Below, in pieces: positions 1-64,000 of a stretch of DNA of 64,000 nt. Source of the stretch: Chloropicon primus (lineage: Eukaryota; Chlorophyta; Chloropicophyceae; Chloropicales; Chloropicaceae); contig CP060755.1 in assembly GCA_023205875.1 (NCBI GenBank), forward strand, positions 1,302,001-1,366,000. The letters are read 5' to 3'. Under the pieces are notes generated by a model. That model was not told where the DNA came from. It did no database searches and worked only from the letters and a program-made list of their open reading frames with translations. Position 1 is the stretch's first letter; every line of letters begins with the position of its first letter. A program made the translations under genes and the position numbers.

Positions 1-118
1 TCGTCCCCGGGTCCGTCGTCGAGATCGCCTCCACGATGCCGTGCACCACGAGTGCGTCGTACCCCGACTCCTTCTCCAGGTATACCCTGAGCCTCTCCAG
101 CACCTCCTCTCCAGCCAT
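1..118 (-). CDS. N-terminal fragment of an unidentified protein, cut by the window edge
   Basis: An ATG on the minus strand at 118-116 opens a frame that stays open to base 1, giving 39 codons. The peptide starts MAGEEVLERLRVYLEKESG and continues with a hydrophobic DALVVHGIVEA stretch. Codon use is GC-rich, like the neighbouring genes. It is divergent from the STN8-like kinase gene. Too little is visible to name a family, and without the rest I cannot exclude that it is the first exon of a spliced gene. Confidence 0.45.
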   Translation of the reverse strand, partial: MAGEEVLERLRVYLEKESGYDALVVHGIVEAISTTDPGT

Positions 119-432
119 GTTTTAACTCTGGCCAGCCCTCAGCCGAGGATCCTGCGATAGAGACGCGTCACGACGACGACGACGACGACGACGTGTTCGG
201 TCGCTCGGTGCAAGCACACCACTACCACCAAGGCCTCCGCGATCGAATCGGCCCTCCTCCTCCCTCCCTGGTCCCTGGAGAGAGTACGCTCGCCTCCTCG
301 CGCGTCTTTCGCTGAAACGCTGAAACGAAAACAAGTGGACAGCGATTGGCGCGCAGCGGATGGGGTTGGGAGATCTCTGAAGGGGAGGAGGAGAGAGAGG
401 AGCAGGAGCAGGGGACGGCGGTCGTGTGGAGA
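119..432. other. divergent intergenic region
   Basis: This spacer separates the edge gene (minus) from the kinase gene (plus). It holds a CGA/CGT triplet-rich stretch near 170-200 and purine-rich DNA. No gene is seen here. An in-frame GTG-initiated extension upstream of 433 looks like leader, not protein: it is acidic and does not resemble a transit peptide. Confidence 0.5.
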
Positions 433-1989
433 ATGAATGTGGGGGTGGCCTCGACGGCCTCCGCTCGGTGCGGGTGCAAGACCATGAGGCTTGGCGCGGA
501 GCGGTGCGGGTACGGTCGACGGGAGAGCTCGAGGAGGGTGAACTCGTCTTCGTCGTCATTTTCCCCTTTGCTTCCAGAGGTGAGGAGGACAGGACAACGG
601 AGGAGGAGCAAGGTCGTGTGGAGGGCGAGCCCGGGGGAAGCGTCTTGGCTCTCGGAGGTCGCCGACAACGTGGTTTTCCAGAACCTCGCGGCAGTGCTCA
701 ACCAGGGCGGGCAGGTCGCGCTTCACGTCTTGCCCTCGCCGTTGGACAACATCGTGAGCACCCTGATATTCGACCTGTCCAACGCATTTCTCGGGGAGAT
801 CACCAGCCTGGCGCTGCTTCACTTCTTCGCCGTCTACTACTTCGTGTTCGCGAACCCCAAGCCCATCATCGGCTTCCTGGACTACTACATCGTGGGCCCG
901 ATCGATGCCCTGATTCGCAACAGTGGCCTGGACCAGAGGGACTTCAAGCTGAGGGGAACCCTCGGGGGCGGGAACTTTGGCACCATCTACGAGGCGGTGA
1001 GGCTCAAGAAGGGCGAGGAGGACTCGGACTTGGCTGATCTGTCTGAAAGGGAGGAAGAGGCGCGGAAAGTGGTCATGAAGAGGATCAAGAAGGACAATCT
1101 CGGCGTCAGGAAGGATTTCCTGGCGCAGGGCACGATGGCCCAAGGCACGGAGGAGACCGGGCTCGCGGAGGCGTTCTTCTGCCAGAGAATAAAGCGGAAC
1201 CCGCTCGCGGCGAAGCACTGCGCCACGTTTCTGGGGGAGTTCGTCGCAGACGAGTTCGGGCGAGGGTACGACAAGGACTCCCAGTGGCTGGTCTTCAAGT
1301 ACGAGAGCGAAATTACGCTCGCTGACACCATAGAAGGCAGAATAGGGCCGTACCCAGAGTGCCTGGAGGATTTCAGCAACAATCGAAGCGAGGCGGGAAT
1401 GATCAAGAAGATCATGAAGGAGCTGCTCGAAGGCATTTCGGCTCTGAATACCATGGGCATCGTCCACCGAGATATCAAGCCAGAAAACATTCTCTTGACC
1501 GAGAGGGGGGATGTGAAGCTCATCGACTTTGGAGCTGCGGCGGACCTCTGCACGGGCGTGAATTTCAATCCAAAGACCGGGTTTCTCGACCCCCGGTACT
1601 GCCCCCCGGAGGAATTCGTGGTGCCCCAGAACTTCCCTAGGGCACCGATAGCGGCGCTGTCCACCCTCGCTTCGCCCTTGGTGTGGAACTACACCAAGCC
1701 GGGGCTCTTTGACGTGTACGCCGTTGGAATCATCTTCCTGCAGATGACCGTCCCTCAGATGAGAAAGGCGAATTTCTTCCGAACCTTTCAGAGGGAAATG
1801 AAAAAGTTTGACTACGACCTCCAGGAGTGGAGGCGGTCCAAGGCATCGTCAGCCTCTCAGGCCGACTTCTCCGAGCTCGACACGAAGTTTGGATCGGGGT
1901 GGGACTTGGCATGTAAAATGATCTCCTTGAAGAGCAAAAGGATTTCTGCCAAGGCTGCCTTGAGGCACCCTTACTTCTTGATCCTGTAA
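433..1989 (+). CDS. STN8: STN8/STL1-type thylakoid serine/threonine protein kinase
   Basis: Predicted plastid protein kinase of 518 residues in one exon. The first ATG in frame (433) is followed by about 65 residues rich in Ser, Arg and Ala, as in a chloroplast transit peptide. A membrane segment follows (about residues 122-141, LLHFFAVYYFVFANP), then the kinase domain from about residue 170: glycine loop LGGGNFG, catalytic VHRDIKPEN near residue 343 and a DFG motif near 364. The activation region contains GFLDPRYCPPEEF, and the protein ends ISAKAALRHPYF. Both traits match STN8 more closely than STN7, which has a long extra tail absent here. In plants STN8 phosphorylates photosystem II core proteins, so a thylakoid role is inferred. 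It converges on CCT1 with only 69 bp between stop codons. Assignment to the STN7/STN8 family is firm; choosing STN8 over STN7 is likely. Confidence 0.88.
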   Translation: MNVGVASTASARCGCKTMRLGAERCGYGRRESSRRVNSSSSSFSPLLPEVRRTGQRRRSKVVWRASPGEASWLSEVADNVVFQNLAAVLNQGGQVALHVLPSPLDNIVSTLIFDLSNAFLGEITSLALLHFFAVYYFVFANPKPIIGFLDYYIVGPIDALIRNSGLDQRDFKLRGTLGGGNFGTIYEAVRLKKGEEDSDLADLSEREEEARKVVMKRIKKDNLGVRKDFLAQGTMAQGTEETGLAEAFFCQRIKRNPLAAKHCATFLGEFVADEFGRGYDKDSQWLVFKYESEITLADTIEGRIGPYPECLEDFSNNRSEAGMIKKIMKELLEGISALNTMGIVHRDIKPENILLTERGDVKLIDFGAAADLCTGVNFNPKTGFLDPRYCPPEEFVVPQNFPRAPIAALSTLASPLVWNYTKPGLFDVYAVGIIFLQMTVPQMRKANFFRTFQREMKKFDYDLQEWRRSKASSASQADFSELDTKFGSGWDLACKMISLKSKRISAKAALRHPYFLIL

Positions 1990-2023
1990 ATTTGTAGAAT
2001 GGGTTTTGGATCTGAACCTCCCT

Positions 2024-2028
2024 TGTAA
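2024..2028 (+). terminator. candidate TGTAA polyadenylation signal of the STN8-like gene
   Basis: The chlorophyte polyadenylation word TGTAA lies 35 bases after the kinase stop codon, just before an A-rich stretch. The sequence is seen directly; its use as a signal is inferred from other green algae. Confidence 0.5.
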
Positions 2029-2058
2029 TAAAAAAGAAGCAAATTAAAATAAGCGTTT

Positions 2059-3951
2059 TTATCCTTGTTGTTCAGATGGGTCCTTCTCCAGCTGAACGAG
2101 GTCATCGATACGCAAAATCGTGATCGCAGCCTCCGTGGCAAACTGCAGGATCTTGATCTTACTAAGCGCAGGCTCGATGACACCCTTCTCGATGTTGTTG
2201 ATAACAGCCCCGTCGTACAAGTCCAAACCATACTCAGCAAACTTCTCTTTCCCTGGCTTCATCTGAGACGTGTAGTGGTACGCCCTGAGCTTCGCTACTA
2301 GGTCGATGGCATCCTTGGCAGCGTTGACAGCCAAGGTTTTGGGGATAACCATGAGGGCATCTGCGAACTCCGCGACGGGGAGCTGCTCCCTGCTGCTGAG
2401 GGAAATGGCAAAGTTCTCAAGGAACACGGACAGAGCAGCCTCAACCGCTCCTCCTCCGGGCACGACAGTACCGAACTCCAGGGTACGCTTGACAACGCAC
2501 AGTGCGTCGTGGATGGATCTCTCCATCTCGTCCAGCATGTAGTCGTTCGCGCCACGGAGGAGAATCGTGCAAGAAGCCGACGACTTTGCACCCTTAACCA
2601 TAATGATGTCATCGTCGCACACGCGTTCTTCCTCCACACACTCTGCCTGGCCCAAGCTCGAGGCGTCGAAGGTCTCCTCTCCCTCCATGTCAGCAAGGGT
2701 GGAGATGACGGTCGCACCGGTGGCTTTCGCGACCCTTCTCAAGTCTTCCTTTGGAACTCTTCTGCAAGCGATGGCGCCAGCCTCGACAAAGTACTTGAGC
2801 GACATGTCGTCAATACCCTTGGTCGTGAAGATGACATTGGCTCCGGCTGCCAGGATCTTCTCGATCCTCTTCTTGGTGATGTTGCTCTCCTCCTCCCTGA
2901 TCTTCTCAAGCTCCTTGGGGTCGCTGACAAGAACCTGAATTCCCATCTTCATCCTCGACTTCTGCAAGTTCATGTCCAGGCAGGCGATCTTGGCGTTTTG
3001 AACCACCTTCACCATACCCTGGGCGGCACGGCCGCAGTTCAAGGCGTAACCCTTGAGGAGCTCGCTCTCCTTTGCGCTCTTTCCGTGAGCCTTGAGGATG
3101 TTGATAGCCTTGACTGGGTACTTGACGTCCCCGATCGCGTTGTAAGTCTTCACCGCAAGCATGGCGTCGATGAGCATGTTCGCGAAAAAGTCCGAGTCGA
3201 CTCCAATAATCTTCGAGCTCATGGACGTCTTCGCGGCGTTGAGCAGGGTATCCCTACCAAGGCTCTCCGTCTTCTGTGACAAGTGCTCCTTGAGGTACTT
3301 GCAGGCCTCCTTGGAAGCCAGGCGGTACCCGCTGATGATGGTGGTCGGGTGGAGACTCTGGCGAACAAGGCTGTTTGCGTGCTTCAAGAGCTCGGAGGCC
3401 AAAATGACCACGCTCGTGGTTCCGTCACCGACCTCCTGGTCTTGCATCTCAGAAAGCTCCACCAGGATCTTTGCCGCAGGGTGCTCGACCTCGAGCTGCT
3501 TCAAAATAGTCGCGCCGTCGTTCGTGATGGTGACGTCTCCGATGCTATCGACAAGCATCTGAAGACAAAAACAAGAGGAAGCAAGTCGTGCGAGACAGAA
3601 GAAAGAGAGTGTGGTCAGCTCAAGATCTACCTCCCGAGAAACGAGGAGGCTTCGAGTGATCGGAGCGTCCTCGAAAGAAGGCCCGGGGGGCCAGGTCCCG
3701 GCGAAGCGAGAGACTGCAGCGTCAAAAGACGCGACGCCCCAGACGCCACCAACCCCCTCCCCCCCTCGCTCCACGATCACGTCTTTGGTTCCTCCCCTTA
3801 CCTTGTCGAGTCCCACGGGTCCAAGGGACGACTTGATTATGTTCGCCACCGCCGAAACCGCGGTGATGTTCTGCGTCCGCACGTCCTGCCCGTACTCCCT
3901 GGTCCCGAACACGTCCAGGTTCCCTCCCCTTTCCATCTGTTTCATCGCCAT
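2059..3951 (-). CDS. CCT1: T-complex protein 1 subunit alpha (CCT1)
   Basis: Alpha subunit of the cytosolic chaperonin CCT/TRiC, which folds actin, tubulin and other proteins with ATP. Proposed exons are complement 3802-3951 and 2059-3558, giving 549 residues, the usual family length. The intron (3559-3801) has a GTAAGG donor and a CAG acceptor; splicing joins [10 protein letters not shown] to [15 protein letters not shown], restoring the conserved ATP-binding region. The GDGTTSVV motif follows in exon 2. The intron is 243 bases long and has no stop in the reading frame, so an unspliced reading would carry an 81-residue insert where CCT1 allows none. A CT repeat lies just upstream of the ATG. 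Identity is very secure. Confidence 0.95.
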
Positions 3952-4295
3952 CTTTGCCTCTCTCTCTCTCTCTCTCTCGCTCGCTCTCCGACCGATCTCT
4001 CTCGTTTTCCCTCGCTCCCTCGCCGCCTGCGAGTTTCAAAAAAAACACGTTCCCAAATGCATGGGGGTCCCCGGGGGGAACCGAGAGAGTCAAAGGCCGA
4101 GTCTTGGGAAAACTGGAGAGGGACCGGAGAGGTTGGCTCGTGGCGGTCTGGGGGAGAGAGGTGCAGGAGGAACAAGTGGATGGACTAGCAGGAATTGAGC
4201 GTGGTGTCACGGCATACGCACACCGCAAAAGCACCGTGGTTGCTGGCGAGGGTGGGGTGGGGGGCGGAGGAAAGCTAGCTTATCTGTGAGAGAAG
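3952..4295. other. divergent intergenic region between CCT1 and the unknown coiled-coil gene
   Basis: This 344-base spacer is flanked by the two start codons. It carries the CT repeat next to CCT1, a C/T-rich half and a G/A-rich half. It is likely a bidirectional promoter. I see no further gene. Confidence 0.5.
3958..3978. repeat. (CT)n dinucleotide repeat in the CCT1 leader
   Basis: About ten CT units begin six bases upstream of the CCT1 ATG; on the coding strand this reads as GA. Similar GA tracts lie near other start codons in the window. Confidence 0.85.
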
Positions 4296-5954
4296 ATGGC
4301 GGTGGACGGGTCGATGTTCGGCGGGGATTACAAAGGCGTTCCCCTGAAGAAGGACTCGGATGAGTTGATGATGGACTCTTGCAACCGGGACAAGCGGCCG
4401 ATATATTCTTTGTCGTCGTTCCCCGTCCTGGAGCGAAGGGGGGAGAGCAGCAAGGAGAAGGGCCGTCCGAATGCCCAATTGCTCAAGGATGACAAGCCGA
4501 GCGTCTCCCAGGCTCTCGACAGGGGCGCGCCCCGCAACAAGGCGAGGACCGCGGAGACCGCGGATGTGAGGAGCCCTCTGGAAGCCGAGCTGGAGACGAA
4601 CAACCCGGAGCTCTTCCACGCCTTGCAGGAGGTGAAGAGGACTCTCCATGGGCACTCCATGAAGCGGTTTCAGCACTTCGAGTCGCTTGGGATGATGAAC
4701 CACGAGGAGAACAGCGTCCGTGCGACTGCCGCGCTGAGAGTGGACCTGATCCGGCGGACGGTCGGTCTGGGCACGAACGCGGAGCTCGAGGACTACAAGC
4801 TCAACAAGAACGAGGACACGAGCCTGGAGGCCCAGTTGGAGCAGGTCCTCAACTGCAAGGACTTGGAGGACCTGCGAGCCTTCCAGCTCAAGGGGAGCTC
4901 GGAGAGCCAATACGAAAAGCACAGGAAGATCAAAAGGGCCATGCACTCGCGCACGCTGGAGATACAGCGGGAGGCGGAGGCCGTCTCCAGGGCGCTGACA
5001 AGGGCGCTGGACAAGTACAGAGGAGCCATCAAGGAAATCCTTCAGGAGCCCAAGGCAAGAAAGCGAGCGAACGCCAAGTCCATGCGGTCCACGGTGAACG
5101 AGAACATGAACGAGGAGGTGGCCATCCGCTCGCAACAGCTGCTGTCCAGGGAGGAGATGCAGCGGGTGCTGGTGGACTCCGCGAACGGCAACATGTCCAA
5201 GGCGAACGAGGTTCTCGAGAGGTTGAAGCTGTACACCGAAACCATATCCACGGACGAAGAGGGGTCGAGGCCTGGGACCGTCCCGGATGGAAACGCGGGC
5301 AAGACGGACGAGGAGGAGGGGGAGGAGCCCACGTCTGGGAACGAGGAAGCTTCCGAGAAAACGATGGAGGACGCCGCGTCCTCGGCGGCAGGCAGAGTCT
5401 CAAAGGCAAAACCTGACAGCAGGAGCAAGCAGTCTCAGCGAAAAACGCAAAAGGCCGGGCACAGGGTGGCCAGAAAAGCGTCGGTGTCGAAGGCCAAAGC
5501 GGACCAGGAGTACGAAGAGGAGCTTCAGCGCGCCAGGGAGGCAGCCAAGCGGGAGGAGGAGGAGAGGCAGTACCAGGCGGCACTCCTCCTCGACCCCATC
5601 GAGGCCGTGGAGGAGAAGGACCCCGACCAAGTCCTTCAGGAGCGTTTCGAGAGGATATGGGACATCCTCGAGATGCCCTTGATGGACAAGATGGAGATGG
5701 TGATCAAGTACACGAGCGAGGAGGGGCTTGACGCCCTGCTTCCCGCCCTGGATCAGTACGAGAAGTGCGCGGGTGGCTTGAGATTGCACAACTTCCTCCT
5801 CCACGGCACGGGCCCCTCCAGCACCCACCGCGAGTTGGAGAACAAGCCCGAGTACATGGAGAGGTGCAAGGCTTACATCAATGAGCAGGCTTTCATCCTA
5901 CTCGAGGACTTTCAAGACGCGTTGACCGTCCGTGGCAAGCCCTTGTCCTTCTGA
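4296..5954 (+). CDS. unidentified coiled-coil protein, 552 residues
   Basis: Single-exon gene starting at ATG 4296. The protein is charged and mostly helical. It has a disordered N-terminus, a helical region about 90-330 (rich in Leu, Glu and Arg), an acidic and lysine-rich low-complexity middle about 335-430, then a conserved-looking C-terminal domain about 445-552 beginning RFERIWDILEMPLMDKMEM. The pattern IW-x-LEMP-x-x-DK-hydrophobic followed by an IKYTS segment recalls coiled-coil proteins of axonemes, but this is from memory and weak. No signal peptide or membrane segment is seen. It is divergent from CCT1. Function unknown. Confidence 0.7.
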   Translation: MAVDGSMFGGDYKGVPLKKDSDELMMDSCNRDKRPIYSLSSFPVLERRGESSKEKGRPNAQLLKDDKPSVSQALDRGAPRNKARTAETADVRSPLEAELETNNPELFHALQEVKRTLHGHSMKRFQHFESLGMMNHEENSVRATAALRVDLIRRTVGLGTNAELEDYKLNKNEDTSLEAQLEQVLNCKDLEDLRAFQLKGSSESQYEKHRKIKRAMHSRTLEIQREAEAVSRALTRALDKYRGAIKEILQEPKARKRANAKSMRSTVNENMNEEVAIRSQQLLSREEMQRVLVDSANGNMSKANEVLERLKLYTETISTDEEGSRPGTVPDGNAGKTDEEEGEEPTSGNEEASEKTMEDAASSAAGRVSKAKPDSRSKQSQRKTQKAGHRVARKASVSKAKADQEYEEELQRAREAAKREEEERQYQAALLLDPIEAVEEKDPDQVLQERFERIWDILEMPLMDKMEMVIKYTSEEGLDALLPALDQYEKCAGGLRLHNFLLHGTGPSSTHRELENKPEYMERCKAYINEQAFILLEDFQDALTVRGKPLSF

Positions 5955-6125
5955 CTGGAAAGGTCGATGAACGATTGACATGGGAAGGGAGTTCGAGGAG
6001 AGGAGAGAGATCCTAATTCCCTCTTTCGCTCTATTTTGTGTATTTCTTTTATTGTTTTGTATACTTCTTCATTTAGTCTCACATTCCTCCTTGATCCAAG
6101 GAAGGTCGTTTTGACTCCGAAAGAA

Positions 6126-6164
6126 AGCCTCTCCCTCCTTGACGAAGCCTCTCCCTCCTTGACA
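6126..6164. repeat. two-copy direct repeat, period 20 bases
   Basis: The 19-base word aagcctctccctccttgac occurs at 6126-6144 and again, identically, at 6146-6164, with one base between copies. It lies in the spacer before the LC8 gene. Confidence 0.85.
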
Positions 6165-6197
6165 AGGGAGAACATGGATTCGCGATCGATCGATGGA

Positions 6198-6236
6198 TTT
6201 TTTCTTTCTTTCTTTCTTTCTCTCCCCCCCCCCCCC
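6198..6236. repeat. TTTC microsatellite followed by a 13-base C run
   Basis: TTTC units occupy about 6198-6223 and are followed by thirteen C at 6224-6236. This is low-complexity spacer DNA. Confidence 0.8.
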
Positions 6237-6620
6237 TCCGGCTCGCCTTGTGCTGTTCCCATCTTTCGTGAGTCCTTCTTTCTCTCTTTGTTCTGACCAA
6301 AACCTCTTTGTTCTTTGTTCGTATTATGATCGTTCAAACCCATTCGAGAGACGTTGGACGCGTGTACGTGAGTTGGAGTAGTAAACCCGTCCTGAGCAAG
6401 GGGAGGAGAGGTTTTTTTTGTGTTTTTGTGTTTTTGTGTTTTCCTTTCCTTTCCTTTTCTTGGTTTCGTTTCGAAGAGAGGGAAGAAGAGAGAGAGACGA
6501 CTAGAATTCCCTGGTGGCGCACAACGCAAACGAACGCGAGTTGACGAAAGACCGCGAGCGACAACACACACAGACGGAGACACAAAGGCGTGACAAACAC
6601 AAAACACTAGACTTTGCAAG

Positions 6621-7306
<686 letters not shown>

Positions 7307-7350
7307 GTTCGCGAGGGAGAGGAAGATGTATGGCATAGACATACCTGTCT

Positions 7351-7355
7351 TGTAA
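7351..7355 (+). terminator. candidate TGTAA polyadenylation signal of the LC8 gene
   Basis: TGTAA lies 44 bases after the LC8 stop codon in the spacer before the convergent PIG-H gene. Confidence 0.5.
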
Positions 7356-7464
7356 CTTCAATGAGCCAAACTTGGTTCTGAGTGTCGATTGTTATAGTGA
7401 CTTTACGGAAAGCAAAAGCTTTGCCTCCCCCCCCCCGACTCCCCGGGAGGTCTGTCCTCGGCTT

Positions 7465-8273
7465 TCAAAATTTGCTTGGGAAGAACCTCTTCGCCTCCTT
7501 GTACAACTCCGCAATGAACTCGACCCCGGGCTTGAAAGTCTGTCGCACAGGTCAGCAAATTGGGAAACCAAGCGATCAAAGAACAAACAGCCTTACCGGA
7601 AAACCCACTGCCATGTCCTTGCTGCCCTGCACCGTGAAGCACAAATAGTAATAAACGTCTGAAGTGGTCACGGCCTGGCCACCCGCCCATCCACCAGTGC
7701 CAAGGACGAAACCGAGTCAGGTGCGAGGCCGAAACAAGCAAGCACAACCCACGCTCTTCTTACCTCGTTGATAAGGACCGATTCGATGTCGTTCTCCTCC
7801 AGGAACATCCTGCTCCTCGCAGCGAGGCAGTTGGTGCTCTCAAGCTAAAAACCCATGGTCAGAGAAAGCGGTTCGGCAGCAGCTGCAATAATCACCTAAA
7901 GTCTCACCTGCACACCCAGGCCCCTGAACAGCACCACTCTCTCGCAAACAGCCGTTCTGCACAAAAGCGCCACCAGGTAGATGAAAAGAAAGGGCAGCTG
8001 AGCGGTTCCCGGCAAGGGAGGCAAAGAGAGTCAGGGCCCTCTTCTTTCGCATAGAAACAAGTGTGCGCTCTGGGGCACGTGTTGGAAAAGAGAACGACAA
8101 GCACATCCACTCACCCAACGGGTTCGACTCTCCTCTGCAACCGTATAAAGGCACCCCACGAGGACCAAGAGCGCAGCAAGCCACCAAGCGTTCTCCGCGA
8201 TCACATCGATCGCGCTCTTGCGCACCTCGTACGAGACGACGTCCGTCGATCTCGCCAACCTCGCCGCTCTCAT
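7465..8273 (-). CDS. PIGH: GPI N-acetylglucosaminyltransferase subunit PIG-H
   Basis: Subunit of the ER complex that makes GlcNAc-phosphatidylinositol, the first step of GPI anchor synthesis. Proposed exons (complement) are 8115-8273, 7908-7940, 7764-7844, 7597-7674 and 7465-7539, all in phase 0, for 141 residues. Exon 1 has a membrane helix (WWLAALLVLVGCLYTV). Later exons give VVLFRGLGVQ, then ENDIESVLINE joined to AVTTSDVYYYLCF, and finally FKPGVEFIAELYKEA, the succession expected of PIG-H (human: LLIIDSLGIQ, DIVINEAIYMQKVIYYLC). The last three introns have good GT-AG ends. The exon 1/2 junction is uncertain: the acceptor I used follows GCGAG and is weak. The protein is shorter than human PIG-H (188). 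The gene is divergent from the DUF89 gene. Confidence 0.8.
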
Positions 8274-8487
8274 CCTTTGCCCCTCCGGTGCGGTCGCACT
8301 GCCTCCTCCCCCTCGGATCCCTCCCCTGAGGCGGCAGCGCACGCGAAACGCCGTCACAGTTGCCTCCCCTCCCCCTCTGTCACCGCCCTCGCTGTCGTCG
8401 TCGTCGTCGTCGTGCCTCCTCGACCATCATCGCTGGGCTTCTCCTCTCTCTGACAGCCCGTGCGTCGTTCAATCAAACTCAAACACG

Positions 8488-9699
8488 ATGGGGACGGCCA
8501 AGCGGAGGATGAAGCAGCACGTGCTGCCGCAGGTGAGAGAGTCCGTGGAGGAGGGGACGTATGTGGCGTGCACCTTCGATTACGAGAAGTCTCTGCCGGA
8601 TGGGAGGCCAGGGCGGAAAGCTTGGACGGACATATTCAGGCGTGCGATTCCTCAGTTCGAGAAACGCGTGAGAATCCAACTCGAGGAGGAAGCGGGCAGC
8701 GAGGAGGAGGAGAAGATGGCGGAGTCGATAGCATCGTCGTTCGCGCGAGAGTATGGGGAGCTGCTCGATAAGCTGGAGGAGGATCCGAGCCGGGATTTGC
8801 CTGGCTTTGAGGCCGCCTGCGCGAGGGGGAGGGGCGGAGCAGCAGGCCTCAGCTGCAAGGCCCTGTGCGCGTTACGGGAAGCGTGCCTCACCAAGCGAGG
8901 CCTGCGCGACGCCTTCAAGCACGTGAAGCGGAAAGAGAACCTCGAGTCCCTTCTCATTCTGGATCAATTGGCTGCGGAGATCGACGCTGTACCGGGCACT
9001 GCTAGGGACAGAATGGAGCTGGCCCTCAAAAACTGCTTCGCGGGGAACCTCTTCGACCTTGGGGCCCACTTCTCTTCAGAAAAGTACGAGAAGGGCAAGA
9101 CCAAGAAGGGCGACCCTCTCCAGGCTTTTCGGGAGACGAGGGAGGCCCTCCCAGAGCGGCCCTGGAAGATCGACTGCCTGGACGAGGCTGTCCTGCAGCT
9201 GTCGGCCAGAGGGAAGTTCAAGAAAGCAATCGTGTTCGCGGATAATGCAGGCTCGGACTTGATCTGCGGGATCCTGGTCTTTGTTCGGGAGCTCTTGAAG
9301 GCCGGGACCACCGTCGTCGTGGCAGCCAACGAGAAGCCGGCGATCAACGACATCACAGCCGATGAGCTTGTCGCTCTGTTCACCAAGCTCGGAAAGGGAG
9401 CCCCCCGTGTGAGGGATCAGGTCCTCTGCTCCCACTGCGAGAGCGGGAACCTCCGTGTCGTGTCCTCTGGGAGCGACCTTCCGATCATTGATCTGTCGGA
9501 ACTCTCTGCGAGCGTCGTTGCCGAAGCCGAGGACGCCGACCTCATTGTCCTGCAAGGAATGGGCAGAGCGATCGAGTCCAACTTGAACGCCACCTTCTCG
9601 ACCGCCGTCCTGAAAATGGGCGTGGTGAAGCATCCTGAGGTCGCCCTTTGCCTTGGGGGGAAGCTGGGGGAGCCGATCTGCAAGCTGGAGCCAAAATAA
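8488..9699 (+). CDS. DUF89 family damage-control phosphatase
   Basis: Single-exon gene for 403 residues; ATG 8488 is the plausible start because upstream frame extensions are Ser/Pro-rich leader DNA. The C-terminal half has the DUF89 metal-binding signature FADNAGSD (about residues 250-257) followed by FVRELLKAGTTVVVAANEKP, and later a GMGRAIESNLNA motif. DUF89 enzymes are metal-dependent phosphatases that remove damaged phosphometabolites such as oxidised phosphopantetheine or sugar phosphates. The layout resembles the stand-alone plant protein At2g17340, not the pantothenate kinase fusion, since no kinase domain precedes it. No targeting signal is obvious. Exact substrate unknown. Confidence 0.85.
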   Translation: MGTAKRRMKQHVLPQVRESVEEGTYVACTFDYEKSLPDGRPGRKAWTDIFRRAIPQFEKRVRIQLEEEAGSEEEEKMAESIASSFAREYGELLDKLEEDPSRDLPGFEAACARGRGGAAGLSCKALCALREACLTKRGLRDAFKHVKRKENLESLLILDQLAAEIDAVPGTARDRMELALKNCFAGNLFDLGAHFSSEKYEKGKTKKGDPLQAFRETREALPERPWKIDCLDEAVLQLSARGKFKKAIVFADNAGSDLICGILVFVRELLKAGTTVVVAANEKPAINDITADELVALFTKLGKGAPRVRDQVLCSHCESGNLRVVSSGSDLPIIDLSELSASVVAEAEDADLIVLQGMGRAIESNLNATFSTAVLKMGVVKHPEVALCLGGKLGEPICKLEPK

Positions 9700-9737
9700 C
9701 GAAAGCAGAAGAGGTCGTCGCGCCAAATGCATATGAA

Positions 9738-9742
9738 TTACA
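9738..9742 (-). terminator. candidate TGTAA polyadenylation signal of PRORP
   Basis: On the minus strand TGTAA lies four bases after the PRORP stop codon. It also falls in the narrow spacer next to the convergent DUF89 gene. Confidence 0.4.
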
Positions 9743-9745
9743 CGT

Positions 9746-11695
9746 CTACCCCGTAGTATACTTTACAGTGACCCATTTCCTGTTTCTCTCCACGTCCTCC
9801 ATTTGATGAGGCGATTCACAATCGGCAACCTTCTTTTCGTGCCTCTTCCTCACGACCTTCTCCTTGGTGACGGGAAAATGCCAATTCTGCCCCGATCTCT
9901 GGATGGCTGTGGTGTACTTGCCAGGCTCGACCAGGTCCACTTTGTTGTCGTAGATAGTAAAGTGCACTTGGTGGCAAAGCTTCCATCTGGTGAAGAACTT
10001 GGACTCTAGCGTCTGAAAGATGTGGTCCCTCATCTCATCGTTCGTCACAATGAGTCCCTTTTGGCCGCTCAGAACGGCTGCGTATATCCAGTACCAGTCG
10101 TCGTTGGAGCCGGCAGGAGTAGAAAAGAGCTCTTTCCTCGATTTCATATTTTCCACGATCTCTTCGTTCTCGTTGTTTCGCCAGGTGAACTGCTGGATCC
10201 TCTTTCTGTGCAAGATGACCAGCGGTTTCTTGTCCGGCCACATTTCCTTCACTTTCGCCACCATTGCCTCGACTTGAGCAAAGGTGAAGATCCCTTTCTT
10301 TGACTGCCCAAAGAATCCCACGTTTGCGCCATCGATGATCATGTCGAAAGGCCCGTGCCTCTGCAGATACTGGGAGAAGTTCTGGAACGCCCAATCACCC
10401 TTGGCCTCCCTCTTGAGAGCAAGACCCCGAATCTTCTCCGCAAGCGTCTTCATTTCCCCCTCTTTCAGATCAAGCCTCTGAACTTGCAATCCACTCTCTT
10501 GACACACACCCTCGGCGCTCACAAGTCCCCTGGTGACCACGTACTTTCCGTCCTGCCCATCCTCTAAGATCTCGTTTTTCATGTTGAAGTACTCCTCAAG
10601 GACTTGTGCCGTTTGCTCCTCGACTTTTGTGATCTCCCTCAGCATGCATTCCAGGATGTAGGTGCCGTACGTCTCGTTCTTCGTCCTCGTTGCACAGCTT
10701 AGCATCGCCCTGTACTCGTGCTCTGTCAGGCCAATCTCTAATCGCCTCAACTCGCTTTCCACCTCCATGGCTTTCTCAAGGTTGCCCGCGTGACAGAATC
10801 CGAGGAGCGCGGGGGTGTACGTTCGAAGCCTCGGCTTTGCTTTGGCGCTTCCCTTGTCTTTCACCTTGCAGTCATTGGCAATCCTCAGAGCACCTTCCGG
10901 ATTTCCAGAAAGAGTAGCGATCCTGGCGAGTCCGGTGTACATGAACTCGTTCATCTCAATGCTGTTCGACTTGAGGTACTTGTAGATGTCCGCATCTCTG
11001 GCGCTCAGGGACCTCCGCCTCTTCTGCTCAGGGGAGTCGTACTCCTCCTTGGACAGGTAGAGGTGGTCCATCCACTCCTCTCCCCCCGCGATGAGGTGGA
11101 GAATCGTCTGCAGCGCCTTCTGGTTCAGGGGGTAGCCAAGATCCAACGCCCTGTCGAAGAGCCCCACTGCTTTCTCGGCGTCCTGATCCCTTCCAGCGTT
11201 GTGGATCTCTCTCATAAGCCTTTCTTTGTTCTCCGTCAACTTCCGCCGCTTATCCTCCTCCGTCTCATGAGGCTTGACGTTGCCGACCTCCTCAATAGGC
11301 CTTTTGGTCGCGCTCATCGGGCCCAACCTCTCAGAGAACCCTGGTAGTCCCGGGCGAAACAGACCAGAGCAAAAGCACCGAAAACGAGAGGAGAACGGGG
11401 TCAGTCCAAGGTCCCAAGCGCGGCGTTCGTATGGCCGAGGGGCCGCAGCGACCGAGTGACGAGAGAGAGAAAGAGGACGAGGTAGCCCGCGCGGAAACTT
11501 ACAGCCAAAATAGTGCCTACTCTGCACACACTTGTACCTAACGCTGCACCCTCTCGAAAAAGTTGTCCCCGAGTTCTCCACCACCAAGCCGAGTCTCTTC
11601 GGAGTACACCTCGGCGCAACTGCCACGTGCCCGCACCTGTTCGCTTCCACGAAAGTCTTCGACCCTCGGAATATGCTCACGCCCCTCTTCAGCAT
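9746..11695 (-). CDS. PRORP: proteinaceous RNase P (PRORP)
   Basis: Protein-only RNase P, which trims the 5' leader from precursor tRNAs. Proposed exons are complement 11503-11695 and 9746-11340, for 595 residues. The 162-base intron (GTAAGT donor, CCAG acceptor) has no in-frame stop, so an unspliced form would also be open. Order: N-terminal targeting-like segment, a second ATG opening MSATKRPIEE, PPR-like helical repeats from about residue 75 to 310, a central linker, then the NYN nuclease with IDGANVGF, SNDDWYW and TNDEMRDH, which carry the catalytic aspartates. The zinc-binding linker looks altered: GVCQESG replaces the usual CxxC, and RKWVTVKY replaces the C-terminal WxC, while the His of WHFPV remains. 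The basic DKRRKLTENK stretch could serve as a nuclear signal. Identity is secure. Confidence 0.92.
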   Translation of the reverse strand: MLKRGVSIFRGSKTFVEANRCGHVAVAPRCTPKRLGLVVENSGTTFSRGCSVRYKCVQSRHYFGCKFPRGLPRPLSLSRHSVAAAPRPYERRAWDLGLTPFSSRFRCFCSGLFRPGLPGFSERLGPMSATKRPIEEVGNVKPHETEEDKRRKLTENKERLMREIHNAGRDQDAEKAVGLFDRALDLGYPLNQKALQTILHLIAGGEEWMDHLYLSKEEYDSPEQKRRRSLSARDADIYKYLKSNSIEMNEFMYTGLARIATLSGNPEGALRIANDCKVKDKGSAKAKPRLRTYTPALLGFCHAGNLEKAMEVESELRRLEIGLTEHEYRAMLSCATRTKNETYGTYILECMLREITKVEEQTAQVLEEYFNMKNEILEDGQDGKYVVTRGLVSAEGVCQESGLQVQRLDLKEGEMKTLAEKIRGLALKREAKGDWAFQNFSQYLQRHGPFDMIIDGANVGFFGQSKKGIFTFAQVEAMVAKVKEMWPDKKPLVILHRKRIQQFTWRNNENEEIVENMKSRKELFSTPAGSNDDWYWIYAAVLSGQKGLIVTNDEMRDHIFQTLESKFFTRWKLCHQVHFTIYDNKVDLVEPGKYTTAIQRSGQNWHFPVTKEKVVRKRHEKKVADCESPHQMEDVERNRKWVTVKYTTG

Positions 11696-11845
11696 GACAT
11701 ATCCTCACAGGACACGCACACACCTCGCTCGTTCGTTGCAGGGCCGCCGACACGACACCCTTCGGATATGAAAATGAAAAATTATTTCCTGCGAGAGATG
11801 AAGAGCTGAGGATGTCGGACCGATTCATGACTTGTCATATGTTGA

Positions 11846-13220
11846 TTAGTTTTTCTTCCTCCGACGCTTCCTGCCACCCTCAGCCCTCGTCCTGGTGGGC
11901 TGTTTGGGCTTGTCTGGTCCCGGATCAGGCTTCCTCGAGTCTTCCTTGTGTCCAGAAGGTTTCCGAAGGACGTCTCTTCTCCGTGTCGGTTCCTTCCTCC
12001 TGTCCTCGCCTCCGTGGCCGGCGCCGGCCTCCCCCTCGGCACGAAAGTCTCCGTGTCGTCGCAGCTCGAACTTCTTGGAGCCTCCCTGCCGCCCTCCAGG
12101 GCTCTTGAAATCTCTCCTCCTCGGCTCTTTCCTCTTTCTCGCGTCGCCGTTGTCGTGCGCGAGGCCGGCCCCTTCCCCGCTGCCCTGGCGGTCCTCCTCC
12201 AAGTCTCCGAGGTCGAAAGACGGAACGGGCAACGATTCCGGCGCAGCCGGGGCTGGATCCTCCTCCCCCTCACCCAAGAAAAAGTCGTCCTCCTCCGCCA
12301 TGTCGTCCTCCTCCTTTGCCACGCCGTCCCAAGTCGCCGCTATGGCTGCCCCCTCATCCGCCTCGCCCACGATCGCCGCCTCCTTCAGCTTCTCCTCGAT
12401 GCTGCGCCGAATCCTTGCGATATGGGCCGCGTTCTCTTCCGTGGCCGGCAGGAGGATCGAGATGTACTTCTCGCTGTTTGGGTAGTGCTTAATGTACAAC
12501 AAGTCCCGCGACACTTTCTGAATCTCCGTGTCGACGCTCTCGCGGTCCTGTTGCGCCGAGTCGCGTACGTCAAGCGAAGAGGAAATAAGGGAGGAAAGGT
12601 AAGGATGCTGGCCAACGGTGCGTTCCGGCAGCGCCACGATTCGGCCTGCGAGCGAGCGGACAACCGGGCAGCGGCTCCCGTGCGGTGGAAAGTCGTTGCT
12701 GCCCGCCCAGTTGTGGCTTTGACAAAACTTGCTCTGGACTCACCTCCCCCTCGGCTGTGGCCAAAGACTTCCGCAGCTGCTTCAGCTTCCGAGTCAGCTT
12801 CTGTCCCTCAATAAACCGTATCCCGCGGTACCTCTTGGCATTCTTCTTCTCCCGCTCCACCCTAATGACGTCCAGCCTCTTGCTCTCCAACTCCGCCAAA
12901 GACTTCTCGAGCTTCACTCGTTTGTCCGAACCCTCCTCGAGCTAAAGAAAGCGACGCACGCGCATCGACGGAGCCGTTCACACCCGCAAGTCAGTCGCCT
13001 GGAGCCCCAAGGAAAAGCAAGTGGAAGGGCAAACAAGACCTCACAAGTCTGCAGGTGAACACCTCCCGGCGGCCGAGAATGCCGGCCGAGGTCGAGCACC
13101 GGTCGGGCACCGCAACAAGTCGGTCCAGCCCTCGGGGGGCAGAAGAGTCCTTCGGCTTACCTTGGCTATCAGACGCTTCAGCGAGCGCATGCTGTTCTTT
13201 ATCGACACCCGTTTCACCAT
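11846..13220 (-). CDS. EFG1: rRNA-processing protein EFG1 homologue
   Basis: Nucleolar factor needed in yeast for early 18S rRNA processing. Proposed exons (complement) are 13161-13220, 12744-12941 and 11846-12547, all phase 0, for 319 residues. Exon 1 gives MVKRVSIKNSMRSLKRLIAK; exon 2 holds a coiled coil and KNAKRYRGIRFIEGQK with TRKLKQLRKSL, the EFG1 core; exon 3 opens with LLYIKHYPNSEKYISIL, matching the family's YxxYxPxxEKYISL motif. The rest is acidic (EEDDMAEEDDFF) then very basic (ending GGRKRRRKKN), typical of nucleolar proteins. The splice sites are GTAAGC/TTTAG and GTGAGT/ACAG. It is divergent from the small coiled-coil gene. Confidence 0.85.
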
Positions 13221-13271
13221 CCTGTCCCCTCCCCCTTGCTCTTCCCTCCTCGCGCGCTCACACTGCCCACT

Positions 13272-13291
13272 GAGAGAGAGAGAGAGAGAGA
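13272..13291. repeat. (GA)n repeat in the divergent EFG1/coiled-coil promoter
   Basis: About ten GA units lie 51 bases upstream of the EFG1 ATG and about 100 bases upstream of the preferred ATG on the other strand. Confidence 0.85.
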
Positions 13292-13393
13292 ATGAAAATT
13301 AAAATTCTTTTTCTGAAAATAAACGTGTCATGCTCTCTAACGTGCCCGTGCCGTGCCGAGAGAGGCAGAGGTAGAGAAGGGGAGGAGGAAAAG

Positions 13394-13951
13394 ATGGAGA
13401 TGGGGACTCCAACGCCTCTGAGGAGGGTGAGACGGTGCCTATTTGGAGGCAACTCCTCTCCTTCGCGTTTGTGCTGGAACGTTGAGTGGAGGCGCGAGGT
13501 GGATGTGCTAGAGAGAGGGGTGGTGGGCAACTTGAAGGAAGAGCAGCTGAACCTTGGGGAGGAGCTTCGGCGCTTGAGGGAGGCCGCGCTGAAGCTCGAG
13601 CAGGTGGCCCTGAGGGAGGACTTGGTTCGATTTAACGCCACGGCGAAGGCCATGGTGAAGCGGGAGCTCAAGCAGCTGTTGGAGGAGTTCGACGAAAGGC
13701 ACAGGAGCAACTACAGGGAGCTGCAGAGCAGGATAGACGTACTCGGCAGCAGGCTCACCGCCGTTCAGGAGCAGCACCAGTTGGTGGGTGACGTCGTTGA
13801 AAGCGTGGCGGGCAAGGCGCTTCGGACAGTGGAGGGCAAGTACCACTCCTGCCTCAGCATAGTCGTGGAGCTCAGGGAGACCCTGAGTCGCGAGGAGCGG
13901 TTTTTGGATGAGGTGAGGGGCAAGCTTGAGGTTCTAGTGGCGCACGTGTAA
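13394..13951 (+). CDS. unidentified small coiled-coil protein, 185 residues
   Basis: Single-exon gene. I prefer ATG 13394 because the upstream in-frame ATG at 13292 would add an AT-rich, leader-like stretch whose base composition differs from the rest. After about 20 basic residues the protein is one long amphipathic helix with regular Leu/Val heptads (about 35-185), including LKEEQLNLGEELRRLREAAL. No membrane segment or catalytic motif is seen. It converges on the branching-enzyme gene with only 29 bases between stops. It could be a structural or adaptor protein; no family is recognised. Confidence 0.6.
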   Translation: MEMGTPTPLRRVRRCLFGGNSSPSRLCWNVEWRREVDVLERGVVGNLKEEQLNLGEELRRLREAALKLEQVALREDLVRFNATAKAMVKRELKQLLEEFDERHRSNYRELQSRIDVLGSRLTAVQEQHQLVGDVVESVAGKALRTVEGKYHSCLSIVVELRETLSREERFLDEVRGKLEVLVAHV

Positions 13952-13967
13952 CGCGGCTCGTTTTAGT

Positions 13968-13972
13968 TTACA
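13968..13972 (-). terminator. candidate TGTAA polyadenylation signal of the branching-enzyme gene
   Basis: On the minus strand TGTAA lies nine bases past the branching-enzyme stop codon, in the 29-base gap between two convergent stops. Confidence 0.4.
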
Positions 13973-13980
13973 AGAACTGG

Positions 13981-16215
13981 TCACTCGTCCACTCTCGAGA
14001 AGACCAGTACGGTCCGAGGCGGGCTATAGATTTGCATGGAGCAGGGCCTCCCGTTGAACCCCCCCTCCTCTGGCGTCGTGAAGTACTCCGCGTCGTGGTA
14101 AACCCTCCCCCTCCCCCCGAAGTTGTCGGCGTCAGAGTCCAGGGCGAGGGTGTACTTTCCTGGCATTCCGACGCCGATCTTGTGGCCTTCGTAGGCCTCC
14201 CTCCAGTGGAAGTTGAAGACGAAAACAAGCGCGCCCCTCTCCGCCACGATCACCTTCTTGGCCTCGTTCGCCTCAGACACCAGCTGGTGAGGGGAGCACA
14301 GAAACCGAAAGTCCTCCTCGAGCTTCTCGAGAGCGGCGTCGAAATCCAGGAGGGACTTGTACCTCAAATGGGTCGCGTCAGCCAGGTCCCAGCGGCGCCG
14401 GCACTTGTCGTAGGACCAGCCATTGCCTTCCCTCGGAAAGTCAATCCACTCGGGGTGGCCAAACTCGTTCCCCATGAAATTCAGCCAGCCCTCTCCTCCT
14501 ATCGCCATGGTTATGGTCCGGATCATCTTGTGCAGGGCGATTCCCCTCTCGATCACCTCGGAAGCTTCTTCCAGGGCGCTCATGCCGGTGTACATCTCAG
14601 CCCCCATCAGGCGAAAGGCGATCGTTTGGTCCCCAACGATGCTCTGGTCGTGGCTCTCGGAGTACGAGATGGTCTTCTCAGAGTACCTCCTGTTGCACAG
14701 GGCGGAGACCAAGTCCCCCATGGACCAATCCTCGAACGGCACGTGCTTAATGATTTGAATCCACTTGTCTGGCACCCCCATTGCTAGCCTGTAGTCGAAC
14801 CCAACCCCCCCCTCACCGACCTCCCTGCAGAGCGTGGGCATTCCCGACACATCTTCCGCCACAGATATCCCGCCGTCGACCAAATCGTGAATCAGCTTGT
14901 TCGCGAGCATCAGATAGACAACCGCGTCGACGTTTGTCGACAAGCCAAAGTACTCCTCGTAGTTCCCAGAAAAGCCCGTGTTGATTCCGTGGTGGTGGTA
15001 AAGCATGGAGGTGACGCCGTCGAACCGAAATCCATCGAAGTTGTATTCCTCAAGCCACCACCTGACGTTCGAGAGAAGATACCGAAGCACTTCCCAGTTC
15101 CTGTAGTTGAAGAGCCTGGAGTCCCACTGCTGGTGGTACCCCGCCTCCCCGGACAAAAAGTAATTGTCGTCCTCTTTCTGGCCAAAGTCGAAGCCATTCA
15201 AGCCGTCGTTCGAGTTGTTCGACGCGTGGCTGTGCACGAGGTCCATGATCACCACAATGCCCATCCCGTGGGCTTTGTCGATCAGGTACTTTAGGTCCTC
15301 TGGGTTCCCAGACCTGCTGCTCACCGCAAACGCGTTCGTCACGTGGTATCCGAAAGAAGCGTAGTAAGAGTGCTCCTGAATCGCCATCAGCTGCACCGCG
15401 TTGTAATTCGAGGCCTTGATGCGCGGCAGAATGTCGTCCGCGAATTCCTTGTACGTGGACACTCTCGGCTCCTGCCCGCTCATGCCCACGTGAGCTTCGT
15501 AGATCCTCAGAGCTGATGGGGTCGGCTTGGGCCTCGCATTCTGAAACTCGTGCCTCGCGCTCTCTGGTGGGTTCCAGAAGACCCCGTCGTACGCCGCACC
15601 AAAGGTGTTGGCGTCAACGGTGGCGTACGTGATCCACGCCGGAATCCTGTCGACCCAGTTTCCATGAGGCGTCTGGATCCTCACCTTCACCCTGGACCCG
15701 TGGGGGACGGGGCTCTCGCCTTCGTCCCCCAGGATCAACTTCCAGGTCCCAAACGCCTCGCGCTCCAGGTCCCAGCCGCTCCAGTCATTGAAGTCCCCGA
15801 TGAGCTGGACCTGCTGGGCCGCAGGAGCCCACTCCCTGTAAGCAAGCTTCCCGCCCTCCACGAAAAATCCCATGCGGTCGTACCCGGACGAGAAGGCCTC
15901 CAGGCTCCCATCGCTCTCCTCGATCGCTCTCAGCTGCTCGAGATACCTTCGGTAGCGGTACTCCAGATGGTCCTCGAACTTGCCCAACATCGGATCGATA
16001 TCGTACACTTTGAGCTTTTCGCTTCCTTCCCCTCCGGGGGTCGCCCGAGGCACCAGCCCAATCCAGCGCAGCATGATATCCTCGCTCCGGCCCCCCTTGC
16101 CCACAACTGTCGCGGTGGCCCTCCTTCTCGGGACTCTCCCACTCACCCTTGGCGAACAGCCATCCGTCACCGCTCTCGCTCTCGCTCTCGCTCTCGAAAC
16201 ACTTGCTCCCTTCAT
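13981..16215 (-). CDS. 1,4-alpha-glucan (starch) branching enzyme, GH13_8 type
   Basis: Makes alpha-1,6 branches in starch. From the first ATG (16215) the protein has 744 residues in one exon. About 60 N-terminal residues are basic and Ala/Ser/Arg-rich with a hexanucleotide-encoded Arg-Ala run, as expected of a plastid transit peptide. An N-terminal carbohydrate-binding module (LAYREWAPAAQQVQLIGDFN) precedes the (beta/alpha)8 barrel, which shows MDLVHSHASNN, the nucleophile region GFRFDGVTSMLYHHHG, the acid/base region SVAEDVSGMP and SESHDQSIVGD. The C-terminal beta domain includes VFVFNFHW. Eukaryotic-type features (YHHHGI, the ESHDQ form) separate it from bacterial GlgB. It shares a divergent promoter with the acetyltransferase gene. 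Very secure. Confidence 0.95.
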   Translation of the reverse strand: MKGASVSRARARARAVTDGCSPRVSGRVPRRRATATVVGKGGRSEDIMLRWIGLVPRATPGGEGSEKLKVYDIDPMLGKFEDHLEYRYRRYLEQLRAIEESDGSLEAFSSGYDRMGFFVEGGKLAYREWAPAAQQVQLIGDFNDWSGWDLEREAFGTWKLILGDEGESPVPHGSRVKVRIQTPHGNWVDRIPAWITYATVDANTFGAAYDGVFWNPPESARHEFQNARPKPTPSALRIYEAHVGMSGQEPRVSTYKEFADDILPRIKASNYNAVQLMAIQEHSYYASFGYHVTNAFAVSSRSGNPEDLKYLIDKAHGMGIVVIMDLVHSHASNNSNDGLNGFDFGQKEDDNYFLSGEAGYHQQWDSRLFNYRNWEVLRYLLSNVRWWLEEYNFDGFRFDGVTSMLYHHHGINTGFSGNYEEYFGLSTNVDAVVYLMLANKLIHDLVDGGISVAEDVSGMPTLCREVGEGGVGFDYRLAMGVPDKWIQIIKHVPFEDWSMGDLVSALCNRRYSEKTISYSESHDQSIVGDQTIAFRLMGAEMYTGMSALEEASEVIERGIALHKMIRTITMAIGGEGWLNFMGNEFGHPEWIDFPREGNGWSYDKCRRRWDLADATHLRYKSLLDFDAALEKLEEDFRFLCSPHQLVSEANEAKKVIVAERGALVFVFNFHWREAYEGHKIGVGMPGKYTLALDSDADNFGGRGRVYHDAEYFTTPEEGGFNGRPCSMQIYSPPRTVLVFSRVDE

Positions 16216-16464
16216 GCCAAGGCCCGCGACGTGTTCCTTGGCGGCGTCCCCAGGAATGTCCCGCTCCTCGGACCCGGCCCTCCTTCCTCTCTCCCCAAAC
16301 CTCACTCACTCGACCTCGACTTGAAGCGTCGTCGTCGTCGTCCTCGTTCACGTGCGGGGAGCTGCTCTCCCGCGCGGATGGAGCCCTTGGAAGGGAAATG
16401 GGCGGTGACGGCCCATCACTGATGGGTCCGAAGGCTTCCGAGGGGGGGTGCTTTGACACGGAGA

Positions 16465-17157
16465 ATGGCTTTTGACGAGCATCTAGGCCTGAGCTTCCGG
16501 AAGGTGAAGCCAGAGGACGAGAGGGAGTTGCACCTTCTGCACAACGAGTGCATCAAGGAGATTTCGTACCCGGCTGAGTTCTTCTTCAAAGCGACTCACG
16601 GTTGCGAGGGTATAGAGGGCTGGGTCTGCACCACCGCCACTTCGGGGGGAAGGGGCGAGAGGCTGGTCGGATTTGTGACGGTTCAGGTGGCCTCGTCAAA
16701 CCACGTGGAAGGCAAGAGCCTCGTCGACTTCATTTTTCTCAGGCCTTCCGATCATCTTTACATCCTCACGCTTGGCGTTCAGGAGAAGTACCGACACTGT
16801 GGCGTCGCCACGAGGCTGTTGGATGAAGTAAAGCGGTACACGGCGAAAGTTTCGGTCGATGCGATTTACCTGCATGCACTGGCAAGCAACCACAAGGCGA
16901 TAAAGGTGAGTGGTGGAACCCCGGTTTGGACTCCATCTTTGTGTTCCAGAGAGACTCTGACCCCCTCGCCCCTGCAGTTCTACACGAAAAACCAGTTCGT
17001 ATGCCAGAAGAGGCTCACGGGGTTTTACACGTTGAACTCTTCTGAAGTGCACGATGGCCTGCTGTTTTGCTTCTCTCCCGCCAAGGCGCTAGCCCAAGCT
17101 TCGGATCAGTGCAGCCTCCTGCCTCTCTCCCTCTTCAGGAAGCTCTTGTGGTTTTGA
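16465..17157 (+). CDS. NAA60: N-alpha-acetyltransferase 60-like (NAA60) GNAT enzyme
   Basis: GNAT acetyltransferase, proposed exons 16465-16905 and 16978-17157 (206 residues). The 72-base intron (GTGAGT donor, CTGCAG acceptor) has no in-frame stop; removal joins LHALASNHKAIK to FYTKNQFVCQ, the conserved strand-helix of the family. The acetyl-CoA loop is RHCGVA (R-x-x-G-x-A) within VQEKYRHCGVATRLLDEV. The tail GFYTLNSSEVHDGLLFCF matches NAA60 rather than NAA50. NAA60 acetylates N-termini of membrane proteins facing the cytosol from the Golgi. The C-terminal end SLLPLSLFRKLLWF is hydrophobic and could be the membrane-binding helix. The start at 16465 is the first ATG and gives a typical short N-terminus. 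Confidence 0.85.
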   Translation: MAFDEHLGLSFRKVKPEDERELHLLHNECIKEISYPAEFFFKATHGCEGIEGWVCTTATSGGRGERLVGFVTVQVASSNHVEGKSLVDFIFLRPSDHLYILTLGVQEKYRHCGVATRLLDEVKRYTAKVSVDAIYLHALASNHKAIKVSGGTPVWTPSLCSRETLTPSPLQFYTKNQFVCQKRLTGFYTLNSSEVHDGLLFCFSPAKALAQASDQCSLLPLSLFRKLLWF

Positions 17158-17248
17158 TCCGGACGAGAAGAGGGCGAGAGTTCAATGGGTGTTCAGAGTA
17201 GTGTATCATAAAAAGAAATAGCAGACTTGCTTTACTGGTTACCCGAAA

Positions 17249-19279
17249 TCAACTTTTGGGGCCAATCATTCTCGTAAAAAGCTTTCTTGCCGCCCTTGTT
17301 CGGCTCAACTCCGCTTTCAACGCTCTCTTGAAGTTCAGCTGGATGTTCTTGAAAACTCGGGCGAAGAAGCCGAATACGCTCTTGATGAACAGGGCCAGTG
17401 GGGACACCCTCTGTTCTTTCGTGGGCTCATTCAAGTTGTATTGGTATTCAAGAGCTTTCCTCTCCTGCTCCGTGACACTTTGAAGCGATGCCCTTTGCTG
17501 ATGAAGAGCCTCGTCAGTTATGCTGCCCTCAATCGCTTCCTTTTCTGTCTTGGCCTGGAGGACCTCTTCCCTCAGCTGTTCGACCTCGTTGGCGTGCTTC
17601 TCTCTCAGCACAGCGAGCTCTTTGGTATGATCAGCTTTTGCGGACAAGAGGGCAGCATCAGACTGTGCTGAATTGGATTCCAAGGCCTTCTCCAGCTCCT
17701 CCCTTGAGTGCCGTTCGAGTCTCTCTTGCAGCGCAGAGAGAGCGTTCTCCTTCTCAGCGGCAAGCTGCTGCGTCAGCTCGGCCAGGGCCTTCTCCATCTC
17801 TTCCGAGGCAAAAGCCTCGAGAGACTCCTTTTGTTTCTCGAGCATCTCCGAGAGCTCAGTCGAAGTGGATTCCGAAAGGGAGATCTTCTGTTCAGCCAAG
17901 GCTCGCTCAAGCTCCTTGGCAAAATCCGCCTTCAGTGAAACCATCTGAGCATCAAGAGCGGACTGCAGCTCACTCTGGGCCTGGGTCTTCATCTCCTTCT
18001 CCAGGCTTGCGTTCGTTTCGGCTAGATTCTGCTGGTGTTCCTTTCCGAGTTGGGCCTTCTGCTCCCTCAACGCGAATTCCAACTTTGCGTCAAAGTCTTG
18101 CATCAACTTGCTCTGCTCCTTCTCCAAATCAGCCCTCAGCCTCTGTTCGAGCTCCGCTTTGAGCGTCGCGGAGAGTTCAGCCTTCCCGCCCTCGAGCTCA
18201 TCCTTCTGCTTCTCGAGGGCGGTCTCGAGGTTCTTGGTGTACTCAAGTTCGAGTTCCTTCTCCTTCTCCGCCAGTGCCTTGGCAAGCGTCTCCCCGCTCT
18301 CCTCCTCCATCGAAAGCTTCTGCTCCTCGAGGGCCCTCTCCTTGTCGCTCTCCGCAGCAGCGGCCTGCTCCGCGAGGGCGTCCCCGACCTGCTTCTTCTT
18401 CTTTTCTTCTTCCTGCCATTGTTGGTGCCTCTCCCGAGCCTTTTGCCTCATTTTCTCCTCTTCGCTCCTCTGCAGAAGGGTTCGCAAAAACGAAGCGCCA
18501 CCCCACAGTATTGACAACCCCCCAACCGCTACGGTTCCATCGACGATGGCGTCCTGGTTGTCGAAGAATCCGCCGCTATCCGGGGCGACGGCAACTCCCC
18601 CCAGGCTTTCGACGCGCGGTTGCGGCTCGGCGGGCTTGGGTTCCTCGGACGTCTGCTCCTGCACCACCTCCGCTTCCGCTGGAACCACCGGAGACTCGGC
18701 AGAGACGACGTCATCCATCGTCCCCGCCGGAGTCTGCACTGGAATCTCTGACACCTCGGGGATCTCGGGGAGTGCGGCTTCTTCCACCGAAGCGCCAGGC
18801 TCGCTCGGCGCGACTGCTTCCGCGTCGCCCCCCTCCTCGGAGACGGAGACCTCCCGGGGGGCAGCCCCCACTTCTGCGACGATGGCCTCCTCTTCCTCCT
18901 GCTTGGGCTTCATCCTCTCCATGAGAGCCTCCAACTGCTCTTCAGTTCGGGTGTCCTCCCTGAATTGCGCGCGCAGGAAGTTCGATTCCCCCTTGGCGTA
19001 ACGCTCCGCGTCGTTCTTGAGCTTGTTCGCCCTGGATCTCGCCAACATGTCTTCGACCGTCGGCGTCGCCTCCGCGTTGCGGGCGGTGCCGTAGCCCGCG
19101 AGGGTCACGAGAGCCCCCAGCAGCGGCCTCCTCCCCAACAACGCTGTCAACCTCTCCTCCACCCCCTCGATGTTCCTGATCCTTCCGTCCTTCCGCTCCG
19201 CTCTCACCGCCTTGAACCTGTCCCCGCGCCTGAGCCCCCGGCTCCCCGGCCTCCTCAGCCCCCCCGACGACGACTTCAT
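17249..19279 (-). CDS. coiled-coil membrane protein with Tat-like plastid targeting
   Basis: Protein of 676 residues in one exon. It begins with a basic, Ser/Gly-rich leader, then a twin-arginine-like signal at about residues 50-71: RR followed by PLLGALVTLAGYG and an AEA cleavage-like site. An acidic, disordered linker (about 100-240) precedes a membrane segment near 247-270 (VAVGGLSILWGGASFLRTLL), then a long charged coiled coil (about 285-630), and a basic, aromatic C-terminus (LFIKSVFGFFARVFKNIQL). Leader, hydrophobic segment, then coiled coil recalls the plant thylakoid protein MFP1, but only the architecture is shared; homology is not shown. The 5' part, up to just before the membrane segment, is duplicated at 19996-20753. 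It converges on the NAA60 gene. Confidence 0.75.
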   Translation of the reverse strand: MKSSSGGLRRPGSRGLRRGDRFKAVRAERKDGRIRNIEGVEERLTALLGRRPLLGALVTLAGYGTARNAEATPTVEDMLARSRANKLKNDAERYAKGESNFLRAQFREDTRTEEQLEALMERMKPKQEEEEAIVAEVGAAPREVSVSEEGGDAEAVAPSEPGASVEEAALPEIPEVSEIPVQTPAGTMDDVVSAESPVVPAEAEVVQEQTSEEPKPAEPQPRVESLGGVAVAPDSGGFFDNQDAIVDGTVAVGGLSILWGGASFLRTLLQRSEEEKMRQKARERHQQWQEEEKKKKQVGDALAEQAAAAESDKERALEEQKLSMEEESGETLAKALAEKEKELELEYTKNLETALEKQKDELEGGKAELSATLKAELEQRLRADLEKEQSKLMQDFDAKLEFALREQKAQLGKEHQQNLAETNASLEKEMKTQAQSELQSALDAQMVSLKADFAKELERALAEQKISLSESTSTELSEMLEKQKESLEAFASEEMEKALAELTQQLAAEKENALSALQERLERHSREELEKALESNSAQSDAALLSAKADHTKELAVLREKHANEVEQLREEVLQAKTEKEAIEGSITDEALHQQRASLQSVTEQERKALEYQYNLNEPTKEQRVSPLALFIKSVFGFFARVFKNIQLNFKRALKAELSRTRAARKLFTRMIGPKS

Positions 19280-19537
19280 GTCTGTCCCTCGCGAGCTCTC
19301 TCCAACTCCGTCCCCGGTCCCGTGCGCGCGCGCCTCAAGATCTTTTGAGCTCAGATCTTTGGATAGGGAAGCGCGCGAAAGGGCGGCATCAGGATCGCCC
19401 GCGGGATCGTCAAAGAGTCAGCAGTCGAGCATAGAAGAGTGGCAGGCTGAGATCGTTGATGGGCTGACAGAGGAGCTCAACGCCAGCAGGGCAAAGTATT
19501 TGGAGCTATTTCTTTCTGCAATCACACACCTATCTCA

Positions 19538-19991
19538 TCAGGAGGTCGCTGCCTTGAACTTAAACGTGTTTCTCTTCAGCCTGCTGACTTTGGGGACGCC
19601 CACGTTGGCGGAGGACGAAAGGCCAGCACCACCGCCCTTGGCTCCGATCGGCTTGTTCTTCGGTAGACCCGCTTCCCGGTTCGAGTTCTTCCTTGCGGAG
19701 AGTGGGCGGGTTCGTGGCACCTTGAAACCCTTGTAGTTGGCCTGCTTTGCCTTTTCCGTGGGCGATTCGTTTGCTCGGGCGTTGGCGTCCTCGTTGCTCG
19801 TGGCCAGGAACTCGTACTGATCGACTTTTGGTTCCGGGACGCCGGGACCCTCGTCGTCGTCGTCGTCCTCGAGCCCCCCCCCGCGCCCGTTCGAGTAGCG
19901 AGCGACGCACTCCTCCCCGTCATCTTCGGAGAGGAGAGAGCGCCCACCGGGCGAGCTCTCGTCCCTCTCCTCCTTCCCCATCCCCGCCCCG
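19538..19991 (-). pseudogene. partial copy: 3' end of the LRR gene
   Basis: This is the duplicated C-terminal part (about 150 codons) of the LRR gene at 21012-22952, starting within GGAGMGKEERD and ending at the same stop codon. It lacks the LRR region, start codon and promoter. Two neighbouring base differences change GGL to EF beside the DDDDDEG run. As it lies immediately downstream of a duplicated promoter and 5' gene copy, it may form the 3' part of a chimeric transcript. Confidence 0.85.
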
Positions 19992-20753
19992 CCCCCCAAC
20001 CGCTACGGTTCCATCGACGATGGCGTCCTGGTTGTCGAAGAATCCGCCGCTATCCGGGGCGACGGCAACTCCCCCCAGGCTTTCGACGCGCGGTTGCGGC
20101 TCGGCGGGCTTGGGTTCCTCGGACGTCTGCTCCTGCACCACCTCCGCTTCCGCTGGAACCACCGGAGACTCGGCAGAGACGACGTCATCCATCGTCCCCG
20201 CCGGAGTCTGCACTGGAATCTCTGACACCTCGGGGATCTCGGGGAGTGCGGCTTCTTCCACCGAAGCGCCAGGCTCGCTCGGCGCGACTGCTTCCGCGTC
20301 GCCCCCCTCCTCGGAGACGGAGACCTCCCGGGGGGCAGCCCCCACTTCTGCGACGATGGCCTCCTCTTCCTCCTGCTTGGGCTTCATCCTCTCCATGAGA
20401 GCCTCCAACTGCTCTTCAGTTCGGGTGTCCTCCCTGAATTGCGCGCGCAGGAAGTTCGATTCCCCCTTGGCGTAACGCTCCGCGTCGTTCTTGAGCTTGT
20501 TCGCCCTGGATCTCGCCAACATGTCTTCGACCGTCGGCGTCGCCTCCGCGTTGCGGGCGGTGCCGTAGCCCGCGAGGGTCACGAGAGCCCCCAGCAGCGG
20601 CCTCCTCCCCAACAACGCTGTCAACCTCTCCTCCACCCCCTCGATGTTCCTGATCCTTCCGTCCTTCCGCTCCGCTCTCACCGCCTTGAACCTGTCCCCG
20701 CGCCTGAGCCCCCGGCTCCCCGGCCTCCTCAGCCCCCCCGACGACGACTTCAT
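19920..20753 (-). CDS. chimeric frame: truncated copy of the coiled-coil gene fused to out-of-frame LRR DNA
   Basis: The second unit of the duplication carries the promoter side and first 254 codons of the coiled-coil gene, identical to 18518-19279. At the junction the frame passes into LRR-gene DNA in a different frame and ends after about 23 novel residues, for 277 in all. The predicted product keeps the leader, the Tat-like signal and the acidic linker but loses the membrane segment and the whole coiled coil. Whether it is expressed cannot be told. It may simply be a non-functional by-product of the duplication. Confidence 0.6.
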   Translation of the reverse strand: MKSSSGGLRRPGSRGLRRGDRFKAVRAERKDGRIRNIEGVEERLTALLGRRPLLGALVTLAGYGTARNAEATPTVEDMLARSRANKLKNDAERYAKGESNFLRAQFREDTRTEEQLEALMERMKPKQEEEEAIVAEVGAAPREVSVSEEGGDAEAVAPSEPGASVEEAALPEIPEVSEIPVQTPAGTMDDVVSAESPVVPAEAEVVQEQTSEEPKPAEPQPRVESLGGVAVAPDSGGFFDNQDAIVDGTVAVGGRGGDGEGGEGRELARWALSPLRR

Positions 20754-21011
20754 GTCTGTCCCTCGCGAGCTCTCTCCAACTCCGTCCCCGGTCCCGTGCG
20801 CGCGCGCCTCAAGATCTTTTGAGCTCAGATCTTTGGATAGGGAAGCGCGCGAAAGGGCGGCATCAGGATCGCCCGCGGGATCGTCAAAGAGTCAGCAGTC
20901 GAGCATAGAAGAGTGGCAGGCTGAGATCGTTGATGGGCTGACAGAGGAGCTCAACGCCAGCAGGGCAAAGTATTTGGAGCTATTTCTTTCTGCAATCACA
21001 CACCTATCTCA

Positions 21012-22952
21012 TCAGGAGGTCGCTGCCTTGAACTTAAACGTGTTTCTCTTCAGCCTGCTGACTTTGGGGACGCCCACGTTGGCGGAGGACGAAAGGCCAG
21101 CACCACCGCCCTTGGCTCCGATCGGCTTGTTCTTCGGTAGACCCGCTTCCCGGTTCGAGTTCTTCCTTGCGGAGAGTGGGCGGGTTCGTGGCACCTTGAA
21201 ACCCTTGTAGTTGGCCTGCTTTGCCTTTTCCGTGGGCGATTCGTTTGCTCGGGCGTTGGCGTCCTCGTTGCTCGTGGCCAGGAACTCGTACTGATCGACT
21301 TTTGGTTCCGGGACGCCGGGACCCTCGTCGTCGTCGTCGTCCTCGAACTCCCCCCCGCGCCCGTTCGAGTAGCGAGCGACGCACTCCTCCCCGTCATCTT
21401 CGGAGAGGAGAGAGCGCCCACCGGGCGAGCTCTCGTCCCTCTCCTCCTTCCCCATCCCCGCCCCGCCCCTCAGTCGCGCCCCGTCGTCCGGACCCGCGTC
21501 GCCTCGGCTTGGCCTCTTCTCCCCGGGACCCGGCTTGGCCTCCTCCACCGGGGTCTCCCTGAATGTGGCGACCTTGTGCTCCTGCTTGACGACTCCGATC
21601 ACGGGCGGCTCGGGAAGGGACGCAGTCAGCACCTCGCCCTCGGAGGCTTTGGCCATGCTCGCCACCTCATCCATGGGCAGCTCGAGGTTCTGCTTCATTT
21701 CCTTGAGAAGCTTGGTCATCTTCTGCTGGTAGCCAAACACCTGCTCCTCGAAAGCGAGGCTCTCCGCTTCGTACTGAACGGCCGTGAGGAGCCTGTTCCC
21801 TCCCCCCGCCCTCGCGGACATCGGCCTGGCTCCCGGCGTCGAGGACGCGGCGGGGTTTTGGGCGCTGGATGGCCTGGACGCTCCCATGGACCTCCTCCTT
21901 GGAGCGGGCGGCCTCGCGCCGGGTGGGGCTCTTGGCATGATCTTCCCCTCCTGTCCCGCCGCAGAGCTCGGTGGTGCTGGCCTCGGGGCCGAGCTCGCTT
22001 TCACGTCCCTGTCGTCCAGGCACTCCAAGCAGGGGAACATGTCGAGCGCTTGGGCCCTGTGCGCATCCTGGCCCCCCATCGCGAAAGGGTTGCCTTCCAC
22101 CTTGAGGTCCCTGAGCTCCTCCAGGGGGCTCAAGGCCTTGAGCGCGTCAATGTCGCACAACCTGTTTTTGCTCAGGTCGAGTATCTCGACGACAGGAAAG
22201 TTCTCGATCCCGACCAGGTCCTCGAACTTGTTCCCCGACAGGTAAAGCTCCGTGGCTTCCTCGAACCTTTTGCTCAAGTTCGAGAGGCTCGATATGCAGT
22301 TGTCCTCCACCCTAACGATGTCCAAGTCCCTGGCGTATTTTTCAATCCCCTTGATTGATTTGATCTCGTTGCCGCTGGCCTGGAACTCCTTGAGCTGGCA
22401 CGGGCTCACGGGGAGGCCCTTCAAGTCCCTCAGCTTGTTGTTGTTCAAGGAAAGCTGCTCCAGCTTGCCAAGACCCGAAAGCCCTTGCAGCTTCTCGATG
22501 CCGTTCGAGCTCAGGTCCAAGATTCGCAGGCAGGTCGGCAGACTGCCGGGCGATATGTCCTGCAAGTTATTAAACGCCGCGCTGAGCTCGTGCAGGAACT
22601 TGAGGTTCTCCAGCCCCTCGAAGCGCGTCAGCTTGTTCGAGTCGACGGACAGGATCTGGAGGTTCACGAGGTGGTGCACGCCGTGCAGGCTGTCGAGGTT
22701 ATTGTTGTAGAGTCTCAAAACTTTCAAGTTCTTCAGGTACCTCATGCTCACAAGGGACGTGACCAGATTGAACGAGAGGTCCAGCTTCCTCAGACTCGTG
22801 CACTCCTCCAGCACGCTGATGCCCTTCACCTGCCGGTTGTGGAACTCCAGGGAAGTCACCTTTTCTGGCTCCTCCCTCGTCTCCTCCATGATGAGTGCGC
22901 GCGTGAGCTCCACGCCCTTCTTCTCGTCCGCATCCTCCCTTTCCTCCCTCAT
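21012..22952 (-). CDS. SDS22-like leucine-rich repeat protein with disordered C-terminus
   Basis: Protein of 646 residues from the first ATG (22952); a GTG nine bases upstream is not needed. About ten LRRs of the short SDS22 type fill residues 30-310 (for example LRKLDLSFNLVTSL, LKVLRLYNNNLDSL, LEQLSLNNNKLRDL), closed by an LRR cap-like VEGNPFAM segment. The remaining half is Pro/Ala/Arg-rich, with an acidic EDDDDDEG run and a short helical part (VQYEAESLAFEEQVFGYQQK) near 390-420. No kinase, membrane or signal segment. Such proteins usually act as scaffolds, including for PP1 or in cilia, but no specific orthologue is recognised. Its 3' part is duplicated next door. Confidence 0.8.
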   Translation of the reverse strand: MREEREDADEKKGVELTRALIMEETREEPEKVTSLEFHNRQVKGISVLEECTSLRKLDLSFNLVTSLVSMRYLKNLKVLRLYNNNLDSLHGVHHLVNLQILSVDSNKLTRFEGLENLKFLHELSAAFNNLQDISPGSLPTCLRILDLSSNGIEKLQGLSGLGKLEQLSLNNNKLRDLKGLPVSPCQLKEFQASGNEIKSIKGIEKYARDLDIVRVEDNCISSLSNLSKRFEEATELYLSGNKFEDLVGIENFPVVEILDLSKNRLCDIDALKALSPLEELRDLKVEGNPFAMGGQDAHRAQALDMFPCLECLDDRDVKASSAPRPAPPSSAAGQEGKIMPRAPPGARPPAPRRRSMGASRPSSAQNPAASSTPGARPMSARAGGGNRLLTAVQYEAESLAFEEQVFGYQQKMTKLLKEMKQNLELPMDEVASMAKASEGEVLTASLPEPPVIGVVKQEHKVATFRETPVEEAKPGPGEKRPSRGDAGPDDGARLRGGAGMGKEERDESSPGGRSLLSEDDGEECVARYSNGRGGEFEDDDDDEGPGVPEPKVDQYEFLATSNEDANARANESPTEKAKQANYKGFKVPRTRPLSARKNSNREAGLPKNKPIGAKGGGAGLSSSANVGVPKVSRLKRNTFKFKAATS

Positions 22953-23154
22953 CTTGCACACAGGGACGAGGACGACGCCTTGGTCGACACCACAGAAGAC
23001 TACTAGTCCTTGACGAAGCTTTCACCTCGGCATTCAAAAAAAAAGAAAGCTTGTTGTGTGCAACAACATTTCCCAAAATTTCGAAACCTGTGACGGATTG
23101 GCACATGACATTGGCAAGCCTTGGCTCTTGGCTCTTCCTTCCGGGCCCGGTGAC

Positions 23155-23190
<36 letters not shown>
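23155..23190. repeat. (GAT)12 trinucleotide repeat
   Basis: Twelve uninterrupted GAT units lie between the GLDC stop codon and the LRR gene start, both minus-strand genes. They are non-coding on present models. Confidence 0.95.
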
Positions 23191-23191
<1 letters not shown>

Positions 23192-23217
23192 GGATGATGG
23201 GTGAACTTGTTAACCTG

Positions 23218-23222
23218 TTACA
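23218..23222 (-). terminator. candidate TGTAA polyadenylation signal of the glycine decarboxylase gene
   Basis: On the minus strand TGTAA occurs 24 bases after the GLDC stop codon, in AT-rich spacer DNA. Confidence 0.5.
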
Positions 23223-23246
23223 ATTAAATCGAGGAAAAGTGGTGGC

Positions 23247-26200
23247 TTACTCGGCCTGGGCGTACGCAGAAATATCGTCGCAGCAGAGCGTGGTCTGCAA
23301 GTTCCTGTCCCCGAAAACGTTGTCAACCCTGCTAGTGGTGGGCCAGAACTTGAAGTCCTTGAGGTAACCAATAGGGAAGGCAGCCATCTCTCTCGAGTAT
23401 GGGTGCTCCCACTTCTCAGCCATGACAACATCCTGGGTGTGGGGGGCGTTCTTAAGCGGGTTGTTGACAGGGTCAAGCTGGCCTGACTCGACCATGGCGA
23501 TCTCCTTGCGGATGGCGATCATGGCGTCGCAGAACCTGTCCAACTCGTCCTTGGACTCACTCTCGGTTGGCTCGACCATCAGGGTGCCGGTGACAGGCCA
23601 GGACATGGTCGGGGCGTGGTACCCGTAGTCAATGAGCCTCTTGGCAATGTCCTCGGCCTCGATGTTGGCGCTGTCCTTGAAAGGTCTGACGTCCAGAATG
23701 AACTCGTGAGCAACCGTGCCGTTCTCCCCCTTGTAGAGAATCTCGTAGTCCTCGGACAAGCGAGAGGCCATGTAGTTGGCGTTGAGGATGGCGTGCTCAG
23801 AAGCCTTGGTCAGTCCCTTGCTTCCCATCATGACCAGGTAGGCGTAAGAGATCGCGAGAATCAAAGACGAGCCGTGCGGAGCCGCGGCCATGCAACCGAA
23901 AGGCTTCTTCTCATCGACGGCAGGCATCGCCCCGGTTGGGACGACAGGGTGGGAGGGCAAGAAAGGAGCCAAATGGGCCTTGACTCCGATTGGTCCCATG
24001 CCTGGGCCACCACCTCCGTGAGGGATGGCGAAGGTCTTGTGAAGGTTGAGGTGGCAGACGTCAGCCCCGATGAGTCCTGGGCTGGTGAGTCCCACCTGGG
24101 CGTTCATGTTGGCACCGTCCATGTAGACCTGGCCCCCGTTGTCGTGGATGATCTGGCAGATCTCGTCGATCCTGGACTCGTACACCCCGTAGGTGGACGG
24201 GTAGGTGACCATCAGGGCCCCGAGGTTCTCGGCGTTCTTCGCGACCTTTACCTTCAAGTCCTCGATGTCGACGTTCCCCTGGGCGTCGGTCTTGCAAGTC
24301 ACGATCTTCATTCCCGACATGACGGCACTGGCTGGGTTGGTTCCGTGAGCAGAGACAGGGATGATGCACACGTTCCTGTGGTAGTCACCGTTGTTCCTGT
24401 GGTAGGCCCTGATGGCCATGAGGCCGGCATACTCCCCGGATGCGCCACTGTTCGGCTGCATGGACATCGCGTCGAATCCCGTGACCTCGCACAGAATGTC
24501 GGCAAGGTTCCCGATCATCTCCTTGTATCCCGCGGCCTGGTCCTCTGGGGCGAAGGGGTGCATGTTGGCGAACTCCCCCATGGTGATCGGCATCATCTCA
24601 GAGGTCGCGTTGAGCTTCATGGTACAAGAACCCAAAGGAATCATCGAGTGGCACAAGGAAAGATCCTTGGCCTCGAGCCTGGCCAGGTACCTGAGCATCT
24701 CGTGCTCGGAGTGGTACGTGTTGAACACGGGGTGGGTCAAGAAGTCACTGGTTCTCTTGAAGCCCCCGGCGTTGCAGGTCACGCCCTGCGCGAGGGACTC
24801 GGCGGTGAACGAGGCCGACCCGCCGGAGAGGACGGAGAAGAGCACGTCCACGTCCTCAAGGGAGGAAGTCTCGTCGAAGGCGATGGACACGTGGCTCTCG
24901 TCCAGCTGCCGGATGTTGTACCCCTTGGCGACCGCGGCCTCGACGACTCCGGCAGCCTTGCCGCCGCCGACGTTGACGGAGACGGTGTCGAAGAAGAGGT
25001 CGGACTTGACGCTCATGCCGAGCTCCTTGGCTCCCGCGGCCAGGATGCCGGCGAGCCCATGGACTCTGCCCGCGATCTGCTTCAGGCCCTCAGGGCCGTG
25101 GTAGACGGCGTACATGGCGGCGATGTTGGCGAGGAGAGCCTGAGCCGTGCAGATGTTCGAAGTTGCCTTCTCCCTCCTGATGTGCTGCTCGCGGGTCTGC
25201 ATGGCCATGCGGAGGGCAGGGTTCCCGTGCTGGTCGATGCTGGTTCCGATGACGCGGCCGGGCATGATCCTCTTGTACTCCTCGGCGGTGGCCAGGAAGG
25301 CGGCGTGGGGGCCGCCGTACCCCATGGGGACGCCGAAGCGCTGGGAGGACCCGATGGCGATGTCGGCGCCGAGCTCACCCGGGGGGGTGAGCATGGTCAA
25401 GGCCAGGAGGTCGGTCGCCATGACGACCTTGGCGTTCACGGCGTGCGCGGCGTCGATGACCGAGCCGTACTCGTTCAGGGAGCCGTCAGTAGCGGGGTAC
25501 TGGAGGAGGACCCCGCACACGTCGTTCCCGCTGAAGTCAAAGTCGGCCTCGGGGGACACGACGCACTCGAGGCCGAGCCCTTCGGCCCTCGAGGTGCACA
25601 CCGCGATGGTCTGCGGGTGGCACTTGTCCGAAACCAGGAACTTTGGCTTCTTGCCGTTGGCCTTGGCGCTGCACATGGTCATGGCCTCGGCGGCGGCGGT
25701 GGCCTCGTCCAGGAGGGAGGCGTTCGCCATGGGGAAGCCGGTCAGGTCGGTGATCATGGTCTGGAAGTTCAGGAGGGACTCCAGCCTGCCCTGGGAGATC
25801 TCGGCCTGGTACGGGGTGTACTGCGTGTACCAGCCGGGGTTCTCCAGGAGGTTCCTGAGGATCACCGTCGGCGTCAGGGTGCCGTAGTACCCCATCCCGA
25901 TGAAGTTCTTGTTCACGACGTTCTTGCTCCCGAGCTCCTGCATGTGCTCGAGGAACTTGTTCTCCGTCATGGCCTCGGTAAACTGGCCCAGGTCCAGCTC
26001 CGTCTGCTTGCGGATGTGGGTGGGCACGGTCTTGTCGATGAGCTCCGAGAGCGACTCGAACCCGCAGTCCTTGGCCATCTTGCCCTCGATGCACGCCGGG
26101 GCGTTGCTGATGTGCCTCGGGATGAAGCTAGAACGGAGAAGAAGAAGAACCCAGGGAGAGGAGAGAGAGAGGGAGAGGAGGGGGTGTCAGTGGTTGCGGT

Positions 26201-26624
26201 CGCCAAAGACGCGGTTGGTTACGCTTTTTTCGTGTGCGTGCGCGGGGCGTGAGCGTGAGCGACGACCACAGAAGATACAGATAAGACGGATCTCGTTGTG
26301 GCGACAGGGTTGGTTGTTGCCCTCGGGAGTCTCGTACGAGAGCAAGGAAGAAGCGAGAAAACACGGGAGGAAGCACAGTTCCCCCAAACCGATCGAGGGT
26401 CCGCCCTGGAACCCGTCCCCTCACCTGTCGCTCGGCCTCAAGCTCTCCACAGAGATGGATCTCCCGGTCTGGACGTAGCCATTGCTCTTGGCCAACGCCA
26501 ACGCCCCCGCGGTCGTCAGGTTGTACTCCTCCGCCGGCCTCGCCGCGATCCTCGCAACGGGAGACAGGGAGGTCTTCCCCCTGCGCGTCAGCACGCGCGC
26601 CACGGCACTCGCCACCATGGACAT
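23247..26624 (-). CDS. GLDC: glycine dehydrogenase (decarboxylating), P-protein of the glycine cleavage system
   Basis: PLP enzyme that decarboxylates glycine and passes the aminomethyl group to H-protein in mitochondria; in algae it serves photorespiration and C1 metabolism. Exons are complement 26425-26624 and 23247-26127, giving 1026 residues. The 297-base intron (GTGAGG donor, TAG acceptor) joins SVESLRPSD to SFIPRHISN, the conserved N-terminal junction. Residues 1-35 are basic and Ser/Ala-rich, as in a mitochondrial presequence. The PLP lysine lies in [20 protein letters not shown]; the two homologous halves typical of the eukaryotic single-chain enzyme are both present ([12 protein letters not shown] early; [19 protein letters not shown] midway). 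Very secure. Confidence 0.97.
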
Positions 26625-27406
26625 CTTCCCTCTCTTGGAACTTCACGAGCAGCGTCCCAGCTCTCGCGAAAACACCACGTTTGGTTTCGGGCCTCGTCAC
26701 TCCCTTCCCCTCAGCCACAGATTTAGATTCCCCTTCTTGTTCTCTCTGGGTGAGGATCAGGTGTTCGTGGATGTCGCTGGCCTGGACGGAAAAATCTTAG
26801 CGAAAAGAAATCTCGAGGGAAATCCAGAGAGGGGAGGATCCCTAGGGGAGGATCCTGGAGGAGGATCCAAAGTAGTACTCCCACAAGCGAGAGTATATAC
26901 AACACACTCCCTTCCTTCTCCGGCCAAACCAAACCAAACCAAACATCCTTTTTCTTTGCCTCCTCCATTTTTCCTTTCTCCTTCCCTTTTTTTTCCTTTT
27001 TCCTTTGTTTGACCGTTGCATTCGATATCGTATTTCCTTAAGTGAACCCCAAGGTCTGCAGTTCTCCCCTTGGAGACAAAGGACGCGCGCAAGAAGAGAG
27101 GTCTCCCTCTCCCTCTCCCTCTCCCTCTCTCCGTATTTCTTCTTCTTTCTGTGATTTCATGAGGGAAGAACAAGACTCAACTGTATTGTTCAAGGGGAAG
27201 GGAAGTCATCGTCGTCGTCGTTGCGCGCGCGCGTGTGTCTCTCGCTCTCGCTCGCTCGGTCAGTCGACTCCGCCTGTCTCGTCGTCGACTGGAATGAGAT
27301 ACAGGTGCCGCGAGTGAAGCCGAACAAGACGGTGTGACAAAGACAGGACGACGGGACAAGAGTATCCCTCGCGAGGAGGGATTTGACTGCTACGACTAGG
27401 GGCAGA
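26625..27406. other. divergent intergenic region between GLDC and the IQ/WW gene
   Basis: This 782-base spacer contains a palindromic GTATATAC near 26893-26900 that could serve as a TATA element for either strand, four AAACC units at about 26926-26944, T/C-rich low-complexity DNA and CCCTCT repeats near 27100-27130. I see no coding region or RNA gene. Confidence 0.5.
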
Positions 27407-30400
27407 ATGAACCAGAGCGTAAGTGTGGCTTCTCTCTGGTAGAGTCCGGGAATCCTCTCCCCTGACGCTGGAACTGACACGGACCTCTCTCTCTCGTCTC
27501 GTCTCGTCTCTCTTGTCTGACGGCAACAGATGCAATCGATATACGGGGTCGCGAGAAAGGGGGGGGAGTCTGACCCCCACCCCCACTCGAGCGGCAACAA
27601 TGGCGGAGTCCCCCGAAGCCTGCTCACGAGCTCGAACAGGGGGGTGATCTACCAGCAGAGGGGGATAGGGAGGCAAATCAGCAGCTGGCTCCTGGAGCCC
27701 GTCAAGCTGCAGGGGAACAAGGAGTCCGCCGCCTCGAGCACCTTGGGGTACGCCGTGGACATAAAGAAGTCCTTGCCCAAGCTCGGCCTCGCGGACCAGG
27801 CAAAGCAGGCCAAGGGAAGGTCCTCGGTGTCCAAGGGCGGCGGGGCCGCGGCGGCGGCGGGGGGCACGGTTCTCCCCTCCATCTCGGGCAAGCTGAACCC
27901 CTACAGGACCTCGGACATCAAGTTCTTGAAGAAGCAGAACAACCTCGAGAAGGGGCAGAGGGACAACTGGCAGGGAAGCTCCCCGGGAAAGCGGAAGAAG
28001 GTCAAGCGCAGCAGGACCCCGCCGAAGAAGCAGACCAGGCTGCAGAGCAAGGTGGAGATCTACAGCACGAACGCCGTGAAGAGCCGGCCAAAGCCCGCCA
28101 AGGTTGGGGCCTACAAGCCCGCCAGGAAGCAGAAGGGCCAGGCCCTGCCGAAGACGTTCCACACGTCCAACCTCGCGACCAGGGCCAAGCTGCTGACGGC
28201 GTTCCTCCGGCAGTCCGCGCAGAACGTGGACCTGCTGGAGGACACCCTCCAGTTCATCTCGTCGGAGACCAAGCACGACATCCTGATGAGACACGCCCAG
28301 CTCCTGGTGAGCCACCAGTACTACTTTTCCAGCATCCGGATTGCCCACCAGCAGCAAGATTCCTTGGGCACGGTGCTCCAGGACCTGATGCAGAGGATAA
28401 CGGGCAGCATGCAAGGGGGGTCCACGGTGAGTCGAAAGTGGAAGTGGAACCTCGTGGACCACGAGCTGTTTGTCAGGCAGTTTGGCGATCTGAAGATCGT
28501 CCAGCAGTACCGGGGGGTGAGAAAGAAGTTGCTGGGCATGGGCGAGAACGGCGTGGTCGCGCTCGCGAGGGTCGAGAAGGAGATCTTGCTCAAGGTGGTC
28601 AGCGATTTCATGGAGCAGCTCTCTTTGCCGTCCTATCCAAAGGCCGTGGTCTCCGAGCTCATGAAGGAGGAGACCGGAGCGTCCGCCGTCCAGGAGGAGA
28701 ACGTCCCCGAGGAACCAGCCAAGGCGGATGCAGAGGAATTCTCCCTCCAGGCATCCAAGAGGGCACAGCCAGTCAAGCAACAGCCGGCCGTCTCCGCACC
28801 AGGGACGGCGGAGAAGGGAGCACCGCCAACGGAAGGAGAACGGAGGCCACCCTCCCCGCCGATCGAGACGGGGGAGGTGGCCGCTCCCTCTGCGGAGAAG
28901 AGCTGGCAAGAGATCGAGAAGGAGAGGCTGGAGGAAGAGATGAGAGCAGTCAGGGAAGAAATGGGTGACGGGGAAAAGTCGGAGAAGGAGAAGGAAGTGG
29001 AGACTCCCGCAAAGGTGGAGCCCGCCGCAGAGGAGGAGTCTAAGAAGTCGGAACCTCCTGCGGAAGCGACCCGTGCGGAGGAGGAGGACCCCGCACCTGC
29101 TGGGACCGAGGCTGCAGTGGAAGCGGAAAAGCCTGCCGCAGAAGAAGCTTCACCCCCACCACCGGCACCACCACAGGTGGATGAGCCGGCACCGCCGCCG
29201 CCGCCACAGGATGTGGCCGGGCTCGCTCCTCGCCCCCCTCCTCCAGCAGAAGAGGCTGCCGCTCCTGTGGAGCCGGTCTTGTCTGAGAGGGAATTGCTTG
29301 AAAAGGAAAGAGAAGCCATGCAGAGGGAATTGGAAGAGCTCGAGAGAGAGGAACCCGATGCGCGAGCGGAGGCGGCCACCACCCCTGCCAAGGAGGCAGC
29401 AGAGCCTGAACCAATTGTACCACCAGTAGAAGAATTGAAGAAGAAGGAGGAGGAGGAGGAGGCAGCGAAGAAGGCCAAGGAGGAGGCGGAAGCCAGGGCA
29501 AAGGCGGAAGCGGAAATGGAGGCCTTGAAGAAGCAGGAGGCGGAAGCAAAGGCTGCAAAGGACGCCAAGGAAAAGAAAGAGAGGGAGGAGATGGAGGCCA
29601 CGAAGAGGAAAGAGGAGGCCGAAGCAAAGGCCGCCAAGGAAAAGAAGGAAAGGGAGGAGATGGAGGCCATGAAGAGGAAGATGGAGGCCGAAGCAAAGGC
29701 TGCAAAGGCGAAGGCCGAGAAGGAGGCCGCCGAGAAGGCGAAGGCCGAGAAGGCGAAGGCCGAGAAGGCGAAGGCCGAGAAGGAAGCCGCCGAGAAGGAG
29801 GCGAGGGAAAAGGAAGAGCTGAAGAAGAAACAGGAAGCTGAAGCAAAGGCCGCCAAGGAAAAGAAGGAGAAGGAGGAGCAGGCTGCGGTAAAGATCCAGA
29901 GCAAGGCTCGTGGAATGTTGGCCAAGAAGAAGGTCAGCGAGAAGAGAGAGGCCAAGAAGGAGGAGCAGGCTGCGATCAAGATCCAGAGCAAGGCTCGTGG
30001 AATGCTGGCGAAGAAGAAGGTCGGCGAGAAGAGAGATGCCCAGCGCGCTCAAATCGAGAAGGAGAACCTGGCCAAGAAGCCCGAGCCCGAGTCTGAGGCC
30101 AAGCCTGAGCCTGAAAAGCCTGAAGCTGATGATCTTGATGACATTGAAAAGCTTCGGGAGCAAGCTCTTGAGGAGCAGAAACGGATTGCTAAAGAGGAGG
30201 GCGTGGACTTCGAAAGCACGCTCACGAAACCAGTTGAGGAGACGCGAGAAGTGGCCGCACCTGTTGCCTCGGCTGTTGATATTGCGCCCCCCGCCGAGGC
30301 TAGTCCTTCCCCGATTATTGCCTCGGCTGCACCTGTGCCCGAGGAAAAGCCTAAGCCCATCGAAAGGACGTTTGAGGACGTCGTAGCCTTGGAAGAGGAG

Positions 30401-31249
30401 AAGCAGGAGAAGGCTGAGCAAGACATTGAGCAGGCCATCAAGAAAATGAGGGAGGAGATGAGGCAAGAGAAGGAGCGCTTGAGGAAGGAGATGGAGGAGA
30501 AGAGGAGGAAGTTGCAAGAAGCCAGGCAGCGAAAGCGTGAGTCTGCTACTTGGAAGAAGACTCCGATCACTATCTCAACAGAGAGCCCCCTCAAGGCCGA
30601 CAAAGAGCCTTCGAAGCTCACCGAGGCGATCCAGGAGGAACCTGAACCGGTCAAGGAAGAAGAGCGGCCTCCACCATTGTCAGTGATGAAGCCCGAACCG
30701 GTACCCATCATGCGGCCAGCTGAAGTTCCAAAGCCGAGGGAGCCAGAAGCCCCGAAGGCTTCCTTTGAGAAGGAAATCCATCAAGCCTTGCAGCATGTCC
30801 AGGAGCAGCTGGCAATGCAGCAACAGCAGTTCTTGCAGATGCAATTCACAAACATGCAGATGACCCCCGGAGGGCCAATGCCAACCCCCCTGGTGAGAGG
30901 TGGCATGCCAATGAACCCCATGATGACTCCCCTGAAGGAAAATGCCATGGCAACCCCAGGCATGCAACAGATGGGCCAAGCTGCGAACAACAATCCTCCA
31001 ACACAAGAGGAAATCAACGAGTACGCTGTCTATTTGGGAATGGACCCTGTTGCAGACAAAGATCTGTTGTACATTGCGGAGTGGGCTCTGTCTGCTCCCC
31101 TTCCGGAAGGTTGGACGGAACACGTGGATACGTCAGGCAACGAGTTCTACTTTAACAGCATGACTGGTGTATCAACTTACGAGCATCCCCTTGATGGTCA
31201 GTTCCGAGAGTATTATAGGCAAATGAAAATGCAGAACGCCCAGAGGTGA
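27407..31249 (+). CDS. large IQ-motif and CEP164-like WW-domain protein
   Basis: Proposed exons are 27407-27418 (MNQS) and 27530-31249, giving 1243 residues; the 111-base intron has a GTAAGT donor and CAACAG acceptor. If the first exon is wrong, ATG 27530 starts the main frame. A helical domain (about 220-390) is followed by a very long low-complexity region rich in Pro, Glu, Lys and Ala. Two IQ motifs (AAVKIQSKARGMLAKKK and AAIKIQSKARGMLAKKK, about 788-832) could bind calmodulin. A coiled coil follows, then a Met/Pro-rich stretch. Near the C-terminus EEINEYAVYLGMD leads into a WW domain (LPEGWTEHVDTSGNEFYFN, then YEHPLD). That helix-plus-WW unit is the one known from the N-terminus of centriolar CEP164. 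Location at a basal body is inferred only. Confidence 0.8.
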
Positions 31250-31271
31250 AAGGCGATGGCGCCGCACGGAG

Positions 31272-31276
31272 TGTAA
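31272..31276 (+). terminator. candidate TGTAA polyadenylation signal of the IQ/WW gene
   Basis: TGTAA lies 22 bases after the stop codon within the 87-base gap to the convergent HRD1 gene. Confidence 0.5.
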
Positions 31277-31336
31277 AATAGTTAACGTTTGGAAATACAT
31301 GCTCATATGATGATGAACCACATTATTTTTTTTTGC

Positions 31337-33325
31337 TCACGGGGAGAACCTGTTAAGTCGTCTCTGCCTCAATTCATTCACTTCCTCACTTCCAGAATCC
31401 CCAACAATGCCAATCCGCGGAGTGGATGGTGGGCTTGACTCCTCTGTCTCAGTCTCCGTTTGGGGCAACAGAGGTTCTTCATCCCCAGCAATTTCGTCGT
31501 CTTCAGGATCGATTTGATCGTCTTCAGCATCATTCTCGTTCCTTCTTTCGCTATCAGCGGGGGCAGGGTTGGCATCACTCGTGCTGGGACCTCCCTCTTC
31601 TTGCCGTGGGGAGTCTTGAAGTGGGTCCTCCTGTGGCCGAGGTGGCGGCTCTTGCGGATGCGAAGGCGACCCCATGTTCTTCAGCTGTTCTTGCAATTGC
31701 TGGAGTTGCTCTTGCATCGCAGCCAATTGCTGCTGTTGTTGCACTTCAGTACCTTGCTGAGCCCTCACAGCTGCTTGTGCTGCCGCCATGGCCATCGCAT
31801 GCTGCTCCGGTGATGGCATCTGAAATGCCGGCATAGGAGGAGGAAATGGTGCCGGCATAAGAGGTACCACGCCATAAGGGTTCTGGTACCATAAGGGTGG
31901 TGAGTGCGGCCCCATGCCTTGTCCCCCCATATCCATATTAAATCCTCCAGCCATTGGACTGAAGCCTCCGGCCATTGAATTGAAGCCTCCAGCCATTGGA
32001 TTGAAGCCGCCAAAGCCAGCGTTTCCAAGATTGCCGGGGCTGGAGTCAGTATCTCTCCCCATTCCCCCCTGTTGTGTCGCACTTGGAGGGATGCCCTGCT
32101 GCTGCTGTTGCTGCTGCTGAGGCGGGGCATCTCTTCTCTGACTGCCTGGAGGCGCTCCCGGGTGAGCTGCAGGGCGTGCCTGAGGCTGCTGTGGCACCTC
32201 TTCCCGCGGCTGCTGCTGCTGCTGCTGTTGCAGCGGAGGCTCCCGGGGGGCTTGGGGGGCTTCCGGCTGCTGAGGTTGCTCGGGCTGTGCCACTGGTGGC
32301 GCTTGTGGCACGCGAACTGGAATCACCGGAGTCCTGCACATGGGGCACGTCTGCTGCCTCTCCAGCCACGACCGCAAGCAGTTTGCATGGAAGATGTGGC
32401 CGCAGTGGAGCTTCTTCGCAGCGCCAGCAACCATCTCCTCCCTGCAAATGATGCAAACCGAGTTCTCCCCGATCTCCTCCGCCGTGGCGTCCTCGAAGTT
32501 CTCATTCATGTTCGTAGTGATCCTTCTGTACTTGATGAAAGCCACGAGCTTGTTCTTGAAGTTCTTCATGGACCAGTACAAGTCCCTCAGAAGGTGGAAC
32601 GGCAGCCCGTAGTACACGAAGATGATGCAGAAGAAGATGGAGTACACCGCCAGCTGGAAGAGTTCCGTCACAAGGTCCAGGTACAAGGCGCAGATGCTCT
32701 TCCCCGTCCAGTTGCCTTGGTAAAACTTGTCCACCCAATAGAACAGGTACTTCACAGAGAGCTTGATGCAACCTGTGGCCAGTATGATGTACTCGAAGGC
32801 AAACAACAGCAACACGCTTGGGCCCTGGCTTGTCATGTCTATTATGGCTTCCCTGAGAAACAGAATATCGACCAGGAGCAGGCCCGCGATGAGGGAGGAG
32901 CACCTAAAGTGCTGCGAGGCCGTTATGTTTGGCGAGGTCTCGAGGAACTCCACCCTGTCCGAGGACAGCCAGTGGAACACTTTGAGGAACAACAGGAAGG
33001 AGAAGTACCTGATGAACGAAAAGCTGAATTCCTCCCGGAATATCGTCATCGCTATGCACATCTCCATGATCGTCTCCTTCATTCTATCTTGCAGACGCTC
33101 CACCTCGCTCTCCCGAAGCTGCCCCAGGAAGGTCGCCTTGATGGCCTTCCCCAGGCAAAGCATGAAGCTCAGGGCCAGGTTACCCAAAACCACGAGAAGA
33201 ATTTTGCTCGTGGTCAGGAGCACCATCGTCGGATAAAGTTGCTGCTTGATGGTCCATGCGTGCAGAATGGCGGCAGCCGCTACCGTCACGCTCGCGGCCG
33301 CGTACTTCGTCAGGGTGAGCACCAT
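31337..33325 (-). CDS. HRD1: HRD1/synoviolin-type ER E3 ubiquitin ligase
   Basis: Membrane RING ligase of ER-associated degradation, 662 residues, one exon. Several hydrophobic helices fill residues 1-245 (for example SVTVAAAAILHAW, ILLVVLGNLALSFML, SFIRYFSFLLFLKVFHW, LAVYSIFFCIIFVYYG). The RING-H2 finger occupies residues 291-330: CIIC, then CGHIFHANCL and CPMC, with all eight zinc ligands. The C-terminal half is cytosolic and disordered, rich in Gln and Pro, with repeated GGF(N/S)(S/P)MAGGF units near 430-460. HRD1 ubiquitinates misfolded proteins retro-translocated from the ER. The stop codons of this gene and the IQ/WW gene converge 87 bases apart. Very secure. Confidence 0.95.
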   Translation of the reverse strand: MVLTLTKYAAASVTVAAAAILHAWTIKQQLYPTMVLLTTSKILLVVLGNLALSFMLCLGKAIKATFLGQLRESEVERLQDRMKETIMEMCIAMTIFREEFSFSFIRYFSFLLFLKVFHWLSSDRVEFLETSPNITASQHFRCSSLIAGLLLVDILFLREAIIDMTSQGPSVLLLFAFEYIILATGCIKLSVKYLFYWVDKFYQGNWTGKSICALYLDLVTELFQLAVYSIFFCIIFVYYGLPFHLLRDLYWSMKNFKNKLVAFIKYRRITTNMNENFEDATAEEIGENSVCIICREEMVAGAAKKLHCGHIFHANCLRSWLERQQTCPMCRTPVIPVRVPQAPPVAQPEQPQQPEAPQAPREPPLQQQQQQQPREEVPQQPQARPAAHPGAPPGSQRRDAPPQQQQQQQQGIPPSATQQGGMGRDTDSSPGNLGNAGFGGFNPMAGGFNSMAGGFSPMAGGFNMDMGGQGMGPHSPPLWYQNPYGVVPLMPAPFPPPMPAFQMPSPEQHAMAMAAAQAAVRAQQGTEVQQQQQLAAMQEQLQQLQEQLKNMGSPSHPQEPPPRPQEDPLQDSPRQEEGGPSTSDANPAPADSERRNENDAEDDQIDPEDDEIAGDEEPLLPQTETETEESSPPSTPRIGIVGDSGSEEVNELRQRRLNRFSP

Positions 33326-33544
33326 CGCACTCCCGTCTCAAAGGCGCCCGAAGACCCCGCCACGCACGCACAGTGTGTTCGCCCGCCTTCACAGGCGGTT
33401 TTGTTTACCCGCCTCCGCCTCTGCTTCTCGGTTGGGGGGTCGCGGCGAGATCGAGGGGGGCGGGAGCATCTGCGCATGTGCATGGTGAGGCGGAGGACAG
33501 GTATGATTGGTGCCGAGGCCGGAATAATTGAATTGCCATTAAAA

Positions 33545-35557
33545 TTACACGAGAGGCTTGGCCAAGAGCCTGTTGAGCTCCTGTCGAAGATTGTTCAATT
33601 TCTGCTGGCGTTTCCTGTTCCTCAGGTGCTCCTGCGCCACATCGTCGTCGTCCTTCTCCTCCTCCTCCACCACGAGGCCTGCGGCCTCGGCGTTCCTTTT
33701 GATCCAGTCCACCTTCACCTTCTGCTTCTTGTCCGACCTCGTGATCTCATCGATCCTCTTGGCAAGGCTCACCCTCGCCCTCAACTTTGGCATCACCGAG
33801 TGCTTCACGGGGAAGCTGGGGAGGTCCTTGTCCATCTTGAGCGAGTACCTCAACCTCATGAACTGCTTTGCGTTCTTCGGGACCACGAAGAGGATGTTCA
33901 GGCCGTCCTCCTCGGCACGCGCTGTTCTGCCTGCACGATGCACGTAGGTCTCCGAGGTGTCGGGAAGCTGGTATTGGACGACGCAGCGGACTCCCGGAAT
34001 GTCCAGACCTCTCGCGGCGACGTCGGTCGCCAGCAAGATGTTCTTCTTGCCGTTCTTGAAGCTGTCAAGGGCCTTCAGCCTCTGCCTCTGCTGCTGCTGG
34101 GCGTGGATCGCGGACACCGGCAGGCCAAGGTTTTCCAGGATGGATAGGAGCGTCCTGATTGTGCTTATGGCGTTGCAGAAGACGAGGGTCCGCCCCTCCG
34201 TCTTTGTCGCGAGGACAAAGTAAAGGAACTCCATCCGGGACTCCTCGCTGCAGTTAATCACGGTCTCCTCCAGCTTTGCTGCAACTTTTCGGATTCTCGT
34301 CAAGTCGAATATCTGGACGTTCTCCCTGAACTTGATCTTCTTCATGATCGACGCCACCGACGTCTTGGCCTTCTTCGGCGCCTTGGACTCCTTCTTCTTC
34401 AAGACCGTTTTCGGCATTGTGAGAGTTGCAGAAAACACAAAGGTCTGCAGCTTTGGGGAGAAGGGCACGCGGTCGATGATGTAGCTCAACTCCTGGAAGT
34501 GGCCCTGCTCCACCATCCTGTCCGCCTCGTCGAGCACGAAGAAAGATAGCTTCTTCAGGTTGGAGAGTCCCGTGTCGCTCTCGATGAGTTCCCACAGCCT
34601 TCCGGGCGTGCCCACAACTATGTGCGGCAAGTTCTTCAGCACCCTCTCCTGCTTCTGTTGGGACATCCCGCCCACAATTCCAGCGGTGTAGATGCCGTAC
34701 CTCGAGGCTATTTTGTCGATGTGCTGCGTTATCTGCAGTGCGAGCTCCCTCGTGGGGGTGACGACCAGGGCCCTCACTCCCAAGGGGTTCTTCGCTGCTT
34801 TGGAGCCTTCCTTGGGCCCCTCACCCCCCAAAGCTTGCGCGTCCAGCAGCTTGTCCTTCTCCCTCAGGATCCTCTGGATCATCGGGAGGGCGAAGGCGAG
34901 CGTCTTTCCGGAACCGGTCTGAGCTGCACCCACAATGTCCGCCTCTCCCGACAGAGAGGACGGCAGGGACTCCTTCTGGATTGGCGTCGGGGTGCTGAAT
35001 CCCTGAACCTTCAGGCTATCCACAATTCTCGCGTCCAAGTGAAAGGGGAACCACTTCTTCATGTTCACCTTGTTCACCCTTTTCGCGGGGGCGGCCCTGT
35101 CCTTCCCCCTCTCCTCCTCGAGAGCTCGGGCCTCAGCGCTCGATCCCTCTCCGGCGTCTCCCCCGTTCTTCTTCTTCTTCTTCTTCTTCTTCTTCTGCCG
35201 ATCTTCAACCGAAGCGTCCGGCTTCGCCGGCTCGGGAGCGTCTATCGTCCCGACGTCCCCCTCGTCGAGCACCTCGAGCTCCAGGAACCCACCGAAATCA
35301 TGGTCCGCCTCCTCCAGAAAACTATCTTGGTCGACCTCAACCTTCTTCCACTTGGCCCTCTTCCCCTCTCCGACCAAATCCTCACCGGTCTGGGCATCCT
35401 CGCCCTTCGTGCGACCCGCCGAAGGCCCTTTATGCGCCCCCTTCCTCTTCCGCCCCCCCACCGGCGCCATCTTCATCACCACCAAGCTCTCCCTCTCTCC
35501 GAGTGACCCAGAAAATTGCGTCCCATACAGGAGGAGGCCCTGGAGAAGGTCGCCCAT
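33545..35557 (-). CDS. DDX24: DEAD-box RNA helicase of the DDX24/MAK5 type
   Basis: ATP-dependent RNA helicase, probably nucleolar and acting in 60S ribosome assembly as MAK5 does in yeast. The outermost ATG is 35557; an internal ATG at 35476 (MKMAPVGGRKRKG) gives a more usual basic N-terminus. Motifs in order: Q-motif region FSTPTPIQKESLP, AQTGSGKT (I), PTRELALQ (Ia), VGTPGRLWELI (Ib), LDEADRMVEQGHF (II), FSATLT (III), LVFCNAISTIRTL (IV), ATDVAARGLDIPGV (V), HRAGRTARAE (VI). The opening WFPFHLDARIVDSLKVQGF and a long insert between motifs III and IV (about KKKESKAPKKAKT onward) point to DDX24/MAK5. Poly-lysine tracts flank the core. The stop overlaps a TGTAA word at 33545-33549. Confidence 0.9.
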   Translation of the reverse strand: MGDLLQGLLLYGTQFSGSLGERESLVVMKMAPVGGRKRKGAHKGPSAGRTKGEDAQTGEDLVGEGKRAKWKKVEVDQDSFLEEADHDFGGFLELEVLDEGDVGTIDAPEPAKPDASVEDRQKKKKKKKKKNGGDAGEGSSAEARALEEERGKDRAAPAKRVNKVNMKKWFPFHLDARIVDSLKVQGFSTPTPIQKESLPSSLSGEADIVGAAQTGSGKTLAFALPMIQRILREKDKLLDAQALGGEGPKEGSKAAKNPLGVRALVVTPTRELALQITQHIDKIASRYGIYTAGIVGGMSQQKQERVLKNLPHIVVGTPGRLWELIESDTGLSNLKKLSFFVLDEADRMVEQGHFQELSYIIDRVPFSPKLQTFVFSATLTMPKTVLKKKESKAPKKAKTSVASIMKKIKFRENVQIFDLTRIRKVAAKLEETVINCSEESRMEFLYFVLATKTEGRTLVFCNAISTIRTLLSILENLGLPVSAIHAQQQQRQRLKALDSFKNGKKNILLATDVAARGLDIPGVRCVVQYQLPDTSETYVHRAGRTARAEEDGLNILFVVPKNAKQFMRLRYSLKMDKDLPSFPVKHSVMPKLRARVSLAKRIDEITRSDKKQKVKVDWIKRNAEAAGLVVEEEEKDDDDVAQEHLRNRKRQQKLNNLRQELNRLLAKPLV

Positions 35558-35817
35558 CGTTGTGTCACTCTTGGTCCTGGACGAGAACGGGAAAGGCGGG
35601 GTCACTCGAGGGGGGCGAGGGGAACAAGCAAAGGCCGAGGCACCTTAACTCTGGATCGCTTTCTCGCCCGCGCCAAGGGCAGGGCCTTCAGGCTGCTCCT
35701 TCTCACTTGGAAAGGTCCAGCCCATCTTGGGAGGATTCGAGTACTCGAGTATAATAGGCATTCTGGCACTAGTGTGTGCGCGCAACCGCGGAGGGGAAGA
35801 GATCGGCACGGCGCGCG

Positions 35818-36552
35818 ATGAAACTGACGGAAGAGCTCGTTCTGCAGCGCACCAAGGCGAAGAGCCTGGAGGAGGTTCGAAGTCTGAACATGTGGGGACA
35901 AGATATTAGCGATGTTGACATCCTTCTCAGGATGCCCAACGTGGAAGTCCTCTCTCTCTCGGTGAACGGCATAAGCTCCCTCAGCAGCTTCAGGAAGTGC
36001 GTCAAGCTCCGGGAGCTTTATCTGCGGAAGAACGACGTGAAGAACCTGGCGGACATTCAGTACCTTGCCAGCATAAACTGCCTGAAGATCCTTTGGCTCA
36101 GCGACAACCCTTGCGCGGAGACCCTCCATTACCGGGCCACAGTGGTTCAGTACCTTCCGAACCTGGAGAAGCTGGACAATGTAGATGTAACAGATAGGGA
36201 GAGGCTCGAAGCTAACTCCGGGTCGCTCATGCTGCCGAGGCTGGACAGCTTGGACCAAAGTTCTGTTTTGGACTCCCCGAGGTTGGGGGCCTCGAGGGTC
36301 GGGGCGGTTGTGGCGCAGCATCACACTCCATCAAAGGCAGCGGAGGCGGCGATGGAGGCCCAGTCCGCGGCAAATCCCCTGACTGATGCAAGAAAGGAAG
36401 GGAAAGAGGGGACCAACGACGGCCTCCCGAGTGCAGGCGACGCCAGTTCCCCCCATGTTTTGTACGCCGTGATCGCCTTGCTGGAGGAATTGGATGAAGA
36501 CAGTCTAAGGATCGTCAAAGCGGAGGTCGACTCGAGGCTCGGCTCCTCGTGA
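35818..36552 (+). CDS. CFAP410: CFAP410 (C21orf2) homologue, ciliary LRR protein
   Basis: Protein of 244 residues from ATG 35818. It opens MKLTEELVLQRTKAKSLEEV and continues VRSLNMWGQDISDVDILLRM, closely following animal CFAP410. About four LRRs are followed by an LRR cap (LWLSDNPC, then VQYLPNLEKLDN). A disordered middle leads to a C-terminal helix, HVLYAVIALLEELDEDSL, equivalent to the CFAP410 helical oligomerisation domain. In animals and trypanosomes CFAP410 is a basal-body/cilium protein that binds NEK1-type kinases. The N- and C-terminal matches together make orthology likely. The gene shares a divergent promoter with the DDX24-like helicase. Confidence 0.88.
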   Translation: MKLTEELVLQRTKAKSLEEVRSLNMWGQDISDVDILLRMPNVEVLSLSVNGISSLSSFRKCVKLRELYLRKNDVKNLADIQYLASINCLKILWLSDNPCAETLHYRATVVQYLPNLEKLDNVDVTDRERLEANSGSLMLPRLDSLDQSSVLDSPRLGASRVGAVVAQHHTPSKAAEAAMEAQSAANPLTDARKEGKEGTNDGLPSAGDASSPHVLYAVIALLEELDEDSLRIVKAEVDSRLGSS

Positions 36553-36585
36553 TCCCCCCCCCCCACACACTAAAGCCTCAAAACT

Positions 36586-36590
36586 TGTAA
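36586..36590 (+). terminator. candidate TGTAA polyadenylation signal of CFAP410
   Basis: TGTAA lies 33 bases after the CFAP410 stop codon and about 88 bases before the next start codon on the same strand. Confidence 0.5.
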
Positions 36591-36677
36591 TATATCATCG
36601 ACAATCACTCTCTCGCCAATTTGTTTCAAAAAAATTTTTGGAAGGCCGAGAAAGCGAGAGCGCTTGAGGTTGAAGCC

Positions 36678-37587
36678 ATGAACGGGCAGCCGAGCTGGAG
36701 CGACTACGGGCAGCAGCCCTCTCAGGGTGGGCGCGGGGGTCAGGGGAACCTGAACTTCGTGTCCACGTCCTTCGAACCGGGAAGGGCGCAGTCTCAGCCG
36801 ACGTACAACACGGGGGGCTACACGTCTGCGACCACCTCGTTCGACGACGAGCCACCTCTTCTCGAAGGTAAGCGTTGGTCGAGGCACCGTCCCTTGGCGG
36901 CTCTGCTGGACCACCTCGCTGACGCAGAGCTTGTTTCTCTACCTCTCCCCACCACCACCACGCGCCTTGCCTCAACGCAGAGCTCGGGATCGACATCAAG
37001 TCTATCTTCAAGAAGACAGGAGCCGTGTTTAGCTTCGGTTCGACTGCGGATGGGAGCCTCGACAGCGACTTGAGCGGCCCAATAGTCTTCGTGTTCGGTC
37101 TTGGGTTTAGTCACATGCTTGTAAGACCGAGGAAACACGAGTGGGAAACCGAGGTAGAGCCGATTCTAACTTTTGTCCCTCTCTCTTCTTTCACCTTGCT
37201 CCTTTGCTTTGCGCGTCCCTTAAGGCTGGGAAAGTGCTCTTTGGACTCATCATCGGTTGGACGATCATCACGTCTCTTGGAATGTCGTGGCTGGTGAACA
37301 TGCTCGTCGGTCCTGGGGGAGACATCGGCATGCACGCTTGCTGTAGTATTTTGGGGTACTGCCTTGTGCCTCAGATCTTCTTGGCCCTCTTCTGTCTACT
37401 CGTCGGGAAGTCTATAGCCTGTTCCGCGCTTGCCCTCTTCTCCATCCTCTGGAGCACGAGAGTCGCCTCTCGCTTCGTCACCGTGCGCCTGAAAGCAAAG
37501 CACATACCAGTCGAGGAGCAACGGTCCCTGTTGGCCTACCCCTGGCTGCTCGTATTCAGCATGTTTGCGCTGCTCTCCCTCTACTGA
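36678..37587 (+). CDS. YIPF5: Yip1-family Golgi membrane protein (YIPF5-like)
   Basis: Five-pass membrane protein of ER-Golgi traffic that interacts with Rab GTPases. Exons 36678-36867, 36981-37120 and 37225-37587 give 230 residues. The donors are GTAAGC and GTAAGA; the acceptors are CGCAG and TTAAG. Splicing makes DEPPLLEELGIDIKSIF and later HMLAGKVLFGLIIGW, both matching YIPF5 (EPPLLEELGINFDHIW; LLLAGKIQFGYVYG). The N-terminus is Gln/Gly/Ser-rich and cytosolic. Five hydrophobic helices occur after residue 80, with LGYCLVPQIFL and LLAYPWLLVFSMFALLSLY as conserved landmarks. It follows CFAP410 on the same strand and converges on the CID gene. Confidence 0.92.
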
Positions 37588-37706
37588 GAGAGTACTGCCC
37601 ACAGCAGTACTGAGGAAACGGGTCAAGGGACTCGTGACTAAAATATTATAGTTTAGCAAGGTGCTGTAGACTACAAAGAAAACCATTCTCTTTTACGTGC
37701 TTGCCC

Positions 37707-39014
37707 TCAGTTTTGACCCGTCCTCGAACGCTTGGCACTGTTTCCCGCGTCTTGCTGGGCAGTGGCCGCGACGTACACCTTGTTCGCCAGCTCCTGCCTC
37801 TGCTCCTCAGACATCGCGGAAAGGTTCTTTAAAAGATCCTGTGCACTTGGATTGTCGTCCGCGCGAAACGCGTTCCGAAGCTCCTCTTTTCTCTTTCGCC
37901 GCGCGGAGAGCTCGGCGAGTTCTTCCTTCCTGTTGCGCAGAATTTTGGGAGGAAAGCACACCCGTTCTCTTGTGTAAGTACATACAACGCAAAACGCGAC
38001 AACCGCGGCGGCTGGGCTGGTAACTTACTTGATTTGCATGATGCGGGTCTCCTTGCTAGAGATGCTGCTCTCTATCTTCGACTTCCACTTCTCTAGCACG
38101 TCCATCATCTTCTTCTCCTTCTGGATTGATTCGAACACCATCCTTTTGAATTCCGTCAACACTTCCTGGTTCGCCCTCCCAGAAACGATGACGCTCGTCG
38201 ACAGCTCTTCCCTGTTTTGCCGCTCGAAACTCTTAATGTGCCTCGAGTCCCTCTGCGTCTCCGTGACGAGGCCCCTAAGCTGCATCAAATCCTCTGACTC
38301 CGCCTCTTCTCGCCGCTTGGGGGAGGGGGACGCCCCCCCCCCCTGCGCCCGAGCATCCACTGGGGTGGTCTCCAGACTTATTCCCGTCCCTTGAATCAGA
38401 CGGACCACCCCACTCTTCCCAAAGATCTTCCTCTCGTCCCAAACGCTCAGCAGCCGTCGAATCGCACCCAAGGTCTATGGCGTCGTTTCAGCAGTGGAAC
38501 ACGAGTAGAGAGGAGGAAGGAACGCGAAAGAGGGTCGTCAGTCCCCTGCCACGGTCCGAAGCTTGCCGAGGCCAATTCCAGTCCGTCTTTGACCCGTCTT
38601 ACCTTGTCGTCCCCCCCCTTCGCCAGCTCCTTGATCACTGAGGGCAGCTTGTCGTAGAACTCCTTGACGTAATCAACGTTCCCCTCCGCCCTGGTCTTCT
38701 GCATGATGTCGTTGCAGAGGTACAGCAAAGCGAGCTTCCTCTGGACGTTTGCGGCGCGAAACTCATTGTGCCACACCCCAACGACGCTGGGGACGAGCGG
38801 CAAGGCGAGGAAGGGATAGAAAAGCTCTGGCGTCAGCATGCGTGCCAGATGACACTGTCAAAAAGGCAACAACAAAAAAAGGTTCGAGCGAGGATTGGGA
38901 GACTTACGATTTGTACTCGGACTTGTAGAACTTGCACCAACTGGACGTGGACTCGATTGACTTGATGCTCGTGTCAATCTTTCTCAGCTTCGCCTTCAGC
39001 AGCTCGCGATCCAT
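37707..39014 (-). CDS. RPRD/Rtt103-type CID protein (RNA polymerase II CTD interaction domain)
   Basis: Binds the phosphorylated RNA polymerase II tail and acts in transcription termination or CTD dephosphorylation. Proposed exons (complement) are 38908-39014, 38603-38786, 38029-38474 and 37707-37929, giving 319 residues. Exon 1 holds IKSIESTSSWCKFYK; exon 2 restores VVGVWHNEFRAANVQRKLAL and LYLCNDIMQKTRAEG, the CID core; exon 3 starts TLGAIRRLLSVWDERKIFG, the last CID helices. A coiled-coil segment follows (about 190-290), as in RPRD1 and RPRD2, and the end is basic (AKRSRTGQN). The acceptor of intron 1 was chosen because it keeps frame and restores the CID; a nearer acceptor hits a stop. 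Orthology to RPRD1 versus Rtt103 is not resolved. Confidence 0.87.
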
Positions 39015-39118
39015 CCTTTCCGACACCAAGGCGCGCGCGTTGCTCTTCTTCCCTTTTTCTGGAGCGCAAACGGTCCGAGTTCAGAGCAAATCATCTGGGC
39101 TGGCGGCTCCGATCGATC

Positions 39119-39144
39119 GAGAGAGAGAGAGAGAGAGAGAGAGA
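39119..39144. repeat. (GA)13 repeat in the divergent GCN1/CID-protein promoter
   Basis: Thirteen GA units end 36 bases upstream of the GCN1 ATG and lie about 105 bases upstream of the CID-gene ATG on the other strand. Confidence 0.9.
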
Positions 39145-39180
39145 AGGCGGAGGTGGCAGCGTTGGATAGAGGGACACGAT

Positions 39181-42100
39181 ATGACGGAGGAAGCGGGGTC
39201 ATGGAACGAGCTGGTGGCGGACGTGTGCTCGATCTCGACCAAGAGGAGGGTCGGGGCGTGGGAGAAAATAGGTAAGTGTGTGGTTTGGGGGCTGTGGGAG
39301 GGAAGGCCGTGTCTCCCCTCGCGCCCCGCGTGAGCGACTCGTGCGCACCTCTTCGTGTTCTAACGCCCGGGCACCCTTCCTTCCTCGCGCACAGCTTCTC
39401 GCGAGTCGGGCGATGTGAGTCCAGAGAACGCAATCGTTGCCATCGAGAACGCGATAGGACCTTACAGCGACAAGCAGTCCAAGCTCGCCGTCGTCAAGGC
39501 GATAGACGCTTGGATGGGTTCGGAAGACTTTGTGAAGCTGTCCGTCGTCTCGATCGCGAAAAGGAAGAAAGAAATAGAGCGTTACGCCTTCTCGCCCCAC
39601 GAGAGGTACGTCCTGCTGAGTTGGGTCTGCTCCCTTATCGGTAAACTGAGAGAGTCCAAGCAGGTGAAGGCAGAGAATGCGATGATCGCGCTGGGGGCCC
39701 ATCTCCTCACGGCTGCGATGATGGACGCTGGCATCGGGAAGCCCAAGGTCTGGTTTGCTCACAAGCAAGTCGTCAACGCGACCGTCTTTGCCGGTGCCTC
39801 GGGGGAGTCTTTCGACGCTCTCGCGGAACACTTCCTGCAGGAGAGCAAGGAGCCTGGGCTTTTGAGGTTCCTCGCCGAGAGGAAGGAAATACAGCAGCAC
39901 ACGTCCACGGAGGTCAGGGCAAAGCTCGTCAGCATATTTATTGAGAGTGCGATTACGGCGAAAACCAAACCTACGGACAAGGACATCGAGGCGTGCCTGC
40001 CGCTCCTCGCTAGCCTGTCCAAAGAAGAGTTTGGCTCCCAAGTCATGCCGGGTGTGCAGCGCATGATGAAGAGGTCCCCAGAGGTCATTATTCCGACTTT
40101 GATTTCCCTCATACCCAAGCTCAAGATCTCCTTGAGCGAGTGGATGACGGATCTCCTGGGGTGCTTCGTTGCACAGCTCCAGTCATCGAATCAGGGCCAC
40201 AGGGACGATGCCTCGCGGGCGGCCCAAGCTCTCTGCGAAAGCATTGCGGACTCCTCCTATGTAGAGGAAGTCACGAAGTACTTTGTTGAGCTTATCACGT
40301 CCAAGAAACTGAAGCAGTGGTACGAAAGGCAGCAAGTCGTTACGATCCTGCGTTCGCTTTGCGAGATGGCATTGCAATTGAGGTTGCCTGCAGGATATTT
40401 CACTGCGTACACGAGAAACCTCTTCGAAGTCTACAAGAAAGAAAGCAACGAGACGGTGAAGGAGGCCATTCTCTGCTCGGTCGCATCTTGCGTGGATCAC
40501 ATCGACAGCGTCGGGTCAGGGGACATCGATCCCCTCGGCGTTCTCCTCAGTGGCAAGTCTGATCTGAAGTCTCCAGCGCTGGATATTCTGGTCGGCTTGT
40601 CTGAGAACCGGCAAGTTCCAACGTCCGTGCTGATGGGCCTTCAGGGAAAAGTCCTCGCCCTGCTCAAAGACAGCATTGCAAAGTCGGCATCCAGGCCTTT
40701 CTTCTCTGGCGCGATGCTGTTTTTGATAAACCTCTCAAAGAAGGAAGCCTCCGTCCGGGAGACCATGAAAACGGAGGGCATTTCAGAGAAACTCGTTGCA
40801 GAGTCGAAGCCCCTCTTTTGTGAATCGCAAGCAAGCTTGACAGACCAGCAGAGTAAAAACATGGCGTCGACGTGCAGAGACCTTCTACTGGGTCAGAGCG
40901 ACGTTGAGATCAGTGCCATCATCCCAGACCTGTGCATGCAACTTGTACTCCTGGCATTGAAAAAGAGCAGACGCGTTCAAAAGCACGTCCTCGATGTCAT
41001 GAAACAGATCAACGGCGCATCCACCGAATTGGCTTTTTCGCTTTTGAGCGCGCTGCACGACCTCGTGTCCGAGTGCAGACACGATTCGGACTTTGATACG
41101 CAAGAAATGCGAAGCAGAGCTACCAAGTGCATGATCGCTTTGGCAGGGTTCGACATTTCTCGCGAAATCATCGTGAGAATCCTGTTGCTTTCCCACCACC
41201 CCTACTTCATGAAGGAGGCCGGAACAAGCTTTGCTTGGCCTCATTTCATGAGCCATTGCAAGTCTTCCTTGAAGCAAAGGTCTGACGGTGCTTCTGCGGA
41301 GGACCTGATCAACGAGAACATGCAGGGAATCCTCGAGGGACTTTTGGGGGAGAAGGGACTAAGAAATGAAAGCGTTGACGAGATTGAGGCAGCGATCAAT
41401 GGTGTCGCGGAACTCTCTACGCTTTCCTGCGGCAGCTTCATGGAGAACCTGCTGCCTGCGATTTCGGCGATAGATGACTTTGACACGCACTCCACCTTGA
41501 AGGAATCAGATTTCAAGGTGTACTTCACGCCTGAAGGCGAGTTAGCTGATGAGTATGGAACGTACAGGGGGGAGGTAGTCCAAAGCAAAAACGTCAGGAG
41601 GGCGAAAGGGCGTTTCAAATCTGGCTCAGGAGCGTTCGGTGACCTCAGCGATGACGACGACTATGTCCCGCAAAGGAGGGAAACAAAGCAAAAAGAGAGC
41701 AAGGGCAAGGCCAAGCCTAAAGGCAAGCAGGCAGTGGACCCAAGGGAGAAGGCGAGGCGGGAGCAGCTTTCAAAAGAGTCTCAGATACGCGAGAAGTTGC
41801 AAGTCATCAGGGAGAACATCTCAAGTGTCCTTCAAATCATCAACGGGATGGCTAAATTGGCACCAAAGCTGGTGTTGGACAACTTGGGAAGCTTGGCCAC
41901 CATATCGACCCCACTCTTGGGGTCAATGCTGCTGCACAGCGAGGCTTTTGAGACTACCCAGGCGCTGGCCAAGTGTCTGCCCTCGCCATTGGACAAAAAG
42001 GCCGGCGACCTTGCAAATTGCTTGTGGCTCATACTAGGCCCCGAGTCACACGATACCATATCTTCGGTGAAACTCCAGGACTCCATCGATGTGATTTCTG

Positions 42101-45100
42101 ATGCCTGCAGAGCAGGCCCCATCTACGCGCCAGTCTACTGGTTCCTGTTTCCTATACTCAAGTGCGTGTTCTCCTACGACAAGATTACACCAATGCACGA
42201 AGAGGTAGTCCGCACTCTGCTTCTGCACACAATCGCCGACGGAGATTGGCCGTTTGGAATGACTGCGGAAGCCTTCTTCACCTTGTGGAGTCTTGTTCCT
42301 AGCCATAGGGCTGACTTGGAGGCTGGTCTGAACAACATCTGCATGCGATTCACAAAGGGAGCGGATCTGTTGCTCATAGCCAATGGATTGTTCAAGGACG
42401 ACGTGAACATCAGGCTCGTCACCTGCACCTGTCTTCAAAAGTCTCCTCTGTGGCCCTCCAAAAAGATTCCAGCCTCAGAAAGGATCTCCATTCCATTTTG
42501 GATAGCGTTGCATGACCCGGACGAGCGCGTCGCTGCCTCTGCGGAAACCCTTTGGAAGTTGTACAGCCACGGCCTTCCCGTTAATTTCATTGGTGGCATG
42601 ATTCCATACCTGAACCATCCAAACCTGAACACGGTCGAAGCGGCAGCCGCTGCTCTTGGAGAAGCGGTGGAGGAGTATCCAGATACTGCGGAGGCTGTCG
42701 TCGGCACCCTCGTGAATTCCTTTGAAGGAATGGGAATCCAGGGCCGGATAGGTATCGGCATGGCGTTGAAGGAATGCTCTTCCGTAGTTGCGTATGACAC
42801 CATCAGGGAAACTATTGATTTCCTTCTCCTCACGGGCTTGACGGATGTGGACGAGAAGGTGAGGGAATCGGTTCTCAATGCCGGGATTGCTGTTGTGAAC
42901 AACTTCGGCGACGATCACAGCGTGGAGTTGCTTGATATCTTCGAGTCCAGAATGAATTCCTCTGCAGCAAAATTGGGCTTGCACTCTGAAGAAGCCTATG
43001 ATATGATTAAGCAGGGGCTGGTCATATTGCTGGGTGCGTTAGCATGCCATTTTGACTCGAGCAACGAGAATGTGAAGCTCATTCTCGAGCAGCTGATCGG
43101 GGCTTTGGATACCCCTTCCGAGATTGTGCAAAGATCTGTCTCGGAGCGCTTGCCACCTCTGATCAAAATCCTGTCCAAGGACAAGGAAGAAATGAAAAGG
43201 ATGGTTTCGAGGCAGCTCGAGTACTTGGAGGAAGCTCAAAACTATGGAAAGAGGAAGGGCGCGGCGTACGGCCTCGCTGGGATCGTGAAAGGGCTTGGTA
43301 TGGCAGCTCTGAAGAATTACGATGTCATCAATGTCCTCAAGTCCTACGTGGAGGACAAGAAGAACCAGGAGGCAAGGGAGGGTGCACTCATGGGATTCGC
43401 GTGCCTCAGTGAACGCCTTGGTAGACTCTTTGAGCCGTACATCATACACATTCTACCACTGTTGCTTCTTGCGATGGGAGATGGTGTCATTCCCGTCAGA
43501 CAAGCTGCAGAGGAGGCCTCCCACGTCATTATGGGCAAGCTTTCCACTCAAGGAATGAGGCTTGTCCTGCCAGTCTTGCTGAAAGGTTTAGATGAGATCC
43601 AGTGGAGAACGAAGCAAGGGAGCGTTCAGTTGCTGGGGGCCATGGCCTACTGTGCCCCCAAGCACCTTGGAACGTGCTTGCCCACGATCGTTCCAAAGAT
43701 TGGAGAAGTTTTGAAAGATCCGCATCCAAGGGTACAAGAGGCAGCAAAGAATGCTCTTAGCGAAATTGGCAGCGTTATCCGTAACCCCGAAATTTCGCAG
43801 ATATCTGGGCAGCTCTTGTCCGCTCTGGCGGACCCTGCGAACACAAAGAAGGCCCTGGAGTCCCTCTTGACCACGAGATTTATCAACACGATCGACGCAG
43901 CCTCGCTGTCTCTGATTATGCCTATTCTGATGCACGGGCTCCAAGAAAGGAGCAAGACGAACAAGAAGAAGGCTGCTCAGATTGTTGGCAGTCTGTGCCA
44001 GCTGGTTACGGACTCCAAGGACATGTCCTCTTACATGGATGATATAATCCTCAGCCTGAAGAAGGTTCTGGTCGACCCTATTCCTGAAGTGAGGTACGCA
44101 TCCGCCAAAGCCATCGGCTCGCTCGTCAGAGGTATTGGTCCAACCGCGGTACAGGAATTGCTGCCCTGGTTCTTGGAGACCCTGAAGTCGGATTCCACGT
44201 CGGTGGAGAAGAATGGTGCGGCACAGGCCTTGTCAGAAGTCCTCGCTGTGCTGGGTACGAACCACCTTGACGAGCTGATGCCTGAGATTATTTCGGGGTG
44301 CGCGCAAAATGTGAACATGCAGGAAGGGTATCTGACGATGTTCAAATACTTGCCCTTTGCGATGGAATCTGCGTTCCAGGGTTACCTTCATGACATCTTG
44401 CCCATAGTGATTCCAGCCCTTTCCAATGACGTTGAAGGCGTCAGAGATGCGGCCTTTAACTCGGCCAAGGCCATTATCGAGATCTACGCCACGACTTCGA
44501 CGGCCTTGCTTTTGCCTGTGATAGAAAAGGGCATCTTGGATCCAACGTGGAGGATCAGAGAAAGCAGCGTGGATCTCCTTGGAAGGCTCATCTTCAAGCT
44601 GTCCGGAAAGTCTTTGCAAAAGACTTCTGATGATGAGGAGATCCTGTCTTTCACGGAGAAGCAGACACAGCACATGATGGATACTATTGGTGAAGAGCAG
44701 TGGCAGAAAATTCTTTCTTTGCTGTACCTCCTTCGGTCTGACGGTGCGTACACGGTGAGAAACAACGCATTGAACATCTGGAAGATCGTTGTTTCGAACA
44801 CCCCAAGAACGTTGATTCGGATAGTCAGCCCCCTCATGAGGTTGGTGATTGACGCCTTGAGCGAACACGGCAGTGATCAGCAGCAAACCGCCGCGTCCTG
44901 TCTCGGAGAACTGGTAAGAAAGTTTGGGGAGAGGATCACTAAACTCATCTTCCCTATTATGGAGGAAGGTTTGCAAGACGGATCCACTAGCGCGAGGAGG
45001 GGAGTGTGCTATGGACTCAGTGCCGTGTTGAAAAATGTCTCAAAGCAGCAAATTGTTGCTGTCCTGCCTACTTTGCTCCCAGCGGTCCAGTCCGCGCTGT

Positions 45101-47058
45101 GTGATGACGACGAGAGTGTCAGAATTGCTTCGGGAGAGCTCATGGCGACCCTCTTTAAGGGTGCTGGGGATATCATCCAGGAGAACGTGCTCCCCCAAAT
45201 CTTGCTGGACATCAACGACAACAGAGGAAATGCCGAGCGCTCCTTGGAGGGGCTTGTCGTGATGATGGGCGTCCGCCCAACCATCCTCGATGCTGTCTTG
45301 CCCGAGGTCATCACACTTCCTCTGACTCCAATCAAGGCCAAGTCCCTGGGCGAAATCGCAAAGGCGATTCCTCCGGCAAGTGTCCACAAGCAACTGAAGA
45401 GCTTCTTGAAGCCGCTCCTGTCGACTTTGACAACCGCGGAGGTCGACGAGACCCACGAAGCTGCGGAGAGTGCTGTGGAGTCTATAATCTCCTGCATCGA
45501 GGACGACGCGCTGTACGACTTCACGTCTGTGCTCGTTCGTGAATTCGACGACCCAAAATCTTGCCTTGGATCTGCAAAGGTGGTCCAGTCCTTCTGCAGG
45601 ACCACGAAGTTGGACTACCAAGAGATGGTGGACCAGCTTCTTGCGTCCATCATATCTGTGTTCGCAGACGCGGAGGGAGAGTGCCTCCAAGAGTGTTGGA
45701 ATGCTCTCAACACGGTCGTGAAGTCCATTCCAAAGGAAAGCCAGGCGTCGCATGTGCCGAGTCTGAAGGACGCGATCAAGGCGGCCAGGGAGCACGAAAA
45801 GAGGAAGAGGCACGGTGGCGAATTGCTGGTCGCCGGCTTCTGCAAACCTCCAAAGGCTCTGTCCGCGGCGCTTCCGATCTACCTTTCGGGTCTTCTCACG
45901 GCCAAGAGCTCTGAGATCAGGGAGAAGGCCGCAGAGGGCCTCGGGGAGCTGATCGAGGTGACTTCCCTTCCCTCCCTGAAACCCGCCCTGGCCCAGATCA
46001 CGGGACCTTTGATCAGAATCCTGGGCGACAGGTACCCTTGGCAGGTGAAGCTCGCGATTCTTTCGAGCATCCAGTCGCTGCTGAAGAAGGCCGGGCTTTT
46101 CCTCAAGCCGTTCGTCCCTCAGCTTCAGACGACGTTCTTGAAGTCCCTGAACGACGCCGCGTCCGAGGTCAGAGAAAAGGCGGCGGAGAACTTGGGATTC
46201 TTGGCCCAGCTGACCCTTCGCATAGACCAGCTGGTGAAGGACCTTCTGAACACGATCCGCACCTGCTCCCCAAGCGTGAAAGAGGCTTGCATCACCGCCC
46301 TCGGCGGAGTGGTGTACAACGGCCCGAAGGCCAAGCTCTCTGCCGCGGTGATCACCCAGTCGGGCGAGGACTTGCGAGGCCTCGTCACTGACGACGAGGA
46401 AAGCAGCGACGTTCAGAGGAGGGCGGCGTTTGCCTTGGGCCAGTTCGGCGCCCGGTGCTCTGGGGAGGAGCTGAAGAGCCTCCTGAGCAGCGTTGGCGGC
46501 GAGCCCTCGGAGCGCAACATGATTACCTTCAACTCCCTCCTCGAGCACGCCTTGGACAAGCTCCAGGGGGCGGGCGTGTTCCCAAATTGCCTCCAGCTCA
46601 TCCAGCAATGGTCCAAGAGCAAAGACCAAGACGTGAAGGCGAAGGCGGGGGAAGCGTGCGGGATTATTCTGCTCAAGGAATCTGCTGGCGAGGCCCTTCC
46701 CTCCCTCCGCTCGCTCTCCCCTTGCATTCCCAAGCTCCTCGACCCGGAGAACAACAGCGAGGTCCTGATAAAAACGATGGACGGGCTCACCAAGGTGGCC
46801 GACAAGGACTTTGGGTTGCTGGACCCCGCCTTTGCCAGCGACCTCCTCCAGTTGCTGTCCAACCTCCTGGAGGTGCAGTCGTCCGGCCCCGCGAAGATGG
46901 CGACGGAGGACCTTGTCGGGAGCTGCTTGGGCATAGCAGCGGGCGCCGAGAAGGCCTTTGACAACCTCAACGGCTTGGCCCAGGTGGCACCGGCGGTGAA
47001 GCACCAAGTGAACCTCGCCTTGCTCAAGAAGGTCGCGACGCGGAGGAACAACAAGTAG
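39181..47058 (+). CDS. GCN1: GCN1, eIF2-alpha kinase activator (HEAT-repeat protein)
   Basis: Giant HEAT-repeat protein that senses stalled or colliding ribosomes and activates GCN2 to phosphorylate eIF2-alpha. Exons 39181-39271 and 39395-47058 give 2584 residues, close to yeast and human GCN1 (about 2670). The 123-base intron has GTAAGT and CACAG ends. HEAT repeats run almost throughout; the eEF3-like central part is recognisable by GKRKGAAYGLAGIVKGLGM and AREGALMGFACLSERLGRLFEPYI, and by QWRTKQGSVQLLGAMAYCAPKHL. The C-terminal GCN2-binding part has LREKAAEGLGELI-type repeats (here IREKAAEGLGELIEVT). The second exon is 7.66 kb without interruption. Very secure. Confidence 0.97.
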
Positions 47059-47073
47059 AGAGAGAGAGAGAGA
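47057..47073. repeat. (GA)n tract at the GCN1 stop codon
   Basis: A GA run overlaps the end of the GCN1 stop codon and is followed by purine-rich GGGA units to about 47110. Confidence 0.7.
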
Positions 47074-47217
47074 AAGAGAGGGAGGGAGAGGGAGGGAGAG
47101 GGAGAGGAAGGCGGCAGGGAGAGTGAACCGAGCGACCTGACCCTCGCTATGTAGTATAAAGAAACTATAGAAAAATCCGATATATGATGACAATACACAC
47201 ATTCTTTCAAAAACCCT

Positions 47218-47892
47218 TCACGCCGAGGGGGCCTGGGAAAGAAGCTGGGCCTCGATGCGGGCGAGCTGTCCCCTCGCCGACATGTCCAGCAGCTTGGACC
47301 CTCCCTTTCCGTACTGAATGACGAGTCCGGAGATCAAGGAGGAGTCCACCTTTGGCTTAAGCTTGATGTTCTTCGCCCCCGTGAGCTTCTGAAGCTTCTT
47401 GGCGATCTCAAACTGCTGGTCGTTGTCTAGGGCTGCCGCGGAGGTGACGGTCGCCACCTCGGTGTCCGTGACCTCGCAGTAGATGCTCTCGAAAGACTCG
47501 CAGATGTCCGTAATCCCGCCGATCCTCTGCTTGTCCACCAGGAGGCACAGGAAGTTCTCGGAGAGGGCGTTAAAGCTCGCCTCCTTGGCGATGGAGTTGA
47601 TAAGGCTCTTCTTCTTGTCACCGTCCGCGACGGGGTTCGTCAAGAAACTCGAAAGCTTCGCGTCGGTCTTCATCAGGTTCGCCACGCTGTCCATGTCGCT
47701 CCTCACGTCGTCAAGCACGTTCTTGTCCTTGGCCAGGTTCACGAAAGCGGTCGCGTACTGCGTCGCGACGGCATCCGCCTTCATCACCGTCCTCCTCCTC
47801 GACCCCGAGGCTCCGCTCACCCTCCTCGTGCTCGCCGTCAGGGACAGCCCCTTGCCCCTCATGCATGTCTGCGTGCGCCCCACCACTCTCAT
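47218..47892 (-). CDS. ATPD: plastid ATP synthase subunit delta (AtpD), nuclear-encoded
   Basis: Stator subunit linking CF1 to CFo in the thylakoid ATP synthase. From the first ATG (47892) the precursor has 224 residues, with about 37 basic, Ser/Thr-rich transit residues; the mature part probably begins near MKADAVATQYATAFVNLA. The family core follows: FLTNPVADGDKKKSLI, ENFLCLLVDKQRIGGI, then the C-terminal beta region TVTSAAALDNDQQFEIAKKL and PKVDSSLISGLVIQYG. The length of the mature part and the Arg-rich leader suit the plastid form; the mitochondrial OSCP homologue is the main alternative, but the leader and VATQYATAF opening favour AtpD. It converges on GCN1. Confidence 0.9.
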   Translation of the reverse strand: MRVVGRTQTCMRGKGLSLTASTRRVSGASGSRRRTVMKADAVATQYATAFVNLAKDKNVLDDVRSDMDSVANLMKTDAKLSSFLTNPVADGDKKKSLINSIAKEASFNALSENFLCLLVDKQRIGGITDICESFESIYCEVTDTEVATVTSAAALDNDQQFEIAKKLQKLTGAKNIKLKPKVDSSLISGLVIQYGKGGSKLLDMSARGQLARIEAQLLSQAPSA

Positions 47893-48686
47893 CGCGACCT
47901 CTCTCTCTCTCCGCGTTGCGCGCGCGTACACACAAAACTCCTCGCTCCTCCGTCGTCGTCGTGCCACTGGGCTTGGCCTCTCTCTACCACTCACTCGCGG
48001 CCTCACTGGTTCGGGAGACGGCTTGGGCCCTCCTCTGTAGGTTTTCCATCTTGGGGGAGATCAGATCTCTCTCAAGAGATAAGGTAATATGATAAGGATG
48101 TTTTTTCGGTGCAAAGAAAATCAGGAGGAGGTGTAGGGGAGGTTCTCGTTCTTCGTCGATGTCCCGGGTGCCCCCTCCTGTCCAACCCCGGGGGACGAGG
48201 GGATGTCTCACTCGCTCGATCAGTCAGTCCCTGCCTCTGCGACGTCCTCGCCCGTTATGATGCGCGTTTGGACCGCCCAACGCTACTGCCTCCTCCTGCC
48301 AATGCATGGCGTGGGTTGGGTGACTTTCGGTATATTCAGTCCACCAAGAAGACGCGGCTACAAAGGCAGAGATCATCCTCCCCCTCTTCCCTCTTCTCAT
48401 TCTTCTTCTATTTGCCAACCCGATTCGCATCTCAACAAGACGGACGACGAGCGATGGATGGTCTGCAATATTCAAGGACCGCCAAAGGCGTCGTCTTGGG
48501 GGGGGTGGGCAAAGATCGACCATGAAGAAGAGGGAGGAGGTCTAAGGGGGCCGGGGGTAAAGAGGCGAGAGGCCGGTCGACTAATTCCGGCGACCAATTT
48601 GTCGAGGACTTGGTTCGAGCGGAGCGACTTGTTGTATCATAGATACAATAGAGTCCAGGGGAGGACAGCACACCACGCAACGAAAG
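47893..48686. other. divergent intergenic region between AtpD and the CREST-like gene
   Basis: This 794-base spacer includes Arg-codon-like C/T-rich DNA upstream of AtpD. The AtpD frame stays open to 48006 without another ATG, so it is taken as leader. I see no supported gene. Plus-strand open frames here overlap the next gene in other frames and lack domain support. Confidence 0.45.
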
Positions 48687-49649
48687 ATGGATCTGGAAGA
48701 GGAGGCCACGGTGTTGAAGCAGCCGACGGCAGAGCGCGGGGTGCTGAAGCGCTCGATGAGCACGACCGCCCTCCAAGCGGCGCAGAGCCTGCGGACGGAA
48801 TTCATACACAACATACGGTCGCAAATCAAACTCGCACAGACAGGTCCGTCCTTTCTTGGAACTCTTCCTCCTCCTCGCCTTTGGCCTCTCCCTGCTTCCG
48901 TCCGGCAAGACTGACGCTTTCTTCTCCCTCTCTCACCTTTATTTTTTCCCCTGCAGGGCAAGCGCACGACAACTCGTTCGACATTGAGCGCTCGCTGATC
49001 GTCGGGCTGTCCTGTCTCCCTTTCCTGGTGAGTCCCACGCCTCTCCGTGTGTGCGAGTGCGCGTCGTCGGTTGTCTCAAAGTGATTATTCCTGCTGCTGC
49101 TGCTGACACACCACTTGCGCACGCTCGACCTCCCTTCTCCCCCCCAAAAAAAAACAAAAAGGTGATTTCCTACCAGTTCTTCCGGGTCCACTGTTACTTT
49201 CATGGCGTGCAGTACTTTCTCCAGGCCTTTCTCAGCTTCCAGGCGGACTGCTGGAACTCAAAGTCAAAGTGGTACAACACAGCGGACCGAATCTCGGCGA
49301 CGGGGGTGATACTACTTGGACCGGTAAGCTTTCCTCGACCCCCGTGTTCCGTGCCGCGGTGCTGACGCGCTTGCCCTCCTGACGCGCTTTCTTCCAGGGG
49401 CGAGTCATTCTTTTTCCGATCGCCGGGACCGCGTTCAGGCTGCAAGCCGCGCTCCTCGTTGCGATCAGCCTGTGCGTCCTCTCGTGGAGCAGGAAGTCCA
49501 AGTGCATGAAGGAGTACGCGATCCGGCACACGTTATGGCACGTGGTGGGCTTCCTCGCGGTCTACCTGTACGCGGACAGGGTGATGTACAATAGAACTTA
49601 CGACCCGTACTGGCCCTACGAGAGCCAGTTCTGGAAGTTCGGAGCTTGA
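48687..49649 (+). CDS. multi-pass membrane protein, CREST-superfamily-like
   Basis: Proposed exons 48687-48843, 48957-49027, 49162-49323 and 49398-49649 give 213 residues with consistent phases. The first 50 residues are cytosolic-like; hydrophobic segments include SLIVGLSCLPFLVISYQF, ISATGVILLGPGRVILFP, LQAALLVAISLCVLSW and HVVGFLAVYLYADRV. A conserved-looking Asp in YNTADRISATGV and the HTLWH (HxxxH) motif near the C-terminus match the catalytic-type residues of the CREST superfamily (alkaline ceramidases, PAQR receptors, Per1, TMEM8/myomaker). Fewer helices are seen than the usual seven, so membership is tentative. The intron 2 acceptor follows an unusual A-rich run. Function unknown; a hydrolase or lipid-related role is only a guess. 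Confidence 0.7.
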
Positions 49650-49774
49650 AGCTGGGGGTGGGGGGTTGTCAATGTGAAACACATAATTTTGCTGTGAGAT
49701 GTACAAGAAACGTCGGAGAAGAACAAGTTCTTCGTGAAACGTAATAGTTTTTGTTTGTTTGTTTGTTTGCCTCA

Positions 49775-50743
49775 TTAGTCTCCGCTGGCGACGGCCCCCT
49801 CCTGCAGGTCCTTGATCCTCGACCTCGTCTTTGGCTTCCTCTTGTCCGGCGCGGGCCAGAACTCGTCGGGGGACCGCAAGCTGATGCTCACGATCGTGGC
49901 CAAGCTCCTGTGCTCCCTGCCGTACTCCACCTTCTCGTTCCTCCAGTAGTGCAGGGGCTTCACCTTCCTCCTCGTGCTCCTCCTCAGCCCGGTCTCCTCG
50001 TGCGTCTTGAGCCCGTGCGGGGCGAGGCTCTTCCTGTTCTTCAAGTGCTTCTTCAGCCTCTGGTGGGGAGACCGCAGGGGCTTCTTCGCGGCCGACGCGA
50101 GGGGCTCTTGCGACGGGCCCTGCGCGGCCTCCGCGAATTGGCCCTCCACCACGTCCTCCTCGAACCCCTCCCCGGTCATCGGCACGGGGCTCCCGAAGGC
50201 GTCGCCCGCAAAGCCGGCGTCGGGGCTTGAGCAGTAGTCCTCCCCCCCAAAGTCGTCGCCGTTTTCGTCGACGTCCATCGGGGCCGCGTAGGGTACGATC
50301 TCCATGGAGACGCCCGGCGCAAGCACCGCCCCGGCTCCCACCGGGCTCACGACCTTGGGGCTCAGCTCCTGGGCCTCGAGGGGGAAGAGCCTGAGGGTGG
50401 TGGACCGGCCGGTCCCGGACTTCCTGTTCAGGACGCGCGTACGCCTCTTGGTCTGAAAGACGTGGGACGGCCTCTGCGTCGCGGCTCGCTCCGACACGCC
50501 GACCTCCTCCACGCAGCTCGTGCTCGCCCCGGCGTGCTCCGCCTCGGTCGTCTCGGTCGCCTCCACTCGAAGGAGCGACCCCTCGAGGGCGAACGCCCTC
50601 CTGTTCGTGACGCGGCCGCTCCCCGGCCTCCTGCTCAGCCTCGTCCGCCGAACCAGCGCGTGGCTGGCCTGCTGGCTCGCTCCGACTCCGCCGTACCCCA
50701 GGCACAGCGTCGAGGAGGCACCACCCACGTTGCTCCTCATCAT
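49775..50743 (-). CDS. CENPC: CENP-C homologue, inner kinetochore protein
   Basis: The first ATG (50743) opens a 322-residue protein in one exon; codons farther upstream are Asn/Asp repeats from GTT/GTC DNA and lack an ATG. The protein is mostly disordered and basic until residues about 263-305, where the CENP-C motif appears: GLRRSTRRKVKPLHYWRNE followed by VEYGREHRSLATIVSI. The plant form reads RRSTRIKxRPLEYWxGERxxYGR, nearly the same. The motif binds the acidic patch and C-terminal tail of the centromeric CENP-A nucleosome. The chain ends about 30 residues after the motif, so no cupin dimerisation domain is present, as also in land plants. It is much shorter than animal or land-plant CENP-C. 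The motif match is strong; the rest is not recognisable. Confidence 0.85.
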   Translation of the reverse strand: MMRSNVGGASSTLCLGYGGVGASQQASHALVRRTRLSRRPGSGRVTNRRAFALEGSLLRVEATETTEAEHAGASTSCVEEVGVSERAATQRPSHVFQTKRRTRVLNRKSGTGRSTTLRLFPLEAQELSPKVVSPVGAGAVLAPGVSMEIVPYAAPMDVDENGDDFGGEDYCSSPDAGFAGDAFGSPVPMTGEGFEEDVVEGQFAEAAQGPSQEPLASAAKKPLRSPHQRLKKHLKNRKSLAPHGLKTHEETGLRRSTRRKVKPLHYWRNEKVEYGREHRSLATIVSISLRSPDEFWPAPDKRKPKTRSRIKDLQEGAVASGD

Positions 50744-51462
50744 GGTGTTCGCGTTCACGTTGTCGTTGTCGTCGTTGTCGTTGTTGTTGTTGACGGTGCC
50801 CTCGCCCTCGTCGCGCGGCGTGGTGCGGTGTTTCTGCTTCCCTCTCGACCGCACAAACACAAACCAAGCCTCCCGCTTGGTTTCCTTCTCGCGCTTGCGT
50901 GAGTCCCGCTCCACAGACGACCAGACCCCTCCGCTTCCTCCTCTCCTGGCTGTCAACGGTCAATTTGGACAATTCACGACGTCCTCTTCTAATGTAAAGT
51001 CTTTTCCAATGTGGATTTCCCGCTTTTTGCTTCGAGCTCAAAAAGCACTCGAAAACAAAACTCAAAAAGGCGATAATGTTGTACAGGAGGCGATAAAGTT
51101 GTACACGTGCGCCGCGAGAGCGGAGGAGGGAAGAGAACAAGGGAGTGTGCGTGAGGTTTGAGCGGTGGGGGGAGGAGGAGGGGACGAAGGTCGCACGGTG
51201 CGTGACGCGAGCTTTCGATTGAGGCCTCGGTCGAGGATTTTGGCCGAGATTCGGCCCCGGGGGAGGCGTTCGAACCCTTCGAAGAGAAGGGACGAGGAGG
51301 AGCGGGCCTGGCCTGCATAGTTTTTGTGGGGTAGTGGTCCTCTCCCCCCTTGGAATGGGAGCGGCGTGAAGCCGGTGGTCGACTGTGTAGCGTCCCGAGA
51401 GCGAGCGAGCTTGTGGGCCTAGTGCCGCGGAGTCCAGGAGCGCGGGGGGCGGGTGTGTTCAG
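50744..51462. other. divergent intergenic region between CENP-C and the GH31 gene
   Basis: About 720 bases. Near CENP-C is a GTT/GTC triplet repeat (about 50757-50795). A 20-base-period direct repeat lies at 51068-51105. A short inverted repeat (ggccgagattcggcc) lies near 51243. No gene is seen. Confidence 0.5.
51068..51105. repeat. two-copy 18-base direct repeat in the CENP-C/GH31 promoter region
   Basis: aggcgataatgttgtaca at 51068-51085 recurs at 51088-51105 with one change (t to a at the tenth base). The period is 20 bases. The AT-rich words stand out in a GC-rich spacer. Confidence 0.8.
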
Positions 51463-53961
51463 ATGGAGCGCCTGAGCGGGGCGCGACGGGCGTGCGAGGG
51501 GAGGCGCTCGGGGTCGAGGGAGAGCGGTGCGGCGGGGGCGAGGGAGAAGAAGAGGGTTTGCTCGAGGAGGAGCGCTCCGGGGTCGAGGAGGAGGAGTCCG
51601 GGGGCGTCGAAGGCGTCGAGTCCCTACGCGGACGACCAGCAGCCGGCGAGCTCGACGCGGGCCGTCTTCTCGGCGATCGCCTCCGCGGGCGAGGGCCTGG
51701 GCGCGGTGGAGGCGAGGGACCGGGTCAGCGGGACCGGGAACCGGGAGTCGCTGCGGGTTCGCTACGTGCCCGACGAGGAGAACTCTTGGATCGAGGTGAG
51801 CAGCGAGGCGACCCGGCTGAGGGTCAAGAACGACGGGCGCTTCGAGCTGTGGGGGAAGTGCGAGAGGAACAGGGAGGTCCTGTGCTGCAGCGGCGTCGTC
51901 ACCCTCCCCGGGGAAGTCGCGGGGAGGGTGGAGCTCACCTACTCTTTCGCGGACCTCAAGGCCGCCGGCGGTTCCCCACACACCGTGGTCGTCAGGTGGG
52001 CCGACTACGTGACCCTGGTCATCCACCCCCCCGGGACCGGCCACGGCCCGCACGGGGACTGGAGCAAGGGCCTGACCCGGGGCTTCATCCTGGAGAAGTA
52101 CATCAGCACGGACCACGCGGAGATGACGGAGATCAAGATCGACGTGGACTCTGCGGGCCACTGGTTCGGAGGTGCCCACTTCATGAACCAGCTGTGGCCC
52201 CTGAACAAGGTCAGCTGGGAGACGGGGCCCTTTTACCCCTTCGACCACGGCCCCACGGGGCTCAACACCTTGGTGGCCCCGCAGTTCGTGACGAGCAGCG
52301 GGTTGCTCGTGATGGTCGACCCGGACACCCCGTTCCTTCACATCGGCATGAACGGCCCGGAGGAGTACCACAACGGGAAGAGCAGGCCGCTCAGGAAGTG
52401 GGGGACGGGCGTGCAGAACGCCACGAACCCCATCTTACCGGAGCAGGCGGGGGCGTGCAAGAAGGTCGCCAAGTGCGACGGAGTTCTTCGGATCCAGTCC
52501 AGGAAGAACTTTGTGGACGACAAGGTCAGTCACACGTGGAGCAACTGGGCTCCCGTGGCGTGGCCCCACAGCGAGGGAGGCAGCACGAGCGAGGGCGGGG
52601 AGGGCCCCAAGGAAAGGAACTACCTCAAGATCTCCTTGGCGCTGTGCGCCTTCTCCAACGTCCGCGAGTCGTCCATGGCGAGCCTGAAGACGCTGCCGAG
52701 GCCAAAGGTGACCCCGAACTTGCACGTGCTGCAGGACCCGATTTGGACGACGTGGGCGAAGTACAAGCAGTGGGTGACCGAGGGGAAGGTCCTCACGTAC
52801 GCCAAAGAGATCAAGGACAGCGGCCTCGACTACTCCGTGATGGAGATAGACGACAGGTGGCAGATCAGTTACGGGGACCTGGACTTCGACCCAGGAAAGT
52901 TTCCGGACCCCAAGGGCATGGTCGAGCAGCTGCACGAGATGGGCTTCAAGGTCACCTTGTGGGTGATGCCCTTCGTCGAAAAGAGGTCAGCGGCCTTCAA
53001 GGAGGGGAGGGAGAAGGGCTACTTCGTCAAGAGGGTGACCTCTGCGTGCCACCCCTACGAGGAGCAGCCGGGCTTCTTCAAGTGGTGGAACCTCCCCTCG
53101 GTGGTTGCCTTGGACGTCACCAACCCCGAGGCCGTTGACTGGTACGTGTCAAGGCTCCGCCGCTTGCAGGACCTTTACGGGATCGACGGCTTCAAGTTCG
53201 ATGGGGGCGAGCCCTGCTTCTTGCCCAAGAACCCCATCACGAGCAAGGCCCTGAGCTACCCCTCGGAGTACACCCACCTGTGGGTGAAGGAGGTCGCGGG
53301 GAAGTTCCAGGGAGGCGTCTGCGAGGTCCGGACGGGCCACAAGACACAGGACGTGGGCATCATGACGAGAATCGGGGACAGGTTCTCCACCTGGGACTTC
53401 AAGAACGGCCTCCAGTCCATCATTCCGACCGTGCTCACCTCCGGCCTGCTGGGGTACCCCTTTGCCCTGCCCGACATCATCGGGGGCAACGCTTACTTCG
53501 GGAGGAAGCCGGACACGGAGCTGTTCGTCAGGTGGACGCAGGTGAACGCCCTCATGCCGGCCATGCAGTTCTCCATCGCTCCCTGGCACATCGGCAAGGA
53601 GGCCCAGGACCTCGTCTCCCAGGCCATGAAGCTGCGAAAGAAGTTCGTGGGGGACATCATAGGCTTGGCCGGGGAGACCTCCGAGCTGCTCAAGCCGATC
53701 GTCCGCCCGATGTGGTGGCTCGACCCCGGGGACGAGGCGACCTACGAGATCTCAGACCAGTTCGCCCTGGGCGATGACATCGTCGTGGCCCCCGTGGTCG
53801 TCAAGGGCCAGCGGAAGCGAGACGTCTACCTCACCGCCGGGGTCTGGGAGGACCTGGACAAGCCCGGGGAGCGCATCCAGGGGGGGCAGTGGCTCCTCAA
53901 CCTCGACGCGCCACTGGCCAAGCTGCCCTGTTTCCGCAGGATTCATCAAGAGGAAGCGTAG
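51463..53961 (+). CDS. MYORG-like GH31 family glycosidase
   Basis: Glycoside hydrolase family 31 protein of 832 residues in one exon. The first 55 residues are Arg/Ser/Gly-rich, possibly a transit peptide or just disordered; no clear secretory signal or membrane anchor is seen, unlike animal MYORG, which is membrane-anchored. A beta-sandwich N-domain (about 80-390) precedes the catalytic barrel: VMEIDDRWQISYGDLDFD, KVTLWVMPFVE, then the nucleophile motif GIDGFKFDGGEP (about 590), and the acid/base region MTRIGDRFSTWD (about 640). The C-terminal sheet has ALGDDIVVAPVVVKGQRKRD. This layout matches the MYORG/SITS-like GH31 group; MYORG is an alpha-galactosidase. Substrate in this alga is unknown. 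Confidence 0.9.
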   Translation: MERLSGARRACEGRRSGSRESGAAGAREKKRVCSRRSAPGSRRRSPGASKASSPYADDQQPASSTRAVFSAIASAGEGLGAVEARDRVSGTGNRESLRVRYVPDEENSWIEVSSEATRLRVKNDGRFELWGKCERNREVLCCSGVVTLPGEVAGRVELTYSFADLKAAGGSPHTVVVRWADYVTLVIHPPGTGHGPHGDWSKGLTRGFILEKYISTDHAEMTEIKIDVDSAGHWFGGAHFMNQLWPLNKVSWETGPFYPFDHGPTGLNTLVAPQFVTSSGLLVMVDPDTPFLHIGMNGPEEYHNGKSRPLRKWGTGVQNATNPILPEQAGACKKVAKCDGVLRIQSRKNFVDDKVSHTWSNWAPVAWPHSEGGSTSEGGEGPKERNYLKISLALCAFSNVRESSMASLKTLPRPKVTPNLHVLQDPIWTTWAKYKQWVTEGKVLTYAKEIKDSGLDYSVMEIDDRWQISYGDLDFDPGKFPDPKGMVEQLHEMGFKVTLWVMPFVEKRSAAFKEGREKGYFVKRVTSACHPYEEQPGFFKWWNLPSVVALDVTNPEAVDWYVSRLRRLQDLYGIDGFKFDGGEPCFLPKNPITSKALSYPSEYTHLWVKEVAGKFQGGVCEVRTGHKTQDVGIMTRIGDRFSTWDFKNGLQSIIPTVLTSGLLGYPFALPDIIGGNAYFGRKPDTELFVRWTQVNALMPAMQFSIAPWHIGKEAQDLVSQAMKLRKKFVGDIIGLAGETSELLKPIVRPMWWLDPGDEATYEISDQFALGDDIVVAPVVVKGQRKRDVYLTAGVWEDLDKPGERIQGGQWLLNLDAPLAKLPCFRRIHQEEA

Positions 53962-53979
53962 AGTTTGTATGTACGTACT

Positions 53980-53984
53980 TGTAA
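53980..53984 (+). terminator. candidate TGTAA polyadenylation signal of the GH31 gene
   Basis: TGTAA lies 18 bases after the GH31 stop codon. Confidence 0.5.
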
Positions 53985-54158
53985 CATAAGTAAAACGCGC
54001 AGCAGCACAGCGAGGCCAGCAAAATAAAATCAAGAATAACAATAATCCAACCAATAATAACTCCCCCAAAGGAGTTATACACAATTGCAGGCCAGAGCGG
54101 TGCCTGACATTTCCCTCCAGCTCCATGCTCAATTTTGAAGATCGCCGCCGATGACTCT

Positions 54159-54184
54159 CCTAAAACCTAAACTTAACCCTAACC
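54159..54184. promoter_or_regulatory. telo-box-like element upstream of Rab7
   Basis: A 26-base patch contains CCTAAAA, CCTAAAC and TTAACCCTAACC, that is, degenerate plant-type telomeric units on one strand. It lies about 170 bases upstream of the Rab7 ATG. In plants such telo-boxes occur in promoters of growth-related genes. A chance or interstitial telomeric origin is also possible. Confidence 0.35.
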
Positions 54185-54350
54185 AAAAATAGAAAGAAAG
54201 AGAGCTGACGCAACAAAGAAGAGAGAGAGAGAGAGCTGACGGGGTGCAAACCGAGCGACATCGCGCACGACACACAGACACAAAGACAAGAGAGTGGGAG
54301 AGGAGGACCAGAAAGACCTATTGAGTGACTGAGTCGACTTCCTGGGAGCC

Positions 54351-55317
54351 ATGGCAGCACCTCGTAAGCGTACCTTGTTGAAAGTGATTATTTTGGGAGA
54401 CTCCGGGTAAGTTCGAAGCACTTGTCCTTCTTGCGTTCGTTCGTGCGTGCGTCCGTGCGTTTGTGGGCGGGGTCTCGGTTCTCGACCCGGGCGCTCGCTT
54501 TCCAGGCGAAGGGGATCGTCCACTCGGAGGGTCGTGGGGTCGTTCGTGCGTGCGACGGGATCTGTCCCGAGGGCGAGCGAGAGAGAGAGACAGAGAGAGA
54601 GAGACAGAGAGAGAGACCCACAGGCACCCAAACGGAACAGACGGCCAGAGCAGACGAAATAAACTAGTGTCGCGAGTGCGTGACTGACCCCTCCGCCGAT
54701 TCTTCTCCTCCAACTCCTGCGTTTCAACCTTACGCACGACCATCATCAGTGTCGGGAAGACTTCTTTGATGCATCAGTATGTGAGCAAGAAGTTCTCGAA
54801 CCAGTACAAGGCCACCATCGGAGCCGACTTCCTGACCAAGGAGGTTCAAGTGGAGGACCGCTTGGTCACTATGCAGATTTGGGATACTGCAGGGCAGGAG
54901 CGCTTCCAGAGCCTAGGCGTGGCCTTCTACAGGGGGGCAGACTGCTGCGTGCTGGTGTACGACGTGAACACGGCGAAGACGTTCGAGAACCTGGACAACT
55001 GGAGGGACGAGTTTCTGATACAGGCGAGTCCAAAGGACCCTGATAACTTCCCATTTGTTGTCTTGGGTAACAAGGTGGACGTGGACGGCGGAAGCAGCAG
55101 GGTCGTGTCGAAGAAGAAGGCAACCACCTGGTGCGCTTCCAAGGGAGACGTGCCATACTTTGAGACTTCGGCCAAGGAGGACATCAACATTGATGCCGCG
55201 TTCCAGTGCATCGCGAAGAACGCGCTGAAGAACGAGGTAGAAGAGGAGATTTACATTCCGGACACCATCGACGTCAACGCGAAGGCCAACGTGAGCAAGT
55301 CTTCCGGCTGCTGCTAG
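54351..55317 (+). CDS. RAB7: Rab7 small GTPase
   Basis: Late endosome/vacuole GTPase of 207 residues, the usual Rab7 length. Exons are 54351-54406 and 54750-55317. The 343-base intron (GTAAGT donor, ATCAG acceptor) splits the P-loop: GDSG joins [15 protein letters not shown]. Other motifs are [11 protein letters not shown] (switch I), [20 protein letters not shown] (switch II), GNKVDVD and ETSAKED. The protein ends SSGCC, a CC motif for geranylgeranylation. FLTKEV and the [18 protein letters not shown] stretch separate Rab7 from other Rabs. It converges on ATM with about 108 bases between stops. Very secure. Confidence 0.97.
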
Positions 55318-55425
55318 GATATTTTTTTGCCAAACTTAAGATATACTTTCAAATGCTATTTTACCTGTACTTTCTTTACATTGCCTTGCCTTGTCCCCGC
55401 CAGGACGGAGAAGAAACGTAACGAC

Positions 55426-58400
55426 TCACAACCACTGGAACACGAGCGAAAAAGAGAACAACAAGGAAAAGGTCAGGAAATTATTTCAGACTACGACGAC
55501 GGCGGTGGCGGTGGCGGATGCACACTTACCGGTCCCCAGCCGCAATACAGCAAGCTGAGATTCTCTGGATCCTGGGCCTCTCGAAGAAGGTGCTGGACCT
55601 GGCCCTGAACGCTCTTCCTCTCCCCGTATTCGAGACCCTCGAGCTTCTCCTTGACTTTCATGATGGCCCTCTCCGCATCGGCGTTGCTGATGTTGCTGTC
55701 CTTGGAGGTGAACTCGAGCCCGCTGGAAAGGTTCTGCAAGTTCCCAAAGTCGTCGCTCTCGTCCATTTGGGCGAGCAGGTTCTTTACGGGCGAAAGCGCC
55801 CATTTGTACAGCGGGTCGTGGATGAACACCCCAACAATCGTCAAAATCAGATCTTTGTTTGCCCTCAAGACATCCATGACCTCCTCACTGCACCTTCGCA
55901 TCGTCCCTTCCACTCCAGAAACACCCATGCCGTCCACAACGTCCCTTGTGAGCCGGAAGGGAACCGTCTCGGGAATCTTCAAGACCCGGCCCTGCTCGAA
56001 GGCTATTCCGAGATCGATATGGATCACCTCTGCCGTGGTCGCATGAATGAGAATGTTGGAGGGGTGCCTGTCCCCCAGGCCAACTACGTACCCAACCATC
56101 GAGCTCGCAGCAATAGATCTTGTGTACGCAAGCCTCCTCTGGAACCACTCCGAGGTGTTTGGAAAGTGCTCCAAGAAAAAGTGGTGCATGACTGGCTGGA
56201 AGTTTTTGCAGATTCTCCCAAAGGTCTCTCTCTTCGCTGCAGGCCTTGAGTTCTGCTCCTTGTACAAGTAGCGGAGGCACTGGTTGTAAGTCCAATCCTG
56301 AGGTCGGAGCCTTCTGTGTGCCCCACTGCTTTTGCCTGACTCTCCAACCAGGTACTTCATCAGCGGGATAGAGTCCTGCACCCATTCCACGAGTCCAGCC
56401 GCGGGAGTCAGGGGGACGACATTGTATGTTTGAAGGCCAAGTTGTCTCTTCCGTGTCTTCGCGCACGCGCTCAGCAAGTGGTTCACCAGGTTAAAGAGCT
56501 GCTGCATAACAGCGTCCTGGCGCAAGTCGTCATTGCCAGACTTCGCGAGCTGCATGTGTTTCTTGCCATTGGAGTCTATCGCAGTGACAAGCTTTGGAGC
56601 GTTTATCCCTCCGACCAATTTTAGCTCAGGCTGAAAGCACGAGAAACATGCGAAATGCCCTGCCTGGTATTGGCAAGTCTCGTCCACATCAACCTTTGAG
56701 GTCAATATCGGAACATGCTCCAGATCCCTCAACTCTTTGACTGACCTGGGCATGTTGGGCACTACCGCCTCATCCTCGTTCTTGCTCACCGGAAGAACAG
56801 CAAGCTGGATGTAGGAGTCAACCATTCTCACGTACTGGTCAATCAGCTGTGAATTCTTTTTCCTCACTCTTTGCAGTATTGCCTTTGCGGCGAGCACCTT
56901 GGTCGTGTCCACAGCATAACCAGCATTGCTTTTACTGTCTCTTTCCGTGCCATCCTTTCCCCGCCCCGCGTTGCAGAAGGCAAACATGTGCGGCAGCGTG
57001 TGGTGGGGGTGATCAAAGCACATCTTCGTCAAAAGCTTGCTCACTAAAGACTCGAAAGAAACGGTTCCCCTCTTGCTTGGGCCAAGGCGTGACCCGATCT
57101 GATACATCAGGCACAGGAATTTGTGCGTAGGAACCTTATCGATGAGCTTCTCCATAGCGTATTGTATTTCGTCGCTATTTTCAAACCAAAGCTGACAGAT
57201 TCTGAAGACAACTTCATTGTCGTGGAGATTGGCCGTCACAAGCGTGGACTCGTAGTAGGACACACTCTGAGAAAGAAAAGAGTGCTTGTTTGTATCCATT
57301 GTCATAGCCACTTTCTGGTCCTCTTCATGGAAACGCGTCGCCATCGCTTTGTAGTGCAAAAACTCCTTGTCCGCCGAGGATCGCCCTGAGCCCTTCTTCT
57401 TGGTCGCTAGCAGCTCCAGCTGTTTATCGGTGTAAGCCAAAAGTCTCTGCCTTGCCTGCCACTGCGGCGAAGTCTGTTCTTTTAGGATTGCCCTGTACTG
57501 CCTGTCGCAGAACTGGGCCAAATTGAAGTAGGCGTTACAGAGCATGACACTCAAATCTTGTTGTTTCTCTTGAAGGTCATCATTCACACCGTCCATCGCG
57601 CGGATGCCCATCTGTGCGTTGGTACAAGCCGCGCTCAAGATCTTGCAAATTTCAGAGGGGCTTTCAGAACTAGACGAGGCCAGCCACTTACCCAGGAGGG
57701 AGCACGTGGTGGAGAATTGGATGTGCCTTACCATCCACTCCCTCTTGTCTCGGCCGTTCTTGAACTCCAGCGCATCGTACAGCTTTTTGCATTCGCTGAG
57801 AGCAATTCTCTCCAAGTCCTGGTCCCAAAGGTTCCTTAACTCCTCGAGCTTGACCTCGACCTCAAACTCGCTGTCTAATTTACATACTCTACACATCTGC
57901 TTCACGACGCCCATATTCGAAGTGCTTTGGGTAAGGTCGTTCGCCATTCTTGAAACCTGTGCTTCGTGCAAGCACGCTTTTTGGAGTCCTAATTTACATT
58001 CTAAAGCCGTGAGCACTGATGTGTACAGCTTGAAAAGTGGTTTCAGCAAAGCGTAATTGTCCACGAAGCTGCTCTGCTGGTAGCCTCCAAATTTGTTGCC
58101 CTTCAAAAAAGTTCCACCTTTGAAGTGATGCAAGCCTGCGTCACCCAGACTTGATACTTCCCCGGAGGAAGCAATCGCGTCAAATGACTTTGACAACAGA
58201 TTGACCATCTGCAGGGCAATGACTGATTGGTTTGCAGCCATTGTTGACTCAGACCCGTTCACGCGGAGACTGCTTATGATTGACTTGTACAGCAGGCTTT
58301 TGGAGGTCTGAAAGAAATCAGTGTCCTTCGCCTTCAGAGCATACACACAGTTGTAAATACTCTGGTTGAGTTCTGGACTCTCTGCCACGCTCAAATCCAT

Positions 58401-61400
58401 GACTGGAAGACTCCAATCGCACTGGTGCCAAGCTCTTTCGTACTGCTCCTCGGTGAGGGGTACTTTGGTCCCGCGGAGCTTCCCTCCAAAGGTATTTGCG
58501 AGATAGGAGCACCCCAGGCTTTTCATGCAACTCGTCATACCTGACTTGTAATCCTCAAGAGGCTCCGAATTCGTGCTCAAAAGGATGTCGTATGTTTGCA
58601 AGGCTTTGTCCCACTTTCCTTCGTGTTCAAAGATCCTCAACTGAGTCTCCAGATCCATGTTTGTCGCAAAGGCATACACGCTGTCCAATTCCCCCACACC
58701 TTTGAAGATGTCGATCAGCATGGTTTCAATCTTCTTCAGCGACTTCCGCTTTGCAGCATGATCCATATCCTTCCTTTTGCACCGTTCGAGATCATGAAAA
58801 GTTCCGTACTCCTGTTCATGCCACTGCTCAATGTACAAAAGCGCCGTGAAGTACTGGTTCCTCGAGAGCGCCAAGGTGGCCACATCAAGATAGTCTACAC
58901 GAAACCAGTAGCAGGAAGACCATTTTAGCTTGTCTTGCTGAGAGTGCTTCTGGTGAACAGAATACAAAGCACGAAGCCTTTCAAAGATGTCTAGAAAGAT
59001 GCCAGCAAGAGCATCGCAGGCATTTTTGTCATGAAAGACGTGCTCTTGTATCGCGCTCGCAAGTTGCTTGCAAATAACTGAATCAGACGCGTTGTGCAAA
59101 CTTATATCTTCAATCAGAAGAGGTAGAATGCTCCTGCCCACCTTTGGAGCACTGGCAATCAAGCTTTTGCAACTGCGCAACACTTCGTTCTTGCAAAATG
59201 GGAGAAGACCTCCTGCAATTCTGTGAACTCTTTCGTCGACTGTTGCCCTCCTAGACCAGGAATCTTCCATGGAGATGGTCTCGCTGTCCTTGAGCACCTG
59301 CTTACGCGGCTCATTTCTTCTTCCGGCAGCCCATGTGTATGATATGAACCTTCTCGCATCAATGGACATATGCTTCCACGCCAACCTCGCATATGAATTG
59401 TTCTCCAGCCGAATCAGACTCAGGAAACTTTCGTACTCAAGCACAGGGTCGGTGTGAGAAATCCAAGAGAAGAGCAAATTCATGGTTGCCAGAGATATCC
59501 TGACCCGGTGATACTCGCGATCAGTGACTGACAGGCTTTTTCCTCTGCTGACAGAAATTTTTCCAGCTAGCTTATTGATGTCCTCAGAAGGCGTACACAT
59601 CACTGAAGTCGACGCGCTAAACGGGCCCAGGAATTCAAGAACTTCTGTCAATGCCAACGTAGCTTTTGACGAGAGGTTCTCGTGATTCTTTATCAAATCC
59701 AAGCAATAGAATCTCAGCTTCGCCCCCCGCAGTTGATCGAAATATTCTGCATTCTTGATATCGGTACCGATACCGATATCGAGAACGTTGACGCATTCGG
59801 CACATCTGCTCACGACATCAGGCGGAAGAAGATTACTCTCCACCGAGTTCTTCCAAACGTACTCAATTCTTTGGTGCAGTTGTTGGTGAGGCTCATAATT
59901 GATCGAAATTGCCGAGGCAAAAAAGTCACTTTTCTCAAAGCATGTATCCTGCAACACATCTCGGCTACGATGCAGGATACATGCCGCAAGGTTCACCCCA
60001 GAGCATGCCGCAGCGTTCAAGGATTTCAAAATCCTCTCTACTACCCTCGACATTATCGAAAAGTCTGCGCTACTCTCTCTGGCTGCTTTAATTCTTTTTG
60101 AGCATACAGAGAACCTCGCCAGCGTGACGTAGAACTCAAACAGCATATCTTCCATGGCATGCTTCTTGGTGCACATTTCGATCCGAATCTCAAGAAGGCG
60201 TGCAAGAAGACTTAGGGGGACCTGCTGATCAATCCCAGGAGTCTCCAAGTTTTCTGTGCAGATTCCGATTGCATAATTGATGCCATTCTTCCAGCAGACT
60301 CCTAGCTCCTTCTGAAGCTCCGCAAGAATATGGAGGGAGTGGATACAGTTCTGTCTGTGATGAAAGTTTGTCGCGTCTATATGAAGTTTGAGCCTACGAA
60401 GTGCCAATGAGAAGACACCGTCGTGAAAGGACGCGCATTCCGTGCCGCTCCTAGAGAGGAGCGCAAAAATCATGTCTGATCCTTCTCCGGCTGTGACGTG
60501 GGGTTTGACAGATGGATCATCGGCGACACATTCAAGAACAGTGGAGAGTATGACAGCCATATTCTCAACTTCGCTCCAGTTTTCCGGGAGAGGATTCTCT
60601 TCCAGATACGTGAAAGTGTAGTCTCTCGCGCCTGTCTCACCCTCACCTCTTGCGTATTGGGCCATCAAGCGCAAGACTGAAGACCGCATCACTTTCTCGG
60701 GTTCCTTGCAATCCGCCGAGAGGCCGAGAGACTTGATGAGTCTGCCTTGATACTTCTCCTCCACACAACCTATTGAGAGGGAAGCAAAGAGATTCGTCGA
60801 TCCCTCGTCCCGCAGGAAGGTGGACGCAAAGTTCGTGAAGTCTTGAGACAGGAGGAGATCCGGTTTCAGATTAGCCACAATAGCGTTCTGGAAGAGCTTA
60901 AGGTGTCCCGAGAGGGTGTAGCCCAATCTCTTCGCGAGCTTCTCCAGGGCATCGACTGAGCACTTCAAGATCAGATTGTTGGAGAACTTGGATATCAGCA
61001 CTACGCAGATCACAACAGTCCCCAAACGCTCAACTTTCTTTGACTTCGAGACGAAAAAGGCCAGCGCAAACACAGACGCCAAAATCTCTTCCACGTCTTC
61101 CAGATTGCATTGAGAAGTCTCGATCAAGTCTTGGCACCCTGAGGGTAGACTCAAGTAACCACAAATTGTTCCGAAAACTTGAGCGTGGTCTTGCCACGAA
61201 TCAAAGAGGACACCGATCTGCTTTGCGGCTTCGAGCCTAACGAGGTAGCACTCATCCCTCAATAATATCAGGAGAATTTCATCCAAGCCTTCCTCATGGC
61301 ATTTCACGGCATCAGTTCTTATCAAGCTCTCCAGCATCATACCCAAGGAGATTCTCAACGAGGCCGTTGATTCATTCTCAAGCATCCACCTCTCGACCCC

Positions 61401-64000
61401 CTTTACAAAGTCAATCGCAGAGTCGTACATCAAAGAAGCTTGGTCTCTATCAGCGTTTCTGAACAAAGTCTGAAAGCTTTCAAGGACAAGACACTGTGTT
61501 GATATGTTCTTGCGCACTTCTTGAATTCTGCACAGAGACTTCAGAGGTTCTATCGGCACGTTCGGGAAGCGCAGTCCCACCGACCACATGGAGGACAAGA
61601 TCATTATTTCTGTCCGCAAATCGAAATCAAAGTTTTCCCTCATTTCACAAAGGCTCTTATACGCTGATTCGGGGCACACAGACCCGATCCTTTCCAAAGT
61701 GACCGTGAGCAACCGAATGCACTCCTGCGCGCCGAGGAGGAGACTGCTCACCCGCTTCGAGCCCGAATCATCAAAATCAAAATCGATGTCGAATTTCTCC
61801 TTGCTGCTCTTTGGACCTTGCTCTGGAATCTTGTAGTAAGGGTCGTACCATCCCAACATCTTCCTCGCAGCATCAGATATCACCAAAACCAGCTTGTTGT
61901 ACAGGTGCTCCAAATATTTTCTGGGCGGATCCAGAAAATTCAAGTCCCCAAGTACAAGGTTAAGTTCCTCAATGAATGCTTTCATCTTCAGACCGTTTGA
62001 TGAAGCCAGGACCTTTTCTACCGCACTTGGCAAGAGCTTGCACATGCGCTTGGCGCTTCTAATGATAGACTCTTCTACCTTGCTTCTCTCTTGTTCCTCA
62101 GCAGCACTGCTGTTGCTGAAGCTGCGGTTTTGCATGCACTTGGTATACTTCCCAACCTTGGCAAGCACACCACACCACACTATCAAATCTTCCGCGTCAC
62201 ACTGGGAAAGCTTCCTCGAGATGAGGTCGAAAACCTCCAAAGCCAAACCCGATAATCTCAAGCGGTGGCCCCACCTTAAGCAAGAGTCCTCCTCTTCTGT
62301 CGAGCCCCGGTGTTCGCAAAGGATGCCTCTCGCAAGATCGTATTCAATGGCAAAGGCGCTGGTGAGGCTCAATTCATCTGCCTCCTTGGAAGTGAGCCAC
62401 GAAATTGACAAAGCTCTGGAAAGCTTGCGCAAGTCCAGAATGCTTTTCGAGTCTGGCGAGGTGAGGAACGTCATAAAGATCAACCTCGCAAGCGTGAGAC
62501 CCCAGGCCCCTCCCGCTCGATAGGCACTTTGCTCTACTTTCGAGCTTGACCAAACCCCTTCGGCCAAACTCTTTAGACTTTCCTCGACGCTGACGTGCAC
62601 TTTTTTGTTGGGGAGGCACAAGCAGCTGCCCAAGAACATGAGCCAGGGTGCACTGCCCCTTTCCTCTGAAGATTTGCCGAGGAAGACTTCATCGACAGCA
62701 TGGCAGGGCACGTTTCCCAGGAGAGAGATGTTTGAAAGGACCATGAGGGTCTCACTTTTCATCGTGGTTTGCACTGACGAGCCATTCAGCCACTTGGTGA
62801 TTCTGCCGTAAACGCTGTTCCAAATCTCTCCAGGTGCCACCTTCTTGTGCTTTTTCAGAGAAGAACCAGGCTCCTCCCTTCGTCCACAGTCCCAGAAACA
62901 CATGGAGAGGTGATTCGCTAGCCTCGTCAGCCACAGAAGTCCAGCGTCAGATTTCCCAGGGAGGAGGAAGGAGCTCTCCGACTCAGCGAGTCTCGAATCT
63001 AGCGCAACCAGCCAGTCCATCAAGATTTCGTTCGGTATCCTGCCGGAGTGGGAGTGCAAGAGCATGCAGAGGACAGCCCCCCACTTTGCTGGGGAGGCCA
63101 TGGCCTCTCCCCACAGCTTCTCGTGCCACGAGACTAGCTTTTGCCTCTTGACGGGCCCCTGGTTTGCGGCGGGGGCCTTTGGATCCCGGAAGTCCAGGGT
63201 CAGCACGCTCCTCGCAACCAGTGCAGCGGTCCTGGTGTACTGCCTGGTCCCACAGAGCTCGGACAGGAACACGTCTGTCTGCGCGTTCTCCAGGTCCCTG
63301 GAGATGAAACACAGCAACTCGCTCAGGAGCGAGAAGTCGGTCCTTTGGGCGTTGTACAAAAGCTCCAACTCGATGAATTCGCATATTGCTATCCGGTACC
63401 CCCTATGCCTGCTTTTCTCCCACGTTCCCCTGATGAGCCTGTAAGGCAGCGCTGACAGAGTCTCGATCTTGCTGCACACGTCAAAGCTGTGCTTGAACAG
63501 AAAGGCGTTCAAGGCCCTGAAAATGGAGTGACCCACCTTTGAGTAATTGTCGACAAACTTGAAGGTGCTTGCGAAGAATTCGCACAGGTTCAGCCTCACG
63601 GTCTTGCACACGTCCCCAGGCAGGTTGACGAGCACGAGCCTGAGCGTGTCGATGTTGCGGTAGAACTCGTCCTTGTGTTTCGCGTAGTTCTCCTGGGACA
63701 GCCAGCGCGTGTACACGACCACGAGCTTCTGCTTCGTCACCGAGTCGACGTTGCCGCAGTAGTCGGCCTCCTGCAGCAGGTGTGACCGCAGTAGCTCGTT
63801 GAGCTCTTTTCCCGCGACAGAGGACAAGGTTTGCCTCTCTATCTCGACGACTGCCGTGGTGAAGAGCTTTTTGGACTTCCTCTGCAGCGGGTGCAGGAGT
63901 TTCGACCGTTTCGCGGAGTTTTCCGCTGCCTGGACGAAAGTCCTTAGAGACCTCGCGAAGATTAGGTCATCCTGGGTGCTCCTCTTCTTCCCTGCAGCCG
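55426..64000 (-). CDS. ATM: ATM serine/threonine kinase (PIKK), 5' end beyond the window
   Basis: DNA double-strand-break checkpoint kinase. Proposed exons are complement 55530 to at least 64000 and 55426-55434; about 2825 residues are visible and the frame stays open past the right edge, so the true start is outside or in an upstream exon. Order: long helical N-terminal solenoid, FAT region (about the last 1100-500 residues), PI3K-like kinase with LVGGINAPKLV, SGNDDLRQDAVMQQLF, CKNFQPVMHHFFLEHF, VVGLGDRHPSNILI, IHIDLGIAFEQGRVL and TVPFRLTRDVVDGMGVSGVE, then FATC. The GRVL, VEGTMRRC and FQRRLAYTRS segments match ATM, not ATR, TOR or SMG1. The last intron (95 bases) separates YCGWGP from a nine-base exon coding Trp-Leu-stop, which restores the FATC ending GWGPW. 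Confidence 0.93.

What the first reader, a model, noticed from the sequence alone, without database searches (positions are those of the whole stretch)
18518..21469. Near-perfect 1474-bp tandem duplication that fuses two genes while keeping both parents whole
Two copies differ at only two of about 1474 positions seen by eye. The segment spans the 3' end of an LRR gene, the spacer and the 5' end of a plastid-type coiled-coil gene. Because it covers one end of each gene, the outer parts still rebuild both complete genes, while the middle holds an internal junction with a duplicated promoter. The boundaries and the junction all lie in C runs, suggesting microhomology-mediated repair or replication slippage. 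It is either a very young structural variant, a chance to watch gene birth, or an assembly artefact.
Basis: seen in the sequence. Interest (0 to 1): 0.72.

Follow-up and report, generated by a model that had tools for sequence, protein, structure and literature searches.

The report
Young tandem duplication, out-of-frame chimeric gene
In the assembled genome of a tiny marine green alga, a 1,474-base stretch straddling two neighbouring genes appears twice in a row, leaving both genes whole and creating a truncated hybrid reading frame between them; this is a known kind of mutation, and whether it is real, on one or both chromosome copies, and active still needs sequencing reads.

Summary
Window 18518-19991 and 19992-21465 are head-to-tail copies (1476 of 1478 aligned bases identical), with 4 bp (CCCC) shared at the breakpoints. 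Both parent reading frames are intact. The middle junction is out of frame: the chimeric ORF (19920-20753, minus, 277 aa) is residues 1-254 of the coiled-coil protein plus 23 new residues; no LRR protein sequence is added. The retained N-terminus resembles the alga's own photosystem I subunit PsaN, including its targeting region. The spacer also holds a 143-bp piece, 142 of 143 identical to the inside of a chromosome-15 reading frame, in both copies, so it preceded or accompanied the duplication. Best reading: a recent, real tandem duplication made by microhomology-assisted repair or template switching, possibly heterozygous, giving a complete-looking but probably non-functional chimeric transcription unit. 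Chimeras made this way are known from Drosophila. An assembly artefact is not excluded: neither reads nor the sister strain CCMP1205 were available here.

The parts
18518..19991 (.). Copy 1 of the 1474-bp unit (match runs on to 19995)
19992..21465 (.). Copy 2 of the unit (match runs on to 21469)
19992..19995 (.). CCCC shared by the left and right breakpoints (4-bp microhomology) at the internal junction; equivalents 18518-18521 and 21466-21469
17249..19279 (-). Whole coiled-coil parent ORF, 676 aa; PsaN-like N-terminus (aa 20-105), hydrophobic stretches near aa 244-268 and 625-643, long coiled coil
21012..22961 (-). Whole LRR parent ORF, 649 aa from a GTG (first ATG three codons in), SDS22-like LRRs
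19920..20753 (-). Chimeric ORF, 277 aa: coiled-coil protein residues 1-254 plus 23 out-of-frame residues from LRR DNA
19538..19991 (-). Duplicated 454-bp 3' end of the LRR gene, without its own 5' end; would serve as 3' UTR and terminator of the chimera; holds both copy differences
19280..19537 (.). 258-bp spacer, copy 1 (LRR 3' flank and coiled-coil gene promoter side)
20754..21011 (.). 258-bp spacer, copy 2, upstream of the chimeric ORF
19366..19508 (+). 143-bp fragment, 142/143 identical to the inside of a contig-15 ORF (C15:254043-254185, minus), copy 1
20840..20982 (+). Same 143-bp fragment in copy 2

Best explanation
A real, young tandem duplication of a 1474-bp segment running from inside one gene, across the spacer, into its same-strand neighbour. 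Repair or template switching at a 4-bp CCCC match between the two edges joined the end of one copy to the start of the next. As the unit holds the 5' end of the downstream gene and the 3' end of the upstream gene, both outer genes stay complete and the middle becomes a full-looking transcription unit: coiled-coil gene promoter and first 254 codons, 23 out-of-frame codons, stop, then LRR 3' end. It may sit on one homologue only. Shown: the repeat, the breakpoints, the intact ORFs, the out-of-frame chimera. Inferred: that it is in the cells, the repair route, transcription. The chimera probably has no selected function yet.
For: 1476/1478 identity and exact head-to-tail junction; 4-bp breakpoint homology, reached by 2.0-2.6% of random breakpoint pairs; both parents uninterrupted; assembly from Nanopore reads with Canu, then Nanopolish, Pilon and visual comparison with SPAdes contigs (passages), and the array (2.95 kb) is short for such reads (inference); species is diploid and the other strain, CCMP1205, carries 73 indels over 100 bp found by PacBio mapping; Drosophila tandem duplications across gene boundaries make chimeras of the same layout (passages).
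Against: No reads, depth, RNA or second strain could be examined. Two near-identical copies longer than a short-read insert are hard to polish, so the two differences may be errors. Homology of 4 bp is common enough to be chance in C-rich DNA. No other duplication above 180 bp period was seen in 274 kb, so this is not shown to be a habit of the genome.
Confidence: 0.7

Rival explanations
1. Assembly artefact: overlapping contig ends or two haplotypes were laid end to end during assembly or manual curation, so the second copy does not exist.
For: Diploid, heterozygous source and manual curation of the consensus; copies almost identical; two differences would fit two haplotypes or polishing noise.
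Against: An end-to-end join of overlapping contigs predicts no breakpoint homology, yet 4 bp are shared (2.0-2.6% by chance). At 0.20 heterozygous sites per kb the expected haplotype difference is 0.29 sites in 1474 bp; 2 or more has P about 0.036, though two changes 2 bp apart may be one event. Both arguments are weak.
Confidence: 0.2
2. An older duplication, fixed in the species, kept alike by gene conversion between the adjacent copies, so that identity understates its age.
For: Adjacent direct repeats are good substrates for conversion (general knowledge); the two differences cluster within 3 bp.
Against: Nothing here requires conversion; no outgroup was available to date it.
Confidence: 0.08

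Closest known systems
Chimeric genes from tandem duplications that cross gene boundaries, Drosophila yakuba (PMC5460883, passages)
   Same: A tandem duplication joins the 5' end of one gene to the 3' end of its neighbour and leaves the parents in place.
   Different: Here a single case in a haploid-consensus algal assembly; out of frame; no expression or population data.
Microhomology/microsatellite-induced replication (MMIR) duplications in yeast (PMC2518615, passages)
   Same: Direct duplication with short breakpoint homology in low-complexity sequence.
   Different: That work describes 5-10 bp of homology or microsatellites, far larger segments, and Pol32 dependence; here 4 bp, 1.5 kb, genetics untestable.
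Templated insertions at DNA breaks (PMC11724301, PMC8421209, abstracts' beginnings in a search listing)
   Same: The 143-bp chromosome-15 piece in the spacer is a short copy of a distant locus that still has its original.
   Different: Empty site unknown, so the insertion junctions cannot be examined.

Membership tests
Chimeric gene by tandem duplication across gene boundaries | Head-to-tail duplication with one edge inside each of two genes | tested here: met
Chimeric gene by tandem duplication across gene boundaries | Parents intact and 5' end of one gene joined to 3' end of the other | tested here: met
Chimeric gene by tandem duplication across gene boundaries | Protein-level fusion of both parents (not required for the class, but implied by the finding's title) | tested here: not met
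   Chimeric ORF ends after 23 out-of-frame residues; 246 hypothetical GT-AG introns could rejoin the frames but none starts with one of five strong donor hexamers chosen from recall
Chimeric gene by tandem duplication across gene boundaries | Transcribed | not testable with these tools
   no RNA reads
Microhomology-mediated duplication (MMIR/MMBIR type) | Breakpoint microhomology | tested here: inconclusive
   4 bp present; 2.0-2.6% chance; shorter than the 5-10 bp of the yeast work
Assembly false duplication | No spanning reads; halved depth | not testable with these tools
   no reads held
Templated insertion (spacer fragment) | Copy of a distant locus with the original still in place | tested here: met
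   C15:254043-254185, 142/143 identical, in frame inside a 422-aa ORF, flanks unrelated
PsaN (photosystem I subunit N) for the coiled-coil protein | Whole-domain match to the PsaN profile | tested here: not met
   Only profile positions 25-80 of 132 match, 21.9 bits against a cut-off of 21; the alga's real PsaN is on contig 1 with 120.5 bits

The most novel reading that the evidence does not exclude
A new plastid gene caught at birth: the chimera keeps the PsaN-like targeting region and acidic linker but drops both downstream hydrophobic stretches and the coiled coil, so if translated it would be a short soluble protein sent to the thylakoid lumen from a duplicated promoter, segregating on one homologue of a clonal diploid.
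Probability: 0.07. Interest if true: 0.55.

Novelty: new member of a known kind. Interest (0 to 1): 0.25.

Why it matters
If real it is a clean, dated example of how a duplication across a gene boundary makes a chimeric transcription unit without cost to either parent, in a compact diploid green alga with a second sequenced strain for comparison. Copy divergence of 0.14% (95% range 0.016-0.49%) is about 1.4 million generations (0.17-5.1 million) at the Ostreococcus tauri rate of 4.79e-10 per site per generation, with no gene conversion. The general principle is already established, so the interest is modest.

Tried and rejected
In-frame fusion protein: rejected. Mobile element: rejected as the cause; the unit occurs only at these two places apart from the 143-bp piece, and Rfam found nothing at gathering threshold in 17000-23500. 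Larger family of such chimeras: the coiled-coil protein's other genomic matches (8 of 10 rows) cover only its coiled coil (residues 294-600), and the LRR protein's remaining rows are 24-37% identical LRR matches. A relative in viral contigs: one 30-base exact pattern, 0 matches, but near records may be left out of that collection. A long DNA query (window 21470-33000) did not even list its own locus, so it was not used as evidence of absence. The junction pattern occurs once in the assembly, which says nothing about reads. Solved structures: LRR protein matches generic LRR proteins, the chimeric ORF none at E 0.01. A rate paper held no matching passages. Presence in CCMP1205 could not be tested: its genome is in none of the collections I could use.

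Full report
Where it is. The window is contig 2, 1,302,001-1,366,000, of a 17,584,162-bp genome in 20 contigs. That total, the number 20, the longest (1,855,637) and shortest (417,210) contigs equal Table 1 for Chloropicon primus RCC138 in PMC12301720 (section read). The strain is mostly diploid with 3,441 heterozygous sites (0.20 per kb). Passages of that paper say it was assembled from Nanopore reads with Canu, polished with Nanopolish and Pilon, and compared by eye with SPAdes contigs. The identification rests on these matches, not on a name given by a tool.

The observation. Copies at 18518-19991 and 19992-21465 match at 1476 of 1478 positions without gaps. Both mismatches lie within 3 bp beside a C run in the LRR 3' part. 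The edges share CCCC; of 200,000 random breakpoint pairs across the window, 2.0% share 4 bp or more, and 2.6% of pairs near the real edges. The homology therefore fits repair or slippage but does not prove it.

Genes. The minus-strand coiled-coil ORF (17249-19279, 676 aa) and LRR ORF (21012-22961, 649 aa) are both complete. These are ORFs, not annotated models; no RNA was seen. The unit holds 762 bp (254 codons) of the first, the 258-bp spacer and 454 bp of the second. The junction ORF (19920-20753) is 254 residues of the coiled-coil protein plus RGGDGEGGEGRELARWALSPLRR. Because the unit holds a promoter side at one end and a 3' end at the other, the middle looks like a complete transcription unit; that it is transcribed is inference.

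What the chimera keeps. The coiled-coil protein's N-terminus matches Pfam PsaN marginally (21.9 bits, cut-off 21; 24.9 for the chimera; 25.9 in the genome search). The alga's own PsaN, on contig 1 (120.5 bits), aligns to residues 20-105 with score 91 against a maximum of 54 in 500 shuffles. The alignment includes a hydrophobic segment after two arginines and ending near AEA; that this is a Tat-type lumen signal is recalled knowledge of PsaN, not a test. The cut at residue 254 falls in a moderately hydrophobic stretch (Kyte-Doolittle 1.3-1.4 over 19 residues near 244-268; the usual membrane threshold of 1.6 is recalled), so calling it a membrane helix is tentative; the strongest stretch, 625-643 (1.59), is also lost.

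A second scar. Spacer positions 19366-19508 and 20840-20982 are 142/143 identical to C15:254043-254185, where the piece lies in frame within a 422-aa ORF of coiled-coil character. Flanks on both sides are unrelated. Contig 15 is the likely donor. Since both copies carry it, the insertion came before the duplication or with it. It makes up 143 of the spacer's 258 bp, so it may have altered the coiled-coil gene's promoter; untested.

Is it usual here? In 274 kb, arrays with period of 100 bp or more are 161, 163, 173, 179, 180 and 1474 (6 rows of 31 found by TRF at score 100 and periods to 2000). BLAST (100 bp or more, 80% or more) adds a 175-bp pair with a 33-bp gap, non-adjacent repeats in L032 and L037, and short-period arrays. 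So 1474 is the only large adjacent duplication seen in this sample; 274 kb is 1.6% of the genome.

Real or not. For artefact: diploid source, manual curation, no reads. Against: breakpoint homology, and two differences where 0.29 haplotype differences are expected (P about 0.036). Both are weak. In CCMP1205, PacBio mapping found 73 indels over 100 bp, and in that strain's assembly long alleles were put into the consensus; large heterozygous indels are thus usual in the species, and this may be one in RCC138.

Known or new. Passages of PMC5460883 describe 76 chimeric genes from tandem duplications in 15 D. yakuba lines, including one uniting the 5' end of one gene with the 3' end of its neighbour. 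The present case is of that kind. I ran no search for this locus in print beyond the genome papers' passages; neither paper's passages that I saw mention it.

Noticed in passing
L031 4462-4901 and 8239-8594, L028 4626-5061, L035 7790-8149, L004 1508-1852: In 274 kb, five of the six tandem arrays with period of at least 100 bp have periods of 161-180 bp (2.0-2.7 copies, 96-99% match), about one nucleosome repeat; cross-BLAST found no similarity among them. A recurrent size class of young duplications?
   Followed up: partly
19366-19508 and 20840-20982; L004 5044-5186: 143-bp copy of the inside of a chromosome-15 reading frame sits in the spacer on chromosome 2.
   Followed up: partly
17249-19279: The coiled-coil protein itself looks like an older chimera: a PsaN-like targeting and N-terminal region on a coiled-coil protein.
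   Followed up: partly
L037 95-1863 and 4582-6350; L026 3757-5782: A 1769-bp perfect direct repeat 2.7 kb apart, with about 92-99% similar sequence of the same tile on another chromosome; probably a dispersed element.
   Followed up: no
29555-30040: Diverged internal repeat (about 74% identical, with 60-87 bp tandem periods) inside long open frames.
   Followed up: no
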